Shown: piece by piece, positions 1 through 64,000 of the stretch
Layout of the letters: every line of letters starts with the position of its first letter
Position numbering within the stretch: position 1 is the stretch's first letter
DNA from: Gemmatirosa kalamazoonensis
Lineage (GTDB): Bacteria > Gemmatimonadota > Gemmatimonadetes > Gemmatimonadales > Gemmatimonadaceae
Direction: 5' to 3'
Length of the DNA stretch: 64,000 nt
Assembly: GCF_000522985.1 (NCBI RefSeq)
Contig: NZ_CP007128.1
Span: forward strand, 682,001 to 746,000
Made by a program: the position numbers and the translations under genes
Notes under the pieces: model-generated
The model's input: the letters and a program-made list of their open reading frames with translations, nothing else
The model's database searches: none
What the model was told of the DNA's origin: nothing

Positions 1-23
1 CGGCATACGTCCGCGGCGGGCTG

Positions 24-545
24 GTGCCGGTGCCGCGCGAGCGGCGGCGGGCGCTGCGCGCGCACCTGACGCGCGTGGCGACCGCGGCGATCGCGCAGCC
101 CGACGCGGGCTCGGACGAGGCGCCCGACCCGCAGACCGACCCCGCGCTGCCTCCCGCGGTCGGGCGGCTGCTCGGCACCGCGTGCGCCACCTGCGGGGGG
201 CACTGCTGCCGCAACGGCTCCGAGCGCGCCTACATCTCCGCCGACACGATCCGCCGCGTGGTGCGCAAGGAGCCCGGCCTGACCGTGAACGCGGTCGTCG
301 CGCGCTACCTCCGGCGCGTCGGGAAGACCTCGCACGACGACTCGTGCATCTACCACGGCCCCACCGGCTGCACGCTGACGCGCGAGATGCGCTCCGACAC
401 CTGCAACCGCTACTTCTGCGGCGAGCTCGCGCAGCTCAAGCGCTCGGTGGAGCGAGGCAGCCTGACCCGCGTCTTCCTCACCGCGCACCGCGGCCCGGCC
501 GGCGAGCTGGCCACCTCGGCGTTCGTCGACGCGACCGGCGCGTGA
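24..545 (+). CDS. Cys-cluster (YkgJ-like) putative metal-binding protein, possibly 5'-partial
   Basis: The 173-residue reading has a cysteine cluster, CATCGGHCC at about residues 54-62, followed by spaced cysteines in CIYHGPTGC, CNRYFC and nearby. This C-x2-C-x3-CC pattern is typical of the YkgJ/UPF0153 zinc- or iron-chelating family; the actual ligand and role are unknown. The GTG at 24 is the first possible start, but the frame stays open to the window edge, so the true start may lie upstream. The N-terminal 50 residues are Arg- and Ala-rich and look like a linker. It ends just before a long inverted repeat. I am fairly sure of the family and not of the start. Confidence 0.72.
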   Translation: MPVPRERRRALRAHLTRVATAAIAQPDAGSDEAPDPQTDPALPPAVGRLLGTACATCGGHCCRNGSERAYISADTIRRVVRKEPGLTVNAVVARYLRRVGKTSHDDSCIYHGPTGCTLTREMRSDTCNRYFCGELAQLKRSVERGSLTRVFLTAHRGPAGELATSAFVDATGA

Positions 546-550
546 CGTTG

Positions 551-698
551 AACCGCGGAGGACGCAGAGGGCCGCAGGGGACTGCCCTCTTTGAATTGAA
601 CCACAGAGGACACGGAGGACACGGAGGAAGCCAATTGAAGTGGTTCTCCTCTGTGTCCTCTGCGGTTCGATTCGAAGAGGCAGTTCTCCGCGTCTCCG
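551..698. repeat. Family A inverted repeat (cacagaggacac type)
   Basis: This intergenic stretch holds tandem short units such as AGAGGACACGGAGGACACGG at about 605-626, mirrored by their complement at 645-676 (CTCCTCTGTGTCCTCTGCGG), flanked by an outer pair of GAGGACGCAGAGGGCC-type units. The whole can fold as a long imperfect hairpin. Related elements lie at 34.9-35.1, 49.7-49.9 and 60.5-60.6 kb. It contains no credible gene. The downstream thioesterase starts immediately at its right end, so an upstream ATG at 640 inside the repeat is not a credible start. Confidence 0.8.
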
Positions 699-699
699 C

Positions 700-1104
700 G
701 TGAGCGCACCGAGCCCATACGAGGTCCGCGTGCGCGTGGAGCCCACGGACCTCGACGACCAGGACCACGTCAACAACGTCGTCTACGTGCGCTGGGTGCA
801 GGACGCGGCGATCGCGCACTGGCGGGCGCTGACGACCACGGACATCCAGGCGACGGTGGGGTGGGCGCTGCTGCGCCACGAGATCGACTACCGCGCGGCG
901 GCGCGGCTCGGCGACGAGGTGATCGTGCGCACGCGGGTGGGGCACCTCGAGGGGATCACGTTCGAGCGGCTCACCGACATCCGGCGGGCGGCGGACGGGC
1001 GCGTGCTGGCGGAGTCGCGGACGCTGTGGTGTCCGATCGACCCACGGTCGGGGCGGCCGCGGCGGGTGAGCGAGGAGGTGCGGTCGCTATTTTCCGCCGG
1101 TTGA
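700..1104 (+). CDS. Acyl-CoA thioesterase, 4HBT/YbgC-like hotdog fold
   Basis: The 134-residue product has the hotdog thioesterase signature near its N-terminus, with an Asp followed by HVNNVVYVRW (about residues 19-33). In YbgC/FadM-type enzymes the equivalent Asp and HVNN loop form the acyl-thioester active site. The GTG at 700 is chosen because everything upstream in the frame is repeat DNA, and the conserved strand (YEVRVRVEPTDLD) begins about eight residues later. The length fits single-domain 4HBT proteins. It probably hydrolyses a short or aromatic acyl-CoA in the cytoplasm; the substrate cannot be told from sequence. It is a single gene, on the same strand as both neighbours. Confidence 0.85.
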   Translation: MSAPSPYEVRVRVEPTDLDDQDHVNNVVYVRWVQDAAIAHWRALTTTDIQATVGWALLRHEIDYRAAARLGDEVIVRTRVGHLEGITFERLTDIRRAADGRVLAESRTLWCPIDPRSGRPRRVSEEVRSLFSAG

Positions 1105-1196
1105 CCGACGATCGACCGGCCGTCGACCGGCGCCGGGACAACGCCGTCCCGGGCCCGGCCGTACTCTGGAAGCTCGACTCACCCTTTCAGAGACCC

Positions 1197-4100
1197 ATGC
1201 GCACCCCCCGTCTCGCCTCGCTCCTCGGAGGCGCCGCGCTGCTCGCCGCGGCCGTCCCCGCCTCCGGCCAGACGCTGGACTCCACGGCCGTCGCCGGCTT
1301 CCGCTGGCGCACCGTGGGTCCGGCGAACTTCCAGGGCCGCCTGTCCGACGTCGTCGGCATCCCCGGCCCGTCGAAGACGATGTTCGTCGCCGCGGCCGGC
1401 GGCGGCATCTGGAAGACGACGAACAACGGCGTCACCTGGCGCCCCGTGTTCGACGACAAGCGCATCATCTCGATGGGCGTGCTCGCCATCGCGCCCTCCG
1501 ACACGAACGTGGTGTGGGCCGGCACGGGGGAGCCCAACAGCCGCAACACCATCGAGCCCGGCGCCGGCATCTACAAGTCCACCGACGGCGGCAACACGTG
1601 GACGCTGATGGGGCTCGAGAAGACCCAGCACATCGGCCGCATCGCCGTCGACCCGCGCGACGCGAACGTCGTCTACGTCGCCGCGTTAGGCGCCGCGTGG
1701 AAGCCGAACGCGGAGCGCGGCCTGTACAAGACGACCGACGGCGGCAAGACGTGGAACCTGGTGAAGTTCGTCAGCGACCGCGCCGGCTTCGTCGACGTGC
1801 AGATCGACCCGCGCAACCCCGATGTGCTCTACGCGTCGAGCTGGGAGCGCTACCGCACGCCGTACTCGCTGAACTCCGGCGGTCCCGGCTCGGGCCTCTG
1901 GAAGTCCACCGACGCGGGCAAGACGTGGACGGAGATCAAGGGCAACGGCTACCCCGAGGGCGTGAAGGGCCGCATCGGCATCGCGATCTCGCGCAGCAAC
2001 CCCGACGTCGTGTACGCGCTCACCGAGGCGTACTCGATGGAGCCGCAGAAGGGCACGATGCAGCAGGGCGTGCGCCCGTCCGCGAACGGCCTCTATCGCT
2101 CGGCCGACGGCGGCAAGACGTGGCAGCACATGAACAACATCGACACGCGCCCGTTCTACTACTCGCAGGTGCGCGTCGACCCGAAGAACCCGGACCGCGT
2201 GTACTTCTCGTCGACCGAGCTGCAGGTCTCGAACGACGGCGGCAAGACGAGCCAGAACGCCGCGCAGGGCGTCCACGTCGACGACCACGGGATCTGGATC
2301 GACCCGAACGATCCGGAGCGGTGGGCGCTCGCGAACGACGGCGGCGTCGCCATCACGTTCGACAAGGGCGGCAACTTCTTCTACCCGATGAACCTCCCCA
2401 TCGGGCAGTTCTACGAGATCAGCTACGACTATCAGGTGCCGTACAACGTCTGCTCCGGCGCGCAGGACAACGGCGCGTGGTGCGGACCGAGCCGGCGGCG
2501 CGGCGTGAACAACAACAGCTACTGGTTCACGATCTCCGGCGGTGACGGCTTCTACACGGCGCAGGACCCGGCCGGCGACTGGGTGTGGGGTGAGTCGCAG
2601 AACGCCGGCGTGCAGGGGCGCAACCTGAGGACGGGGCAGACGCTCCGCGTGACGCGGCCGAGCTGGCAGGAGCACTACCGGCAGTGGGAGGACTCCATCG
2701 CGGTCGTGCGCGGCGATCCGCTCCAGCCGTCGACGTCGCAGGCGAACGCGCGCATCGCGCAGCTCCGCGCGCGCCAGGTGAAGGACTCGGTCGACGAGGC
2801 GCTGCGCTTCAACTGGAACTCGCCGTTCTTCCTCTCGCCGCACAACCCGAGCGTCTTCTACCTCGGCGGCAACAAGGTCCTCAAGTCGCTGAAGCGCGGC
2901 GAGGAGCTGTTCACCATCTCGCCCGATCTGTCGAAGCAGATGAAGGCGCGGATGGACACGGCGACGAAGTACACCGGCGGCGTGACGCCGGACGTGACGG
3001 GCGCGGAGACGTACGGCACGGTGGTCGCGCTCGCGGAGAGCTACATCAAGCCCGGCCTGCTGCTCGCCGGCACCGACGACGGCAACGTGTGGATCACGCA
3101 CACCGACGGCGGCGCGTGGGAGAACCTGAGCGATCGCTTCCCCGGCCTGCCGAGCAAGGACGTGTACGTGACGCGCGTCGAGCCCTCGCACTTCGACACG
3201 CTCACGTTCTACGTCGCGTTCGACAACCATCGGTGGAACGACTTCACGCCGTACCTCTACATGACCGAGGACGGCGGCAAGACGTTCAAGTCGATCGTGA
3301 GCAACCTGCCTAACACGTCGCCGGCGGACTACCTGCACGTCGTCCGCGAGGACCCGCACAACCGCGACCTGCTGTTCGTCGGCTCGTCGATCGGCGTGTA
3401 CGCGTCGCTTGACCGCGGCAAGACGTGGACGAAGTTCTCGAGCGGTCTGCCGAGCGTGCCGGTGTACGACCTCAAGATCCATCCGCGCGACCGCGAGCTG
3501 ATGGCGGCGACGCACGGCCGCGGCATCTGGCTCGTCGACGTCTCGGCCCTGGAGCAGATGACGCCGAAGACGCTCGCGGAGAACGTGGCGCTGTACGCGC
3601 CGCGCACGGCGTTCCAGTGGGGCGAGGGTCCGAACCTCGGCCTGCCGGGCAACGGCTGGGGCCAGGCGCCGTGGGTGGTGTCGCCGCCGTCGTACGGCGC
3701 GAACATCGTCTACCGCCTCAAGGACTCGGTGACGGGCCCGGTGCGCGTCGCGGTGAGCGACGCCGCGGGCACGCAGCTCTTCTCGGCGACGGGCCCCGCG
3801 GGCCGTGGCGTGCACACGGTGGTGTGGCCGTTCACGGGCGCGCCGGCGCCGCGCCGCGAGCTCACGCCGTCGGAGCGCCGCGACTCGATCCTTCTCAAGA
3901 CGCGTGCGCCGCAGGTGCTCGACTCGCTGAAGCAGGCGGGCTACGACACGACGGCGCTCGCGAACGTCAGGCGCGTGGTGAACCTCGCCATGAACCCGCA
4001 GCAGGCCGGCCAGGGCGGCTTCGGCGGCCGGGGGGGCGGCAGCGGCGCTCAGGGCCGCAACGCACAGGTGGGCTGCGAGCACCCGGCGACGATGTGGGAG

Positions 4101-4568
4101 ACGTTCTGCGCGCGCCCCGCGGAGCCGCCGGCAGCGGCGGCGGGTCGCGGTGGACGCGGCGGCGCTGCCGCTGATACCGCGGGCGGCGAGGGCGGCTTCG
4201 GCGGCGGCGGCGTGGGTGCCGGCGCGCAGAACGCCGGCCGGCGCGGCGGCGCCGCGGCGACGCTCGATCCGGTGCAGCGCGTGTGGGACATCATCGGCAT
4301 GCACGCGCCGCAGGTGGCCGGCGGTCGTGGCGGTGGCGGCGGCGGTGGGTTCGGCGGGTTCGGTGGCTCGCTCGCCGATGCCGGGTCCTACGTCGTGACG
4401 CTCACCGCGGGCGGGCAGACGTACAAGCAGACCTTCCGCGTGGAGAAGGTCGGCATGGGCGAGAACGCCGCGATGGCCGACAGTCAGGACGAGGAGGACT
4501 CGGCCGACATCAATGGCGGGATCTTCCCGAAGAAGGATGCGCCGGCGTTCCGGATGTGGTGGTGGTGA
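1197..4568 (+). CDS. Secreted BNR/VPS10-sortilin-type beta-propeller protein
   Basis: This 1123-residue protein begins with a clear signal peptide (RTPRLASLLGG to a PASGQ cleavage region, residues 1-25). At least eight Asp-box repeats follow, for example KTTNNGVTW (about residue 73), KSTDGGNTW, KTTDGGKTW, RSADGGKTW, MTEDGGKTF and ASLDRGKTW, which make sialidase/xyloglucanase/VPS10-like propellers. Residues about 935-1060 are a low-complexity Gly-rich segment before a short C-terminal beta domain. Family members are often annotated as glycosyl hydrolase without demonstrated activity, and I see no proof of catalysis here. ATG 1197 is chosen because the signal peptide begins there; the upstream part of the frame is a shadow of the thioesterase gene. 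Confident on fold and export, not on function. Confidence 0.88.
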   Translation: MRTPRLASLLGGAALLAAAVPASGQTLDSTAVAGFRWRTVGPANFQGRLSDVVGIPGPSKTMFVAAAGGGIWKTTNNGVTWRPVFDDKRIISMGVLAIAPSDTNVVWAGTGEPNSRNTIEPGAGIYKSTDGGNTWTLMGLEKTQHIGRIAVDPRDANVVYVAALGAAWKPNAERGLYKTTDGGKTWNLVKFVSDRAGFVDVQIDPRNPDVLYASSWERYRTPYSLNSGGPGSGLWKSTDAGKTWTEIKGNGYPEGVKGRIGIAISRSNPDVVYALTEAYSMEPQKGTMQQGVRPSANGLYRSADGGKTWQHMNNIDTRPFYYSQVRVDPKNPDRVYFSSTELQVSNDGGKTSQNAAQGVHVDDHGIWIDPNDPERWALANDGGVAITFDKGGNFFYPMNLPIGQFYEISYDYQVPYNVCSGAQDNGAWCGPSRRRGVNNNSYWFTISGGDGFYTAQDPAGDWVWGESQNAGVQGRNLRTGQTLRVTRPSWQEHYRQWEDSIAVVRGDPLQPSTSQANARIAQLRARQVKDSVDEALRFNWNSPFFLSPHNPSVFYLGGNKVLKSLKRGEELFTISPDLSKQMKARMDTATKYTGGVTPDVTGAETYGTVVALAESYIKPGLLLAGTDDGNVWITHTDGGAWENLSDRFPGLPSKDVYVTRVEPSHFDTLTFYVAFDNHRWNDFTPYLYMTEDGGKTFKSIVSNLPNTSPADYLHVVREDPHNRDLLFVGSSIGVYASLDRGKTWTKFSSGLPSVPVYDLKIHPRDRELMAATHGRGIWLVDVSALEQMTPKTLAENVALYAPRTAFQWGEGPNLGLPGNGWGQAPWVVSPPSYGANIVYRLKDSVTGPVRVAVSDAAGTQLFSATGPAGRGVHTVVWPFTGAPAPRRELTPSERRDSILLKTRAPQVLDSLKQAGYDTTALANVRRVVNLAMNPQQAGQGGFGGRGGGSGAQGRNAQVGCEHPATMWETFCARPAEPPAAAAGRGGRGGAAADTAGGEGGFGGGGVGAGAQNAGRRGGAAATLDPVQRVWDIIGMHAPQVAGGRGGGGGGGFGGFGGSLADAGSYVVTLTAGGQTYKQTFRVEKVGMGENAAMADSQDEEDSADINGGIFPKKDAPAFRMWWW

Positions 4569-4595
4569 GGTAAGGCGTTAGGCGGTAGATGGACG

Positions 4596-4628
4596 GCGGG
4601 GGCGTCGCTCGAAGAGCGGCGCCCCCGC
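4596..4628 (+). terminator. GC-rich hairpin after the BNR protein gene
   Basis: A 15-bp stem (4596-4610 with 4614-4628, one G-T wobble) closes a GAA loop 27 bp past the stop codon of the BNR protein gene. There is no T-run, so it is terminator-like by shape and position only. Confidence 0.55.
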
Positions 4629-4914
4629 TGTGCGTTCGATGAGCCGCGTGCGATGGTGGTGGCGCTCGGTCGGCCTGCAGCGTTCACGCGCAGCGTTTCT
4701 CCGCTAGTGCTCGGGCAACGATGCGTGGTGGCGGCCGGTAGACGCTGTCTAAACGGGCTGAGAGCCGCCATGCGCGGCGGGCGTTGGCGAGGTCGAGCAC
4801 ATGACGCATGTTCTGGCGCGAGAGACGCTGCCGTAAGGGGTAGCGGTGGAAGACAAAGGCGGTTCCGCCTAATCGGCGTTGGGTAGCACCGCGGCCCCCT
4901 ACGCAGACACCGAC
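4629..4914. other. Gene-free stretch with candidate attI-like junction
   Basis: No credible gene is seen between the terminator and the first cassette. At 4878-4884 the sequence GTTGGGT fits the R-box consensus GTTRRRY that marks an integron crossover point, and the first cassette gene starts 31 bp later. No matching R'' box or folded attC arm was found about 96 bp upstream, so this end looks like an attI-type junction rather than a ninth attC. No integrase is encoded here on either strand. A small hairpin (GGCGG/CCGCC) precedes the junction. Confidence 0.4.
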
Positions 4915-5646
4915 ATGAACGCTCGACGAGGGGCCTGGGCACTTGCCCGCTACGCGTTGGCCGTCGCAGTGCTGGCCGCCGTCGCGTCGGGGCTGTTGTA
5001 CCCCGGTGGCACGGTGATCGACCCATCGACGCGCGGGTACTCGTTCACGCACAACTTCCTGAGCGATCTCGGAAGCACCGTCACGTTCGCCGGCGCGGAG
5101 AACACGCGCGGCGCGGTGCTGTTCGCCGTCGGCATGCTCGTCGGGGTAGTCGTGCTGGCCGGCTCGTTCGTCGGGGCCGTCCGACTCCTCTCGGCCGCCC
5201 CGCGCGCGCGCCCTTTCGCGCGCCTCGCCGCCGTCGCCGGCGCGCTCGTCTGCGGAGGGTTCCTGGTCGTCGCGCTCGCGCCCGCGGATCGCGCGTTCCG
5301 CCTGCACGTCATGTCGTCGCGAGTCGCGTTCTATTGTTTCCCGGTGGGGACCGCGCTACTCGGCGTGGCCACGACTCGGGACGCGCGGTTTCGACGACCC
5401 GCGACGGTGGGCTGGACGGCGCTGACGCTCGTGCTCGTGGGGTTCATCGCGATGGCGCACCTGGGCCCGAGTCCCGACTCGGAGCGCGGGCTGGTCACCC
5501 AGGTGGTCATGCAGAAGGTCATGGCAGCGACCGTGCTCGTTGTCTTGTGGCTCGAGAGTCGCGAGGCGGAGTCGGCGAGGCAGAGAGCGACGCCCGTGCT
5601 GCCCAACGAATCGTTGCAGCTGACGAGGGCGCGCAGCGCTCCGTAA
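4915..5646 (+). CDS. Cassette 1: DUF998-like polytopic membrane protein
   Basis: The 243-residue protein has about six hydrophobic segments and the motif THNFLSDLG near residue 46, which matches the conserved HN-x-LSDLG signature of DUF998 membrane proteins. The function of that family is not known. ATG 4915 is chosen because the first membrane helix follows at once. The last 15 or so residues (PNESLQLTRARSAP) are encoded by the attC1 site itself: the frame runs through the R'' and L'' boxes and stops inside the site, so this tail comes from the recombination site rather than the protein family. It is the first gene of the array, on the array strand. Confidence 0.75.
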   Translation: MNARRGAWALARYALAVAVLAAVASGLLYPGGTVIDPSTRGYSFTHNFLSDLGSTVTFAGAENTRGAVLFAVGMLVGVVVLAGSFVGAVRLLSAAPRARPFARLAAVAGALVCGGFLVVALAPADRAFRLHVMSSRVAFYCFPVGTALLGVATTRDARFRRPATVGWTALTLVLVGFIAMAHLGPSPDSERGLVTQVVMQKVMAATVLVVLWLESREAESARQRATPVLPNESLQLTRARSAP

Positions 5647-5696
5647 ATCGGAAGGCTCCAACCCTGCGCCTCCGCAGCTGAACTCTAGCGTTAGGC
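5601..5696 (+). repeat. attC1 integron recombination site
   Basis: The 96-bp site runs from R'' GCCCAAC (5601-5607) to R' GTTAGGC (5690-5696). Inner L boxes GTTGCAGCTGAC and GCAGCTGAAC pair with one unpaired base, and a variable central stem (GAGGGCGCGCAG against CTGCGCCTC) lies between. This is the R''-L''-L'-R' layout expected of attC sites. It overlaps the 3' end of cassette 1. Confidence 0.88.
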
Positions 5697-5713
5697 TGGC
5701 ACGACCTTCAACA

Positions 5714-6088
5714 ATGGGAGGGTACTTTGGAAGACGGTGCGGAAACCGGAGCCGCCGAGTGAGGCCCCTCGGCGTCTGGTCGGCGCGGCGCGTGGCTCTG
5801 ACGGCACTCGCGTGGCCCGCCGCGCTCTTGTTTTTCACCGCCGGCGCGGCGTCCCTTGCGCTTCGCGCCGTGCGCAGGCAGGCCGCTGAAGATGCCGCGG
5901 CCCGCGCGGCCGCCACGCGTGACCGTATCGCCTATCTTCCGCCAGAGCCGCACGACTTCGTAGTGCTCGTCAGCGGGCCGGCCGCTGCTACGCTCGGGGC
6001 CCTCGTCCTCGGGCCGCCGGCGATTTTCATGCTCGTCTGGCTCCGCGCCCGCCGACGAACTGGCCGGGATCGCGAGCCGCCAGCCTAA
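5714..6088 (+). CDS. Cassette 2: small two-helix membrane protein of unknown function
   Basis: I do not recognise this 124-residue protein. It has a basic N-terminus, a hydrophobic segment at about residues 28-50 (ALTALAWPAALLFFTAGAA), an Ala/Arg-rich likely helical stretch, a second hydrophobic segment at about 80-108 and a basic tail, so it is probably an inner-membrane protein with a short exposed loop. The ATG lies 18 bp past the attC1 crossover, normal for a cassette gene. The TAA stop lies in the attC2 R'' box. No catalytic motif is visible, and a shorter start cannot be excluded. Confidence 0.55.
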   Translation: MGGYFGRRCGNRSRRVRPLGVWSARRVALTALAWPAALLFFTAGAASLALRAVRRQAAEDAAARAAATRDRIAYLPPEPHDFVVLVSGPAAATLGALVLGPPAIFMLVWLRARRRTGRDREPPA

Positions 6089-6178
6089 CGAATTGTTGCA
6101 GCTGACGAGGGTGCGCGGTGCCCCTCGCGGCAGCATAGATCACGCTCGCGCCCTCGCAGCTGAACTCCCGCGTTAGGC
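6083..6178 (+). repeat. attC2 integron recombination site
   Basis: R'' GCCTAAC (6083-6089) and R' GTTAGGC (6172-6178) enclose the same L boxes (GTTGCAGCTGAC, GCAGCTGAAC) as the neighbouring sites, with a GAGGGTGCGCG/CGCGCCCTC central stem. It is 96 bp long and in the same orientation. Confidence 0.88.
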
Positions 6179-6210
6179 CACGACCGGCATCGTCGTCCCG
6201 CGTGGGACGT

Positions 6211-6549
6211 TCAGCCGCCGATGATCTCGTTGAGGCCCTCGATCACGCGCGCCATCTCCTCGGCGGACGCGCGCCCGAGCCGCCGGCCGAGCCGCTCGGC
6301 AGCCAGCGTGCGGATCTGGCTGATCTTCACCCACGACCGCTTGGGGAGCCCGCGCGCGGTGAGCTCCAGGGTGAGCGGGAAGCCCGCGCGTGGCTCCTGG
6401 CTGGTGAGCGCGACGGCGATCACGGTGCCGGAGCGCTCGTTGAAGACGTCGGCGCTGAGGATCAGGACGGGCCGCTGGCCCGCCTGCCCGTGGCCGCGGG
6501 TGGGGTCGAGGTCGGCCCACCGGATCTCGCCCCTCAGTATTCCGGCCAC
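6211..6549 (-). CDS. mazF: Cassette 3: MazF/PemK-family mRNA-cleaving toxin
   Basis: The 112-residue protein begins with GEIRWADLDPTRGHGQAGQR, the N-terminal strand and loop of MazF/PemK endoribonucleases. PVLILSADVFN, the GTVIAVALTS core strand and the WVKISQIRTLAAERL region follow, all in the family order and at the usual length. The start is inferred as GTG 6549, which overlaps the end of the antitoxin gene by 16 bp; there is no better start because the antitoxin stop lies just inside. Members of this family cut RNA at short sequences and are neutralised by the cognate antitoxin. This pair is the only one in the array transcribed against the attC orientation, and it relies on its own promoter. 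The cleavage sequence is unknown. Confidence 0.88.
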   Translation of the reverse strand: MAGILRGEIRWADLDPTRGHGQAGQRPVLILSADVFNERSGTVIAVALTSQEPRAGFPLTLELTARGLPKRSWVKISQIRTLAAERLGRRLGRASAEEMARVIEGLNEIIGG

Positions 6550-6770
6550 GCCTCGACCCCCATGCCTTCCTCGGCCAGCGCGCGCTCCTCGGCAGGGTCG
6601 AGCTTCGCGCACTCGGCCGCGAGCCGGGTCCGGGCGCGGCGCGCCAGGGCGTCGGCCAGCGCGGCCTCGATCGCCTGGCTGCGGTTGGGGTACTCGCGCG
6701 CGTCGACGAGCGCGTCGAGTTCGTCGAGCAGGCGGCGCTCGAGGGTCACCGCGACTTTGAGCTTGGGCAT
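6534..6770 (-). CDS. Cassette 3: ribbon-helix-helix antitoxin of the MazF toxin
   Basis: The 78-residue product starts with PKLKVAVTLERRLLDELDAL, a ribbon-helix-helix DNA-binding strand and helix. YPNRSQAIEAALADALARR follows, then an acidic C-terminal tail (PAEERALAEEG) of the type that wraps a toxin. ATG 6770 is supported by a strong GGAGGT Shine-Dalgarno 7 bp upstream; an in-frame upstream ATG would lie within the promoter and operator. It precedes and overlaps the MazF gene, the usual antitoxin-first order. The inverted repeat just upstream is a likely autoregulatory operator. Its fold is RHH rather than the swapped-hairpin MazE fold, so a mazE name is withheld. Confidence 0.87.
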   Translation of the reverse strand: MPKLKVAVTLERRLLDELDALVDAREYPNRSQAIEAALADALARRARTRLAAECAKLDPAEERALAEEGMGVEAWPEY

Positions 6771-6782
6771 CTGGCACCTCCG

Positions 6783-6803
6783 AGTATGACAATATATCAT
6801 ACT
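6783..6803 (-). promoter_or_regulatory. Operator and AT-rich promoter of the toxin-antitoxin cassette
   Basis: A perfect inverted repeat AGTATGA-N7-TCATACT sits 13 bp upstream of the antitoxin start in a markedly AT-rich island. Read on the minus strand it contains TATGAT, a good -10 candidate. Position and symmetry fit autorepression by the RHH antitoxin; that is inference. Confidence 0.65.
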
Positions 6804-6839
6804 ATTGGACGCGCCGCAAGCCACCGGCGCGGAGCCGTG

Positions 6840-6935
6840 GCCTAACGAATCGTTGCAGCTGACGTGGGCGCGCGACGTCCCTCGAACGGGAAAGCTTCAG
6901 GCCCGCGCCCACGCAGCTTAACCTGAGCGTTAGGC
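6840..6935 (+). repeat. attC3 integron recombination site
   Basis: R'' GCCTAAC (6840-6846) and R' GTTAGGC (6929-6935) flank L boxes GTTGCAGCTGAC and GCAGCTTAAC, with a GTGGGCGCG/CGCGCCCAC central stem. It is 96 bp long and colinear with the others. Confidence 0.88.
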
Positions 6936-6983
6936 GGCTTGGCCACCGGTAGACTTCCACGCCATCCACCGAACATCGCAGAC

Positions 6984-7508
6984 ATGAGCAGTGTCGGCTC
7001 GATCGAGACGCCCGACCGGGAGATCACGTTCTTCGCACACCAGACGGGGCCCCAGGGCGAGCCTTGGGTGACCGCCGTGGTCGTCCGGCAGGGGCCGACG
7101 GACCGCTCCGCGGCGCCGGCTCCAGAGGGACCGGCGCGATCGGCCGCCCCGCCGCGCGTCCCGGGGCCGCGGTCCTTGCCCGCCGGGTGGGAGGAGGCGA
7201 GCGATGCTGGCGGTCCACGGGAGGTGCTCCACAGTAGGCAGCGCCGACGCGTACGGGTCGCCGGCCGGGAGTTCCCGTTCGCCGCGGAGGGGCGCACGGT
7301 GGTCGTCCTGGTCCGCGATGCGCCCGAGGGCGGCCCGGAGGTGGTGGCCGTGCATGAGGTGGTGGTCGGGCCCGGTCCGGAGGCGTCTGCCACCGGCGCG
7401 CCCGAGCTGGTGGGGGTCCCCAGTCCGGCGGAGCCGTCCGACGCGGCGCTGCACCGGCGGGTACTTCGGGCCCTGGAGCGTCACGCGGAAATCGCGGCCT
7501 TCCTCTGA
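6984..7508 (+). CDS. Cassette 4: protein of unknown function
   Basis: I do not recognise this 174-residue protein. ATG 6984 begins SSVGSIETPDREITFFAHQT; the part of the frame upstream of it runs back to the attC3 end. A central Pro/Ala-rich stretch separates two beta-rich halves, and the second (REFPFAAEGRTVVVLVRDAP, then VVAVHEVVVGPG) looks like alternating strands. The C-terminus is helical (DAALHRRVLRALERHAEI). No signal peptide or membrane helix is visible, so it is probably cytoplasmic. It occupies one cassette alone, on the array strand. Confidence 0.6.
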   Translation: MSSVGSIETPDREITFFAHQTGPQGEPWVTAVVVRQGPTDRSAAPAPEGPARSAAPPRVPGPRSLPAGWEEASDAGGPREVLHSRQRRRVRVAGREFPFAAEGRTVVVLVRDAPEGGPEVVAVHEVVVGPGPEASATGAPELVGVPSPAEPSDAALHRRVLRALERHAEIAAFL

Positions 7509-7533
7509 CGCCGCACGGCGCCGCAAGAGCGCC

Positions 7534-7630
7534 GCCTAACGAGTCGTTGCAGCTGACAAAGGCGCGCAACTCTCCGCACCGGCAGCCGAGATCACGCTCG
7601 CGCCTTCGCAGCTCAACTCTAGCGTTAGGC
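7534..7630 (+). repeat. attC4 integron recombination site
   Basis: R'' GCCTAAC (7534-7540) and R' GTTAGGC (7624-7630) flank GTTGCAGCTGAC and GCAGCTCAAC, with an AAGGCGCG/CGCGCCTT central stem. It is 97 bp long and colinear with the rest. Confidence 0.88.
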
Positions 7631-7656
7631 CGCGACGTCCACTATCTGACGGGCAC

Positions 7657-8178
7657 GTGACCGATTCAGACTACCTCGCTGCGGTGGAGCACGAACTCAC
7701 GCGCGTCGGGCTCTCGCTCGCCGAGCTTCCGGGTCTCGCGATGGCGTCTGACGCCCGCGAGCCCTTCCTCGCGCGATTGCGAACCCTACCGCCGGGCGCC
7801 GGCTGGCGGGACGTGTTCCCCGACTTGCCGCCGGACTGGCGCGAGTGGGATGCGCTGCCGCGCTACCGGCCCCTCGGCGCCTACGACTACGCCGAGCCGC
7901 CCGCCGGGCCTGCGGTGCACATCCAGTGGCCGGACCGCGACGGGGACGCGGGGCGGCTCGACACGCTCGTGGCGGCGGCGCGGGCGGTCGGGTGGCCGGT
8001 ATATGGGGCGGGGCTGATCCCGATCACGAACGCGGCGTGGCCCACGATGGACGCCCTCGTCGTCCTCACGCGAGGGACGGAGGAGGATACCTTGGGGAAG
8101 TTCGTCGAGTGGCTGGAGGCGTGGTCCGACGCGTCGCTGGCGGCGATCCCGCGCCGCGGGACCGAACAATACCGGTAG
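7657..8178 (+). CDS. Cassette 5: protein of unknown function
   Basis: This 173-residue product starts at GTG 7657, 32 bp past the attC4 crossover, and begins TDSDYLAAVEHELTRVGLSL. It is acidic, rich in Trp and Pro (GWRDVFPDLPPDWREWDALP), has no signal peptide or membrane helix, and ends 24 bp before attC5. The C-terminal half (IPITNAAWPTMDALVVLTRG, then a helix FVEWLEAWSDASL) looks like a compact alpha/beta fold. I cannot name a family. It is the only gene of its cassette and reads with the array. Confidence 0.6.
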   Translation: MTDSDYLAAVEHELTRVGLSLAELPGLAMASDAREPFLARLRTLPPGAGWRDVFPDLPPDWREWDALPRYRPLGAYDYAEPPAGPAVHIQWPDRDGDAGRLDTLVAAARAVGWPVYGAGLIPITNAAWPTMDALVVLTRGTEEDTLGKFVEWLEAWSDASLAAIPRRGTEQYR

Positions 8179-8202
8179 GACGCCGGCCACCAACGGGCCG
8201 CG

Positions 8203-8299
8203 GCCTAACGAATCGTTGCAGCTGACGTGGTGACCCGGCCCTCCGCATCGCGCGACGGCTCCGAATGGGCCGCCACGCAGCTGAACTCGGGCGTTAGGC
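8203..8299 (+). repeat. attC5 integron recombination site
   Basis: R'' GCCTAAC (8203-8209) and R' GTTAGGC (8293-8299) flank GTTGCAGCTGAC and GCAGCTGAAC, with a variable centre (ACGTGG paired with CCACGC, plus an inner GGCC stem). It is 97 bp long and colinear with the rest. Confidence 0.87.
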
Positions 8300-8329
8300 C
8301 GCTACGACTATCCACGAGGAGCATCCGAG

Positions 8330-8971
8330 ATGGACCTGCACGCCCACTGGGACGGCATCTACCGCACGAAGGATCTGACGGAGCTGAGCTGGCAGCAGTC
8401 CGACGCGGCGCTCTCGCTGGCGTGCATCCAGGAGATGGCGCCGGACCGGACGGCCGCGGTGATCGACGTCGGCGGTGGTGCCTCGCCCCTCGTCGACGGG
8501 CTGCTCGCGGCCGGCTACCGAGACGTCACGGTCCTCGACCTCGCGCCGAGCGCGCTGGCGCGAGCGCGAGAGCGACTCGGCGCCGAGGGCGCCGGGCAGG
8601 TCGCGTGGCTCGCCGCCGACGTGTGCGCGGCGCCGCTGGCCCCTGGCCGGTACGACGTCTGGCACGACCGGGCGGTCTTCCACTTCCTCACCGAGGCAGC
8701 GGAGCGCGCGGCGTATGTCGCGCAGGTGCGCCGCGCCGTCCGGCCGGGGGGGCTCGTACTCGTCGCGACGTTCGCGGAGGACGGCCCGGCGCGGTGCAGC
8801 GGCCTGCCGGTGGCGCGCTACTCGGCCGCCGCGCTGCACGGCGCGTTCGGCGAGGACTTCGCGCTGCTGCGGCAACTCCGCGAGGTCCATCATACGCCGT
8901 GGGGCGCCCCGCAGCCGTTCACGTACTGCCTGTGCCGCTACACGCCGACTGCCGACCGCGCCGCGGCCTAA
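8330..8971 (+). CDS. Cassette 6: class I SAM-dependent methyltransferase
   Basis: The 213-residue protein has the Rossmann methyltransferase order. Motif I is VIDVGGGASPLVDGLL (about residues 44-59), the acidic end of strand 2 is VTVLDLAPSALARAR, motif II is WLAADVCAAPL, then comes YDVWHDRAVFHFL and the post-I motif VRPGGLVLVATF. An N-terminal HWDGIYRTKD segment is common in small-molecule methyltransferases of this type (thiopurine/tellurite-like groups), but the substrate is not evident. The TAA stop lies within the attC6 R'' box, so the recombination site terminates the gene. ATG 8330 is 36 bp past the attC5 crossover and follows an AGGAGCATCCGAG leader. Confidence 0.86.
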   Translation: MDLHAHWDGIYRTKDLTELSWQQSDAALSLACIQEMAPDRTAAVIDVGGGASPLVDGLLAAGYRDVTVLDLAPSALARARERLGAEGAGQVAWLAADVCAAPLAPGRYDVWHDRAVFHFLTEAAERAAYVAQVRRAVRPGGLVLVATFAEDGPARCSGLPVARYSAAALHGAFGEDFALLRQLREVHHTPWGAPQPFTYCLCRYTPTADRAAA

Positions 8972-9063
8972 CGAATCGTTGCAGCTGACGGAGGCGCGCG
9001 GGCCTCCTGACCAGCAGCAGCCCTCCAGCCCTGCGCCTCCGCAGCTGAACTCCAGCGTTGGGC
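8966..9063 (+). repeat. attC6 integron recombination site
   Basis: R'' GCCTAAC (8966-8972) and R' GTTGGGC (9057-9063) flank the usual GTTGCAGCTGAC and GCAGCTGAAC L boxes with a GGAGGCGCG/GCGCCTCC centre. It is 98 bp long. It contains the stop codon of cassette 6. Confidence 0.87.
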
Positions 9064-9094
9064 AGACACGCAACTCGTAACCAGAATCGGATCC

Positions 9095-9670
9095 ATGCAG
9101 AGTCCGCGCTCAGCCGAGCCGCTTGTGGCCCTCATGCCTGCCATCCTGTCCGCAGTCGTGTCTGCGCTAGTCGCATGGTTCACAAGCCGGCGTGCCGTGC
9201 GGCTCGACTTGGCGAAGGCACGCCTGCAGGCGCATGCTTCGGCGCTCGCGTTGCTAATCGAGAGGCGGCTGGCCGTGTACCCGGGATTGTACGCAGAGAT
9301 CAGCATCCTCGCCCGACAGATGCGTGCTCAGACGACGAGTCTTCAAGGCTTGGAGGCGACCTCACAGCGGATCGAAGACTGGGATGCTGCAAACGCAGTC
9401 ATACTCGGTCCGGACACCAGCAACCGCTGCTACGGGTTTCGCGCTCTCCTCCGACGGTACATTGCCAAGTGGCAGTCGGATGACACGGACGAGCTGATGC
9501 GGGTGCGCAAGGAGTTGATCGAGCGCGCGGAGGAGCTCGAGCTCGGGCTACGAGCCGACATCGGTGTGTACGGGTTTAGGCTGCACGAGCGCGATGCGAC
9601 TATCGACCTTCCAGCCCCGCGAACGTACACCGGGTACACGGAGGAGTTGCAGAACCCAGCTGCGAGCTGA
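9095..9670 (+). CDS. Cassette 7: membrane-anchored protein of unknown function
   Basis: The 191-residue protein has one N-terminal hydrophobic helix (LVALMPAILSAVVSALVAWF, residues 10-29) followed by a basic stop-transfer (TSRRAVR) and an all-helical cytoplasmic-looking domain with heptad-like Leu spacing (KARLQAHASALALLIERRL; ELIERAEELELGLRADI). This resembles the many unnamed single-pass proteins with a helical bundle behind the anchor. Base composition is visibly less GC-rich than in flanking chromosomal genes, as expected for an acquired cassette. It ends 30 bp before attC7. Confidence 0.6.
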   Translation: MQSPRSAEPLVALMPAILSAVVSALVAWFTSRRAVRLDLAKARLQAHASALALLIERRLAVYPGLYAEISILARQMRAQTTSLQGLEATSQRIEDWDAANAVILGPDTSNRCYGFRALLRRYIAKWQSDDTDELMRVRKELIERAEELELGLRADIGVYGFRLHERDATIDLPAPRTYTGYTEELQNPAAS

Positions 9671-9700
9671 GGACAAGCGAATCGCGCGTGGCGAGCCGCT

Positions 9701-9797
9701 GCCCAACGAGTCGTTGCAGCTGACGGAGCCGCGCTTCGCTCCGGCCGCATGCACAGATCCGACCTTGCGGCTCCGCAGCGGAACTCTGGCGTTAGGC
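9701..9797 (+). repeat. attC7 integron recombination site
   Basis: R'' GCCCAAC (9701-9707) and R' GTTAGGC (9791-9797) flank GTTGCAGCTGAC and a slightly varied GCAGCGGAAC, with a GGAGCCGCG/CGGCTCC centre. It is 97 bp long and colinear with the rest. Confidence 0.86.
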
Positions 9798-9957
9798 CGC
9801 CTCCACGAAGATTCCAACCGAAGCTGAAGGCTGAGTCCGCTTGCTTCTCAACGATGTGTGGGCCCTCTTCGCCATCACATCGTTGCCGGACTTGCCGGAT
9901 GCGCCGAAGTATCCGGTCCCGCGTCGCGATCAAGCAGCGTCTCTGACGGATACCGAC

Positions 9958-10722
9958 GTGGCTACAGTCCAAAGCCAGCTCATCCTCATCATTGAGGATG
10001 ACGAGAACGCCGCCGTCGCAACGGCGACCTTGCTCCAGGACGAAGGATACGGCGTCTTGGTGGCTCACGACGGCGCCGAGGGGCTTGAGATCGCGACAGA
10101 ACGACATCCTGACCTGGTCCTTCTGGATGTGAGGCTACCCGCGCTCGACGGCCATGAGGTACTTGCGCAGCTAAAGCGTCGACGGATCGACACCCGCGTA
10201 ATCGTCCATTCGGCGCACGAGAAGTCAGCGGAGCACGTCGTGCGTCTGATGCGGGCGGGAGCGTGCGATCATGTACCCAAGCCGACCAAGTACACGCATC
10301 TCTTGCAGCGTATTAAGCGAGCGCTTTCGGTCGAGCACCCCCTAATCTCGGCCAATGCGACGGCAGAACTCCAAAACGAGGTCGCAGCGCTGAAAGCGCA
10401 GACAAGGCGTCTTGAGCATGAGAACAAGGAGCTCAAAGAACAGATAGCGAGTCACCGAGCAGAACGTCAGCGAGCCGTAATGAGCGCCCGGCTGCTTGAG
10501 TCAGCGGTCAGCGTCGCGTACTTGTCGGTAGCAGTGGGCGCGGCAGTTTTGCTCGCGCACTTCGGTCTCGTCCGTGGCGGCACTGGTATAGCGGTGCTCG
10601 CGGTTGTGCTCTTCCTGCTACTTCTGCTTCCCATGCAGAAGGTGAGGAAGGTGACCGCTCGAATGTTTCGGAGTGAGGCGCACATGGAGATGCACGAGGG
10701 AGGTACTTCTGGGACGGCCTAA
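9958..10722 (+). CDS. Cassette 8: membrane-anchored response regulator
   Basis: A complete CheY-like receiver domain (about residues 1-125) shows the acidic pocket LILIIEDDEN, the phospho-acceptor Asp in PDLVLLDVRLPA, the conserved Ser in RVIVHSAHEK and the Lys in HVPKPTKY. A coiled coil follows (ELQNEVAALKAQTRRLEHEN), then two hydrophobic helices (about residues 185-228) and a short basic tail. There is no DNA-binding or enzymatic output domain, so it may signal at the membrane or dock to a partner. GTG 9958 is preferred; the frame is open to TTG 9841, which would add 39 residues. The TAA stop lies in attC8. GC content is clearly lower than in the surroundings. Confidence 0.8.
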   Translation: MATVQSQLILIIEDDENAAVATATLLQDEGYGVLVAHDGAEGLEIATERHPDLVLLDVRLPALDGHEVLAQLKRRRIDTRVIVHSAHEKSAEHVVRLMRAGACDHVPKPTKYTHLLQRIKRALSVEHPLISANATAELQNEVAALKAQTRRLEHENKELKEQIASHRAERQRAVMSARLLESAVSVAYLSVAVGAAVLLAHFGLVRGGTGIAVLAVVLFLLLLLPMQKVRKVTARMFRSEAHMEMHEGGTSGTA

Positions 10723-10813
10723 CGAGTCGTTGCAGGTGACGACGCCGCGCATCGTCCCAACCGCGTTCATGGCCCCAACCCCGCGGCTCCGCAGCTGAAC
10801 TCCAGCGTTACGC
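10717..10813 (+). repeat. attC8 integron site, last of the array
   Basis: R'' GCCTAAC (10717-10723) pairs with a slightly degenerate R' GTTACGC (10807-10813). L boxes are GTTGCAGGTGAC and GCAGCTGAAC, with a GACGCCGCG/CGCGGCTC centre. Changes in both R' and L'' suit a terminal, ageing site. No further attC follows. Confidence 0.82.
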
Positions 10814-10855
10814 CCGCCAGGCGAACGTCCGACCTCACCCTCTCGATCCCCACCC

Positions 10856-11773
10856 ATGATCGGACCGTGTCGGGCCGTCGCGCTGCGCGCCGCCATCACC
10901 GTCGCGCTGCTCGCTCCGCACGCGCTGAACGCCCAGGCCGACCACTACACGAGCGACCTCCTGCCCATGGTCCGCCGCGCCGCCGCGCTCCCGGTCGGCG
11001 ATGCGCCGACGTCCGTGCGGTTCCTCCTGCTGGGCCCATGGCGCGACGTGCTGTCGACGGCCGTCGAGGGCGTCCCGCCCGACAGCGTCGGCGCCGCATA
11101 CTCCGTGTTCCAGATCCGCTTTCCGCGCGGGTGGGCCGTCGTCGATGCCGCGCTGGACCGCTCGCTCGTTCCCGAGAGCAAGCGAGCGACGTTCTCCGAC
11201 GAGACCTACGGCCAGATTCAGGAGGCGCTGCGCGACGCGCGACTCGTCGTCGTGACCCACGAGCACCACGATCATGTGGGCGGCGCGCTGAAGTCGCCCC
11301 ACCTGGCGCAGATACAATCGCACACCCTGCTGACGCGAGCGCAGGTGCGTACCCTCCAGGAGCGCCCGAACCTCCCGCAGATCCGCGTCGACTCGGCGAC
11401 GGCCGCGCGATATCTCGTCGTCGACTACGACCCGATCATGCCGATCGCGCCGGGCGTGGTGCTCATCAAGGCCCCCGGCCACACGCCCGGCTCACAGATG
11501 GTGTACGTCCGTCTGCAGTCCGGTCGGGAGCTGCTGCTGGTCGGCGACGTCGCGTGGAACATGGCGAACGTCAGGATGCAGCGGCAGAAACCCGAGGCGA
11601 GCACGCGGGGCTTCGGCGGCGAGGATCGCGACGCCATCGCGAAGGAGCTTCGCTGGCTGCGCGACGCCGAGGCGGCGGGCGTCGTCGTCGTCGCGGCGCA
11701 CGACGTCGCGTGGATCGACACGCTGGCCGCGCGCGGCGCGCTCGTGCGCGGCTTCGACTTCACGAATCGCTGA
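10856..11773 (+). CDS. Secreted MBL-fold metallo-hydrolase
   Basis: This 305-residue protein has a signal peptide (residues 1-25, ending HALNAQA) and a metallo-beta-lactamase core. Metal motif THEHHDHVGG lies at about residue 138, with a further ligand in KAPGHTPGSQ, the bridging Asp in LVGDVAWN and a late His in VVAAHDVAW. This complete set predicts a dinuclear metal site; the substrate is not known and it is not obviously a true beta-lactamase. The gene starts 43 bp past the last attC crossover, so it could be a terminal cassette that has lost its own attC or the first chromosomal gene. The start follows a weak leader, and export supports it. Confidence 0.85.
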   Translation: MIGPCRAVALRAAITVALLAPHALNAQADHYTSDLLPMVRRAAALPVGDAPTSVRFLLLGPWRDVLSTAVEGVPPDSVGAAYSVFQIRFPRGWAVVDAALDRSLVPESKRATFSDETYGQIQEALRDARLVVVTHEHHDHVGGALKSPHLAQIQSHTLLTRAQVRTLQERPNLPQIRVDSATAARYLVVDYDPIMPIAPGVVLIKAPGHTPGSQMVYVRLQSGRELLLVGDVAWNMANVRMQRQKPEASTRGFGGEDRDAIAKELRWLRDAEAAGVVVVAAHDVAWIDTLAARGALVRGFDFTNR

Positions 11774-11938
11774 CGGGGTCGCGGGCCGTGTTCCCTCTGT
11801 TCGACCTTCGCGCCGCGACGTGTCGCGTGGACGCCCGCTCGCGTGGACTCGGCGTACCTTGAAGCGAGGTCACGGACGGTTCGGCGGCAACCATCCTACC
11901 CGCTGCAGCCCAGGATCCAGGCCCGATCGGAGGTCCCG

Positions 11939-12403
11939 ATGAAACGAACGCCGATGATCGCTGCGCTCGCGCTGTCGACCGTCTCGGGCGCCACCGCGCA
12001 GCCCCAGACCGTACAGCCACGCGCCGCGACGAGCACCGAGCAGGCGGTCCGGCAGCAGGACGAGCGACGGATCCGCGCGCAGATCACCGCCGACACCGTC
12101 GCGCTCCGGCGGATCTATGCCGATGACTTTCTCGGCATCGGACCGACCGGCGTCGTGCGCGGCAAGGCGGACGTCATCGCCGACTTCACGTCACACGCTC
12201 TCACGTACCAGTCCATCACCACCGCCGAGGTGCGTGTCCGCGTGTATGGAAGTACCGCGGTGGAGACCGGCCGCTCCACGATGGTCGGCCGGGACAGGGG
12301 CAAGGCGGTTCCGCGCGAGAATCGTTTCACGCGTGTCTGGGTCATGAAGGCCGGGCGGTGGCAGCTGGTGGCCAATCACTATTCGGTGATGACCTCACAG
12401 TAG
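11939..12403 (+). CDS. Secreted SnoaL/DUF4440-type NTF2-like protein
   Basis: The 154-residue product has an N-terminal signal peptide (KRTPMIAALALSTVSGATA) and an NTF2-like domain with the DUF4440 landmarks: a helix ending in LRRIYADDFLGIGPTG, the strands ITTAEVRVRVYGSTAVETGR, and the terminal strand pattern RVWVMKAGRWQLVANHYS. ATG 11939 follows a good GGAGG Shine-Dalgarno. NTF2-like proteins of this type are small-ligand pockets, sometimes enzymatic; the function is unknown here. It is convergent with the kinase gene, 33 bp away. Confidence 0.82.
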   Translation: MKRTPMIAALALSTVSGATAQPQTVQPRAATSTEQAVRQQDERRIRAQITADTVALRRIYADDFLGIGPTGVVRGKADVIADFTSHALTYQSITTAEVRVRVYGSTAVETGRSTMVGRDRGKAVPRENRFTRVWVMKAGRWQLVANHYSVMTSQ

Positions 12404-12436
12404 GGCAGCGCCGCTCCGCGGCTCGGCGAGGCCGGC

Positions 12437-13813
12437 CTAACGGCGCGCTCTCTTCGCACGCTGCCAGGTCGAGAACTCGGTGGCCAGCCGGAACGCCTCG
12501 CGCGTGCTGAGATCCTGGTAGAACGTGTCGGGCGCGGCCCCTCGCTGCTTCACGATGAGGAGCCCGCCCGCCGAGTGGCCGCGCTTGAGCGGCTGGAGGT
12601 TTACGTCGCTCGCCTCGATCGAGCGGCGGATGCTGCCTCCGGGCCTCACGCGGATGATCGACGAGTCGGTGAGCAGCAGCGCGTCGGCGAACGTGTGGTT
12701 GGCCTGGATGAAGACGAGGTCCACGCGCTCGTTCGCGCCCACGCTCCCGGCCGCGCGCGCCAGGCGCACGATCGAATCCGGCACCGCGCCGCCCGACTCG
12801 AGCAGCGCGGGATCGGCGCCGCCGCCCCGGCCCGCGAAGAACGCCATCGCCTGCACCGCGATGCGCACGGCGACGACGAGCACCGCGCCCGCGCTCACCG
12901 CGGCGATCGTCAGGTAGATGCCGCGTCGCCGCCAGCGCCGGCGTCGCACCTGCGACGGTGTCAGTAGCCCGTCCGGCGTGCTCGCCGCGGCGAGCTCGTT
13001 CACGAGCTCCGCGGCCGTCGGCCGATCGGCCGGGTCCTTGGCGAGCATGCGGTCCACCAGCCGGACGAGCGCCGCCGGCGTCTCGGGCTCGCGGTCCGAC
13101 AGCCTGGGGATGGGCGCCGAGATGTGCTTCGCGATGACCTCCGTCGCGTTGCGCCCCGGGTACGGCGGTGTGCCCGTGAGCATCTCGTAGAGCACGACGC
13201 CCAGCGCGTAGACGTCCGCGCGTCCGTCGACGCGCTCGCCGAGCGACTGCTCGGGGCTCATGTAGTGCGGCGTGCCGGTGGTCGATCCGGGGAGCTCGTG
13301 CGCCGGCCGCGACGTGACGAGCGCGATCCCGAAGTCGGAGACGCTCGCGTTGCCGGCCGTATCGAGCAGGATGTTCGCGGGCTTGATGTCGCGGTGCACG
13401 ACGCCGACGGCGTGCGCGGCGGCCAGCGCGCCCGCGCACTCTCGCGCGATCCGCGCCGCCTCCGCCGGCGGGAGCTTGCCCTCGGCGATCCGGTCCGCGA
13501 GCGAGCGGCCGGGCACGAGCCGCATGACGAGGTACAGCAGTCCGCCGTGCGATTCCGCGGAGTACAGCGGCACGATGTGCGGATGCTCGGCCGCGGCGAT
13601 CGTCCGGGCTTCGTGGAGGAACTGCTCCTCGAGCGCGGCGTCGACGGCGAGCGACGGGTCGAGGACCTTGATCGCCACGTCGCGCTCGAGGAAGGGATCG
13701 TGCGCGCGGAACACCGCGGCGAACCCTCCCTGCCCCAGCAGATCGCCGAGCTGGAGCTGCTCCCCGAGCGCCGCCTCGAGCTTCGGCCGCAACGTGGCGA
13801 TGTCGATGCTCAT
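12437..13813 (-). CDS. Membrane-bound Ser/Thr protein kinase
   Basis: The 458-residue protein carries a full Hanks kinase domain: Gly loop GQGGFAAVF (27-35), AIKVLD with the catalytic Lys near 49, HRDIKPANI near 136, DFGIA near 158 and the HYMSPEQ activation-loop end. One transmembrane helix (GIYLTIAAVSAGAVLVVAV, about 295-315) follows, then a roughly 140-residue beta-rich extracytoplasmic tail of unknown type. Start MSIDIATLRPKLEAAL (13813) is chosen over an upstream Met, since the latter adds a poorly structured basic stretch. It is divergent from the sigma factor gene at 13969, and the shared 155-bp gap probably holds both promoters. The TAG stop is part of a CGTTAGGC word. Confidence 0.9.
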   Translation of the reverse strand: MSIDIATLRPKLEAALGEQLQLGDLLGQGGFAAVFRAHDPFLERDVAIKVLDPSLAVDAALEEQFLHEARTIAAAEHPHIVPLYSAESHGGLLYLVMRLVPGRSLADRIAEGKLPPAEAARIARECAGALAAAHAVGVVHRDIKPANILLDTAGNASVSDFGIALVTSRPAHELPGSTTGTPHYMSPEQSLGERVDGRADVYALGVVLYEMLTGTPPYPGRNATEVIAKHISAPIPRLSDREPETPAALVRLVDRMLAKDPADRPTAAELVNELAAASTPDGLLTPSQVRRRRWRRRGIYLTIAAVSAGAVLVVAVRIAVQAMAFFAGRGGGADPALLESGGAVPDSIVRLARAAGSVGANERVDLVFIQANHTFADALLLTDSSIIRVRPGGSIRRSIEASDVNLQPLKRGHSAGGLLIVKQRGAAPDTFYQDLSTREAFRLATEFSTWQRAKRARR

Positions 13814-13968
13814 GGATCCGCGAGTGTCTTTACGGTGCGTCGGCCGATCGTGCTCGGTGGAGGACACTTGGCTGTCCGCTTTCCCCGCGGAGCCGACGGG
13901 CGCTCCCTAAACTACGGCAATGTAAGGAGATACGTTTCGAGCCCGACCCCGGATCACGGGCCGTAAAC

Positions 13969-14943
13969 ATGCGTATCACGAGGCTCGCCGATGCGACCGG
14001 AGCTGGTCGCGCGGGCACCGAGATCCCAGAACCAGGGCCGCGCATGGGGATACGCCTCGTGAACGAGCAGCATACCGGATCGGCCGGGTCGGAAAGGACG
14101 GTGCATCGCGCCGTCGCCGCGCGGGAGACCCTCGTCGAGCAGTACATCCGGGACATCGCCGCGTACCCACTGATCTCGCGCGACGAGGAGATCGCGCTCG
14201 GTCGTCGCGTGAAGGAGGGGGATCGGGACGCGCTCGACCGGCTCGTCCTCGCCAACCTGCGCTTCGTGATCGTCGTCGCGAAGAAGTACCAGCACTACGG
14301 GGTGGCGCTGGCGGACCTGATCAACGAGGGGAATCTCGGGTTGATCCGCGCGGCGCACCGGTTCGACCCGACGCGCGGCATCAGGTTCGTGTCCTACGCC
14401 ATCTGGTGGATCCGCCAGGCCATCTTCCAGGCGCTGGCGGAGCAGGGCCAGCTCGCGCGCGTGCCCATGAGCCAGGCCCTCGAGTTCCACCGCGTCGCGA
14501 AGCGCGCCCGGTCGCTGCGGCGGGAGCTGGGTCGCGAGCCCTCGGCGGCCGAGCTCGCCGAGCATCTGGGGATGCGAGAGACGGACGTGGCGGCCGCCCT
14601 GGCCGTCGCCCGGACTCCCCTGTCGCTCGATACGCCGCACGGGCCCGACGACACCCGACTCGCGGACCACCTGGCCGACGTCGCCATGCCAGCCCCCGAC
14701 GAGCTTCCGCTCGAGCGGGCGCTCGCCGACCTCGTGCGGGAGAGCCTGTCGTCGCTGAAGGAGCGCGAGGCGCTCGTCCTGAACCTGTACTTCGGTCTCG
14801 ACGGCACCGAGCCGATGAACCTCGAGCGGATCGGCGCCAGGCTCGGCGTCTCCCGCGAGCGGGTGCGTCAGCTCAAGGAGAAGGCGCTCGCCCGGCTCCG
14901 CGCCGGTCGGCTCGGCAAGGCGCTGGCGGAGTTCTACGGCTGA
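13969..14943 (+). CDS. RNA polymerase sigma-70 factor, group 2 (RpoD/RpoS-like)
   Basis: The 324-residue protein has region 1.2 (VEQYIRDIAAYPLISRDEE), region 2 with LRFVIVVAKKYQHYGVAL, DLINEGNLGLIRAAHRFD and YAIWWIRQAI, region 3, and region 4 ending in the helix-turn-helix IGARLGVSRERVRQLKEKAL. It lacks region 1.1 and the large non-conserved insert, so it is an alternative group 2 factor rather than the housekeeping one. The first 40 residues are not conserved, and the start could instead be ATG 14044. It lies between a divergent kinase and Ku. Target promoters are unknown; a stress or stationary-phase role is the usual one for the group. Confidence 0.9.
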   Translation: MRITRLADATGAGRAGTEIPEPGPRMGIRLVNEQHTGSAGSERTVHRAVAARETLVEQYIRDIAAYPLISRDEEIALGRRVKEGDRDALDRLVLANLRFVIVVAKKYQHYGVALADLINEGNLGLIRAAHRFDPTRGIRFVSYAIWWIRQAIFQALAEQGQLARVPMSQALEFHRVAKRARSLRRELGREPSAAELAEHLGMRETDVAAALAVARTPLSLDTPHGPDDTRLADHLADVAMPAPDELPLERALADLVRESLSSLKEREALVLNLYFGLDGTEPMNLERIGARLGVSRERVRQLKEKALARLRAGRLGKALAEFYG

Positions 14944-15001
14944 GGGCGCGCGTCCGGCGCTCGCGCCCGGAGCGGGCATCTTGCTTGCTTTCACAGTCGG
15001 C

Positions 15002-15844
15002 ATGGCCACCATCTGGAAGGGCGCGCTCACCTTCGGACTCGTGAACATCCCGGTCGAGCTGCGCCCCGCGGTGCGCGCCGACCACGTCAGCTTCCGGCTG
15101 CTCCACGCGGCCGATCTCACACCCGTGAAGTTCGAGCGCGTCTCGCGGAAGACGGGCAAGCCGGTGCCGTGGCGCGAGATCGTGAAGGGCTACGAGTACG
15201 CGAAGGGCAAGTACGTCGTGCTCACCGACGAGGACTTCAAGGCGATCGCGCTCGAGTCGTCGAAGACCATCGACATCCTCGACTTCGTGCAGGCCACCGA
15301 GATCGACCCGCGCTACTTCGAGACGCCGTACTATCTCGTGCCCGGCAAAGGGGGCGAGAAGGCGTACGCGCTGCTGCGCGAGGCGGTCCGCAAGGCGGGC
15401 GCCGTCGGCATCGGCAAGATCGTGATGCGGCAGACGCAGCACCTCGCCGGCGTGAAGGTGGTCGGCGACGCGCTCGTGCTGGAGATCATGCGCTTCGCGA
15501 CCGAGCTGGTGGACGCCGACGAGTACACGTTCCCCGCGGCGAATCTGGTGCGCCCGCAGGAGCTCGCGATGGCCGAGCAGCTCGTGGCGAACCTCGCCGA
15601 GCCGTTCGACCCGGGGAAGTACACCGACGAGTACCGGGCCAGCCTGATGAAGGTCATCAAGGCGAAGATGGCCGGTAAGAAGATCGTCGCGCCGGCCGAG
15701 GACGAGCGGGCCGGCGATGCCGACGTGCTCGACCTGATGTCGCGGCTGCAGGCGAGCCTGGCGAAGAAGCCGGCGAAGGGCAGAGCGGCCGCGGCGAAGA
15801 AGGGCGCCGCGCCGGCGCGCCCGCGCCGCCGCAAGTCGGCCTAA
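15002..15844 (+). CDS. ku: Ku-type DNA end-binding protein (NHEJ)
   Basis: The 280-residue protein begins ATIWKGALTFGLVNIPVEL, the N-terminal strand of bacterial Ku, and contains SFRLLHAADLTPVKFERVS, KGYEYAKGKYVVLTDEDF, and the PYYLVPGKGGEKAYALLREA core segment. A Lys/Ala/Arg-rich tail (about 255-280) resembles the basic C-terminal extensions that modulate DNA threading in bacterial Ku. It forms a homodimer on double-strand ends and recruits LigD; no ligD is in this window. ATG 15002 is set by homology. Its TAA stop overlaps the TAG stop of the convergent gene within a GCCTAACG word. Confidence 0.94.
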   Translation: MATIWKGALTFGLVNIPVELRPAVRADHVSFRLLHAADLTPVKFERVSRKTGKPVPWREIVKGYEYAKGKYVVLTDEDFKAIALESSKTIDILDFVQATEIDPRYFETPYYLVPGKGGEKAYALLREAVRKAGAVGIGKIVMRQTQHLAGVKVVGDALVLEIMRFATELVDADEYTFPAANLVRPQELAMAEQLVANLAEPFDPGKYTDEYRASLMKVIKAKMAGKKIVAPAEDERAGDADVLDLMSRLQASLAKKPAKGRAAAAKKGAAPARPRRRKSA

Positions 15845-16284
15845 CGCGGTCCCGTCAGCTCGGCGGTCTCCCCGCGGCCGTCGGACAGCTGTCGCCGCTC
15901 CGCTCGCCGCGCGAGCGCGAGCGAGCCGGACGCGCTCACGGCGCAGGCGACGGCGAACGTGGGGGCGATCACCAGCACCTCGCCCCAGCCGAACGACACG
16001 GCCCTGGCGAAGAGCGCCGCCAGCAGCAGGCCACCCACGGCCCCCCACGCCGCGAAGCGCGGCAGCGACATCTGATCGAACCGGCGGCGGCGCTCGCTCA
16101 GCGCGAGGAGCACCGCGAAGATGAACCCGGCGAGGAAGCCGAACACGCCGAGGATGATCGGGAACGGGGCATCGGGGTTGTAGCCGAGCACCAACCGCGG
16201 CACGATGCCCACGGCGCTCCACGGGACCGCCCACGTGACGCCCATCCCGATCGCACCGCGCAGGCGTCGCAGCCACGTGCCCAT
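15841..16284 (-). CDS. Small polytopic membrane protein, paralogue of the gene at 19276
   Basis: The 147-residue protein has about four hydrophobic segments and starts GTWLRRLRGAIGMGVTWAVP. It is clearly related along its whole length to the 150-residue protein at 19276-19728 (shared RRLRGAIG-G-TWA, FPLILG-F-GFLAG, RRRFD-LSLP-FA-WGA-GGLLL, SLALARRAERR). The function is unknown. ATG 16284 is supported by a GGAGG Shine-Dalgarno. A CTTTGC-GCT-GCAAAG palindrome lies 38 bp upstream, and a like palindrome precedes the paralogue, so both probably answer to one regulator. The last codon and stop overlap the Ku stop. Confidence 0.75.
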   Translation of the reverse strand: MGTWLRRLRGAIGMGVTWAVPWSAVGIVPRLVLGYNPDAPFPIILGVFGFLAGFIFAVLLALSERRRRFDQMSLPRFAAWGAVGGLLLAALFARAVSFGWGEVLVIAPTFAVACAVSASGSLALARRAERRQLSDGRGETAELTGPR

Positions 16285-16321
16285 GATCGCCTCCGATGCT
16301 CGGTAGGTGGAGCGTCAAGCC

Positions 16322-16339
16322 CTTTGCGCTGCAAAGTAC
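16322..16339 (-). promoter_or_regulatory. Palindromic operator candidate upstream of the membrane protein gene
   Basis: CTTTGC-GCT-GCAAAG (16322-16336) followed by TAC is a perfect 6-bp-arm inverted repeat in the upstream region of the 16284 start. It matches the layout of the palindrome at 19740-19760 (consensus CTTTRCGCYGYAAAG). The regulator is not identified. Confidence 0.55.
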
Positions 16340-16389
16340 GGAGCGGCGAGCCGGGATTCAAGCGCGGGCCGCGGGCCTCCGGGCGCCCG

Positions 16390-18819
16390 CTACTCGCTCC
16401 GGATCGCCGCCAGCGGATCGACGCGCGACGCGCGACGCGCCGGGACGTAGTTCGCGGCGAGCGCCGCGGCGGCGAGCAGCACCGACACGCCGGCGAACGT
16501 CGCCGCATCGGTCGGTGTCACCTCGAACAACATCCCGCGCAGCAGCCGCGTGAGCCACAGCGCGCTCACCACGCCGAGCGCGAGCCCGAGCGCGGTGAGG
16601 CGCATCCCTTCGCGCAGCACGAGCCCCACGACCTCCACGCGCTGGGCGCCTAACGCGATCCGGACGCCGATCTCGCGCGTGCGGCGCGCGACGCCGTACG
16701 AGATGACGCCGTAGATGCCGCCGAGCGCGAGGACGAGCGCCACCGCGGCGAACGCGCCGAGCAGCGCGCTCCGGAACCGCTGCGCGATCGTCGACGCGCT
16801 CACGAGCGACGACAGCGGCGCGATCGTCACCGGCTGATCGGGGTCCACGGCGCGGAGCGCGCGCTTCATGGACGCCGCCTGCGTCGCCGCGTCGGGACCG
16901 CGCAGCACGAACGTGACGTGTGCGCTCGGCGCCTGGAGCAGCGGTCGGTAGAGCTCCGGCGACGCGTGGTCGTCGAGCCCCCAGTGCTTCACGTCGGCCA
17001 CGACGCCCACCACCGTGAGCCATGGCCCGTCCGACGCCGAGCTCCCGGCGCGCACGCGCCGTCCGAGCACCGACGGCGGATCGACACCGCGCCAGTACGC
17101 GCGCACGAACGCCGCGTTCACCACGGCCACCGGCGGCGCACCGGCGCGATCGGCCGCACCGAGCGCGCGCCCGGCGAGCACCGGGATCCGCATCGCCGCG
17201 AAGTAGTCGCCGCCGACCGCGCGGTAGTGCGCCGCCGGCTGCTCGGCGGGCGTGGCCGCTGGACGTCCGTCGATCGTGACGTCGAGGTACGCGTCGCCGC
17301 CCGAGAACGGCAGGTAGTCGATCGCCGCCGCGGTCGCGCCGTCGGCGGCGGCGAGGCGGTCGAGCGCATCGATCACGAAGCGCGTCTGCCGCTCGGGCGC
17401 CGCGTACGCCGGCTCCGGCAGGTCGACGCGCGCCGCCAGCACGTGCGTCGGGTCGAACCCCGGATCGACGCGCAGCAGCCGGTCGAGGCTCCGCACGAGC
17501 AGCCCCGCGCCGACGAGCAGCACGAGCGCCATCGCGACCTCGGCGACGACGAGCGCGCCGCGCAGCCGCTGCCACCGCGGCCCCGCGGTGAGCGTGCGTC
17601 CCTGGCGCAGCGCGGCGTCCGCCGATCCACCGCTCAGGCGGAGCGCCGGCGCGGCGCCGAACAGCAGCCCGGTGACGACGGCGGTGGCGAGCGCGAAGAG
17701 CAGCGCGCGGCCGTCGACGCTCACCTCCGCCGCGCGCGGGAGCGCGTCCGCCGCGAGCACGACGAGCGCCTTCGTGAGCCACGTCGCCGCGAGGGTGCCT
17801 AACGCACCGCCGGCCAGCGCGAGCACCACGCTCTCGGCGAGCAGCTGCCGCACGATGCGCCGTCGCCGCGCGCCGAGCGCCGCGCGCAGCGCCACCTCGC
17901 GGTCGCGGGCGTGCGCGCGGGCGAGCAGCAGGTTCGCGACGTTCGCGCACGCGATGAGCAGCACGAGCCCCACGGCGCCCAACAGCACGAGCAGCGGGCG
18001 CTCGCTCGATCCCACCAGCTCCTCGCGCAGCGGCACGAGCCGGATGCGCACGTCGGCGTTCACGCGCGGGTAGAGCGCGGCGAGGCGCGCGGCCACCGCG
18101 TCGACCTCGCGCTGCGCCTGCGCGAGCGACACGCCCGGACGCAGCCGCGCGGTGATGCCGAGCCGCCGGATCCCGCGGTCGGCCTGCCCGGGCGCCCACG
18201 CGAGCGGGAGCCACAGCTCCACCGGCGTGCCGACGAGCGGCCCCGGGAAGTCGAAGCCGCGCGGCATGACGCCGACGATCTGGTACGCCTCGCCGTCGAG
18301 CGTGATCGTGCGGCCGACGACGCCGCGGTCTCCGCCGAATCGTCCGACCCACACCGCGTGGCCGAGGACCGCGACGCGCGCGTCGGTACGCTCCTCGTCG
18401 GGCGCGAACCCGCGGCCCACGACGGGACCCACGCCCACCGCGCGGAAGAACGCCGGCGACACGAGCCCCGCGTACAGGCGCTGCGGCGGCGCCCCGTCCA
18501 TCGCGCCCGCCGGCAGATTCACCCAGCGGAAGTCCTCGGCCGCGACGGCGTCGAACGCGCTCGTGGCGGCGCGCCAGTCGAGGAAGTTCGCCGGCGAGGT
18601 GGGACCGTGCGCACGTGCACCGCTCCCCGACCAGACCTGCACGACGCGTTCGGGCTCGTGAAACGGGAGCGGTCGGAGCAGCACCGCGTTGACGACGGTG
18701 AAGATCGCCGTGACCGCGCCGATGCCGACGGTGAGCGTGGCGATGACGACTGCGGCGAACCCCGGCGCGCGACGCAGCAGACGCGCGGCGTAGCGCAGGT
18801 CGTGGAGCACGGCGTGCAT
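16390..18819 (-). CDS. ADOP-type MacB-like ABC transporter permease
   Basis: This 809-residue protein has two tandem FtsX/MacB units: an N-terminal helix (PGFAAVVIATLTVGIGAVTA) with a periplasmic MacB-PCD domain (residues about 50-250), helices around 280-420, a second periplasmic domain and three C-terminal helices including GGIYGVISYGVARRTREIGV. This duplicated layout without a linked ATPase is typical of acidobacterial duplicated orphan permeases. The substrate is unknown; lipids, peptides or drugs are possible. Start MHAVLHDLRYAARLLRRAPG (18819) is used, since the residues before it are low-complexity basic. Unlike the second copy at 54947-57615 there is no PadR gene beside it and the frame is intact. 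Confidence 0.88.
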   Translation of the reverse strand: MHAVLHDLRYAARLLRRAPGFAAVVIATLTVGIGAVTAIFTVVNAVLLRPLPFHEPERVVQVWSGSGARAHGPTSPANFLDWRAATSAFDAVAAEDFRWVNLPAGAMDGAPPQRLYAGLVSPAFFRAVGVGPVVGRGFAPDEERTDARVAVLGHAVWVGRFGGDRGVVGRTITLDGEAYQIVGVMPRGFDFPGPLVGTPVELWLPLAWAPGQADRGIRRLGITARLRPGVSLAQAQREVDAVAARLAALYPRVNADVRIRLVPLREELVGSSERPLLVLLGAVGLVLLIACANVANLLLARAHARDREVALRAALGARRRRIVRQLLAESVVLALAGGALGTLAATWLTKALVVLAADALPRAAEVSVDGRALLFALATAVVTGLLFGAAPALRLSGGSADAALRQGRTLTAGPRWQRLRGALVVAEVAMALVLLVGAGLLVRSLDRLLRVDPGFDPTHVLAARVDLPEPAYAAPERQTRFVIDALDRLAAADGATAAAIDYLPFSGGDAYLDVTIDGRPAATPAEQPAAHYRAVGGDYFAAMRIPVLAGRALGAADRAGAPPVAVVNAAFVRAYWRGVDPPSVLGRRVRAGSSASDGPWLTVVGVVADVKHWGLDDHASPELYRPLLQAPSAHVTFVLRGPDAATQAASMKRALRAVDPDQPVTIAPLSSLVSASTIAQRFRSALLGAFAAVALVLALGGIYGVISYGVARRTREIGVRIALGAQRVEVVGLVLREGMRLTALGLALGVVSALWLTRLLRGMLFEVTPTDAATFAGVSVLLAAAALAANYVPARRASRVDPLAAIRSE

Positions 18820-19057
18820 GACGGGCCTCGCGGAACGAGAGGAACAGCGAGTGAGCCGACGCCGAGTCCCAAGGGAATTCCCGTGCCCCACGCGTCACGC
18901 GCGGATCTCGCTCGGCGGCAAGGAGTTAGGCACGTGGGCGGCTGTCGCGCGACGCGGCGCGCTGTCCGATTCCGGAATGCGCCGTCCGGCGGCGGACGCT
19001 CGCACGCGAACGTCGCACGAGTTTGCGCGGGCGGCATCCACCGGCAGATTGCACCCC

Positions 19058-19315
19058 ATGACTGCGCCCGTGCTCACCTCGCTCCTCCGCTGCCCCGCGT
19101 GCGGCCACGAGGAATCGCTCGACATGCCGACGGACGCGTGCGTGTTCTTCCACGCGTGCACCGGCTGCGGCGTCGTGCTCCGGCCGAGAGCGGGCGACTG
19201 CTGCGTGTTCTGCTCGTACGGCTCCGCGCCCTGCCCGCCCGTGCAGCTCGCGGGCGCCGGCGCGGGATGCTGCGCTCAGCGCTCGCCGCCGGGCAGCTCC
19301 AGCGCGTCGGCCTGA
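19058..19315 (+). CDS. Small cysteine-rich protein (GDCCVFCSYG motif)
   Basis: The 85-residue protein carries a zinc-ribbon-like CPACGHEE and CTGCGVVLRP pair followed by GDCCVFCSYGSAPCPPVQ. This dense Cys motif is common in small bacterial proteins seen near metal-transport or thiol genes. It is probably a metal-binding or redox protein in the cytoplasm, with no further function visible. The start ATG 19058 is chosen because upstream sequence in the frame is unrelated to the motif. Its last 40 bp overlap the 3' end of the convergent membrane protein gene (19276-19315). Ten cysteines in 85 residues, against a Cys-poor background, argue that it is real. Confidence 0.72.
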   Translation: MTAPVLTSLLRCPACGHEESLDMPTDACVFFHACTGCGVVLRPRAGDCCVFCSYGSAPCPPVQLAGAGAGCCAQRSPPGSSSASA

Positions 19316-19728
19316 CCGGTGCCTAACAGCTCCCGCCGCTCCGCCCTGCGCGCCAGCGCGAGCGTGCCCGTGGCGGAGATCGCGCCCGCGAGCGCGAAGA
19401 CGGGGCCCACCACGAGGAGCTCGCCGCCGGGGCCCGCGGCCAGCGCGACGATCACGGAGAGGAGCAGCCCGCCGAGCGCGCCCCACCCGGCGAACTTCGG
19501 CAGCGACAGCTCGTCGAATCGCCGCCGGCCCGCGACGAGGCCGAGTATGACCGAGAACGTGGCGCCGGCGAGGAAGCCGAGGAAGCCGAAGAAGAGCGGG
19601 AACGGGACGTCGGCGGCGTCGAGGCCGACGATGGCGAGCAGGATCATACCCGCCGCGAACCATGCCGCCGCCCACGTCAGGCCGATCCCGATCGCACCGC
19701 GGATGCGTCTACGCCACGTCGTCACCAC
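19276..19728 (-). CDS. Small polytopic membrane protein, paralogue of the gene at 15841
   Basis: The 150-residue paralogue of the 15841-16284 product has the same four-helix profile and shared segments (RRRIRGAIGIGLTWAAAW; FFGFLGFLAG; RRRFDELSLPKFAGWGALGG). It starts at GTG 19728 after a GGAGG Shine-Dalgarno. The perfect palindrome GTACTTTAC-GCC-GTAAAGTAC lies 12 bp upstream of the start, close enough to block transcription or translation initiation if bound. The function is unknown. The 3' end overlaps the small Cys-rich gene on the other strand. Confidence 0.75.
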   Translation of the reverse strand: MVTTWRRRIRGAIGIGLTWAAAWFAAGMILLAIVGLDAADVPFPLFFGFLGFLAGATFSVILGLVAGRRRFDELSLPKFAGWGALGGLLLSVIVALAAGPGGELLVVGPVFALAGAISATGTLALARRAERRELLGTGQADALELPGGER

Positions 19729-19739
19729 GAGCCTCCGAT

Positions 19740-19760
19740 GTACTTTACGCCGTAAAGTAC
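19740..19760 (-). promoter_or_regulatory. Perfect 21-bp palindromic operator candidate
   Basis: GTACTTTAC-GCC-GTAAAGTAC has 9-bp perfect arms immediately upstream of the start at 19728. It resembles the palindrome at 16322. Such symmetry strongly suggests a dimeric repressor site. Confidence 0.65.
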
Positions 19761-19880
19761 CTGGACGGGAGGCGATGGATCAAGAGGCCGGGACGATCCT
19801 CGGCGCTGCCTAACGGCGCGTTGCGACCCGCGGGCGCACGCACCACATTCTCGGCGTCCGCCGGACACAGGGTGCCGCAC

Positions 19881-20132
19881 ATGCCGCGCATGCGAGCGTA
19901 CGTGGTCGTGCTCAGCGGCCTGGGGATCGGATACATCGTGGGCCCCGTCACGGGGCTGGGGCTGGCGGTGCTCTGGCTCCTGATGGCGGCTCCGCACGAA
20001 ATGGCCGCCCTCGGGGGGGTCGTGATCGTGCCGGCCGCCGGCATGGTGGCCGGCGCCGTGGTCGGCCCGATCGTCGGCGTGCTGCTCGCGTTGGCGTGGC
20101 TCGCGTACCGTCGCTACGCGAGGCCGCGTTAG
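19881..20132 (+). CDS. Small two-helix membrane protein of unknown function
   Basis: The 83-residue product has two long hydrophobic segments rich in Gly and Val (YVVVLSGLGIGYIVGPVTGL and VVIVPAAGMVAGAVVGPIVG), a short connecting loop and a basic tail (YRRYARPR). ATG 19881 is the first plausible start in a sensible context. It could be a small integral membrane protein with glycine-zipper-like spacing. The TAG stop is part of CGTTAGGC. I cannot assign a family, and the small size makes the call moderate. Confidence 0.5.
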   Translation: MPRMRAYVVVLSGLGIGYIVGPVTGLGLAVLWLLMAAPHEMAALGGVVIVPAAGMVAGAVVGPIVGVLLALAWLAYRRYARPR

Positions 20133-20163
20133 GCACGTCCGCATGGGGATTCAATGACGATGG

Positions 20164-20203
20164 AGGGGATCCCGAGATCCCGCCGATCGCCGTCGGATCC
20201 CCC
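20164..20203. repeat. Family B hairpin, short copy
   Basis: GGGGATCC at the left and GGATCCCC at the right enclose GAGATC and GATCGCCGTC units; it is a short, partly decayed copy of the element seen intact at 25156-25260 and 49757-49818. It sits between convergent genes. Confidence 0.6.
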
Positions 20204-20215
20204 CACGTACCCGCC

Positions 20216-20758
20216 TCAAGGTCGAATCACGATCAGCCCCAGCCCGACGAGCACCGCGCCGGTGACGCGTGCCACCCGCTCGCCCGCCGTGCCTAACCGC
20301 TCCGCGGCGATCACCACCGAGGCGACGGCCATCGCGCGCACGTCCGCGACGCCGAGCACCAGGACGACGGCCATCAGGTTCGCGCAGCAGCCCGCGCACT
20401 GCAGGCCGAGCCGCACGCCGAGTCGCAGCGCCGCGCCGAAGTGTCTGGGCCGCGCATCATGGTGTCGACAGCACGCGAGGCGGCGCGTCTTCCACCTCGT
20501 GAGCTGCAGCGCACCGGCGATCGCCACGACCACGCCGACCATCGTCGGGACCGCGCGCGCCATCGCCGTCGTCGCGATGCCCAACGGCACCGTCGCCGCG
20601 CCGAGCGCGGACCAGGCCGCGAAGTACCCGATGCCCACGACGGCCGTGAGCCGGCCGCCCGCGCGATGATGCCGCCACAGCATGAGCATCGACGACGGCA
20701 GCATCATCGCCGCCATCATCGCCGCCATCGCGTGCGCGGGCATCGGCATCGGCGTCAT
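20216..20758 (-). CDS. DUF2182 metal-binding-type integral membrane protein
   Basis: The 180-residue protein has the Met-rich N-terminal helix (HAMAAMMAAMMLPSSMLMLW) that characterises DUF2182, then about five helices including CAGCCANLMAVVLVLGVADV. Family members are predicted metal-binding membrane proteins with no proven function. It starts at ATG 20758, which overlaps the stop of the DUF899 gene by ATGA, so the two are translationally coupled and form an operon. In other bacteria DUF899 and DUF2182-type genes also co-occur, which suggests a joint redox or metal role; that is inference. Confidence 0.8.
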   Translation of the reverse strand: MTPMPMPAHAMAAMMAAMMLPSSMLMLWRHHRAGGRLTAVVGIGYFAAWSALGAATVPLGIATTAMARAVPTMVGVVVAIAGALQLTRWKTRRLACCRHHDARPRHFGAALRLGVRLGLQCAGCCANLMAVVLVLGVADVRAMAVASVVIAAERLGTAGERVARVTGAVLVGLGLIVIRP

Positions 20759-21564
20759 CGCGCGTACTCGTCGTGACGACGCCACCACACGCCGTGCTCG
20801 TTGCGTCCCCGCGGCGCGCGGTCGAGCCACTGGTACATGCCCCACAGCGCGTCGAGCCCGCGCGCGTAGGCGGAGTAGGTGTGGTACACCACGCCGTCCT
20901 CGAGCACGAACGCGCTCACGCCCGGCCGCTCGCGCGTGTACGTGGCGACGTCGGTCCCCGTCATCGCCGCGATCTGGGCGACGGGCGGCGCGCTGCCGAG
21001 CAGCTGCCACTCCCGCACGGTCGCGCCGGCGAGCGGCTCGCGCGGCGACGCGTCGTGCATCGGCGGCTCGCTGCGATAGTTGTACGCGATGCCGCCGTCG
21101 CGCTGCTGCTGCGCGGTGAACCCGACGCTGAAGTCGGCGTTGAAGTCGCCGCCGAACGACGACGCCCACGGGAAGCGCCATCCCATCCGCTGCCTGTACG
21201 CCTGCAGCTTCGCGAGCGGCGCGCGCGACACCGCGCCGAGCGTCACGTCGTGGTTCGCGAGGTGCACGGCGAAGCCGTCGAAGCCGTCCGCGATCGCGGA
21301 GCACGACGGGCAGCCGGCCGTGTAGTCGGGGCCGAACATGAAGTGGTAGACGAGGAGCTGGGATCGCCCGCGGAACAGATCGGCGAGCGAGGCGCTCCCC
21401 TCGTCGGTGTCGAATCGATATTCCTTGTCGATCCGCACCCACGGCAGCTCCTGCCGCCGGCGCGACAGCTCGTCGCTGCGGCGCGTGAGCTCCTTCTCCT
21501 CGTCGAGCAGCGCGAGCCGTGCGGTGAGCCACTCGTCGCGGGTGCCGGTCGTGTGCGTCGTCAT
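20755..21564 (-). CDS. DUF899 thioredoxin-like protein
   Basis: The 269-residue protein belongs to the DUF899 thioredoxin-fold group. It has the lead segment RDEWLTARLALLDEEKELTR, RRRQELPWVRIDKEYRFD, the active-site-like region YHFMFGPDYTAGCPSCSAIA (a CxxC at about residue 92), GWRFPWASSFGGDFNADF and the C-terminal YHTYSAYARGLDALWGMY. These proteins are predicted redox enzymes related to AhpC/TSA. Start MTTHTTGTRDEWL (21564) is used; an earlier Met adds 11 unconserved residues. It is first of a two-gene operon with the DUF2182 gene, and divergent from the HTH gene at 21678. Confidence 0.87.
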   Translation of the reverse strand: MTTHTTGTRDEWLTARLALLDEEKELTRRSDELSRRRQELPWVRIDKEYRFDTDEGSASLADLFRGRSQLLVYHFMFGPDYTAGCPSCSAIADGFDGFAVHLANHDVTLGAVSRAPLAKLQAYRQRMGWRFPWASSFGGDFNADFSVGFTAQQQRDGGIAYNYRSEPPMHDASPREPLAGATVREWQLLGSAPPVAQIAAMTGTDVATYTRERPGVSAFVLEDGVVYHTYSAYARGLDALWGMYQWLDRAPRGRNEHGVWWRRHDEYAR

Positions 21565-21677
21565 CGCTCGTGTCCCCTCGTGTCTGGTGTCTCGCATTCG
21601 ATGCGACTCGTTCGTCGCGCCTCCGATCTAACGCCGCACGCCGAGGCGATGAGAGTTACAAGTGTGGCGGGATTCGC

Positions 21678-22898
21678 ATGGACTCGCTGATCACGGCCGC
21701 GGCGCGCGCGCTCGCGGTCGGCGATCCGCTCGGCGCGCTGAAGCGGGTCGCGCTGCGCGACGACGCGTCCGCGCTCGCGCTGCGCGGCATCGCGATGGCG
21801 CAGCTCGGCGATCTCGCGCGCGCGAAGACGCTGCTGCGGCGCGCGGCACGCGCGTTCGGCCCGCGGGAGGTCGTGTCGCGCGCCCGGTGCGTCGTGGCCG
21901 AGGCGGAGGTCGCGTTCGCGGCGCGGGAGCTGGGCTGGTCGACGAAGGCGCTCGACGCGGCGCGCGCGACGCTCGACGCGCACGGCGACCGTGTGAACGC
22001 CGCGCACGCGCGCCATCTCGCGGTGCGACGCCTGCTGCTGCTCGGCCGCCTCGACGACGCGGAGCGCGCGCTCGCCGACGTCGATCCGCTGCCGCTGCCT
22101 CCCGCGTCGCGCGCGTCGCACGATCTGCTGGTGGCGGGGATCGCGATGCGCCGCCTGCGCACGTCGGACGCGCGCGCCGCCCTCGCCCGCGCCGAGCGTG
22201 CGGCACGCGATGCACGCATCCCGGCGCTCTCGGCGGAGGTGGAGAGCGCGCGGCTCGTGCTCGACACGCCCGCCGCGCGTCTCGTCGCGGGCGGCGAGGA
22301 GCGGCAGCTTCGGCTCGAGGACGTGGAGGCGCTGCTCGCGTCGCCGGCGCTCGTCGTCGACGCGTGCCGCTACGTCGTGCGCGACGAGCGCGAGTCGGTG
22401 TCGCTCGCGCGGCGTCCAGTGCTGTTCGCGCTCGCCCGCGCGCTCGGCGAGGCGTGGCCGCACGACGCGCCGCGCGACGTGCTGATCGCGCGCGCGTTCG
22501 GGTCGCGGTTCACCGACGAGTCGCATCGCGCGCGGCTGCGCGTCGAGGTGGCGCGTCTGCGCACGGCGGTGCGGTCGATGGCCGACGTGCGCGCGACGCG
22601 CCGCGGGTTCGCGCTGACGCCGCGGCGCGCGCGCGAGGTCGTGGTGCTCGCGCGGCCGGTGGAGCACGAGCACGCGACGGTGCTCGCGCTCCTCGCCGAC
22701 GGCGAGTCGTGGTCGAGCTCCGCGCTCGGCCTCGCGCTCGGCACGAGCCAGCGCAGCGTGCAGCGCGCGCTCGACGCGCTCGCGGCGGCCGGCCGGGCGC
22801 AGTCGTTCGGCCGGGGGCGCGCGCGTCGGTGGATCACGCCGCCGCTGCCCGGATTCACGACGACTTTGTTACTCCCTGCCCCGCTGCCGACCGACTAA
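21678..22898 (+). CDS. TPR-like protein with C-terminal winged-helix domain, putative regulator
   Basis: The 406-residue protein starts DSLITAAARALAVGDPLGAL and has an Ala/Arg-rich helical repeat region (about 1-190) resembling TPRs, then a central region with VLIARAFGSRFTDESHRARL (transcription-regulator-like winged helix). It ends with a second HTH, GLALGTSQRSVQRALDALAA. This suggests a DNA-binding regulator. It lies 113 bp from the divergent DUF899 gene and may regulate it, though that is inference from position. No sensor domain is recognised. The very high Ala/Arg content makes family assignment uncertain. Confidence 0.7.
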   Translation: MDSLITAAARALAVGDPLGALKRVALRDDASALALRGIAMAQLGDLARAKTLLRRAARAFGPREVVSRARCVVAEAEVAFAARELGWSTKALDAARATLDAHGDRVNAAHARHLAVRRLLLLGRLDDAERALADVDPLPLPPASRASHDLLVAGIAMRRLRTSDARAALARAERAARDARIPALSAEVESARLVLDTPAARLVAGGEERQLRLEDVEALLASPALVVDACRYVVRDERESVSLARRPVLFALARALGEAWPHDAPRDVLIARAFGSRFTDESHRARLRVEVARLRTAVRSMADVRATRRGFALTPRRAREVVVLARPVEHEHATVLALLADGESWSSSALGLALGTSQRSVQRALDALAAAGRAQSFGRGRARRWITPPLPGFTTTLLLPAPLPTD

Positions 22899-22907
22899 CG
22901 TGGCGGC

Positions 22908-23543
22908 ATGACCCGACCAGCCACCGCCGCCGCGCAGATCGTCCGCGAGTACGGACCGTTTCCCGGAGTGGACCACGTGCACGGCGTCACGTACGACGGC
23001 CAGCGCGTGTGGTTCGCCGCCGGTGAGAGCTTGCACGCCTTCGATCCGGCGAGCGGCGAGCCGCAGCGCTCGATCGACGTCGCCGCGCACGCCGGCACCG
23101 CGTTCGACGGCCGGCACCTGTTCCAGCTCGCCGAGGACCGCATCCAGAAGATCGATCCGGCGAGCGGCCGCGTGCTCGCCACGATTCCCGCGCCGGGCGA
23201 CGGCGCGTCGGGGCTCGCGTGGGCCGAGGGCACGCTGTGGGTGGGGCAGTATCGCGACCGGAAGATCCATGAGATCGATCCCGACACGGGCGCGATCCTG
23301 CGCACCATCGAGTCCAACCGGTTCGTCACCGGCGTCACGTGGGTGGACGGAGAGCTGTGGCACGGCACGTGGGAGGGCGACGAGAGCGATCTGCGGCGAC
23401 TCGATCCACGCACGGGCGACGTCGTGGAGCGGCTCGTGATGCCGCCCGGCGTGGGTGTGTCCGGCCTCGAGTCCGACGGCGGCGATCGGTTCTTCTGCGG
23501 TGGCGGGGCGAGCGGCACGGTGCGCGCGGTACGGCGACCGTGA
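22908..23543 (+). CDS. Glutamine cyclotransferase-like/YVTN beta-propeller protein
   Basis: The 211-residue protein has repeated strand units such as HGVTYDGQRVWFAAGESLHA, AEDRIQKIDPASGRVLATIP and WAEGTLWVGQYRDRKIHEID, each with a D-P-x-(T/S)-G turn, typical of small beta-propellers related to glutamine cyclotransferase and Vgb/SMP-30-like proteins. No signal peptide is seen, so it is likely cytoplasmic. It starts 10 bp after the preceding gene and its stop abuts the stop of the convergent VOC gene. The reaction is unknown. Confidence 0.75.
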   Translation: MTRPATAAAQIVREYGPFPGVDHVHGVTYDGQRVWFAAGESLHAFDPASGEPQRSIDVAAHAGTAFDGRHLFQLAEDRIQKIDPASGRVLATIPAPGDGASGLAWAEGTLWVGQYRDRKIHEIDPDTGAILRTIESNRFVTGVTWVDGELWHGTWEGDESDLRRLDPRTGDVVERLVMPPGVGVSGLESDGGDRFFCGGGASGTVRAVRRP

Positions 23544-23936
23544 TCAGCCCCACTCCAGCTGCGTGAGCTGGATCAGATTGCCGCACGTGTCGTCGAGCTG
23601 CGCGATGCGCGAGCCGGTCGTCTTCGTGACCGGCATGGTGAAGCGCACGCCCGACTTCGACAGGCGATCGTACTCGCCCTCGATGTCGCTCACGAAGAAC
23701 ATCGCCGCCGGCGTGCCCTGCGCGCGCAGGCCCTGCTGATACGCGCTCGCCACCGGGCTGCCGTTCAGCTCCAGGTGCAGCTCCGGGCCGTTCGGATCCT
23801 CGGGCGACGACACGGTGAGCCAGCGGTACGAGCCGTTGCCGAAATCGTTCTTCTTCTGGAAGCCGAGCTTCTCGGTGTAGAACTGCAGCGCCTTCTCCTG
23901 GTCGTCGACGTACAGCGTCATGATCTTCAGCTTCAT
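23544..23936 (-). CDS. VOC/glyoxalase-like protein
   Basis: The 130-residue protein starts KLKIMTLYVDDQEKALQFYT and has the VOC features FGNGSYRWLTVSSPEDPNGP, a central LHLEL strand, and the C-terminal half FFVSDIEGEYDRLSKSGVRF with DTCGNLIQLTQ. This is a two-module betaalpha-beta3 metal-site fold, often a putative dioxygenase or antibiotic-resistance-type protein. It starts 5 bp after the stop of the ECF41 sigma gene, so it is co-transcribed with it. ECF41 factors frequently sit beside such small enzymes, which they are thought to regulate. Confidence 0.84.
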   Translation of the reverse strand: MKLKIMTLYVDDQEKALQFYTEKLGFQKKNDFGNGSYRWLTVSSPEDPNGPELHLELNGSPVASAYQQGLRAQGTPAAMFFVSDIEGEYDRLSKSGVRFTMPVTKTTGSRIAQLDDTCGNLIQLTQLEWG

Positions 23937-23941
23937 CGGGC

Positions 23942-24850
23942 TCACCTCTCGGGTGTGTGAAGGGGTGGGACGGACAGCGCGAGCGCGCGCAGGCGCTCCG
24001 GATCGCCGATCACGTCGACCGAGAGTACCCGGTCGCGCGCGATCGTGAACTTCAGCACGCGCACGAGGCGTCCGCGCGGCGCGAGGACGAGCCCCGGCAC
24101 GCCGTCGACGAGTGCGGGCTGCACGGCGGCGAGCGCACCGCCCGCGCGCAGCGATCGGGCGAACCCCATCGCCTGCGGCGCCCACGCGGCCGCGCCGCGC
24201 ACCTCCATCGGCGCGCCGGCCACCGCGGCGTCGGCGCGGATGACGAAGTCCGGATCGAGCACGCGCAGCAGCGCTTCCAGGTCGCCGGCGCGCAGCGCGG
24301 CGAGGAACGCATCGACGACGGCGCGCTGCGCACCGACGTCGCCTTCGTCGTCGTCGCCGCGAACGGAGCCGCGCACGCGCCGCCGCGCGCGACTCGCGAT
24401 CTGCCGCGCCGCCGGCGAGGTCTTGCCGACGATGCGCGCGATGTCGTCGAACGGCACGGCGAACATCTCGTGCAGCACGAACACCGTGCGCTCCACCGGT
24501 GAGAGCGCATCGAGCACGACGAGCAGCGCGACGCCGACGGCGTCGGCGAGCACGGCCTCGTGCTCCGGGTCGGCGCGCCGGTCGTGCGCGGCGATCGGTG
24601 CGGCGACGTCAAGCGAGTGCTCGCGCCGCGACTCGCGCGAGCGCAGCATGTCGAGGCAGACGCGCGAGACGACGGTCGTGAGCCAGCCGCCGGGGTTCTC
24701 GACCGCCGTGTCCGAGCGGCTCACGCGCAGCCACGCCTCCTGCACCGCGTCGTCCGCGTCGCTCAATGAGCCGAGCAGGCGGTAGGCGACGCCGCGCAGG
24801 CGCTCCCGATTCGCCTCGAACTCCGCCGACAGCCAGTCGTGGTCCGTCAT
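23942..24850 (-). CDS. ECF41-type sigma factor (SigJ-like) with SnoaL C-terminus
   Basis: The 302-residue protein has sigma region 2 (FEANRERLRGVAYRLLGSLS, DADDAVQEAWLRV) and region 4 (LSPVERTVFVLHEMFAVPFD, DIARIVGKTSPAARQIASRA), then a 130-residue NTF2/SnoaL-like extension (AVVDAFLAALRAGDLEALLR). That fusion defines ECF41, where the C-terminal domain modulates activity in place of an anti-sigma factor. It probably autoregulates its own operon with the downstream VOC gene. The start at 24850 matches the conserved WLSAEFEANR opening. Confidence 0.92.
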   Translation of the reverse strand: MTDHDWLSAEFEANRERLRGVAYRLLGSLSDADDAVQEAWLRVSRSDTAVENPGGWLTTVVSRVCLDMLRSRESRREHSLDVAAPIAAHDRRADPEHEAVLADAVGVALLVVLDALSPVERTVFVLHEMFAVPFDDIARIVGKTSPAARQIASRARRRVRGSVRGDDDEGDVGAQRAVVDAFLAALRAGDLEALLRVLDPDFVIRADAAVAGAPMEVRGAAAWAPQAMGFARSLRAGGALAAVQPALVDGVPGLVLAPRGRLVRVLKFTIARDRVLSVDVIGDPERLRALALSVPPLHTPER

Positions 24851-24947
24851 CGTCGCTCCATTCGTGATTTCCCTCCGTTGACGGATGACGCGCGCGGAAT
24901 GTGACAGGGGTCGTCGAACGCCGGCATCTCGGTGGCGGGTCCCGGCC

Positions 24948-25077
24948 CCACGTACGTGCTTCTGGAGGACTGAAGAAGGACTGAAGAGGGACTGAAGAAG
25001 GAGACAACAACATTCTTGTTGGTCCTTCTTCAGTCCTCCTTCAGTCCTTCTTCAGTCCCACCAACATACGTACGTGG
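24948..25077. repeat. Family C hairpin element (aggactga repeats)
   Basis: Ends CCACGTACGT (24948-24957) and ACGTACGTGG (25068-25077) are inverted. Inside, tandem GGACTGAAGA units on the left pair with TCTTCAGTCC units on the right around a short loop near 25005-25020. A second copy lies at 54790-54932. It has no coding content and looks like a hairpin/MITE-like element. Confidence 0.82.
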
Positions 25078-25155
25078 AGACGTCCCGGGCGCGTCGCGAC
25101 CCTTGCGGGCGTGGTACGGCGATCTAGCGTTGGCCGGGACGCAGGCGCGGACCAA

Positions 25156-25260
25156 TGGGGATCCGACGGCGATCTCCAGGGATCTCGAGATAGGGTTCCG
25201 GCACGAGACTCGAGCCTGACACTCGTCGCGAGATCCTCCAAGATCGCCGCCGGATCCCCA
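25156..25260. repeat. Family B hairpin element
   Basis: TGGGGATCCGACGGCGAT (25156-25173) is inverted at 25243-25260 (ATCGCCGCCGGATCCCCA) with one mismatch; inside are GGATCTCGAGAT and GCGAGATCC units. It lies directly behind a Family C element in the same gap. The whole gap 24851-25319 holds these two repeats and no gene. Confidence 0.8.
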
Positions 25261-25319
25261 GGGTACTCGCCGCGCATCCAACCCTATCCCCCGATCGATT
25301 GCCTGACGCGACGCGCCGA

Positions 25320-27815
25320 GTGCGCGACCTCGTCGACATCGCGCTCGACCTCGACGCCGACGCGCGCACCGCGTTCCTGCGCGACGCGTGCGCCGACGAC
25401 CCCGAGGCGCTGCGCGAGGTGCAGGCGCTGCTCGCGTCGTTCGAGGGCGCGAGCACGGACCGCGTCTCGGCGCGGCTGACGCGCGTCGATGCCGGCGCGG
25501 TGGCGATCGGCGATCGCATCGGGCCGTACGTGCTCCGCCGCGAGATCGGCTCCGGCGGTATGGGCGTGGTCTACGAGGCGACGCGCGAGGACGTGGCGAA
25601 GACCGTCGCGCTGAAGCTCGTGCGATACGGCTGGCTCGCGTCGCCCGACCACCTGCGGCGCTTCCGTCTCGAGCAGCGCGTGCTGGCGCGGTTGGAGCAC
25701 CCCAACATCGCGCGGCTGCTCGACGTCGGCGTGACCGATGCGGGGCTGCCGTACCTCGCGATGGAGTACGTGGCGGGCGAGCCGATCGATCGGTACTGCG
25801 ACGCGCGCGGCCTGACGATCGAGCAGCGCCTCGCGCTGTTCGTTCAGGTGTGCGACGCGGTGCAGTATGCGCACCGCCACCTCGTCGTGCACCGCGACCT
25901 CAAGCCGTCGAACATCCTCGTCACGGCGACCGATGCGGTGAAGCTGCTCGACTTCGGCATCGCCACGCTGCTCGAGGAGGGCAGCGACGCGGACGGACGG
26001 ATCACGGGCACGGGACTCGTCGTGCTCACGCCGGAGTACGCGAGCCCCGAGCAGGTGCGCGGCGATCCGGTGACGATGGCGAGCGACGTGTACGCGCTCG
26101 GCCTGCTGCTGTACGAGCTGCTCACCGGCAGCCGCCCGTTCCGACGGCCGTCGCGCTCCACACCGGAGCTGCTGCTCGCCGTGCGCGACGAGGAGCCGGC
26201 GCTGCCGTCGCGGGTGGCGAAGCCGGCGCGGCTCGCGCGTCGGCTCGCGGGCGACCTCGACACGATCGTGCTGCAGGCGCTGCGCAAGGAGCCGGAGCGG
26301 CGCTATCAGTCGGTGCAGGCGCTGCGCGAGGACGTCGATCGGTACCTCTCGGGTCGGCCGGTGCGCGCGCGTGGCGACTCGCTCGGCTACCGCTCGCGGA
26401 AGTTCGTGCGCCGACACACCGCGGCCGTCGCGGCGGTGGTGCTCGTGGTGCTCGCGCTGGCCGGCGGCGTGGTGACCACCACGGTGCAGGCGCGGCGCGC
26501 GGACGCCGAGCGGGCCGTGGCCGAGGAGCGCTTCCGCGACATGCGCGCGCTCGCCGGCGCGCTCGTGTCGGACGTGTACGACGCGATTCACGACCTGCCC
26601 GGCACGCTGCCGGTGCGCGCCACGCTCGCCGGCCGCGCGCTGGAGCATCTGCAGCGGCTCGAGCGCGAGACGAGCGACGACCCGGTGCTGCGGCGCGAGA
26701 TCGCCGAGGCGTACCTGAAGCTCGGCCACGTGCAGGGCAGTCCGACCGGCGCGAACCTCGGCGACCTCGGTGCGGCGCGCGAGAGCTTCCGTCGCGCGCT
26801 CGCGCTCGCGCGGTCGCTCGTCGCGGCCGACTCCACCGACGCGGCATCGCGCCGCACGCTCGCGCTGGCGCACGAGGCGATGAGCGACGCCGACGCGTGG
26901 CGTGGCGATCTGCCGCAGGGCGTGTCGCACGCGCGCGCGGCGGTGGACCAGTGGCGCGTGCTCGCCGCGGCGGACACGTCGCGCGTGCGTGCACGCTACG
27001 CCGTCGCGATGAGCCGCGTGAAGCTCGGCGACTTCCTCGGCAACCCGAACCTGCCCAACGTCGGCGATCGCGCGGGCGCCACGGCGCAGTATCGCGAAGG
27101 GCTCGCGCTCATGCACGCCGCACCGCCGGACAGCCTCGCCGAGTGGAGCACGCGGCGGCTGCTCGCGCTGCTGCACGAGCGGCTCGGCGCGATGCTCGCC
27201 GCGGACGGTCGCCACGCGGCGGCGATCGCGGAGCTGGAGCAGGCGCTCGCCATCCGCGACGGCCTCGTGAAGGAGCGCGCGGCCAGCGTGGACGCGCGTC
27301 GCGATCTCGCGGTCGTGCACCAGCTGCTGTGCGAGGCGCAGCTCGCGGGCGGCGACGACACCGGCGCGCTCGCGCGGTGCGAGCGCGGGCTGGCCCTGTA
27401 CGAGTCGCTCCGCGCGGCCGACCCGCGCAACGCGCAGAGCGCGCGCGACCTCGCGTTGGGCCTGCAGTCGATGCACAAGGTGCTCGCCGCGCGCGGCGCG
27501 CTCGCCGAGGCGCTCGCGCAGCTCGACCGGAGCGCGGAGCTGTCGCGCGCGCTGCTGCGATCGCAGCGCGACAACGTGCCCGCGCGCCGCGATCTCGCGC
27601 ACGCGCTGCTGTTCGCGAGCCGCGTGCACGCGACGCTCGCCGCACGGTCGACCGACGCTGCCGGCGCGAGCGCGCACCGCGCGCGCGCCGCCGTGTCGTA
27701 CGCCGAGGCCGAGGGCGTGCTCGGCGAGCTGCGCGCGCGCGGGCCGCTGTCGCGCGAGGACTCGACGCTCCTCGCGGAGACGCGTGTGAAGCTCGCCGCC
27801 GCGCATCGTCGCTGA
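25320..27815 (+). CDS. Ser/Thr protein kinase with TPR-rich C-terminus
   Basis: The product of about 831 residues has an N-terminal leader (RDLVDIALDLDADARTAFLR) common to this kinase class, and a full kinase domain (about 64-340): GSGGMGVVYEA, VALKLVRYG, HRDLKPSNILV, DFGIATLLEE, EYASPEQVRG. One transmembrane helix follows (AAVVLVVLALAGGVV, about 370-390), then about 430 residues of TPR-like repeats, probably outside the membrane. GTG 25320 is chosen; TTG 25299 would add seven residues. No sigma gene is adjacent, unlike the 38-43 kb kinases. The signal and targets are unknown. Confidence 0.88.
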   Translation: MRDLVDIALDLDADARTAFLRDACADDPEALREVQALLASFEGASTDRVSARLTRVDAGAVAIGDRIGPYVLRREIGSGGMGVVYEATREDVAKTVALKLVRYGWLASPDHLRRFRLEQRVLARLEHPNIARLLDVGVTDAGLPYLAMEYVAGEPIDRYCDARGLTIEQRLALFVQVCDAVQYAHRHLVVHRDLKPSNILVTATDAVKLLDFGIATLLEEGSDADGRITGTGLVVLTPEYASPEQVRGDPVTMASDVYALGLLLYELLTGSRPFRRPSRSTPELLLAVRDEEPALPSRVAKPARLARRLAGDLDTIVLQALRKEPERRYQSVQALREDVDRYLSGRPVRARGDSLGYRSRKFVRRHTAAVAAVVLVVLALAGGVVTTTVQARRADAERAVAEERFRDMRALAGALVSDVYDAIHDLPGTLPVRATLAGRALEHLQRLERETSDDPVLRREIAEAYLKLGHVQGSPTGANLGDLGAARESFRRALALARSLVAADSTDAASRRTLALAHEAMSDADAWRGDLPQGVSHARAAVDQWRVLAAADTSRVRARYAVAMSRVKLGDFLGNPNLPNVGDRAGATAQYREGLALMHAAPPDSLAEWSTRRLLALLHERLGAMLAADGRHAAAIAELEQALAIRDGLVKERAASVDARRDLAVVHQLLCEAQLAGGDDTGALARCERGLALYESLRAADPRNAQSARDLALGLQSMHKVLAARGALAEALAQLDRSAELSRALLRSQRDNVPARRDLAHALLFASRVHATLAARSTDAAGASAHRARAAVSYAEAEGVLGELRARGPLSREDSTLLAETRVKLAAAHRR

Positions 27816-27974
27816 CACGAAGCATTACAGCCTCTGGCGCGTCACGACGCGCGCGCGAAGCAGCCGACGCACGCGCGGCGGCGAGGTATGGCAAATGCCC
27901 TCCTGCGCGACCGCACGGCCTGCGGGCCCAGGCGGAAAGCAGACGACGTAGACGTCGAAGTCGAGGGACACACC

Positions 27975-28388
27975 ATGCGGAAACTGACCACCCTGATGGC
28001 GCTGACGATGCTCGCCGCGTGCGGCTCGAGCTACTCCAGCGACATCACCGGCACCACGCTCTCGAATCTGGCCGGCACGTACGACCTGATGACGGTGAAC
28101 GGCTCCGGCCTGCCGATGATGGTGCAGGCGTCGAACCCGAAGATCGAGCTCGTGAGCGAGCGGATCGTCGTGAACGCGAACGGCACGTTCACCGTGACGA
28201 CGAACCGTCGGAACACCACGACGGCCGGCGCGGTCACCACGAACACGCTCACCGACGCCGGCACGTTCGGCTCCTCCGGCTCGGCGACGACGTTCCACTT
28301 CAACTCGGGCACCACCGCGACGGCGACGATGAGCGGCAACACGCTCACGCTCGTCGCGCCGACCAGCACGTCGGTCTACACGAAGTGA
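27975..28388 (+). CDS. Small secreted lipoprotein, unknown function
   Basis: The 137-residue product has a lipoprotein signal (RKLTTLMALTMLAACGSS, lipobox LAAC, Cys at about residue 16) and a Thr/Ser/Asn-rich beta domain (FTVTTNRRNTTTAGAVTTNT). ATG 27975 is chosen because the signal peptide starts there; the 29 upstream residues are charged and non-conserved. It is probably anchored to the inner or outer membrane. The composition resembles small lipocalin-like or beta-sandwich lipoproteins, but no family can be named. It is followed by a strong 12-bp-stem hairpin. Confidence 0.72.
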   Translation: MRKLTTLMALTMLAACGSSYSSDITGTTLSNLAGTYDLMTVNGSGLPMMVQASNPKIELVSERIVVNANGTFTVTTNRRNTTTAGAVTTNTLTDAGTFGSSGSATTFHFNSGTTATATMSGNTLTLVAPTSTSVYTK

Positions 28389-28393
28389 GGCGC

Positions 28394-28426
28394 GGGCGGC
28401 CGGCGGATCCTCATCGCCGGCCGCCC
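28394..28426. terminator. Bidirectional terminator-like hairpin
   Basis: A perfect 12-bp stem, GGGCGGCCGGCG (28394-28405) with CGCCGGCCGCCC (28415-28426), and a 9-nt loop sit between convergent genes; the right arm lies in the last codons of the ThuA-like gene. There is no T-run. Confidence 0.65.
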
Positions 28427-29277
28427 AACCACAGCAGCCCGTCGACGATCAGCCGGTCCTGCACCGCGTTCGTCAACGTGTACGACAGCGTCCGCGTCTC
28501 GGTCGTCGAGTAGCGGTGCTCGTAGTCCATGTCGTTGTGGCCCACGTTGAGGTAGAGCATCCGGTAGTTCCGGTTCGTCCACACGACGGGATAGTCGCCC
28601 TCGTGCCAGATCTCCGACGGCTTCGGGCCAGTGCCGAGCGGGAAGCTGCTCGGGTCGATGGAGAGCAGCACGCGGATGTCGGGGTTGCGGCGGAGATCGC
28701 GCTCCCAGCGGTACCACTCGTTCGGCGCGGAGCGGAACGTCGCGGGCAGGTCGCGTGTCGCGGGGTGATCGCGGTCCTCGACGCGCAGCACCGCCGACGT
28801 CGGCCGCCACGTGTTGCTGCGATAGGAGCCGGCGCCGAGGAACGTGTCGTGGTACCAGTCCCAGTTCGCCGGGACGGCGGACGGCGTGAGCGCGAACCCC
28901 GCGAAGTGAAAGCCCATCCACGCGCCGCCGTGCTCCATGTAGGTCTGGAACGCCGAGCGCTGCGCCGGGTCCTCGGGGCGCGTGTCGAGGAAGACCACGA
29001 CGTCGACGTGCGAGAGGAACTCGGCGTTGAGGTTGCGCCAGTCGGACGTCGTGTCGAAGCGGAAGCCGTGCGAGGCCGCGATCGTCGGGAACCAGCGCAC
29101 GGCCTCGTGCACGAAGCTGATGTGCGCCGGGTCCTGCTTCGCGGTGAAGAACGCGACGACGCGGAACTCGGGCGCGGGCCGGCGCGCGGGATGGGCGCAA
29201 GCGGCCGCCAGTACGACGACGCTCGCGACGATGCGAACGATCGGCTTCGTGGCGCGCCGGACCGTGCTCCGTGACAT
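28411..29277 (-). CDS. ThuA-domain lipoprotein
   Basis: The 288-residue protein has a lipoprotein signal (IVRIVASVVVLAAACAHP) and a ThuA domain: FRVVAFFTAKQDPAHISFVH, the strand VDVVVFLDTRPEDPAQRSAF, EHGGAWMGFHFAGFALTPS, RDHPATRDLPATFRSAPNEW, and near the end PVVWTNRNYRMLYLNVGHND. ThuA-like proteins have a glutamine-amidotransferase-like fold and are linked to trehalose or sugar metabolism in rhizobia; secreted versions occur widely in soil bacteria without proven function. ATG 29277 has a GGAGGGTGG Shine-Dalgarno. Two tandem 16-bp units lie 30 bp upstream. Confidence 0.86.
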   Translation of the reverse strand: MSRSTVRRATKPIVRIVASVVVLAAACAHPARRPAPEFRVVAFFTAKQDPAHISFVHEAVRWFPTIAASHGFRFDTTSDWRNLNAEFLSHVDVVVFLDTRPEDPAQRSAFQTYMEHGGAWMGFHFAGFALTPSAVPANWDWYHDTFLGAGSYRSNTWRPTSAVLRVEDRDHPATRDLPATFRSAPNEWYRWERDLRRNPDIRVLLSIDPSSFPLGTGPKPSEIWHEGDYPVVWTNRNYRMLYLNVGHNDMDYEHRYSTTETRTLSYTLTNAVQDRLIVDGLLWLGGRR

Positions 29278-29306
29278 GGCCACCCTCCAAGAGTTCTCGA
29301 TGTCGG

Positions 29307-29338
29307 ATCGGCCGATCCGCGAATCGGCCGATCCGCGA
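29307..29338. repeat. Tandem 16-bp palindromic direct repeat
   Basis: ATCGGCCGATCCGCGA occurs twice in a row, and each copy contains the palindrome ATCGGCCGAT. It lies upstream of the ThuA-like gene start and may be its operator; that is inference. Confidence 0.5.
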
Positions 29339-29467
29339 CCACAAAGACACACCCGTGTGCGCCGACTGCGCCAGAACTGGCGGACCCAGTAGCGGGACGC
29401 CCCGTCGCACGCCATCGTCTTGTGGGGTGGGAGATGGGTCCAGCGCCTAACGCACGGGAGGTCGGCC

Positions 29468-29908
29468 ATGTTGCGTCGTGTGATGCTCGCCGCGTCGCTC
29501 GCCCTCGCCGCCATCGGCGCCACGTCGAGCCGCCGGGCGGCGCCGTGGATCGTGCTCGTCTACGGCAACCTGCTGCCGGAGCGGCGCGCGCTCGTGAGCT
29601 GGGAGGAGAACCAGAAGCTGCTCGCGTCGCTCGGCCCGGAGACGGTGCTGCCGCCGGGCACGGCGCGGGGCGGTGAACGCCGCGGGCTCGAGCTCGCGCT
29701 GTTCTGGGGATGGCAGTGGAAGGCCACCGCGGGTGCCCCGGCGAGCGTGCGTGCGCTCCGGCCGGAGCAGGCGAACCAGCGCGGCTGGTACTATCCCGCG
29801 AAGGACCAGGCGCCGGCCGTGATGACGCTCGGCAGCGGCTTCCGCGTCGTCGGCGACTCGGGGCTCGCGGTGCTGCGCCGCCACGGGATCCCGACGCGAG
29901 TCAGGTAA
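29468..29908 (+). CDS. Small secreted protein of unknown function
   Basis: The 146-residue product has a signal peptide (LRRVMLAASLALAAIGATS) and a small domain with the strand WIVLVYGNLLPERRALVSWE, a helix ENQKLLASLGPETVLPPG, and the aromatic segment LELALFWGWQWKATAG. I do not recognise the family. ATG 29468 is chosen from the signal peptide. The next gene follows after 26 bp on the same strand and may be co-transcribed. Confidence 0.62.
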   Translation: MLRRVMLAASLALAAIGATSSRRAAPWIVLVYGNLLPERRALVSWEENQKLLASLGPETVLPPGTARGGERRGLELALFWGWQWKATAGAPASVRALRPEQANQRGWYYPAKDQAPAVMTLGSGFRVVGDSGLAVLRRHGIPTRVR

Positions 29909-29934
29909 CTCCGAACCGTTAGGCGGAGACGGCG

Positions 29935-30429
29935 ATGGACATGCGGATCGACTTCTACAAGGGCGACGAGGGCCGCCTCTGCTGGTGGGTCGCGACGCCG
30001 CCCGGCCGCCGCGCGTTCGAGGGCACCACCATGGCCGCCGGCCGCGACCTGCCGCACGACCTCGCGCAGTTCGTGATCGAGTCGGCGCTCGACCTGCGCG
30101 AGGGATTCTGGGGCCTGCTCGCGAACGGCGCGTCGTTCAAGAGCGTGCCCGGACGGCGCGCGACGCAGCCCGGACTACGGCTCGTGCGCGCACATCACGA
30201 CGCGCTGCTCGCGACCGAGGGCATCGTGAACACGCACTTCGCCGCGTGGCGCGGCGGCGCGTCCACCCCGGTCGGCGCGTCGCTCGACGTGATGTACGCG
30301 CGATGGCTCGCGCTGCCGATCGGCGGCACGCTCACGGTGGAGTGGCCGGTGCACCTGCTGCCGCCGGTCCCGGCCGCGAGACGCCGGCTTGGCGGGCGAC
30401 GGCCGCGGGCGCTGCGCGGCCGATCGTGA
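29935..30429 (+). CDS. Protein of unknown function
   Basis: The 164-residue protein starts DMRIDFYKGDEGRLCWWVAT, then has a helix-rich body (DLPHDLAQFVIESALDLREG, FWGLLANGASFKSVPGRRAT) and an Arg-rich tail. No signal peptide or membrane helix is visible. It sits 26 bp after a small secreted protein gene and 4 bp before an HXXEE gene, which suggests a three-gene unit. The function is unknown. Confidence 0.6.
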   Translation: MDMRIDFYKGDEGRLCWWVATPPGRRAFEGTTMAAGRDLPHDLAQFVIESALDLREGFWGLLANGASFKSVPGRRATQPGLRLVRAHHDALLATEGIVNTHFAAWRGGASTPVGASLDVMYARWLALPIGGTLTVEWPVHLLPPVPAARRRLGGRRPRALRGRS

Positions 30430-30433
30430 CCGC

Positions 30434-30901
30434 GTGACGACGACCCGACGCGGCACGCACGAGTGGACGCTGTGGGTCGTCGCCATCTCGTGCGCGCTCC
30501 ACGCGACCGAGGAGTTGCTCACCGGCTGGCAGCCGTGGGCGCGCGCGACGCTCGGCATCGCGGTGCCGACGAGCGTGTTCGTCGTCGCGAACGCGGCGCT
30601 CGTCGCGGCCGCCCTCTCGTTCGCGCGCGTGGGATGGCGACGCCCGACGCTCAGCCTCGTGGTACCGGTGGCGACGCTGGCGAACGCGCTGCTGTTCCAC
30701 ATCGTGCCGACGCTGCTGCAGGGGCGCGTGTCGCCGGGCGTGTATACCGCCGCCCTGCTGTACGTGCCGTTCTCGTCGGGGGCGCTCGTGGGCGCGGCGC
30801 GCGACGGCGTGCCGCGGCGGGCGATCGCGCGGGCCGGCGTCGCGGGGCTCGCCGTGGCGCTCGGCGTCGTCGCGGGCGCGCGATTGCTCGGCGATGCCTG
30901 A
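30434..30901 (+). CDS. HXXEE-domain membrane protein
   Basis: The 155-residue protein has about four to five hydrophobic segments and the motif HATEE at about residue 22 within EWTLWVVAISCALHATEELL, which fits the HXXEE membrane-protein family. The catalytic or binding role of that family is not established. GTG 30434 is the chosen start: it lies 4 bp past the preceding stop, and the first helix begins soon after. A second conserved histidine (NALLFHIVPTLLQGR) sits in the next helix, as in the family. Confidence 0.72.
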   Translation: MTTTRRGTHEWTLWVVAISCALHATEELLTGWQPWARATLGIAVPTSVFVVANAALVAAALSFARVGWRRPTLSLVVPVATLANALLFHIVPTLLQGRVSPGVYTAALLYVPFSSGALVGAARDGVPRRAIARAGVAGLAVALGVVAGARLLGDA

Positions 30902-30980
30902 GCCGGTCGACCGCGGGGACGCTTGACGGTCCGTGCCGCGCGCCACCATGTAGTAGCCGCCCCCCCACAGTCCCCCGCGC

Positions 30981-32165
30981 ATGTCGACTCGCCAGACCGC
31001 CGCGACCCCCGCTCCCCGCTTCGAGCCGTACCGCCCGCCCGAGCACGCGCCGATGGTCCACAGCTTCGAGAGCGGGCGCAGCTACCGGCTCGAGCGGCTC
31101 ATCGGCAAGGGCGGTTTCGGCGAGGTGTACCTCGCCACCGCGGAGCCGCGCGGCGCGATGCCGGAGCGCGTGTGCGTGAAGGTGAGCGACCGCTTCTCGG
31201 CGTGGCTGCGCGAGGCGTACTTCGCGGAGCTGCTCGGCCGGGAGCCGCGCGCACTGAAGGTGTTCGACCGCTTCGCGCACGTCGACGGCACGCAGATGCG
31301 CTACTGCCTCGCCATGGAGTACGCGGAGCACGGGGACCTCGGCGCGTGGCTCGCGCGGAAGGGCGCGCAGTCGGAGCGGCTGGTGCGGCGCGAGATCGCG
31401 GGGATCCTGCGCGCGCTCGACGCGCTGCACCGCGGCAACGGGCTGCACCGCGACCTCACGGCGTTCAACATCTTCGTCTGCAAGGACGAGCAGCTGAAGC
31501 TCGGCGACTTCGGCATCGCGACGCACCAGCTCAGCCGCCGCGGCGTGACGGCCGACGCGTTCAACCCGTTCGACGCGCCCGCGGAGATCGCGTGGGGCAA
31601 GGTGCGGCGGTGGCAGCAGCGCGACGACGTCTATCAGATCGGCATGATCGCGGCGATGCTGCTGCGGGGCGACACGACGAGCCCGATGCGCAGCAAGGAC
31701 GTGCGCAACCTGCCGTGCAGCGATCACCTCAAGGAGGTCATCTACCGCTGCCTCGGCGTGCGCGGCAAGCGCTACGAGTCGGCGGGGGAGCTCATCGCGG
31801 CGCTGCGGCAGCGACCCGCGGAGTCGCCGAAGCTCGGACGCGTGACGACGCTCGCGGGCTGCCGGGTCGCGTTCACCGGCTTTCTCAGCCGGCCGCGCAG
31901 CGAGGCGATGCAAGCCGCGCGTGAGGCCGGCGCGACGGTGCAGTCGAAGCCGGGGCACACGACCGACGTGCTCGTGCGCGGCCGGCCGAACGTGCAGCAG
32001 ATCGCCGGCGCGGCCGGCGGATCGAAGCTGCTCGAGGTGCGCCGACTCGCCGCGCAGGGGCAGCCCGTGCGGGTGATCGGCGAGGCGCAGTTCTGGCGCC
32101 TCGTCGCGCCGACGCCGCGCAAGGCCGCGCCGAGCAGGGGCGCGCCCGCCCGTGCCCGCCGTTAG
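30981..32165 (+). CDS. Ser/Thr protein kinase fused to a BRCT domain
   Basis: The 394-residue protein has a kinase domain at about residues 35-275: GKGGFGEVYLA, VCVKVSDRF for the catalytic Lys, HRDLTAFNIFV, GDFGIATHQL, and a C-lobe with QIGMIAAMLLRGDTTSPM. The HRDL motif has Thr where most kinases have Lys. A BRCT domain follows at about 290-373 (LAGCRVAFTGFLSRPRSEAM, then AREAGATVQSKPGHTTDVLV), as in NAD-dependent ligase. No membrane helix is present, so it is cytoplasmic. BRCT domains bind phosphopeptides or DNA ends in other proteins, suggesting recruitment to DNA-damage or replication sites. That use is inference; the architecture itself is clear. Confidence 0.86.
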   Translation: MSTRQTAATPAPRFEPYRPPEHAPMVHSFESGRSYRLERLIGKGGFGEVYLATAEPRGAMPERVCVKVSDRFSAWLREAYFAELLGREPRALKVFDRFAHVDGTQMRYCLAMEYAEHGDLGAWLARKGAQSERLVRREIAGILRALDALHRGNGLHRDLTAFNIFVCKDEQLKLGDFGIATHQLSRRGVTADAFNPFDAPAEIAWGKVRRWQQRDDVYQIGMIAAMLLRGDTTSPMRSKDVRNLPCSDHLKEVIYRCLGVRGKRYESAGELIAALRQRPAESPKLGRVTTLAGCRVAFTGFLSRPRSEAMQAAREAGATVQSKPGHTTDVLVRGRPNVQQIAGAAGGSKLLEVRRLAAQGQPVRVIGEAQFWRLVAPTPRKAAPSRGAPARARR

Positions 32166-33042
32166 GCGACTCCCCCTCACGATGCTCGGCGCCGCGGCGC
32201 TCGTCGCGTGCGCGCCGCGGACGCGCGCACCGGCGACCGCGATCGACGACGCGCGCGCGCCCGGCTACCATCGCATCGACTTCCCCGGCGCGGCGTCGAC
32301 GATCGCGAGCGCGATCAACGAGCGCGGCGACGTCGTGGGCCGCTACGTCGACGGCACCGGCGCCGCGCACGGCTTCCTGCTCAGCGACGGCCGCTTCACG
32401 CCGATCGACGTCCCGGGGACCGCGGGCACGGTCGCGCGCGGCATCAGCAACCGCGGGCACATCGTCGGCGCCACGCACGTCGCCGGCGCGCCGAGCCGCG
32501 GGTACGTGCTGTTCGGCGGGCAGCTGACGTACGTCGACGTCGGCGGCGCGCGCGGCACGACGGCGTTCCAGGCGAACGTGCTCGGCGACGTCGTCGGCGC
32601 GTACGAGACGGCGAGCGGCACGCACGGCTTCCTGCGCCGCGCGAACGGCGAGACGGTGCTGCTCGACGCGCCCGGCGCCGCGCTCACGTTCGCGACGGGG
32701 ATCAACGACTTCGGCGAGGTGGTGGGACACTGGCAGCGCGCCGACGGGCGCGACCGCGGCTTCCTCTGGTCGCGCGGCACGTTCATGCCGCTCGACGTGC
32801 CGGGCGCGGTCGAGACGCTCCCCGACGCGATCAACAACCGCGGCCACGTCGTCGGCCGCGCGATCCTGCCGGACAGCAGCGCGGTGGGCTTCCTGCGACG
32901 CGGGCGCACGTTCCAGCTCGTGCGCTACCCGGGCTCGATCCGGACCGCGGCCCGCGGCATCAACGACCGCGGCGACATCGTGGGCCCGTTCACGACCCCC
33001 GACGGCGTGGAGCACGGCTTCGTGCTGCGGGCGCGTCGTTAG
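32152..33042 (+). CDS. HAF-repeat beta-propeller-like lipoprotein
   Basis: The 296-residue protein has a signal with lipobox (RRLPLTMLGAAALVACAP) and about six repeats of the form (D/N)-x-R-G-D/H-V-V-G-x-(Y/A), for example INERGDVVGRYVDGTGAAHG, ISNRGHIVGATHVAGAPSRG, INDFGEVVGHWQRADGRDRG and INNRGHVVGRAILPDSSAVG. These match HAF-type extracellular repeats. The role of such proteins is not known. GTG 32152 overlaps the preceding kinase gene by 14 bp; a downstream start would cut the signal peptide. Confidence 0.78.
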   Translation: MPAVRRLPLTMLGAAALVACAPRTRAPATAIDDARAPGYHRIDFPGAASTIASAINERGDVVGRYVDGTGAAHGFLLSDGRFTPIDVPGTAGTVARGISNRGHIVGATHVAGAPSRGYVLFGGQLTYVDVGGARGTTAFQANVLGDVVGAYETASGTHGFLRRANGETVLLDAPGAALTFATGINDFGEVVGHWQRADGRDRGFLWSRGTFMPLDVPGAVETLPDAINNRGHVVGRAILPDSSAVGFLRRGRTFQLVRYPGSIRTAARGINDRGDIVGPFTTPDGVEHGFVLRARR

Positions 33043-33051
33043 GCACGGCGA

Positions 33052-33528
33052 GTGATCGAGATCCGCGACGCCGTGCCCGCGGACGCGCCCGCGATCTCGC
33101 GCATCGCGCTCGAGGTGCAGCGGCTGCACGCCGCCGCGCTGCCGTCCGTCTTCAAGCCGGCCGGTCCGGACACGTTCCCGCCCCCGGTGATCGAGGCGCG
33201 CATGACGACGCCGGGCCACCGCTTCTGGGTCGCGGTGGAGGATGGAGCCGTCGTCGGCTACGTCGCCGCCACGGTGCAGCACGAGCCCGAGTCGCCGTGG
33301 AAGCACGCCGCGACGGTGTGCACGCTCGACCAGATGGGCGTCGCGGAACACCGTCGCGGGTGCGGCGCCGGCGCGAAGCTCGTGGACGCCGTGCGCACCG
33401 CCGCCGCGGCCGCCGGCGCCACGGAAGTGCGGCTCAACGTGTGGTCGTTCAACGAGGGTGCGCGCGCGTTCTACGCGCGGTGCGGCTTCGTCGAGACGCA
33501 GGCGCGGCTGTGGCTTTCCACGGAGTGA
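33052..33528 (+). CDS. GNAT-family N-acetyltransferase
   Basis: The 158-residue protein shows the GNAT order: opening strand IEIRDAVPADAPAISRIALE, VAVEDGAVVGYVAATVQ, the acetyl-CoA loop MGVAEHRRGCGAGAKLVDAV (R/Q-x-x-G-x-G/A), and the C-terminal NVWSFNEGARAFYARCGFVE. It probably acetylates a small amine; the substrate is unknown. GTG 33052 sits 9 bp past the preceding stop. Confident on family. Confidence 0.88.
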   Translation: MIEIRDAVPADAPAISRIALEVQRLHAAALPSVFKPAGPDTFPPPVIEARMTTPGHRFWVAVEDGAVVGYVAATVQHEPESPWKHAATVCTLDQMGVAEHRRGCGAGAKLVDAVRTAAAAAGATEVRLNVWSFNEGARAFYARCGFVETQARLWLSTE

Positions 33529-33537
33529 GGCGAGGCA

Positions 33538-34968
33538 TCACTGGAAACTGAGCGGCGTCCGCCCACTCGGCAGCCTGTCGGGGATGAGATGCCGCAGCCG
33601 CTCGGGGCGCGCCGCGGGGTCGAGCAGTCCGTCGCGCAGGAACGCGATCATCGCGTCCAGCTCGTCCGGCGTCAGCGCCACGGGACGGCGCAGCAGCGGG
33701 TCGAGGCGCGTGAGCACGGGCGCGATCGGGCCCGTGGGGCCGCGCAGATCGGGCGGCAGCGCGGCCGTGGTGTAGCCCGCGGCGCTGCCTAACGCGTCGA
33801 GGTGGTACCGCACCGCGTCCTCCAGCCGCACGAACGCGCCGTCGTGCATGAACGCCGGCTGCAGCGCCAGGTTGCGCAGCGGCGAGGTGCGGAACGCGTA
33901 GCGATTGTCCCGCTTCCCGGTCACCTGCTCCAGCCCGAAGTCCTCGTTCGCGGCGGGCCCGTCGAACGTCATGTTCGACCGCGTCGGCGCGATCTGCGGG
34001 ATCCCGGCGACGTGCTGCCGGAAGTCGCTGAACATCTCGTTCGACGGCCCCGACACGGCGTGGCACGTCACGCATCCGGCGCGGCCGAAGAACAGCGTCG
34101 CGCCGCGCTTCTGCTGCGCGGTCAGCGCGCCCGGCTCGCCGCGCGCGTAGCGGTCGATCGGCGCGTTCGCGAACACGAGCGTGAACTCGAACTCCGCGAT
34201 CGCGCGCGCGAACTCGTCGTAGACGATCGGCGCGCCGCCGCGCACCTCGGGGAACACACCGCCGAACAGCTCGCGGTAGCGCGGCGTCGCGTTGATACGG
34301 CGTATGACTTCAGCGCGGATGTCGGCGTTGCCGCCGGGGAAGTGGAACCCCGCGGCCTCCACGCGCTCGGTGGGCGGGATGAACGCCTGCGCGACGAGCA
34401 GCTGCGGCAGGTACGACAGCGTCCGCCCCTCGGGCGCGGGGAACTCGAGCCCCTGCCGGTTGTCGAACGGATCGCCCGAGAGCGAGCGGAAGCGCGAGTT
34501 CCACATCAGCGTCGGGTAGAACGCCGTGTTGATCGCCATCGGCGTGCGGCGCTGGTTGCGCGGCCCCATGCGGCCGGGCCCGACGACGCGGTTGTTGTCG
34601 ACGCCGATCGCGATCGGCTGCGTGTCGCCGAAGCCGTTCGTCGGCGAGTGGCAGCCGCCGCAGGTGTTGTCGTCGTTCAGCCCATGGATGGGATCGAACC
34701 AGAGCAGCCGGCCGAGGTCCGCGAGCCGTCGATCGACCGGGCGGCCGAGCCGCGCCTCGAGCGTCTGCGCGACGCGGCCGGTGTAGCCCTGCGCCGCGAG
34801 ATAGCCGCGCAGCACGGCGTCGACGTCGTCCGGCGCCGCGGCGCGATCGGCGCGCGGGGCCGCCGCCGGCACGACGACGCGCTCCGGTCCGACGTCCGTG
34901 CACGCGCCTAACGCCGCGCCGGTCATCGCCAGCACGACGAGCCGCTCCAGCATCCGTGTCCCTTGCAT
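33538..34968 (-). CDS. Dihaem cytochrome c peroxidase/MauG-like lipoprotein
   Basis: The 476-residue protein has a lipoprotein-type signal (VVLAMTGAALGACTD) and two haem c motifs, CGGCH at residues 103-107 and CVTCH near 298-302. Family segments are also present: LGRLLWFDPIHGLNDDNTCG, RRTPMAINTAFYPTLMWNSR, RTSPLRNLALQPAFMHDGAF. It belongs to the bacterial di-haem peroxidase/MauG superfamily, which reduces peroxide or matures tryptophan cofactors. The start could also be Met-6. It lies about 1.5 kb downstream of the SBP56-type gene on the same strand, with a lipoprotein gene and a membrane-protein gene between. Confidence 0.9.
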   Translation of the reverse strand: MQGTRMLERLVVLAMTGAALGACTDVGPERVVVPAAAPRADRAAAPDDVDAVLRGYLAAQGYTGRVAQTLEARLGRPVDRRLADLGRLLWFDPIHGLNDDNTCGGCHSPTNGFGDTQPIAIGVDNNRVVGPGRMGPRNQRRTPMAINTAFYPTLMWNSRFRSLSGDPFDNRQGLEFPAPEGRTLSYLPQLLVAQAFIPPTERVEAAGFHFPGGNADIRAEVIRRINATPRYRELFGGVFPEVRGGAPIVYDEFARAIAEFEFTLVFANAPIDRYARGEPGALTAQQKRGATLFFGRAGCVTCHAVSGPSNEMFSDFRQHVAGIPQIAPTRSNMTFDGPAANEDFGLEQVTGKRDNRYAFRTSPLRNLALQPAFMHDGAFVRLEDAVRYHLDALGSAAGYTTAALPPDLRGPTGPIAPVLTRLDPLLRRPVALTPDELDAMIAFLRDGLLDPAARPERLRHLIPDRLPSGRTPLSFQ

Positions 34969-35006
34969 CGGTCGACCTCCGATCGCTGTGCGTTGTCACG
35001 CGGAGC

Positions 35007-35059
35007 CGCGGAGCACGCGGAGAGCTACCAAAGCCGTCGTGTTCTCCGCGTGCTCCGCG
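35007..35059. repeat. Short perfect inverted repeat (family A-like)
   Basis: CGCGGAGCACGCGGAGA (35007-35023) is inverted at 35043-35059 with a 19-nt loop. The GGAG/CTCC units resemble family A elements. It sits between the dihaem peroxidase gene and the lipoprotein gene and could act as a terminator. Confidence 0.6.
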
Positions 35060-35086
35060 CCTCGGCGCGAGATGCCGTTGTCGCGC

Positions 35087-35647
35087 TCAGTTCAGGCAGG
35101 ACACCTTCGGATTCGTCTCGGCGAACATGCCGTCGGGATTGTCGCGCCACACCCACGCGTGCAGCGCGAACACGCCGAACTCCGGCTCGTCCTGGAACGT
35201 GTGGCCGAGCAGCGACGGCGCCTGCTGGTTCGGGGCCATCGCGTACGGGATCGCCAGCTCCACGCCGACGAGCGTGAACTTGCCCTCGCGCCGCGGCTCG
35301 TAGATCAGCGCGTCCGGCCGCTCGGCGCTGATCTTCCCGTCGAGCAGGCGGCCGACGTGCACGTACACGGTGCCGACGGGCCCCTCGCCCGGACGGCTCT
35401 CGCAGTCGTGCAGCAGCACGAAGCCCTCGGCCTTCGCCGTCTCGATGTTGCGGTACCGGTCCGTCACCCTGCGCAGCGTCGCCGCGACCGTGGCCTCGGC
35501 GCGCACGCCGGCCGAGAGCTGCGGCGTCGCGGGCACGCGGCTCGTCGCGGGGGCGACGGGTGCGTCCCCGGCGCACGCGGCGATCGACAGCGCGGCGGCC
35601 GCGGCGTACAGCGACCGCGCGATCGTGTGATGCATGGTGCTCGTCAT
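35087..35647 (-). CDS. Secreted lipoprotein of unknown function
   Basis: The 186-residue protein starts TSTMHHTIARSLYAAAAALS with a lipobox IAACAG. The mature part includes DRYRNIETAKAEGFVLLHDC, GTVYVHVGRLLDGKISAERP, REGKFTLVGVELAIPYAMAP and PEFGVFALHAWVWRDNPDGM. Similar secreted proteins of about 200 residues occur beside cytochromes in soil bacteria; no function is established. ATG 35647 is chosen from the signal and a GAGGAG Shine-Dalgarno. It is on the same strand as the MauG-like gene downstream and the SBP56 gene upstream. Confidence 0.75.
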   Translation of the reverse strand: MTSTMHHTIARSLYAAAAALSIAACAGDAPVAPATSRVPATPQLSAGVRAEATVAATLRRVTDRYRNIETAKAEGFVLLHDCESRPGEGPVGTVYVHVGRLLDGKISAERPDALIYEPRREGKFTLVGVELAIPYAMAPNQQAPSLLGHTFQDEPEFGVFALHAWVWRDNPDGMFAETNPKVSCLN

Positions 35648-35807
35648 GTTCGGCTCCTCGAGTGTGGTGGGTGGTATACGGTGCGATCGCACGGGCGGCG
35701 ATGCTTGGAGACGGGACGGAGATTCCGTGGAGATTCGGCGGAGGCTGCGCGACCGTGCACGTCCCGCCACTCGAGAACTGCGCCGCGCGAGCCCGCTCGC
35801 GGACACC

Positions 35808-36458
35808 TCAGAGCGCGAGCGTCGCGGCCGCGGTCACGACGAGCGCGGCGGCCCACAGCACGTCGAGGTTCACCCACGCGCGCCGCAGCAGGCCGAGCGC
35901 GGAGTGCCGGTAGACGAGCACGGCGAGCGCGCCCGTCACGAGCAGGAAGCTCGCGGCGTGCACCAGCGTCGCCGCCGCCGCGCTCCACGTCGGATCCGCG
36001 ACGTGCGCGTGAACGCCGTGCGCGTGAACGCCATGCGCGTGTGCGCGCGCACCCGCGGCGAACGGCAGCGCCATGAGCCCCGCGCCGTGCGCCGTCGCGA
36101 CGAGGAACGACCACGCCACGAGATCGCGCGCGCCGACGCGCATGCCGCCGCCGCGGGGATGCGCGTGCCGCCGCAATTGCCGCACGCCTAACGCGAGCAG
36201 CGCCGCGGCGACGACCCAGCGCAGCACGTGCGGCGGCACGACGAGCCCCGCCGCGGTCGCGACGGCGAGCGCCGCCGCGATGGCCAGCGCGTGGCCGAGC
36301 CCCAGCGGGAGCAGCGCGTGCCAGACGGCGCGCGCCTCCCCGCGCTGCATGCCCAACGCGACCGCGAACAGCCACCCCATGCCGGGGTTGAGCCCGTGCA
36401 CGGCGCCGAGCAGCGCGAGCGCCGCCCACGGCCACGCGGCCGACGCCGCGCCGCTCAC
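35808..36458 (-). CDS. Polytopic membrane protein (UreH/NicO/HupE-like)
   Basis: The 216-residue protein has about six hydrophobic helices and starts SGAASAAWPWAALALLGAVH. The motif GAVHGLNPGMGWLFAVALG resembles the HG-x-NP motif of UreH/NicO metal-transport-like proteins. A His-rich loop (AHAHGVHAHGVHAHV) at about residue 150 suggests metal binding. GTG 36458 overlaps the stop of the SBP56 gene by GTGA, so it is translationally coupled to it. Together they suggest metal delivery to the SBP56 protein, which needs Cu or a similar metal; this link is inference. Confidence 0.78.
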   Translation of the reverse strand: MSGAASAAWPWAALALLGAVHGLNPGMGWLFAVALGMQRGEARAVWHALLPLGLGHALAIAAALAVATAAGLVVPPHVLRWVVAAALLALGVRQLRRHAHPRGGGMRVGARDLVAWSFLVATAHGAGLMALPFAAGARAHAHGVHAHGVHAHVADPTWSAAAATLVHAASFLLVTGALAVLVYRHSALGLLRRAWVNLDVLWAAALVVTAAATLAL

Positions 36459-37870
36459 GCGAAGCAGAACGAGTCCGACGACGCGTCCCCTCCGGCGAGA
36501 CGCACCTGATGCGCACGCACGCCCCCGTCGAATTCCACGAGGAAGCGACGGTCGAGCGCGAGACGGCCGTCGGCGCGCGTGTCGAGCTTCACCATCCAGC
36601 CGCGGATGCCGTCGGGATAGAACTGCGCGTCCCACGGCGAGTAGAGCGAGTTCGTGAGGTAGACGCGCTTGCCGTCGCGGCTCACCTCCACCATCTGCGG
36701 ACCGCCGTTCAGCGGACGCTCCGGATCGCTCGGGTGCGACGCGCGCTCCACGATGCCGCCGATGCGCACGGAGCCCGTGAGCACGGGGTTGAACGGATCG
36801 CTGACGTCGTAGCGCCGCAGCTCGCCGGTGCCCCAGCACGACACGTACAGCCAGCGATCGTCGAGCGAGAGATTGATGTCGGTGACGAGCGGCGGCACGG
36901 CGCCGAAGCCCTTCAGCAGCGGCGGCAGCACGTCGGGATCCGCCGGCTCGGCCGGGATCGTGATCACCTTGCGCGCCTTCCACTCGCCCGCCCCGCCGCG
37001 CGCCTCGCGATCGAGGTACCAGAGGAACACCGACGCCGACAGATCGGCGAGCGACAGCACGACGCCGACGAAGCCGTACGCGCGTCGCGGATTGTGTGCC
37101 GGCCGCAGCTCGAGCACCATCTGCTGCTCGGCGCCGAGGTCGATCGTCTGCTCGTGCTTGCGCGTGCGCAGGTTCCACACGTGCAGCGCGTGCCCGTACT
37201 TGCCGGCGAGCAGCAGCTCCGGGTTCACGCCGTCCTTCACCATGTTCGGCGTGCCCCACTCGCTCGTGATCATCGTGTCGTGCCCGAGGTGCCAGAAGAA
37301 GTCGTACGCGAGGTGCTGCGGCCCCCGCTCCACCTCCCACCGACCCTGCACCTCGAACGTCTCGTGGTCGAGCGTGAAGATGCCGCCCGGGCCGTCGCCG
37401 TCGGGCGCGCCTAACGCGTTCACGTAGATGCCCTCCGGCCCGCAATGCACGGTGTGCGGCGCGGCGTAGCCGGTCTTCCGCATCACCTCCTCGGGCTCGA
37501 TGACCTTCACGAGCCGCGGGCGGCGCGGGTCGGGCTGCGTGTCGACGACGTGGATGCGCGTGGAGCCCGTGCCGGGTACCACCAGATACCGGCGCTCGAG
37601 GTGCGCGTTCGGCGCGTACGGGCACAGGTGCGAGCTGCATGCGTTCCAGCCGAAGTGGTGCAGCTCGTTCCCCGCGTGCGGGAAGTCGACCCTGCCGACG
37701 AGCCGCCCGAACGTCGGCGACGCGGCGTTCGTGTCGACCACGCCGATGCCGTCGCGCTGCCCGTTGCCTTCGGGCGCGAGCAGCGCGACGTACGCGAGGT
37801 CCTCGGCGGGCGCGTCCGCGGCGAGCGCGGGCGAGGGATAGAACGTGGGGTCCGGCGTCCAGCGGGTCAT
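36455..37870 (-). CDS. Selenium-binding protein SBP56/methanethiol oxidase family
   Basis: The 471-residue protein is a full-length SBP56-type beta-propeller: early HHFGWNACSSHLC (residues about 71-83), RRYLVVPGTGSTRIHVVDTQ, HTVHCGPEGIYVNALGAPDG, LGHDTMITSEWGTPNMVKDG, VTDINLSLDDRWLYVSCWGT, and the end ALDRRFLVEFDGGVRAHQVR. In characterised relatives the protein oxidises methanethiol to formaldehyde, hydrogen sulfide and peroxide and needs copper. The position with a MauG-like protein and a metal-type membrane protein fits that pathway. Activity for this copy is not shown, so no gene symbol is given. The start agrees with the family length. Confidence 0.9.
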   Translation of the reverse strand: MTRWTPDPTFYPSPALAADAPAEDLAYVALLAPEGNGQRDGIGVVDTNAASPTFGRLVGRVDFPHAGNELHHFGWNACSSHLCPYAPNAHLERRYLVVPGTGSTRIHVVDTQPDPRRPRLVKVIEPEEVMRKTGYAAPHTVHCGPEGIYVNALGAPDGDGPGGIFTLDHETFEVQGRWEVERGPQHLAYDFFWHLGHDTMITSEWGTPNMVKDGVNPELLLAGKYGHALHVWNLRTRKHEQTIDLGAEQQMVLELRPAHNPRRAYGFVGVVLSLADLSASVFLWYLDREARGGAGEWKARKVITIPAEPADPDVLPPLLKGFGAVPPLVTDINLSLDDRWLYVSCWGTGELRRYDVSDPFNPVLTGSVRIGGIVERASHPSDPERPLNGGPQMVEVSRDGKRVYLTNSLYSPWDAQFYPDGIRGWMVKLDTRADGRLALDRRFLVEFDGGVRAHQVRLAGGDASSDSFCFA

Positions 37871-37947
37871 GGCGGTCTCCTGGTCGAGTGGGGCTCGATC
37901 AGGTACTGCGCGCGGATCCGCCTAACGCGGACAGCGCGCGCGCCGCC

Positions 37948-40454
<2,507 letters not shown>

Positions 40455-40458
<4 letters not shown>

Positions 40459-43166
40459 GGCCACAGGTCGCGGAGGTCCACGTCCCCCGCGCGGCGCCGG
40501 TAGACCGCCGCCGAGTCGGGCTTGCCCCACGCCGCGTACAGCGTCGCCATGCCGGCGTACGTGCGGCGCACGGCCCGGTGCGAGTCGGCGGTCACGGCGT
40601 GCAGCGACGTGAGCGCGTCCCGGTAGAGCGTGTCCGCCTCCGCGAAGCGCCGCTGCCGCGCGAGCACGCCCGCGAGCCCCGCCTTGATCTCCCGCGTGAT
40701 CCCCGCCTCCGGTCCGAACGTCGACGCCCAGATGGTGATCATGCGCCGGTACAGCGCGGCCGCGGAGTCGAGCGCACCGCGCTGCGCGAGGCTCTCCGCG
40801 ATGTGCTCCAGCGCCGCCGAGTACGCGGGGTGATCCGTCCCGAGCGAGCCGCCGATCCGCGTCGCCGCGTCGGTGAAGACGCGCTCCGCTTCGGCCGAGT
40901 AGCCGCCGTCGCGGAGCACCTCGCCGAGCGACATCATCGTCCGTGCGACCTCGAGGTGCGACGGGCCTAACGTGCGCTCCTGGACGGCGAGCGCTCGGCG
41001 GATCAGGCGCTCCGCGTCCGTCTTCCGGCCGTGACGCGCGAGCATCAGGCCCACCTGCTTCATGACCTGTGCGGTCTCGGCATGGTCGTCGCCCAGCGCG
41101 GCGCGCGTGTCCGCCAGCGCGGCGACGTAGAGCGACTCCGCCTCGGCGCTTCCGCCCGGCCGGTCGTCGAGCGCGTCGGCGAGCCGCAGCATCGCCCGCG
41201 CGCGCTCGCGGTGCGGAGCGGGGAACGCGCGCCGCGCCACGGCGACGGCCTCGCGCAGCTCGCGCTCGCACTCCGCGTTCCGGCCGCGCGCGCACAGGAA
41301 CGTGCCGAGCGTCGCGAGATCGCGCGCCAGCATCGAATCCTGGCCGACGCCGCGCCGGCGCACCGCGATCCCCTGTCGCATGTACGCTTCGGCCGACGCG
41401 AGGTCCTCGCGCATGTACGCGACGTCGGCGACCTGGGCCAGGCTCGCCGCGACGTCGGGGTGGGCGTCGCCTAACGCGAGCCGCCGCACGCGGAGCGCGT
41501 CGCGCGCGAGCGAGTCCCACGCCGAGTACTGTCCGCGCCGACGGAGCACGTCGGCGAGCGCGGCCTCGGTCGTCGCCGTGGTCGGGTTGCCGGCGCCGAG
41601 CTCCGCGCGCCGGACGACGAGCGCGCGCTGCAGCAGGTCGCCGGCGGTGGCGAAGTCGCCCCGGCTCGCGTACACGCGGCCGAGCGACTCGAGCATGCGC
41701 GCCTGCGCGAGCGGCTGCGACGCGAGTCGGTCCACGCGCGCGACGCCGCGGCGCAGCAGGTTCGCGGGCGTCAGCGTGTCGGGGCGGCCCTCGGTGGGAT
41801 CGCTCGCCTCGAACAGACCGACGAGCAGCGACGTCACGGCCTCCGACTCGTCGAGCGTGCGCTCCGTCTGCGCGAGCGCGCCCGCGGCGCGGTCCCGCTC
41901 GCGCGCGGCCATCGACGCGAGCCGGAGCGCCACGGCGGCGCTGGCCACGAGCAGCAGCACGCTCGCCGCGGCGGCGACGGCCGCGGCGCGGTGCCGCCGC
42001 AGCAGCTTCTCGAATCGGTAGAATCCGCTGCCGCGGTGCGCGAGCACCGGCAGCCCCTCCAGGTACCGCGCCACGTCCGACGCGAGCAGCTCGGCCGAGC
42101 CGTAGCGGCGGCCGGGCTCCTTGCGCAGCGCCATCGCCACGATCGCGTCCAGGTCTCCACGCAGCCGACGCCGCAGCCGCTCCGACGTCGTGCCGCGCGA
42201 CGCGGCGATCGCCTCGTCGTCCACCACCCGCGCGCTCGGGCGCTCCACCTCGCGCTCGCACACCACCTCGTACACCGCGCGCGGCGCGTCCGTGGTGAGC
42301 TGATGCGCCGGGCTGCCGGCGAGCAGCTCGTAGAGCAGGAGGCCTAACGCGTAGACGTCGCTCGTCGTCGTCAGCGAGTCGCCGCGCACCTGCTCCGGGC
42401 TCGCATACGCCGGCGTCATCAGCCGGAACGCCGTCCGCGTCACCGGCGCCGCGACGTCCGTCAGCGTCGGATTCAGCAGCTTGGCGATCCCGAAGTCCAG
42501 CAGCTTCACCTCGCCGCTGCGCGTGACGAGCACGTTCCCCGGCTTCAGGTCGCGGTGCAGCACCAGGTTCTGATGCGCGTGCTGCACCGCCGCGCACACG
42601 TCGCGGAACAAGCGCAGCCGCGTCGCGACGTCCAGCCGGTGCCGGTCGCAGTACTCCGTGATCGGCACCCCGTCGACGTACTCGATGACCAGGTACGGCA
42701 GCGCGCCGTCGGCGACGCCGCCGTCGAGCAGCGTGGCGATGTTCGGGTGCGAGAGCGACGCGAGGATCTGGCGCTCGGCCAGGAAGCGGCGGTGCAGCTC
42801 CTCGGCGTCGGCGCTCGCGCGCAGGAGCTTCACGGCGACGCGGCGGCGGAACTGGCCGTCGGCGCGCTCGGCGAGATAGACGACGCCCATGCCGCCGCGC
42901 CCCAGCTCGCGCAGCACGCGATAGGGGCCGATGTGCCGGCCGCGGCGGTCGTCGTCGAGCACGGCCACCACGCGGCCGGCCGCGGGGACGTCGAGCACGC
43001 TCTCCGAGCGCTGGTGCGCGGCGAGCAGCAGCGACACCTCACGCTCGAGCGCCTCGTCGCCGCCGCACCGCGCGTGCAGCCACGCCGCGCGCTCCTCCGG
43101 CGCGACGTCGAGCGCATCGTCGAACAGCGCCTCGATCGCCGCGCGCGACGGCGCGAGCCCGCTCAC
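40455..43166 (-). CDS. TPR-tailed Ser/Thr kinase, second gene of an ECF operon
   Basis: The 903-residue protein opens with SGLAPSRAAIEALFDDALDV, a helical leader typical of ECF43-linked kinases. The kinase domain follows (about 79-355; RELGRGGMGVVYLAERADGQ, HRDLKPGNVLV, LDFGIAKLLNP), then a transmembrane helix (about 392-415) and roughly 480 residues of TPRs. GTG 43166 overlaps the ECF sigma gene stop by GTGA. The central kinase coding block (42315-43040) is nearly identical to the third kinase gene at 45196-47949 (7 differences in 726 bp), while flanking parts differ, which suggests recent gene conversion. Confidence 0.93.
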
Positions 43167-43726
43167 GGCGGTGGCGGCTCCTCGCTGAGCCACCGGTTGA
43201 GCCACGCGCGCGCCTTCACCCAGTCGCGCCGCACGGTGCGCGTCGTCACGCCGAGCGCGGCGGCGATCTCCTCGTCGTCGAGGCCCGCGAAGTAGCGGCA
43301 CTCCACCACCTGGCGCTGGCGCGGATCGAGCCGCTCCAGCGCGTCGTCGATCGCGAGCAGCGTGGCCGGATCGAGGTCGGTCGACGACACGCTGTCGGTG
43401 AGCGTCGTCCGCACCCACGCCGGGCCCCGCTTCGCCGCGTGGCGCTCGCGAGCGTGCTCCACGAGCACCTGGCGCATGGCGTGCGCGGCGATCGCGAGCA
43501 GGTGCGAGCGGTCGGCGGCGTGCGGCACGCGCGCGGCGAGCTTGAGCCAGGCCTCGTGGACGAGCGTCGTCGGCTGCACCGGACGCACGCTCCGCTCGCG
43601 CGCGAGCTGACGACGCGCGAGCTGGCGCAGCTCGTCGTAGAGCAGCGGCAGCGCGAGGTCGAGCGCCGCGCGATCGCCGGCGACTGCGCCGGCCGACGAG
43701 TCTGGGATCGACGCAGACATCGGCAT
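43163..43726 (-). CDS. ECF43-like RNA polymerase sigma factor
   Basis: The 187-residue protein has sigma region 2 (LALPLLYDELRQLARRQLAR, PTTLVHEAWLKLA, HLLAIAAHAMRQVLVEHARE) and region 4 (LDPRQRQVVECRYFAGLDDE, EIAAALGVTTRTVRRDWVKA). This is the subgroup (TIGR02999/ECF43 type) that is co-transcribed with Ser/Thr kinases. ATG 43726 has a GGGAG Shine-Dalgarno. It heads a three-gene operon with the two kinases, and the kinases are likely to control it by phosphorylation, as proposed for the group; no anti-sigma gene is present. Confidence 0.92.
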   Translation of the reverse strand: MPMSASIPDSSAGAVAGDRAALDLALPLLYDELRQLARRQLARERSVRPVQPTTLVHEAWLKLAARVPHAADRSHLLAIAAHAMRQVLVEHARERHAAKRGPAWVRTTLTDSVSSTDLDPATLLAIDDALERLDPRQRQVVECRYFAGLDDEEIAAALGVTTRTVRRDWVKARAWLNRWLSEEPPPP

Positions 43727-43887
43727 GGGACTCCCGGACGAGGTACGGAGAATGTGAGCGCGGCCGGACGGGGGCGACAGAGTGGATCTGCGTCGATCCG
43801 TCCCGCGCGCGGACATGCGTCACCGGACGGCGCCACGCGGCCCTCGTCCCGCGTTGACGCGGCCGAGGCCGCGTGCGAGCGTTGTCG

Positions 43888-44694
43888 ATGACCCGACGCC
43901 TTCTCGCCCTCGCCCTCCTCGCCTGCCCCGCCGCGCTCCGCGCGCAGGGCGACGCGCCCGCCGACCCGGTCCCCGCGCACGACACGCTCACCGTGACGTC
44001 GCGCGCCCTCGGCGAGCCCCGGCGCATCAACGTGCACGTGCCGCCGGGGTACGCCGGGTCCGCCGCGCGCTTCCCGGTGCTGTACATGCCCGACGGCGGC
44101 GTGGACGAGGACTTCCCGCACGTCGTGAACACCGTCGACTCGCTCGCCGCGGCCGGCGCGATCCGGCCGGTGATCGTCGTCGGCATCCCGAACACCGAGC
44201 GGCGGCGCGACCTCACCGGCCCCACCCGCGTCGCGCGCGACAGCACGATCGCGCCGCACGTCGGCGGCTCGGCACGGTTCCGCGCGTTCGTGCGCGACGA
44301 GCTGCGCCCGGCGATCGACGCGCGATACCGCACGACGAGCGAGCGCGCGATCGTCGGCGAGTCGCTCGCCGGGCTGTTCGTCGTCGAGACGTTCCTACTC
44401 GACCCGACCTCCTTCGATCACTACGTCGCGTTCGACCCGAGCCTGTGGTGGAACGGCGGCGCGCTCGTCGACTCCGCGTCGGCGCGGCTGGCCGCGATGC
44501 CCGCCGGCCGCCGCACGCTGTTCATCGCCAGCTCCCGCGACGGCATCGACGAGCGGAGCACGCGCCTCGAGTCCATGCTGCGCGCCGCCACGCCGAGCGG
44601 GCTGACGTGGGTCCACTCGCCGCGGCCCAGCCTCACGCACGCGACGATCTTCCGCGCCGTGGCGCCGTCGGCGCTCGCGGCCGCGCTCCGGTAG
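43888..44694 (+). CDS. Secreted alpha/beta-hydrolase, esterase D-like
   Basis: The 268-residue protein has a signal peptide (TRRLLALALLACPAALRAQ) and a PF00756-type esterase core: RRINVHVPPGYAGSAARFPV, VLYMPDGGVDEDFP, the nucleophile motif VGESLAGLFVVETF (Ser at about residue 155), and a late His region (RPSLTHATIF). It probably hydrolyses an ester outside the cytoplasm; the substrate is unknown. ATG 43888 is used; a GTG 15 bp upstream is also possible. It is divergent from the ECF operon. Confidence 0.85.
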   Translation: MTRRLLALALLACPAALRAQGDAPADPVPAHDTLTVTSRALGEPRRINVHVPPGYAGSAARFPVLYMPDGGVDEDFPHVVNTVDSLAAAGAIRPVIVVGIPNTERRRDLTGPTRVARDSTIAPHVGGSARFRAFVRDELRPAIDARYRTTSERAIVGESLAGLFVVETFLLDPTSFDHYVAFDPSLWWNGGALVDSASARLAAMPAGRRTLFIASSRDGIDERSTRLESMLRAATPSGLTWVHSPRPSLTHATIFRAVAPSALAAALR

Positions 44695-44734
44695 CGATCT
44701 ACGGGGCGACCGCGTCATGTCATGGTCGGCACCC

Positions 44735-45163
44735 TCACGTGCTGGTCCGCGCGATCCCGTCTCGGATCGCCGCTTCGAGCACCGAGAGGTCGATGTTGCG
44801 AAGTGTGCCGAACTTGATGCAGTAGCCGGTCACGGTCGCCTTGCCCAGCGCACCGCCGTAGGTCTCGGCCAGGTAGGTCCTGTCGTCGAGGCCCATGATG
44901 TAGACGGAGATGCCCGTCGTGTTGGCGCTCAGGCCGATCTGATAGAACTCGCGGGTGCGCCCATCGGCGTAGGCCATGGTGAAGCGTCCATACCCGATGT
45001 TCGGGTTGGACACCGTGCGACCGCTTTCGTCCTTGCCGTCCAGGAACCACAACCGGCAGTCGGGCATCAGCCGCAGCATCATGGCGTGCAACGTCTGCAT
45101 GTCGCCGCGCTTGCGCTCGGGCTGCGCGGCCAGGTAGTCGCTGATCTGCGTGTGCACGTTCAT
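44735..45163 (-). CDS. DUF1801-like small protein
   Basis: The 142-residue protein begins NVHTQISDYLAAQPERKRGD and has the segments MQTLHAMMLRLMPDCRLWFL, FTMAYADGRTREFYQIGLSA, NTTGISVYIMGLDDRTYLAE and GYCIKFGTLRNIDLSVLEAA, consistent with a DUF1801/YdhG-type fold. The function is unknown. ATG 45163 is set by the conserved opening. It lies 32 bp downstream of the third kinase gene, on the same strand, and could be its operon partner. Codon use is somewhat less GC-rich than in the kinase genes. Confidence 0.78.
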   Translation of the reverse strand: MNVHTQISDYLAAQPERKRGDMQTLHAMMLRLMPDCRLWFLDGKDESGRTVSNPNIGYGRFTMAYADGRTREFYQIGLSANTTGISVYIMGLDDRTYLAETYGGALGKATVTGYCIKFGTLRNIDLSVLEAAIRDGIARTST

Positions 45164-45195
45164 GTCTCGCTCCGTCCAAGGACGCCGACGCCCGC

Positions 45196-47949
45196 TCACG
45201 GTGGCGCGAACCCCGGCGGCTGCGCCAGCCGCCGGTAGCGCGCCGCCGAGTCGGGTTTGCCCCACGCCTGGTACAGCGTCGCCATCCCCGCGTACGTGCG
45301 GCGCACGTCGACGTTGCCGTCGGAGGTGTAACTCCGCAGCACGCCGAGCGACCACCGGTACAGCGAGTCGGCCTCCGCGAACCGGCGGCGCTTCGTGAGC
45401 ACGCCGGCGAGCCCACCGTTCGTGAGCGCCACGATGCCGTGCCTGGCGTTCCCCCGCTTCGTGCGGATGGCGAGCGCGCGGCGATACAGCGCCTCGGCCG
45501 AATCGAGCGCGCCGCGGCGCGCGAGCACGTCGCCGAGGTAGCCGAGCGCGCCGGCGTACGCGGAGTGGCCGGTGCCTAACGACGCCGCGTACATCGCGGC
45601 CGCCTGGCGCGTGAGCCGCTCGCCCTCCGCCGAGTAGCCGTCGCGGCCGAGCACCCGCGCGAGGTCGGTCATCGTCGTCGCCACGTCGACGTGCGTCGAC
45701 CCCAGTGTGCGCTGCTGGAGCGCGACCGCCTCGCGGAGCAGGCGCACCCCTTCCGCCGTGCGGCCGTGGCGCGCGAGCATCTCGCCGACCTGCCCCAGCG
45801 CCGTGGCCGTCTCCGGGTGCGAGTCGCCGAACGCCGCGCGACTCTCGGCCAGCGCCGCGAGGTAGAGCGACTCCGCCTCGGCGCGCGTCGCCAGTCGCTG
45901 GTCGAGCAGATCCGCGAGTCGCAGCGTGACCTCGACGTGGTCGCGATGCGGGCCGGGAAACGCACGCCCGGCCGCCGCGCGCGCCTCGCGCAGCGCCGCC
46001 TCCGCGGCGTCCGACCGGCCGCGCCGCCCGAGCACCGCGCCGAGCTCGCGCAGGTCCATCGCGAGCGCGGAGTCGGCACGGTGCCCGCCGCGACGGTCGA
46101 CCGCGACCGCCTGGCGGTGATACGCCTCCGCCGCGGGAAGATCGGCGAAGTACACCGCGAGCGCGCCGAGCTGCCGCAGACTCGCCGCGACGTCGGGGTG
46201 CGCGTCGCCTAACGCGAGCCGCCGCACGCGGAGCGCCTCGCGGGCGAGCGTGTCGGCCGCCGCATACTCGCCGCGCTGCCGCAGCACGAGCGCGAGCGCC
46301 GCCTCGCCCGCCGCCGTCTGCGCGTGCTCGGGACCGAGATGCGTCAGGCGCAGCGCGAGCGCACGCCGCAGCAGCCGCTCGGCGAGCGGCAGGTCGCCGA
46401 GGCTCGCCTGCACCCGGCCGAGCGTCTCGAGCATGCGTGCCTCGGCGACGGGCTGGTCGCCGAGCCGGTCGGCGCGCGCGACGCCGCGACGCAGCAGGTT
46501 CGCGGCGGTCAGCGTGTCGAGCCGCCCCTCGGTGGGATCGCTCGCCTCGAACAATCCCACGAGGAAGCTCGACACCGCGTCGGACTCGCGCCGCGCGCGC
46601 TCCGACTCCGTGAGCGCGGACCGCGCGCGGTCGCGCTCGCGCGCGGCGAGCGAGGCGAGGCGCAGCGCGAGCGCGGCGCCGCCCACGAGCAGCAGCGCGC
46701 TGGCCGCCGCGAACGCCGCGGCCGCGCGGTGCCGGCGCAGCAGCTTGCCGAGGCGGTACCATCGGCCGGCGCGGCGCGCGACCACGGGGTTGCCGTCGAG
46801 CACGCGGGCGACGTCGGCGGCGAGGAGCTCCGCGGATCCGTAGCGGCGGCCGGGCTCCTTGCGCAGCGCCATCGCCACGATCGCGTCGAGGTCTCCGCGC
46901 AGGAGCCGCCGCAGCCGCTCGGGCGTGGTGTCGCGCGCTGCCGCGGCGACCGGATCGTGCGCGACGCGTACGCTCGGCCGCTCCGGCTCGCGCTCGCAGA
47001 CCGCGTCGTAGACGGCCTGCGGCGCGTCCGAGTCCACGCGGTGCGCCTGCGCGCCGGCGAGCAGCTCGTAGAGCAGGAGGCCTAACGCATAGACGTCGCT
47101 CGTCGTCGTCAGCGAGTCGCCGCGCACCTGCTCCGGGCTCGCGTACGCCGGCGTCATCAGCCGGAACGCCGTCCGCGTCACCGGCGCCGCGACGTCCGTC
47201 AGCGTCGGATTCAGCAGCTTCGCGATCCCGAAGTCCAGCAGCTTCACCTCGCCGCTGCGCGTGACGAGCACGTTCCCCGGCTTCAGGTCGCGGTGCAGCA
47301 CCAGGTTCTGATGCGCGTGCTGCACCGCCGCGCACACGTCGCGGAACAAGCGCAGCCGCGTCGCGACGTCCAGCCGGTGCCGGTCGCAGTACTCCGTGAT
47401 CGGCACCCCGTCGACGTACTCGATGACCAGGTACGGCAGCGCGCCGTCGGCGACGCCGCCGTCGAGCAGCGTGGCGATGTTCGGGTGCGAGAGCGACGCG
47501 AGGATCTGGCGCTCGGCCAGGAAGCGGCGGTGCAGCTCCTCGGCGTCGGCGCTCGCACGCAGGAGCTTCACGGCGACGCGGCGGCGGAACTGGCCGTCGG
47601 CGCGCTCGGCGAGATAGACGACGCCCATGCCGCCGCGGCCCAGCTCGCGCAGCACGCGATAGGGGCCGATGTGCCGGCCGCGGCGGTCGTCGTCGAGCAC
47701 GGCCACCACCCGGCTGGCCGCGGGGACGTCGAGCACGCTCTCCGAGCGCTGGTGCGCGGCGAGCAGCAGCGACACCTCGCGGCGCAGCGCGTCGTCGGCG
47801 TCGCAGCGCGCGCGCAGCCATGCCGCGCGGCGGTGCGTGGGCACGTCGAGCGCGTCCTCGAACACGGACTCGATCGCGGCGCGGTCGAGCGCCGTGCGGT
47901 GGCCGTGCGTCGTGCGCGGCGTCTCGGACGACGGCCCGGTCGGCGGCAT
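45196..47949 (-). CDS. TPR-tailed Ser/Thr kinase (third copy, outside the ECF operon)
   Basis: The 917-residue protein has a leader (DRAAIESVFEDALDVPTHRR), a kinase domain from about residue 90 (RELGRGGMGVVYLAERADGQ, HRDLKPGNVLV, AYASPEQVRGDSLTTTSDVY), a transmembrane segment near residue 405-430 and a long TPR tail. ATG 47949 has a GGGGAGAG Shine-Dalgarno. The coding block 47053-47778 matches 42315-43040 in the neighbouring kinase gene with seven mismatches. The TPR tails differ, so input specificity is probably distinct while the catalytic domain is homogenised. Confidence 0.92.
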   Translation of the reverse strand: MPPTGPSSETPRTTHGHRTALDRAAIESVFEDALDVPTHRRAAWLRARCDADDALRREVSLLLAAHQRSESVLDVPAASRVVAVLDDDRRGRHIGPYRVLRELGRGGMGVVYLAERADGQFRRRVAVKLLRASADAEELHRRFLAERQILASLSHPNIATLLDGGVADGALPYLVIEYVDGVPITEYCDRHRLDVATRLRLFRDVCAAVQHAHQNLVLHRDLKPGNVLVTRSGEVKLLDFGIAKLLNPTLTDVAAPVTRTAFRLMTPAYASPEQVRGDSLTTTSDVYALGLLLYELLAGAQAHRVDSDAPQAVYDAVCEREPERPSVRVAHDPVAAAARDTTPERLRRLLRGDLDAIVAMALRKEPGRRYGSAELLAADVARVLDGNPVVARRAGRWYRLGKLLRRHRAAAAFAAASALLLVGGAALALRLASLAARERDRARSALTESERARRESDAVSSFLVGLFEASDPTEGRLDTLTAANLLRRGVARADRLGDQPVAEARMLETLGRVQASLGDLPLAERLLRRALALRLTHLGPEHAQTAAGEAALALVLRQRGEYAAADTLAREALRVRRLALGDAHPDVAASLRQLGALAVYFADLPAAEAYHRQAVAVDRRGGHRADSALAMDLRELGAVLGRRGRSDAAEAALREARAAAGRAFPGPHRDHVEVTLRLADLLDQRLATRAEAESLYLAALAESRAAFGDSHPETATALGQVGEMLARHGRTAEGVRLLREAVALQQRTLGSTHVDVATTMTDLARVLGRDGYSAEGERLTRQAAAMYAASLGTGHSAYAGALGYLGDVLARRGALDSAEALYRRALAIRTKRGNARHGIVALTNGGLAGVLTKRRRFAEADSLYRWSLGVLRSYTSDGNVDVRRTYAGMATLYQAWGKPDSAARYRRLAQPPGFAPP

Positions 47950-48103
47950 GGGGCTCTCCCCGGGAGGACGAGTCAATCTGCGGGCGGCCGGGCGCGTCCG
48001 ACAGCGGCCCTCCAAGAGAGTACGCGAAACGCGCGGCGAGCGGACATCGCGGCGGCAGTGTGTCGTTGACGCTGCGGCGACCGCTCAGGCAGCTTCCCTG
48101 TCC

Positions 48104-49677
48104 GTGACCTCTCGTTCGCATCGCCATCCGGCGCTCGCCGCCGCACTGTTGGGCGCCCTCGCCTGCGGCCGTTCCGCCGACCCGACCGCCGACCTCTCGG
48201 GGCGGCAGCTCGCGGAGCGCTACTGCGCGTCGTGCCACCTGCTCCCCGAGCCCGCGCTGCTCGACCAGGCGAGCTGGCGGCGATGGGTGCTGCCGCGCAT
48301 GGCCCGCCGGCTCGGCCTGCGCGGCGTCGGCGACGCCGACGCGGAGGAGCGCGTCGAGGGCGGCATCGCCGGAGAGCGGGTGCGCGCCGCCGGTGTGTTC
48401 CCCGACTCGGCGCGCATCACGCGCGCGGCGTGGCAGCGGCTCGCCGACTACTACCTGCGCGCGGCGCCCGCGGCGTTAGGCGCGCCGCCCACGCCGCCGG
48501 TGGCGATCGGGGTGCCCGGGTTCGAGGTGCGCGTGCCGACGTTCCGCATCGCGAGCCCGATGGTGACGCTCGTGCACGTGGACAGCGTGCGGCATCGCAT
48601 CTTCGTCGGCGATGCGACGCCGACGGGCCCCGCGCTCACGGTGCTCGACGCCGCGGGGCGCGTGACGGCGTCCTATCCGCTGCCGTCGCCGGTGTCGCAC
48701 CTGCAGCTCGACGGCGACACGATGAAGCTGGTGTTCATGGGCAAGCTCCATCCGTCCGACGTGCCGCGCGGCGCGCTGGCCGTGATCACCGCCTGGCGCC
48801 CCGGCAGCTCCCCGTCGATCGCGTGGGAGGTGGACACGCTGCAGCGGCCGGTGCACGCGTCGTACGCGGACCTGAACGGCGACGGCGTGCAGGACGCGGT
48901 CGTGAGCGAGTTCGGGAATCTCACGGGACGGCTCGCGTGGTACGAGCGCACGCCGGCCGGCGTGAACGTGCGCCACGTGCTCGCCCCGCAGCCGGGCGCG
49001 ATCACCACGGTCGTGCGCGACTTCGACGGCGACGGGCATCTCGACGTGCTCGCGCTCATGGCGCAGGGCGACGAGGGGATCGTGCTGTTCCGCGGCGGCG
49101 CGCGCGCGGCGCGTTCGCCCGCGAGACGGTGCTCCGCTTCCCGCCGGCGTACGGCGTGACGTCGATGCAGGTCACCGACGTGAACGGCGACGGCAGCCCG
49201 GACATCGTGCTCACGAACGGCGACGCCGGCGACTATCCCGCGCCCGTCAAGCCGTACCACGGCGTGCGCATCTTCCTGAACGACGGCGCCGGGAAATTCG
49301 CCGAGCGATACTTTTTCCCGATGCCGGGGGCGTTCAAGGCCATCGCGCGCGACTTCGATGGCGACGGCGACGTGGACGTCGCGGCGATCGCGTTCTACCC
49401 CGACTACGCGTCGGGCCATCCGCTGTCGTTCGTCTACCTCGAGAACACCGGCGGCCTGCACTTCACCGCCCACACCTTCCCCGACGCCGACCGCGGGCGG
49501 TGGCTCACGATGGACGCCGGCGACGTCGACGGCGACGGCGACGTGGATCTCGTGCTCGGCTCGTTCGCGCAGCTCGACGCGCTGGGCGACGAGCGCGGCG
49601 TCGCCGCGCGCTGGCGCCGGCCGGACGCGCCGACGCTCCTCGTGCTCGAGAACACAGGCTCGCGTCGGAGACCCTGA
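48104..49677 (+). pseudogene. Cytochrome c/FG-GAP (VCBS) repeat lipoprotein, frameshifted
   Basis: The gene opens at GTG 48104 with a lipoprotein signal (HPALAAALLGALACGRS), then a haem c motif CASCH near residue 45. FG-GAP/VCBS-type Ca-binding repeats follow (YADLNGDGVQDAVVSEFGNL, VRDFDGDGHLDVLALMAQGD). In the first frame it stops at 49159, but the second frame carries on at once from about 49105 (VTDVNGDGSPDIVLTNGDAG, ARDFDGDGDVDVAAIAFYPD) to 49677. The switch falls in a GC-dinucleotide run near 49100-49116; two bases fewer would restore one frame reading GGARGAFARETV. This could be a real slippage mutation or a sequencing error in a GC run. The intact form would be about 523 residues. Confidence 0.85.
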
Positions 49678-49694
49678 CACGGAGCACACCACCG

Positions 49695-49880
49695 AACCGC
49701 CGAGGACGCAGAGGGCCGCAGAGGGCTGCCCTCTTCATGTCGAACGGCAACGACCACTGGGGATCCAACGGCGAACAAAGGGATCTCGAGATCCTTGCCA
49801 TCGCCGTTGGATCCCCAGGGTACTCGCCTACCACCTCGCCCTATCGTCGTTCTCTGCGGCCCTCTGCGTCCTCCGCGGTT
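49695..49880. repeat. Nested repeat: family B hairpin inside family A hairpin
   Basis: Outer arms 49695-49722 and 49852-49880 are AACCGCCGAGGACGCAGAGG-type units and their complement. Inside lies a perfect 18-bp-arm hairpin CTGGGGATCCAACGGCGA (49757-49774) and TCGCCGTTGGATCCCCAG (49801-49818), itself centred on GGATCTCGAGATCC. The gap 49678-49902 holds no gene. Confidence 0.85.
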
Positions 49881-49902
49881 CAATTCGAACAGCCAGTTCT
49901 GA

Positions 49903-50292
49903 ATGACACGCCTGGAACACACGGCACTCTGGACGCGCGACCTCGAGCGGGCGCGCGCGTTCTACGAGCGGTGGTTCGGCGCGACGGCCGGCGCGCCGTA
50001 CGCGAGCGCCACGACGCGCGGCTTCCGATCGTACTTCGTCACGTTCCCCGACGGCGGCGCACGGCTCGAGCTCATGACCGTGCCCGAGCTCGCGGACGCG
50101 GCAGGCGCGCCGGCGGTCGGCTGGGCGCACGTCGCGCTGTCGCTCGGCTCGCGCGAGGCGGTCGATGCGCTCGCCGCGCGGATGGCGGCGGCCGGGGTGC
50201 CGGTGGTCTCGGCGCCGCGCACGACCGGCGACGGCTACTACGAGGCGGTGGTGCGCGATCCCGACGGGAACCTGGTGGAGATCGTCGCCTGA
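49903..50292 (+). CDS. VOC/glyoxalase-like protein
   Basis: The 129-residue protein opens TRLEHTALWTRDLERARAFY and has VOC features: WFGATAG, SYFVTFPDGGARLELMTVPE, AHVALSLGSREAVDALAARM and the closing GYYEAVVRDPDGNLVEIV. The H in LEHTAL, the E in RLELM and the C-terminal VEIV Glu fit the metal-binding pattern of glyoxalase-I-like enzymes. The substrate is unknown. ATG 49903 lies just after the nested repeat. Confidence 0.86.
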   Translation: MTRLEHTALWTRDLERARAFYERWFGATAGAPYASATTRGFRSYFVTFPDGGARLELMTVPELADAAGAPAVGWAHVALSLGSREAVDALAARMAAAGVPVVSAPRTTGDGYYEAVVRDPDGNLVEIVA

Positions 50293-50333
50293 GCGCACGT
50301 TAGGCCAGCCTTCCCCCGGACCCGCGAGGTACC

Positions 50334-50816
50334 ATGGCGATCGACGAGAGCGAGACCCCACCGATCCGCGGTCCGCAGCACGACGCGCTCGCCGTCTTCC
50401 TCGGCCGGTGGCGCGCCGAGGGCGACTCGTACGGCGGACCCTCCCAGTCGCCCGACGATCCGAGGGGGGCGGTCGCGCCGTGGGTCAGCACGCACACGGC
50501 GCGCTGGCACACCGGCGAGTTCTTCGTCGTGCAGGACGAGCGCGCGGTCGTCGGCGGCGCGCCGTTCGACACGCTGAGCGTGCTCGGCGTCGACCAGGCG
50601 ACGGGCCACCACTTCGCGCGCACCTTCGAGAACCACGGCTTTCACCGCCACTACGACGTCACCGTCGACGGGCGCGTGTGGACGTTCACCGGGCTGCGCG
50701 AGCGCGCGCGCGTGGAGCTGAGCGACGACGGACGCACGCAGACCATCACGTGGGAGTGGCGGCCGCACGACCGGTGGCTCCCGCTGTGCGACCGCGTCGC
50801 GCGACGCGAGGACTGA
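50334..50816 (+). CDS. DUF1579-like protein
   Basis: The 160-residue protein has the opening HDALAVFLGRWRAEGDSYGG and a beta-barrel-like series of strands (WHTGEFFVVQDERAVVGGAP, TFENHGFHRHYDVTVDGRVW, GLRERARVELSDDGRTQTIT) that match the DUF1579 lipocalin-like fold. The function of the family is unknown. ATG 50334 is preceded by a short leader. It reads with the amidohydrolase gene downstream. Confidence 0.78.
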   Translation: MAIDESETPPIRGPQHDALAVFLGRWRAEGDSYGGPSQSPDDPRGAVAPWVSTHTARWHTGEFFVVQDERAVVGGAPFDTLSVLGVDQATGHHFARTFENHGFHRHYDVTVDGRVWTFTGLRERARVELSDDGRTQTITWEWRPHDRWLPLCDRVARRED

Positions 50817-50849
50817 CGCCATGGACGACTCCACGCACGAGTGGTCGTG

Positions 50850-50870
50850 GGACTGAAGGAGGACTGAAGG
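50850..50870. repeat. Degenerate family C fragment
   Basis: Two GGACTGAAGG units in tandem, preceded by GACTCCACGCACG, resemble the left end of the family C elements at 24948 and 54790. It lies directly upstream of the amidohydrolase ATG and supplies its AAGGAG ribosome site. Confidence 0.5.
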
Positions 50871-50880
50871 AGCGACCATC

Positions 50881-52590
50881 ATGACCGACCGACGGACCCG
50901 CAGAGAGTTCCTCGGCCTCACCGCGCTCGCCGCCGTCGGATCGCCTCGCGCGCTCCGCGCGGCACCGGCCGCGTTCGTCGACCGCAGCATCGATCCGGAC
51001 CTCGTGCTGTTCAACGCGAAGGTCCACACGATGGACGCGGCGCTGCCGACGGCGGAGGCGTTCGCGGTGCGCGGCGGCCGCTTCGTCGCCGTGGGACGCT
51101 CGGCCGACGTGCGCTCGCTCGCCGGACCGCGCACGCGCGCGATCGACGCGAAGGGCATGACCGTGGTGCCCGGGTTCATCGACTGCCACAACCACGCCGG
51201 CGGCACGACGCTGCTCTACGAGGTGCTCGTCGGCAATCCGTTCGAGGTGGAGTTCGTCACCATCGACAGCATCGTGGAGAAGCTGCGCGCCCGCGCGCGC
51301 GAGACGCCGCCGGGCACCTGGGTGGCGGGCTACTTCCACGACGACACGAAGCTGAAGGACGGCCGACCGCTCACCGTGCGCGACCTCGACCGCGTGTCCA
51401 CCGAGCACCCGGTCGTCGTGAACCACCGCGGCGGGCACACGTCGTTCTACAACACGACGGCGTTCGAGCTCGCGCACGTCGGGCGCGACACGCCGAACCC
51501 GCCCGGCGGCACGTTCGACCGCGACGCGAGCGGCGCGCTGAACGGGCGTGTCACCGACCGCGCACGCGCCGTGTTCGCCAACGTCGGCCGACGCCCCACG
51601 TACGGCCCCGCCGAGGCCGCGCGCCGCGAGCGCGACGGGCTCGCGCACATCTCCAAGCAGTTCGCGCGCTACGGCCTCACCAGCGTGCACCACGAAGGGG
51701 GCGACCTCGCCGCGCTGCAGGACGTGCGCGCGCGCGGCGACCTGCACCACCGCGTGAGCTACGAGGCGAGCGGCCGCGTGCTCGACGCGATGCTCGCGAG
51801 CGGCATCCTGACCGGCTTCGGCGACGAGTGGATCCGGTTCGGCGCGACGTCGGAGCACACGGTCGACGGCTCGTTCTCCGAGCGCACGATGGCGATGAGC
51901 GTGCCGTACGCGGGGACGACGTACAAGGGAAACGTCACCGAGACGCAGGCCGAGCTCGACGCGTGGGTGGAGCGCGTGCACCGCGCCGGCATCCAGGTGA
52001 ACTGCCACGCGAACGGCGACGTGGCGATCGACATGTACCTCACCGCGTTCGAGCGCGCGCAGCGGGCGTTCCCGCGCGCCGACGCGCGCCCCAAGATCAC
52101 GCACTGCACGCTCGTGAACGCCGACCTCGTACGCCGCATGAAAGCGCTCGGCGCCGTCCCGGCGATGTTCACGACGTACGCGTACTACAACACCGACAAG
52201 TTCCCGTTCTACGGTGCGGAGCTCATGACGCGGTGCATGGCCTTTCGGACGATGCTCGACGCCGGCATCAGGGCCGCCGCCGGCTCGGACTTCTCGCCCG
52301 GGCCGTTCGCGCCGCTCATGGGGATCCAGGGGATGGTGATGCGCACCGGGTGGGACGGCACGACGTGGGGCGCGAACCAGCGCGTGACGGTCGACGAGGC
52401 GATCCGCATCAACACGCTCCACGGCGCGTGGGCGTCGAAGGAGGAAGCGCTCAAGGGATCGATCGCCGCGGGCAAGCTCGCCGACTTCGTGGTGCTCGCG
52501 GACGACCCGCACGCCGTCCCGGCGGAGAAGATCAAGGACGTCGCGATCGTCCGGACGGTGGTCGGCGGGGAGACGACGTACGAGGCATGA
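50881..52590 (+). CDS. Tat-exported amidohydrolase (YtcJ-like, amidohydrolase 3)
   Basis: The 569-residue protein begins with a twin-arginine-type signal (TDRRTRREFLGLTALAAVGS) and has the metal-dependent hydrolase layout. DLVLFNAKVHTMD is the first beta-sandwich strand, VVPGFIDCHNHAGG the first metal motif (His-x-His, with CHNH where DSHxH is usual), QVNCHANGDVAIDMY and KITHCTLVN the later His ligands, AGSDFSPGPF the Asp, and KLADFVVLADDPH the closing motif. The YtcJ-like group has varied, mostly unknown substrates. The Cys in place of the usual Ser is unusual but the metal His pair is present. ATG 50881 is used. Likely periplasmic. Confidence 0.88.
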   Translation: MTDRRTRREFLGLTALAAVGSPRALRAAPAAFVDRSIDPDLVLFNAKVHTMDAALPTAEAFAVRGGRFVAVGRSADVRSLAGPRTRAIDAKGMTVVPGFIDCHNHAGGTTLLYEVLVGNPFEVEFVTIDSIVEKLRARARETPPGTWVAGYFHDDTKLKDGRPLTVRDLDRVSTEHPVVVNHRGGHTSFYNTTAFELAHVGRDTPNPPGGTFDRDASGALNGRVTDRARAVFANVGRRPTYGPAEAARRERDGLAHISKQFARYGLTSVHHEGGDLAALQDVRARGDLHHRVSYEASGRVLDAMLASGILTGFGDEWIRFGATSEHTVDGSFSERTMAMSVPYAGTTYKGNVTETQAELDAWVERVHRAGIQVNCHANGDVAIDMYLTAFERAQRAFPRADARPKITHCTLVNADLVRRMKALGAVPAMFTTYAYYNTDKFPFYGAELMTRCMAFRTMLDAGIRAAAGSDFSPGPFAPLMGIQGMVMRTGWDGTTWGANQRVTVDEAIRINTLHGAWASKEEALKGSIAAGKLADFVVLADDPHAVPAEKIKDVAIVRTVVGGETTYEA

Positions 52591-52785
52591 ACGCCCGACG
52601 GCTGCCTAACGCTTCTCGGCCCCGCGCATCCGCTCCCGCCAGGTACACGGTCGCCATCCGCCCGCGCCGAGGACGCACGCGCGCTGCCGCGGGGTGGACA
52701 TCGGCGAGGGGCGCGAGGCTCACGGTGGGCGGCGAGCGGCGCTAACGTAGCGGCGCGGTCCGACACCGGCCAGACGGAGGCTCTC

Positions 52786-53202
52786 ATGGAGACACGGCGT
52801 CTGCTCGCGGCGCTCACGCTCGCGAACCTGGCACTGCTCGCGCTCAACCTCGTGCTGACGGCGCGCCCGGCCGCGGCCCGCGCCGCGCAGGACGTCGCGC
52901 CCGTCGTGCGCGCCCGCGCGCTCGAGATCGTCGACGCGCAGGGACGCGTGCGCGCGAGCCTCGGTGTGCTGCCGCCGAGCGCGCCGGGATCCGCGGAGAC
53001 GGTGCTGCTCCGACTCATCACCGAGCGCGGCCGCCCCTCGGTCAAGATCGGCGCGTCGGAGGAGACCGCGGGGCTGAGCTTCGCCGGCCCCACGGGGACG
53101 CGCGACACGTACGTCATCCTGCAGGCGAAGGGGACGGCGACCTCGCTCAAGCTTCGCAACGAGGACGGCCGCGAGCAGGTGGTGCGTCCCGAGACGCGTT
53201 AG
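52786..53202 (+). CDS. Small secreted or anchored protein of unknown function
   Basis: The 138-residue protein has an N-terminal hydrophobic helix (LLAALTLANLALLALNLVLT, residues 6-25) and a small beta-rich domain (RARALEIVDAQGRVRASLGV, TVLLRLITERGRPSVKIGAS, TYVILQAKGTATSLKLRNED). I do not recognise the family. ATG 52786 lies after an AGACGGAGG leader. The helix could be a signal peptide or anchor. The TAG stop lies in a CGTTAGGC word. The 52591-52785 gap in front of it is without a recognised feature. Confidence 0.65.
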   Translation: METRRLLAALTLANLALLALNLVLTARPAAARAAQDVAPVVRARALEIVDAQGRVRASLGVLPPSAPGSAETVLLRLITERGRPSVKIGASEETAGLSFAGPTGTRDTYVILQAKGTATSLKLRNEDGREQVVRPETR

Positions 53203-53224
53203 GCGCGCGGGCATTAGGCGTCGC

Positions 53225-53833
53225 ATGTCGGACGACACCGCTCCCCTCGCGGACCGGCAGCACGCACGGCCGCTGCTCCGTCTCGCGCTCGAGGTCCTGC
53301 TCATCGCCGCCGGCGTGTTCCTCGGCCTCGCGGGGGACCAGTGGCGCGAGAATGCGAGCCATCGCGCGCTCGCGCGCGAGACGCTGCGGCGGTTCCGCGC
53401 GGAGATCGCGGCCAACCGCGCCGCGGTCGCCGCGGTGCGCGACTACCACGTCACCACCCTGCGCGACCTGCGGAAGTACCTGTCGACCAGCCACGCGACG
53501 CGCAACGTGGCCGACGTGCACCTTCGCGGGCTGCGCGGGGTGCCGTTCGAGCACACTGCGTGGGATCTCGCCATGAGCGCGCAGGCGCTGTCGTACGTGC
53601 CGCCCGACGTGGCCGTCGAGCTGTCGCGCGTGTACAACAAGCAGCAGGCGTACGCGCAGCTCTCGCAGGGCGTCACGCAGTCCATGTACCTGCTCCCCCG
53701 CTGGGACAACTTCGACGGGCTCGCGAGCGCCGCCGAGGTGTACTTCTCGGACCTCGTGGTGATGGAGCCCGAACTGCTCGCCGCGTACGACCGCATCGTG
53801 CCGCACATCGACGCCGCGCTGCGAGGCCGGTAG
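53225..53833 (+). CDS. Membrane-anchored protein of unknown function
   Basis: The 202-residue protein has one hydrophobic segment (LLRLALEVLLIAAGVFLGLA, about 17-36) after a polar N-terminus, then a helical basic region (QWRENASHRALARETLRRFR) and a domain with YNKQQAYAQLSQGVTQSMYL. The profile matches single-pass proteins with the helix-GDQW-x-E motif seen in uncharacterised soil-bacterial families. The function is unknown. It starts 22 bp after the preceding gene and is 22 bp from the next one, so it may belong to a small operon. Confidence 0.68.
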   Translation: MSDDTAPLADRQHARPLLRLALEVLLIAAGVFLGLAGDQWRENASHRALARETLRRFRAEIAANRAAVAAVRDYHVTTLRDLRKYLSTSHATRNVADVHLRGLRGVPFEHTAWDLAMSAQALSYVPPDVAVELSRVYNKQQAYAQLSQGVTQSMYLLPRWDNFDGLASAAEVYFSDLVVMEPELLAAYDRIVPHIDAALRGR

Positions 53834-53855
53834 CGCGCCGTTCCCGGGAGACTCG

Positions 53856-54773
53856 ATGACATCGCGCCCACTCTCGATCGCCCTCGCATCGATGCTGCTC
53901 GCCGCGGCGGCGTCGGCACAGCCCACCGTCGCCGAGCGCCTCGGCTACCCGCGCGACGCGAAGCTCCTCATCCTGCACGCCGACGACCTCGGGGTCGCGC
54001 ACTCGGTGAACGCGGCGAGCTTCGATGCGCTCGACCGCGGCGCGGTGTCGTCGGCGAGCGTGATGATGCCGACGCCGTGGGTCACCGAGGTCGCCGCGTA
54101 CGCGCGCGCGCATCCCGACGCGGACATCGGGCTGCACCTCACGCTCACGAGCGAGTGGGAGACGTATCGCTGGGGCCCGCTCGCCTCGCGCGACGCGGTG
54201 CGCGGCCTCGTCGACTCCGCCGGCACGCTGTGGAAGGACACGCCGCTCGTGACCGCGCACGCCACGCCCGCCGAGGCCGAGCGCGAGGTGCGCGCGCAGA
54301 TCGAGGCCGCGCTGCGCGTCGGCATCCGCCCGACGCACATCGACAGCCACATGGGCTCCCTGTTCACGACGCCGGAGATGATCGCCGTGATCGTGCGCCT
54401 GGGCCACGAGTACGGCCTGCCGTTCCTCGGCCTGCGCGTCCCCGCGTTCACGGCGGCGGGACTCGCGGAGCGCGACGTCATCCCCGATGCGGTCGTGATG
54501 GCCGACGAGAACGTACCGCGCGACCGGTGGAAGCAGTTCTACGTCGACGCCGTGAAGTCGCTGAAGCCGGGCCTCACCGAGATGATCGTGCACCTCGGCC
54601 ACGACGACGCCGAGCTGCAGGCCGTCATGGTGAACCACGAGCCGTACGGCTCCGCGTGGCGGCAGCGCGACTACGACGTCGTCACGAGCCCCGAGTTCCG
54701 GCGCGCGCTCGACGAGAACCACGTCGTGCTCGTGAAATGGCGCGATATCCAGAAGCTCACCGCGCCACGGTGA
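53856..54773 (+). CDS. Secreted ChbG/HpnK-family (YdjC-like) carbohydrate deacetylase
   Basis: The 305-residue protein has a signal peptide (TSRPLSIALASMLLAAAASA) and YdjC-type deacetylase motifs: LLILHADDLGVAHSVNAASF (metal-binding Asp-Asp), IGLHLTLTSEWETYRWGPLA, HIDSHMGSLFTTPEMIAVIV and EMIVHLGHDDAELQAVMVNH. The family removes acetyl groups from sugars such as chitobiose or hopanoid precursors; the substrate here is unknown. ATG 53856 is set by the signal. A family C element follows. Confidence 0.88.
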   Translation: MTSRPLSIALASMLLAAAASAQPTVAERLGYPRDAKLLILHADDLGVAHSVNAASFDALDRGAVSSASVMMPTPWVTEVAAYARAHPDADIGLHLTLTSEWETYRWGPLASRDAVRGLVDSAGTLWKDTPLVTAHATPAEAEREVRAQIEAALRVGIRPTHIDSHMGSLFTTPEMIAVIVRLGHEYGLPFLGLRVPAFTAAGLAERDVIPDAVVMADENVPRDRWKQFYVDAVKSLKPGLTEMIVHLGHDDAELQAVMVNHEPYGSAWRQRDYDVVTSPEFRRALDENHVVLVKWRDIQKLTAPR

Positions 54774-54789
54774 TCATCGTGGCAGTCCT

Positions 54790-54932
54790 GGACTCCACGT
54801 ACGAGCTTCAATAGGACTGAAGAAGGACTGAAGAAGGACTGAAGAAGGACTGAAGCAGGACACTTGAAAGGTTCCTTCTTCAGTCCTCCTTCAGTCCTTC
54901 TTCAGTCCTACAGAAACACGTACGTGGAGTCC
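54790..54932. repeat. Family C hairpin element, second copy
   Basis: Inverted ends GGACTCCACGTACG and CGTACGTGGAGTCC close a hairpin of tandem GGACTGAAGAA units (left) and TTCTTCAGTCC units (right). It is 143 bp long and located between the deacetylase gene and the convergent permease gene. It matches the 24948-25077 element closely. Confidence 0.85.
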
Positions 54933-54946
54933 GGCACGGCCACGAC

Positions 54947-57615
54947 TCACTGCGCGCGCAGCGTGTCCACCGGCTGCGCGCGGCTCGCCGCCCGCGCCGG
55001 CACCCACGACGCCGCGACGCCCGTCGCCACGAGCAGCAGCAGCACGCCGCCGAACGTCACCGGGTCGCGCGGCGGCACGCCGAAGAGCAGCCCGCGCAGG
55101 GCGCCCGCGACGAGCAGCGCGGCCGCGACGCCGAGCGCGGCGCCGGCCGCCGTGAGCCGCAGCCCGGCGCGCACCACGAGCCACTGCACCTGCGTCGGCC
55201 GGGCGCCTAACGCGACGCGGATCCCCATCTCCCGGATGCGCCGGCGCGTGAGCTGCGCGACCACGCCGTACTCGCCGACCACCGCGAGCACGAGCCCCAC
55301 CGCGGCGAACGCGACGAGCAGCGTCATGAGGAACCGCTGCCGCGCGAGCGACGCCGCACGGATCTCGGCCACCGTGCGCAGCTCGCGGATCGGGAGGTCG
55401 CGGTCCAGCTGCGCCACGAGCCGCCGCACCGGCGCGGCGAGCCGCGTGGGATCGCACTCCCGGCAGCCGGCCCGCACGAGCAGCGTCATGTACTCGTTCG
55501 GCGCCTGCGCGAATGGGTAGAGCACCTGGATCTGCGGCGCCTCGGCGAGCGCGTGCTGGTGCTGGTCCCCCACGACGCCGACGATCGTGTACCACGTCGT
55601 GGTGGAGTCGGGCACCTTGTCGAACGCGATGCGCTGCCCCACCGGATCCTGGCCGCGGAAGTACGAGCGCGCGAGCGCGTCGTTGATCACCACCACCTTC
55701 GGCGCGCCGTCGGCGTCCGCCGCGGTGAACGCGCGGCCGCGCAGCACCGGGATGCGCAGCGTGCGGAAGTAGTCGGGCGACGCGATGCCGTGCGCCACCT
55801 CGGTGCCGTAGTCTCCGGCCGGACGCCCCGCGACCACGAAGTCGCTCGTCCACCCCGTGCCGGCGAGCGGCGGCACGAGCGTGAGCGCGACGCGCTCGAC
55901 GCCGGGAAGCGCGCGGGCGCGCGTCGTCAGCTCGTCGTAGAACGCGCGCACCTTCTGCGGCGTGTCGTAGCGCACGCTCGGCAGCGCGAGCGTGACGGCC
56001 AGCACGCCGGCGCCGTCGAACCCGGCCGGCACGCGGTCGAGCGCGCGCACGCTGCGCACGAGCAGCCCGGCGCCCACGGCGAGCAGGAGCGACATCGCGA
56101 CCTCGGCGACGACGAGCGCGCTCGCCCACCGCGAGGCGCGCGGGCCGGCGCTCGCCGCGCGGCCGCCCTCGCGCAGCGTCGCGGCGGGACGGCGCCGCCC
56201 GGCCCACAGCGCGGGCGCGACACCGAACAGCACCCCGCTCGCCGCGGTGATCGCGACGACGTAGACGAGCACCGACCAGTCGAGGCCGAAGTCGCGCACG
56301 CGCAGCAGCCCCGCCGGCTGGAGCGCGACGAGCGCGCGCGTCGCGGCCCATCCCACCGCGAGCCCCGCCGCGCCGCCGATGGCCGACAGCACGAGGCTGT
56401 CGGTGATCGCCTGCCGCACGACGCGGCCGCGCGTCGCGCCCAACGCGAGGCGCACCGACAGCTCCCGCTCCTGCCCCGCCGCGCGCACGAGCAGCAGGTT
56501 GCCGACGTTCGCGCACGAGATGAGCAGCAGCAGCGCGACCGCGGCGAGCAGGAAGAGCAGCGGCACGCGCGTGTCGCCGACGAGGAACTCCTGCAGCGGC
56601 GTCATCCCCGCGCCCATGTAGCGGTTCGTGCGTGGGTACTGCCGCTTCAGCCGCTCGACGACGACCTGGAGCTGCGCGCGCGCCTGCTCGAGCGTCACGC
56701 TGGGCTTGAGCCGCGCGATCGCCCGGGCGTAGTGGGCGCGGCGGAACGACTCGTCGGCGCGATCGCTCGGCTTCCACGCTGACGGAAGCCACAGGTCGGT
56801 CGACTCGTCGGGCAGCACGACGCTCGACGGCACGACGCCGACGATCTGCGTCGGCTGGCCGTCGAGCACCAGCGTGCGGCCGACGATGCGCGGGTCGGCG
56901 CCGAAGCGCTCGCGCCACGCGCGCTCGCCGAGCACCGCGACGCGCGTGCCGGTCTCCCACGTCTCGGCGTCGACGAACGTGCGGCCGAGGCGCGCGCGCG
57001 CGCGCCGAGGAGCGCGAAGAAGTTGCCCGTCACCGTGCCGGCGCGCAGCAGCGTCGGCTCCCCCTGCCCCGTGAGCGTGACCGACGACGCGCCGTCCCCG
57101 TACGCGGCGACGTCGGCGAACGCCGGCACCCCCTCGCGCCAGTCGAGGATGTTCGCCGGCGCGTCGACCTGCCGGTACCACCCCTTCTCCGGGTTCTCCT
57201 CCCACAGCATCACGAGCCGTCCCGGCGCGGCGAACGGTAGCGGCCGCAGGATGACCGCGTTCACCGCGGAGAAGATCGCCGCGTTCGCGCCGATGCCTAA
57301 CGCGAGGATGAACGTCGCGGCGAGCGCGAGCCCCGGGCGGCGCCGCAGCGCGCGCAGCGCGAGCCGCACGTCCGCCGCCGCGTCGTGCAGCGCGCGTCCG
57401 CCGCGCACGGCGCGGTGGTCCTCGCGCACGCGCTCGACGTAGCCGAAGTCGCGGCGCGCGCGCCGGCGCGCCTCGTCGGGCGCCATGCCGAGGCGCACGT
57501 TCTTCTCCGTCTCGAGCGCGAGGTGGTGGCGGATCTCCTCGTCGAGCTCCCGGCCGACGTCGCGCGGGTGGAGAAGCGCGCGGGCACGCGCGGCGATTCC
57601 CTTCAGGCGGCTCAT
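54947..57615 (-). pseudogene. ADOP-type MacB-like permease, frameshifted
   Basis: Reading from 57615 the protein opens SRLKGIAARARALLHPRDVG with an ADOP N-terminal helical domain (VGRELDEEIRHHLALETEKN), then the first MacB helix (TFILALGIGANAAIFSAVNA). The frame runs to NFFALLGARA near 57005, after which the same gene continues in another frame from LGRTFVDAETWETGTRVAVL to 54947. The switch is in a GC-dinucleotide run at about 56990-57005; two bases fewer would restore one frame of about 889 residues. The conserved permease segments (SCANVGNLLLVRAAGQEREL, GEYGVVAQLTRRRIREMGIR) are intact. It could be a true slippage variant or a sequencing error. Confidence 0.86.
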
Positions 57616-57620
57616 GGCGG

Positions 57621-57965
57621 TCACACGATGCGCAGGATCATGTCGACGGCCGCGACGTAGCGTCGCCAGCTGTCGGTCTCCGCGCCGAGCGCCCGACGGC
57701 CGGCGGCGGTGAGCGAGTAGTACTTCGCGCGGCGGTTGTTCTCCGTCGTGTGCCAGCGGCTGTCGATCCAGCCCTTCTGCTCCAGCCGCTGGAGCGCCGG
57801 GTAGAGCGACCCCTGGTTCACGTCGAGCACGCCCTCGGAGAACTGCTGGATGCGCTGGCTGATCCCCCAGCCGTGCATCGGCTCGAGCGTGAGCGTCTTC
57901 AGCACGAGCAGGTCGAGCGTGCCGCGGAGGACGTCGGACGGCGGCGACGGCGGGAGCGGGGTCAT
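57621..57965 (-). CDS. PadR-family transcriptional regulator
   Basis: The 114-residue protein has the PadR winged helix: LRGTLDLLVLKTLTLEPMHG, WGISQRIQQFSEGVLDVNQG, SLYPALQRLEQKGWIDSRWH, and the wing YYSLTAAGRRALGAETDSWR. It precedes the ADOP permease gene by 5 bp on the same strand, the usual ADOP-PadR arrangement, so it likely represses the permease and itself. ATG 57965 is set by the conserved opening. Ligands are unknown. Confidence 0.92.
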   Translation of the reverse strand: MTPLPPSPPSDVLRGTLDLLVLKTLTLEPMHGWGISQRIQQFSEGVLDVNQGSLYPALQRLEQKGWIDSRWHTTENNRRAKYYSLTAAGRRALGAETDSWRRYVAAVDMILRIV

Positions 57966-57974
57966 GGGCTCTGT

Positions 57975-57989
57975 TGTCGGGTTTCGACA
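57975..57989 (-). promoter_or_regulatory. Candidate PadR operator
   Basis: TGTCG-GGTTT-CGACA is a perfect 5-bp-arm inverted repeat 9 bp upstream of the PadR start. A further CTGTCGG half-site occurs near 58007-58013. The assignment is inferred from position. Confidence 0.45.
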
Positions 57990-58090
57990 GGAACGTGCGG
58001 CCGCTCCTGTCGGAAGTCAAGAGAAGCGTGACGAGCCACGCCTCGCGTGTACCTTTCCCGACTCGTCACCCCACACCCGGAGGACCGCGG

Positions 58091-58500
58091 ATGAAGGCGT
58101 TCCAGCCCTACCTCAACTTCGACGGCGGCACCCGCGAGGCGATGACGTTCTATCACCGGTGCCTCGGCGGCGAGCTGCAGATGCAGACGTTCGCCGACGC
58201 GCACGTCCCCGGCCCGCCGGGCTCCGAGCAGCGCGTGATGCACGCGCGCCTCGCGAGCGGCGCCGCGGTGCTCATGGCCTCGGACACCATGCCCGGCCAC
58301 GCGTTCACGCCGGGCAACAACGTGCACGTCAACGTCGACTGCGACAGCGTCGACGAGATCGAGCGGATCTTCGCGGCGATGAGCGAGGGCGCGACCGTCA
58401 CCATGCCGCTGCAGGACACGTTCTGGGGCGCGCGGTTCGGCATGCTCGTCGACCGCTTCGGCGTGAACTGGATGTTCAACTGCGAGCTGAAGCCGCAGGG

Positions 58501-58504
<4 letters not shown>
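58091..58504 (+). CDS. PhnB-like VOC protein
   Basis: The 137-residue protein begins KAFQPYLNFDGGTREAMTFY and follows the PhnB/DUF3366-like pattern: RCLGGELQMQTFADAHVPGP, VMHARLASGAAVLMASDTMP, NNVHVNVDCDSVDEIERIFA and QDTFWGARFGMLVDRFGVNW. Such proteins are VOC-fold and often unassigned in reaction. ATG 58091 is chosen over upstream starts because the conserved fold begins there. Its stop overlaps the next start (ATGA), so it is coupled to the alpha-hydroxy-acid oxidase gene. Confidence 0.86.
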
Positions 58505-59562
<1,058 letters not shown>

Positions 59563-59645
59563 CGCCGTGAGACGGATCGGGGCGTGGGCGCGTGAAACCG
59601 CTAGCCCCCCACAACCCGATCACCGTCCAACGCGGAAGCTCTCTC

Positions 59646-60470
59646 ATGTCGTGGCTCGATCGATTCGCCGGCCCCATTCGTCGGCGCGCCCGCGCGCCGC
59701 TCTCGCTCGCCCTGCTCGTCGCCGCCGCGTGCGCCGACGACGGCGCCACCGCGCCGCATCGTACGCCGGCCGCGCGCGCGTCGGCCGACTACGCCCCCTC
59801 GTCGGTGCAGCCGGTCGTCTATCTCTCGACCGACAACCTGACGTTCGCGCCCCAGGCGTTAGGCACCTCCAGCGCGGCGCAGACCGTCGTCGTCGCCAAC
59901 AACGGGGGCGGGCTGCTCTACCTCGGCCCGATCATCGCCAATGCGCCGTTCGCGCAGACGAACAACTGCCCCTACGTCCTCGCGGGGTACGACAGCTGCA
60001 CCATCACCGTCTGGTACACGCCGACCGCCAGCGGCACGCAGTACGGGTGGCTGTCCATCTCGAGCAACGCGCCGGTGGGTCCCTACGGGGTGACGCTCAC
60101 CGGGACCGGCTACGTCCCCACCCCCGCGCTCAGCCTGACCCCGACGAGCATGGGCTTCGGCACGCTGTACCTCGGCACCGCCACCTCGGGACGTCCGGTG
60201 AAGATCACGAGCACCGGCAACGTGCCGCTCGTCATCGCGTCGGCGACGCTCGGCGGCGCGAACCCGGGCGACTTCGGGATCTGGAACGACGGGTGCAGCG
60301 GGGCCACGCTCGCCCCGGGTACCTCGTGCACCCTCTACGTGACCTTCGAGCCGCTTCGCATCGGCACGCGCACGGCGACGATCACCATCGCGCACAACGC
60401 CGCCGGGAGCCCGAGCGTGGTGTCGTTGAGCGGCGCCGGCGCGAAGCCGCCGGGCGGCATCATTCCCTGA
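59646..60470 (+). CDS. Choice-of-anchor D (ASH-type) domain lipoprotein
   Basis: The 274-residue protein has a lipoprotein signal (RAPLSLALLVAAACADDG) and two Ig-like choice-of-anchor D/ASH repeats. The first starts LSTDNLTFAPQALGTSSAAQ and the second LSLTPTSMGFGTLYLGTATS. Both have the paired Cys typical of the fold (NNCPYVLAGYDSC, DGCSGATLAPGTSC). It is extracytoplasmic; a structural or adhesive role is likely but unproven. ATG 59646 is chosen from the signal and a GGAAG Shine-Dalgarno; a GTG at 59592 would add 18 residues. Confidence 0.82.
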   Translation: MSWLDRFAGPIRRRARAPLSLALLVAAACADDGATAPHRTPAARASADYAPSSVQPVVYLSTDNLTFAPQALGTSSAAQTVVVANNGGGLLYLGPIIANAPFAQTNNCPYVLAGYDSCTITVWYTPTASGTQYGWLSISSNAPVGPYGVTLTGTGYVPTPALSLTPTSMGFGTLYLGTATSGRPVKITSTGNVPLVIASATLGGANPGDFGIWNDGCSGATLAPGTSCTLYVTFEPLRIGTRTATITIAHNAAGSPSVVSLSGAGAKPPGGIIP

Positions 60471-60505
60471 CGAGCAGGTCGAGCGGCGAACGTCGACTGA
60501 TTTTT

Positions 60506-60587
60506 ACCACAGAGGACACGGAGGACACAGAGGAGAAACCTTTCAAGAGAAGTTGGTTTCCTCCGTGTCCTCCGTGTCCTCTGTGGT
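60506..60587. repeat. Family A hairpin (cacagaggacac type)
   Basis: ACCACAGAGGACACGGAGGA (from 60506) and its complement (TCCTCCGTGTCCTCTGTGGT, ending 60587) form a near-perfect stem with a loop near 60540-60556. Adjacent CCGCGGCCCTCTGCGG units extend to about 60635. It lies between the lipoprotein gene and the ECF42 gene, and the gap holds nothing else. Confidence 0.82.
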
Positions 60588-60639
60588 TCGATTCGAAAGG
60601 CCAGCCTCCGCGGCCCTCTGCGGCCCTCTGCGGCTCGAC

Positions 60640-61869
60640 TCACGCGCAGTCCGCGATCCGCCGCTCGAGAAACCGTCGCTCCGCCTCGTTGCGCGCGGTG
60701 CCTAACGCCGCGGTGAAGTGCTCGCGCGCGGCGGCGCGATTCCCCGCGCGCAGCTCCAGCTCGCCGAGCGCCGCGGCGTAGAACGGGTAGCCGGCGAGCC
60801 GCTCGCGGTCAGTGATCGCGTGCAGCGCCGCCAGCCCGCATGCCGCGCCGTCGCGCTCGGCCACGGCGATGGCGCGGTTCAGCGCGACGACGGGCGACGG
60901 CGCGATCACCATCAGTCGGTCGTACAGCGCGACGATCGTCGCCCAGTCGGTCGACGCGGCGTCGGGCGCGCTCGCGTGCGCGGCGGCGATCGCCGCCTCC
61001 ACGTGATAGGCCGACACCTCCGTGCCGGCCGCCGCGCGGTCCAGATGCGCGAGTCCCTCGGCCACGAGGCGCGCGTCCCACGCGGCACGGTCGCGGATGG
61101 CCGACGCGTCCAGATCGCCGGCGGCGTCGGTGCGTGCGGGGAGGCGCGCGGCGTGGAGGCACATGAGCGCCGCGAGCGCGTGCGTCGTCGGCGTCGCGGC
61201 GGACGCGTGCTCCAGCAGCAGCGTCGTGAGGCGCAGCGCCTCGCCGCAGAGATCCGCGCGCACCGCGCGCTCGCCCGCGCCGTGGTACCCCTCGTTGAAC
61301 AGCAGATAGAGCGCGCGCCGCACCGCGTCGAGCCGCGGCGCGAAGTCGGCGTTGGCGAGGTCGAACAGCCGCCGCTGCGCGGCGAGCGCGTTCTTGCCGC
61401 GTGCGAGCCGCTTCTCCATCGCCGCGCGGCCGACGAGGAACGCGCTCGCGATCTCCGCGGCGCCGAAGCCGCACAGCACGTTCAGCACGAGCGCGACCTG
61501 CGCGTCCTGCGACAGCCGCGGATGGCAGCACGAGAACATCATGCGCAGCTGCTCGTCGCGTATCGCGTGCGGCTCGAACGCCTCGTCCACGCCGCTCCAC
61601 GCCTCGTCCGCCCGCCGAGACAGCTCCGGCGCGGCCGCGCGCGCGGTGCGCTCGCGCCGCAGCACGTCGAGCGCCCGGTGGCGCGCGGTCGCCATGAGCC
61701 ACGCCGCCGGATTCTCGGGCACGCCGCGCGCCTTCCACACCTCCAGCGCGCGGCAGAACGCGTCCTGCACCACGTCCTCGGCGAGCGCGAGGTTGTGCAC
61801 GCCGAACACGCGCGTGAGCGCCGCGATCATCCGTCCCGACTCGTGCCGGAAGAGGTGCTCGTCGAGCAC
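60640..61869 (-). CDS. ECF42-type sigma factor with TPR C-terminus
   Basis: The 409-residue protein has sigma region 2 (LAEDVVQDAFCRALEVWKAR, AWLMATARHRALDVLRRERT), region 4 (LSQDAQVALVLNVLCGFGAA, EIASAFLVGRAAMEKRLARG), and a long helical, TPR-like tail (about 190-409; ALYLLFNEGYHGAGERAVRA, VVALNRAIAVAERDGAACGL). This is ECF42 (RpoE-like, DUF6596), whose tail substitutes for an anti-sigma factor and which neighbours DGPF/YCII genes. GTG 61869 is set by the usual opening; its upstream neighbour ends 9 bp away, so they are co-transcribed. Confidence 0.92.
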   Translation of the reverse strand: MLDEHLFRHESGRMIAALTRVFGVHNLALAEDVVQDAFCRALEVWKARGVPENPAAWLMATARHRALDVLRRERTARAAAPELSRRADEAWSGVDEAFEPHAIRDEQLRMMFSCCHPRLSQDAQVALVLNVLCGFGAAEIASAFLVGRAAMEKRLARGKNALAAQRRLFDLANADFAPRLDAVRRALYLLFNEGYHGAGERAVRADLCGEALRLTTLLLEHASAATPTTHALAALMCLHAARLPARTDAAGDLDASAIRDRAAWDARLVAEGLAHLDRAAAGTEVSAYHVEAAIAAAHASAPDAASTDWATIVALYDRLMVIAPSPVVALNRAIAVAERDGAACGLAALHAITDRERLAGYPFYAAALGELELRAGNRAAAREHFTAALGTARNEAERRFLERRIADCA

Positions 61870-61878
61870 GGCCGCCGC

Positions 61879-62475
61879 CTAACGAGCGAGCGCGTAGCGC
61901 AGCACGACGTTGCCCGACGGGTACGGCTTCGCCTCGAGCAGCTCGAGCCGCACCTGCTTGCCCACGTCGCGCACGAGCGGCCGTCCGTCGCCGAGCAGCA
62001 GCGGGCCCACCACGAAGTGGTACTCGTCCACGAGCCCGTGCGCGCTGAGCTGCGACACCACGGACCCGCTGCCGAAGATCATGATGTCCTTCCCCGGCCC
62101 GTTCTTGATCGCCTCGACCTCGGCGGGGTCGACGTCGCGCAGCAGGCGCGAGTTGGTCCACGTCACGTCGGCGCGCGTCTTCGAGAACACGATCTTCGTC
62201 GCCGCGTCGATGTACTCGGCCATCGCGCGGATCGCCGGCGAGCTGCGGCCGGCGTGGTGCGGGTCGGTCGGCGCGTCGAGCACGTGCGGCCAGAACGCCT
62301 CGAACATCTCGTACGTGCGCCGCCCGAACAGCATCGTCCCAGCGCCCGGCTCGCCGGCGCGGCCGCCGGTGTCGCGGTCGAGCTGCTCGTCGTTCACGGT
62401 CCAGTCGAGCTTCCCGTCCGGCGTGGAGAAGTAGCCGTCGGCGGAGACGCGGTCGAACGCGATGATCTTGCGCAT
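61879..62475 (-). CDS. RibD C-terminal/dihydrofolate reductase-like protein
   Basis: The 198-residue protein begins RKIIAFDRVSADGYFSTPDG and has a DHFR/RibD-C profile: LDWTVNDEQLDRDTGGRAGE, TMLFGRRTYEMFEAFWPHVL, KIVFSKTRADVTWTNSRLLR, GKDIMIFGSGSVVSQLSAHG and VGPLLLGDGRPLVRDVGKQV. It is a putative NADPH-dependent reductase; the substrate is not known. It lies between the ECF42 and YCII genes on the same strand, as is usual for that neighbourhood. The TAG stop is within a CGTTAGGC word. Confidence 0.87.
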   Translation of the reverse strand: MRKIIAFDRVSADGYFSTPDGKLDWTVNDEQLDRDTGGRAGEPGAGTMLFGRRTYEMFEAFWPHVLDAPTDPHHAGRSSPAIRAMAEYIDAATKIVFSKTRADVTWTNSRLLRDVDPAEVEAIKNGPGKDIMIFGSGSVVSQLSAHGLVDEYHFVVGPLLLGDGRPLVRDVGKQVRLELLEAKPYPSGNVVLRYALAR

Positions 62476-62520
62476 GAGGGGGTCCTCGGAGGGTTGGTCT
62501 GTCGTCGGCAGCCACGCAGC

Positions 62521-62871
62521 TCACATCGCCAACGGCATCACCGGCCGAACCTCCACCGACCCGCCGCCCTGGGCGATCGGGCACCGCGCCGCGAGCTCGG
62601 TGGCCTGCGCGAGATCGGTCGCCTCGACGACGATGAAGCCGAGGACGATGTCCTTCGCCTCGACGTACGGACCGTCGATGACCGCGCTGCCGCGCACGAC
62701 GGCGCCCGTGCGCTCGAGCGGCTGGCCGCGCGCCGCGAGATGGCCGCCCGCCTCCAGCTCGTGGATCCACGCCATGTACGCCTGCAGGCTGCGCTGGGCG
62801 CGCTCAGGGGTGCCGAGCGCTTCCTGCTGGCCCTCCGGCGTGGAGCGATAGAGGAAGACGAACTGGCTCAT
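62521..62871 (-). CDS. YCII/DGPF-domain protein
   Basis: The 116-residue protein has the YCII fold and the DGPY-V-E-A-K-D motif at about residues 71-79 (VIDGPYVEAKDIVLGFIVVE), after an opening SQFVFLYRSTPEGQQEALGT. DGPF/YCII proteins are ECF42 partners; their reaction is not established. Start ATG 62871 is set by the conserved opening. It heads the block that leads to the DHFR-like and ECF42 genes. Confidence 0.88.
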   Translation of the reverse strand: MSQFVFLYRSTPEGQQEALGTPERAQRSLQAYMAWIHELEAGGHLAARGQPLERTGAVVRGSAVIDGPYVEAKDIVLGFIVVEATDLAQATELAARCPIAQGGGSVEVRPVMPLAM

Positions 62872-62962
62872 CGTGGCGGACCTCGCGATGTCGGGGGAGT
62901 CGGTGGAAGCTGCCGTCGGATCTACGACGCGCGAGCTCCGTCCCGCCGGACATCGGGCTCGG

Positions 62963-63706
62963 TCAGCGGCGATCGGCCTCCATCGGCGCCGTCACCATCG
63001 GGTCGGGGCGCGACGCGAGGAGGTTCGTCACGAAGCGCTGACCCTCGCCGATCCGCTCCACCTCCTCGGCGATCGCCTCCACGGCCTGCGTGAGCCGCGC
63101 GATGCGCTGGTCGTCGGCGGGCGTGGCGGCGAGCGGCGCGCCACCGGCCGCGCGGGCGCGCTTGCGGGCGCGGCGACGACGCAGGCCCACGAACGCGAGC
63201 GTGAGGAAGACGCCGAGCGTGAACGTGCCGACGGCCATCCCGGCCGCGTCGTCCTCGCTCACGCGCTGCCCCTCGCGGTTGTCCTCGAAGCTCGTCTGGG
63301 CGATGACGCCCGGCGGCGCGTTCGCGATCAGCCGCTCGGTGACCGCCTGGTCGCGCTCGAGCTGGAGGATGCGGGCGTCGAGCAGATCCAGGCGCTGCTG
63401 GACGCCGGTGCGCGCCTCCTGCGGGAGCGCCTGGTCGCCCTGGGCGTCGAGCGTGCGCACGAGCTGCCCGCGGCGGTTCGTGGCCCGCTCGAGCTGGTCG
63501 CGCAGGATCTCGCGCCGCTCGCGCAGCCCACGCAGCTCCTGCGCGTTCTTCGGGAGCCCGTCCAGCGGGAGCGGCCCGTCCGGCAGGGCCACCGCGGACG
63601 GCCTCGCGGCGCGCGGCGCAGGCGGGGGCGCCGGGGGCGCGATGGCGGGGACGACGTCCGGGGAGGGGGCCGGCGTCGGTGTGGGGGCGGGGGTGGGCTG
63701 CTGCAT
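62963..63706 (-). CDS. Single-pass membrane protein with coiled coils
   Basis: The 247-residue protein starts with a Pro/Thr/Ala-rich segment (PTPAPTPTPAPSPDVVPAIA), then a coiled coil (ELRGLRERREILRDQLERAT; ILQLERDQAVTERLIAN) of about 60-130, a hydrophobic helix (AVGTFTLGVFLTLAFVGLRR, about 158-176) and a C-terminal helix (VEAIAEEVERIGEGQRFVTN). The function is unknown. The proline-rich start could span the wall or serve as a linker. ATG 63706 is the chosen start. Confidence 0.7.
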   Translation of the reverse strand: MQQPTPAPTPTPAPSPDVVPAIAPPAPPPAPRAARPSAVALPDGPLPLDGLPKNAQELRGLRERREILRDQLERATNRRGQLVRTLDAQGDQALPQEARTGVQQRLDLLDARILQLERDQAVTERLIANAPPGVIAQTSFEDNREGQRVSEDDAAGMAVGTFTLGVFLTLAFVGLRRRRARKRARAAGGAPLAATPADDQRIARLTQAVEAIAEEVERIGEGQRFVTNLLASRPDPMVTAPMEADRR

Positions 63707-63833
63707 GGCGGACCTACGGGCTGGCGGAACCGACGGTTTCCCGGACGCGGAACGCCGGAGAAGTTACTCTCGCACGGATGTCGAGCGCGCGCGGTCGGCT
63801 CCGACTTCCTGTCGAACCTCTCAGGAGACCACG

Positions 63834-64000
63834 ATGCGCTACATGCTCATGATGAACGCGCCGCGCGGCACGGGCGACTACCAGATCACCTCCTGGGCCC
63901 CCGAGGACCTCCGCGCCCACATCGACTTCATGCGCCGGCTCAACCAGGAGCTCACGGCGTCCGGGGAGCTGCTCGGCGCCGAGGGGCTCGCGCCGCCGGG
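63834..64000 (+). CDS. YCII-like protein, 3'-partial
   Basis: The frame runs off the window end. It begins RYMLMMNAPRGTGDYQITSW and continues DLRAHIDFMRRLNQELTASG, which matches the N-terminal half of YCII/DGPF proteins. ATG 63834 has an AGGAGA Shine-Dalgarno. It probably belongs to another ECF42-type neighbourhood continuing beyond the window. Confidence 0.8.
   Translation, partial: MRYMLMMNAPRGTGDYQITSWAPEDLRAHIDFMRRLNQELTASGELLGAEGLAPP

Follow-up and report, generated by a model that had tools for sequence, protein, structure and literature searches.

The locus at positions 30981-32165 (plus strand) of the window, the 64,000-nucleotide stretch of Gemmatirosa kalamazoonensis DNA analysed here, raises the question of what a soluble protein kinase might do when it carries a BRCT domain. 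The locus is a single ORF that begins with ATG, encodes 394 aa and ends with a TAG stop at 32163-32165. It comprises, all on the plus strand, a Hanks-type kinase domain (31083..31820, about residues 35-280), a BRCT domain of the LigA/RFC1 kind (31839..32108, residues 287-376) and a short basic C-terminal tail with a net charge of +6 (32109..32162, residues 377-394). The Pkinase profile of Pfam matched residues 35-239 at 82.2 bits against a curated cut-off of 31.7. The Pfam BRCT profile matched residues 289-336, scoring 22.2 bits with the full-length sequence and 25.4 bits with the C-terminal piece alone, a narrow margin over its cut-off of 21.3 for a match that spans only about model positions 4-52 of 78. 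The protein contains one BRCT match, and the tandem repeat of the BRCA1-type phosphopeptide BRCT is absent; no membrane segment was evident, the top Kyte-Doolittle mean over 19 residues being 0.97. The sequence-only reading had described a cytoplasmic Hanks-type kinase fused to a ligase-type BRCT domain, and had warned of a BRCT score below significance or a frameshift artefact joining two genes. Both profiles are above their cut-offs, and both domains lie in one frame in 31/33 non-redundant relatives; thus, an artefact is excluded and the fusion is confirmed. These 33 alignment rows remained after removal of 17 duplicates and of L080 and L081, which are fragments at contig ends. The frame is lost inside the BRCT domain in L049 and L050, through either sequencing error or decay.

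The kinase domain contains a P-loop (GKGGFGEV, residues 42-49), the VAIK Lys K67, the alphaC Glu E78, D176-F177-G178 and APAE (199-202), all on the plus strand. The glycine loop, K67, E78, H156-R157-D158, N163, D176 and G178 were invariant in all 33 rows of the alignment, and F177 was kept in 32 of them. The catalytic loop (31446..31469, plus strand, residues 156-163) reads HRDLTAFN, so that Thr replaces the usual Lys of the Ser/Thr motif HRDxK, two residues past the catalytic Asp. The non-standard HRDLT in place of HRDLK had been pointed out before, and T160 was found to be Thr in 33/33 rows. At this position, HRD.K was present in 70 of the 74 kinases of the G. kalamazoonensis genome that could be scored (out of 81 Pkinase matches, by the first motif found in any frame), and the kinase-BRCT protein was the sole HRD.T; 12 other kinases from the relatives had K in 11 cases and H in one. 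Kinases without the HRDxK Lys exist; thus, its absence lowers our confidence in Ser/Thr activity, not in family membership. Judged by its residues, the enzyme looks catalytically competent, every other checked catalytic residue being intact. Confidence in the structural models was intermediate (mean pLDDT 69.8, and 78.0 for the AlphaFold model of the BRCT domain alone), and the activation loop, residues 179-207, had pLDDT below 50. The Ser/Thr kinase set of G. kalamazoonensis is strongly expanded. The 7.48-Mb genome gave 81 Pkinase matches at E 1e-10, some of them possibly pieces of one gene, and six matches lie within the window (12998-13750, 25527-26330, 31083-31697, 39781-40413, 42084-42923 and 47020-47661).

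The function of the protein depends on what its BRCT domain recognizes. Profile comparison with the BRCT domain of LigA from the same genome aligned 67 columns at 39% identity (P 1.7e-5, probability 78.6); together with the model of the isolated domain, it supports the part of the domain that the Pfam match leaves uncovered. Against NCBIfam, the BRCT piece matched PRK06195 (DNA polymerase III subunit epsilon) best, at 36.9 bits against a whole-protein cut-off of 373, and LigA second, all such matches being below whole-protein cut-offs. In a sequence search of solved structures, the DNA ligase BRCT 1l7b was the best match, and LigA was the only significant one. At E 1 the whole genome contained two BRCT matches, the kinase-BRCT protein and C2:3166580, which we read as LigA from the alignment and its 687-aa frame. 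Since the whole-protein fold ranking gave only kinases among the best 50 matches listed, the BRCT domain was modelled separately. With this model, Foldseek placed a LigA model first (E 8e-6), followed by RFC1 structures, several of them with DNA (the solved RFC1 BRCT had E 3e-4). VIA-align gave Z 9.6 against LigA (74 residues, 1.9 A, 27% identity), Z 9.5 against RFC1 (76 residues, 2.8 A, 33% identity) and Z 8.6 against phosphopeptide-bound Rad4 (76 residues, 2.7 A, 21% identity). In the model, then, the C-terminal domain is a BRCT fold, and its assignment to the ligase type holds in both sequence and structure comparisons. The Rad4 score is only 1.0 Z lower, and thus structure separates the DNA-binding and phosphopeptide-binding BRCT classes weakly.

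In yeast Rfc1, Thr166, Gly167, Arg174 and Lys209 are described as the site for the DNA 5'-phosphate (PMC9359705). Their counterparts in the kinase-BRCT protein are T299, G300, R306 and K349, where the equivalence of R306 to the pocket Arg requires a one-residue gap. The first three were invariant in 33/33 rows and K349 was present in all 31/33 rows that reach its position; the LigA of the same genome aligns all four residues (Thr, Gly, Arg, Lys). The BRCT domain had a net charge of +8 to +15 in 31/31 rows, and the C-terminal tail was positive in 31/31 rows; the net charge of a 71-aa piece of the LigA BRCT from the same genome was -1. The BRCT domain of Deinococcus radiodurans LigA aids dsDNA binding (PMC10504179). 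The invariant 5'-phosphate pocket, the basic BRCT domain and tail, LigA and RFC1 as top matches, and conservation of the protein as one unit together suggest docking on DNA.

The rival that we take most seriously, and that we regard as somewhat doubtful, is that the BRCT domain reads phosphoproteins, either a phospho-site of a partner or an autophosphorylated segment of the kinase itself, and thus makes no contact with DNA but serves substrate docking or self-regulation. In favour of this, phosphopeptides are ligands of related BRCT pockets, the Rad4 structure noted above was a close match, and T190 of the activation loop was invariant in 33/33 rows. However, LigA and RFC1 are the closest relatives by sequence and by structure, and both R306, as the fourth residue of the pocket, and the strongly positive charge are in keeping with DNA. 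Alternatively, the BRCT domain could be a phosphate-independent protein dock to a complex such as LigA, Ku-LigD or RNA polymerase: XRCC1 and DNA ligase III are known to pair through their BRCT domains (PMC10386641), and the top LigA match in the fold search was an integrative model in which LigA is in complex with RNA polymerase. Such a dock would presumably not need an invariant phosphate pocket, and we consider it quite improbable.

We therefore give an even chance to the reading in which the protein is a soluble kinase that is docked by its LigA/RFC1-kind BRCT domain on 5'-phosphate DNA and phosphorylates repair or replication proteins there. The DNA binding, the activation by DNA and the substrates are what we infer from sequence, models and analogy. 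In this proposal, the single C-terminal BRCT domain would dock the kinase onto 5'-phosphorylated DNA at nicks, gaps and ends; crowding on the DNA would lead to trans-autophosphorylation; and the docked kinase would then phosphorylate proteins of repair or replication that occupy the same DNA site, with activation by DNA modelled on Bacillus subtilis YabT. The sequence-only reading, in which the kinase may phosphorylate proteins at DNA ends or replication sites, is thus partly supported: the Hanks kinase lacking a membrane segment, the ligase-type BRCT domain and HRDLT all stand, and the action at DNA ends is supported in so far as we infer it. The likeness to phosphopeptide BRCT domains, the missing HRDxK Lys, the middling models, and the results on neighbours and SOS boxes given below (no family-wide neighbour, no box match) weigh against the proposal.

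The distribution of the fusion was patchy. Eight of 59 relatives, own genome included, carry it, and the versions from the seven other genomes share 66-76% identity with the window protein; over the family as a whole, the range is 64-76%. It was found in 27/395 genomes of the phylum, all 27 in this order, and in 35/288 genomes of the order (18/159 among good ones), with five or six candidates scored per genome. A contig scan with two patterns specific to the family gave 27 loci, 26 labelled Gemmatimonadota (or older names) and one Chloroflexi; in the phylum to which the label assigns that Chloroflexi genome, G455, 1/400 genomes had the gene, namely G455 itself. That single locus (L037, 2778-3919) has 90.6% DNA identity to the Gemmatimonadota locus L054 (7934-9075), over a stretch that takes in the kinase gene with its edges and goes no further. 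From this identity, and from its being the only match in 400 genomes of its phylum, a misbinned contig is the likeliest explanation of the Chloroflexi label; the alternative, gene transfer, draws on the DNA match stopping at the gene edges. The statement that such a protein is rarely seen in bacteria can thus be kept for the sampled sets (the two phyla, the viral contigs and the contig scan). Among the titles and abstract starts of the open-licence literature matches listed, no bacterial kinase-BRCT fusion was reported. Both domains are of known kinds, and the fusion is new as far as our searches, mostly of this phylum, reach.

Within the family, the gene appears to be maintained as a unit. 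In 12/12 pairs, pN/pS stayed under 1 in each domain and did not exceed 0.5. The dN/dS estimates for these pairs lay between 0.05 and 0.15 in the kinase domain and between 0.02 and 0.41 in the BRCT domain, the highest BRCT value being that of the window protein against L002. The gene tree groups by taxonomic family, with 3 changes compared with 8.1 in shuffles (8/33 rows were without a family code), and two of the changes are forced by well-supported branches. The tree indicated predominantly vertical descent, accompanied by losses and some exchange. A viral or plasmid gene was rejected as a source: 130 plasmid and 9 phage records matched through their likeness to the kinase, and in no case did the match cover more than 80% of the query. 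Four ordinary kinase hits that aligned past residue 300 (plasmid H1 and H6; G002 and G034) gave no BRCT match, where H1 had no listed ORF of 280 aa and its BRCT scan covered the matched stretch only.

The evolutionary pattern also bears on the possibility that the protein is a stand-alone anti-phage kinase whose BRCT domain notices phage DNA ends, which we regard as very unlikely. The patchy distribution (35/288) would suit such a role, and the kinase domain scores 95 and 89 bits with the PADLOC models for mad6 and PD-T4-6, which come without a stated cut-off; the PD-T4-6 model PDLC04041 spans residues 34 to 366, the only one to do so among the 25 matches listed. However, the other PADLOC matches listed end by residue 283 or earlier, models of this type may score with any Hanks kinase, the grouping of the gene tree by family fits mostly vertical descent with losses, and the viral contigs gave 89 pattern matches, none of them a confirmed relative.

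No partner gene common to the family was seen among the 40 largest neighbour clusters listed; where a cluster recurred at several loci, it consisted of the kinase itself, of mechanical frames that overlap, or of genes that flank the kinase in close relatives. Single-linkage clustering in GC-rich frames could hide a partner here, and L045, L046 and L050 were without a called kinase in the neighbour listing. The SOS boxes CGAACN4GTTCG, GAACN4GTTC, CTGTN8ACAG and GTTCN7GTTC, which may differ from the LexA box of this phylum, were each found in 0/33 upstream stretches (each at most 350 bases, taken ahead of codon 28, with some coding bases included, and only 84 bases for L049). In one well-supported clade (L031, L032, L034 and L049), repair genes lie close to the kinase-BRCT gene, a point in favour of the preferred reading. 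In particular, a LigD primase-polymerase is located at 0.5 kb in L031 and 2.7 kb in L032, and in L049 part of one lies at the contig end, about 7 kb from the gene; an ATP-dependent ligase lies 1.1 kb upstream of the match in L034 and 147 bases downstream in L049, itself one of the two frame-losing rows; and a 5'-3' exonuclease lies about 4.5 kb from the gene in L031 and about 4.9 kb in L032. The probes for LigD, ligase and exonuclease found none in the other searched loci (L021-L054 and the window), many of which are on short contigs (316,817 bases in 27 named loci). Since the repair neighbours are confined to one clade, they perhaps reflect one event. In L041 alone, a PP2C phosphatase gene (6970-7845) ends 50 bases upstream of the kinase and possibly encodes its cognate phosphatase. 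Genes for Uma2 putative endonucleases adjoin the kinase in two distant members of the family (L028 4440-5090 and L037 2193-2744), and may simply be common in these genomes.

The window also contains a Ku gene (14981..15844, plus strand), one of three Ku matches in the genome, about 15 kb upstream of the kinase-BRCT gene; it is a possible functional associate. With three Ku matches in 7.48 Mb, Ku would fall within 16 kb by chance in about 1.3% of cases, as reckoned after the fact. As called, this Ku gene lies 37 bases directly downstream of a sigma-70-type gene (regions 1.2, 2, 3 and 4; the pair spans 13969-15844). Across the order, Ku was present in 169/288 genomes: 33/35 carriers of the kinase-BRCT gene (26/27 plus 7/8) compared with 136/253 non-carriers (Fisher p 1.5e-6 at the genome level), and, among good genomes only, 17/18 carriers compared with 77/141 non-carriers (p 7e-4). 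At the genus level, however, the association was not significant (12/13 carrier genera and 50/66 other genera, p=0.28; counts by subtraction, with genus g2, whose carrier is without Ku, taken as Ku-free). Ku looks largely like a genus-level trait, and thus the genome-level association is probably inflated by shared ancestry. We accordingly rejected a firm NHEJ link and retain the end-joining link as a lead. The stronger form of this idea, in which a one-polypeptide DNA-break kinase phosphorylates proteins of the Ku/LigD pathway, as a bacterial counterpart to DNA-PK reached by an unrelated route, seems to us unlikely.

Joined to a ligase-type BRCT domain in a combination conserved among relatives, the kinase may allow DNA damage to be signalled through phosphorylation. 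Most of the known Ser/Thr kinases of bacteria have sensors that are extracellular or in the membrane; one that carries its own reader of DNA lesions would, if true, be a direct case of phosphorylation-based DNA-damage signalling in bacteria, and it offers a way to ask whether phosphorylation regulates bacterial end joining. Among known systems, the mammalian, Ku-dependent DNA-PK would be similar if the kinase-BRCT protein signals from DNA ends beside Ku; DNA-PK belongs to a different kinase family. The MADS6 and PD-T4-6 kinases resemble it in the kinase domain, whereas its score against NCBIfam MAD6 is far below the cut-off (56.5 compared with 460). With LigA and the PolIII-epsilon-like proteins it shares a single C-terminal BRCT domain, in which TG, R and K align with those of its own LigA; unlike LigA, it is fused to a kinase, and its BRCT domain is far more basic and longer on either side of the GGxK segment, by about 9 residues ahead of it and about 5 behind it. 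The N-terminal BRCT domain of RFC1 is alike in fold and in the predicted 5'-phosphate pocket residues, but RFC1 is a eukaryotic clamp loader without a kinase. The proposed mechanism is modelled on YabT, also a Hanks kinase with a C-terminal nucleic-acid-binding part (putative in the kinase-BRCT protein), whose DNA-binding region activates the kinase and which phosphorylates RecA (PMC3708118 and PMC6333020). YabT is membrane-anchored, and its contact with DNA is made by a basic juxtamembrane stretch, disordered in the absence of DNA (PMC6333020), whereas the kinase-BRCT protein has no strongly hydrophobic segment and would instead reach DNA through a folded, ligase-type BRCT domain.
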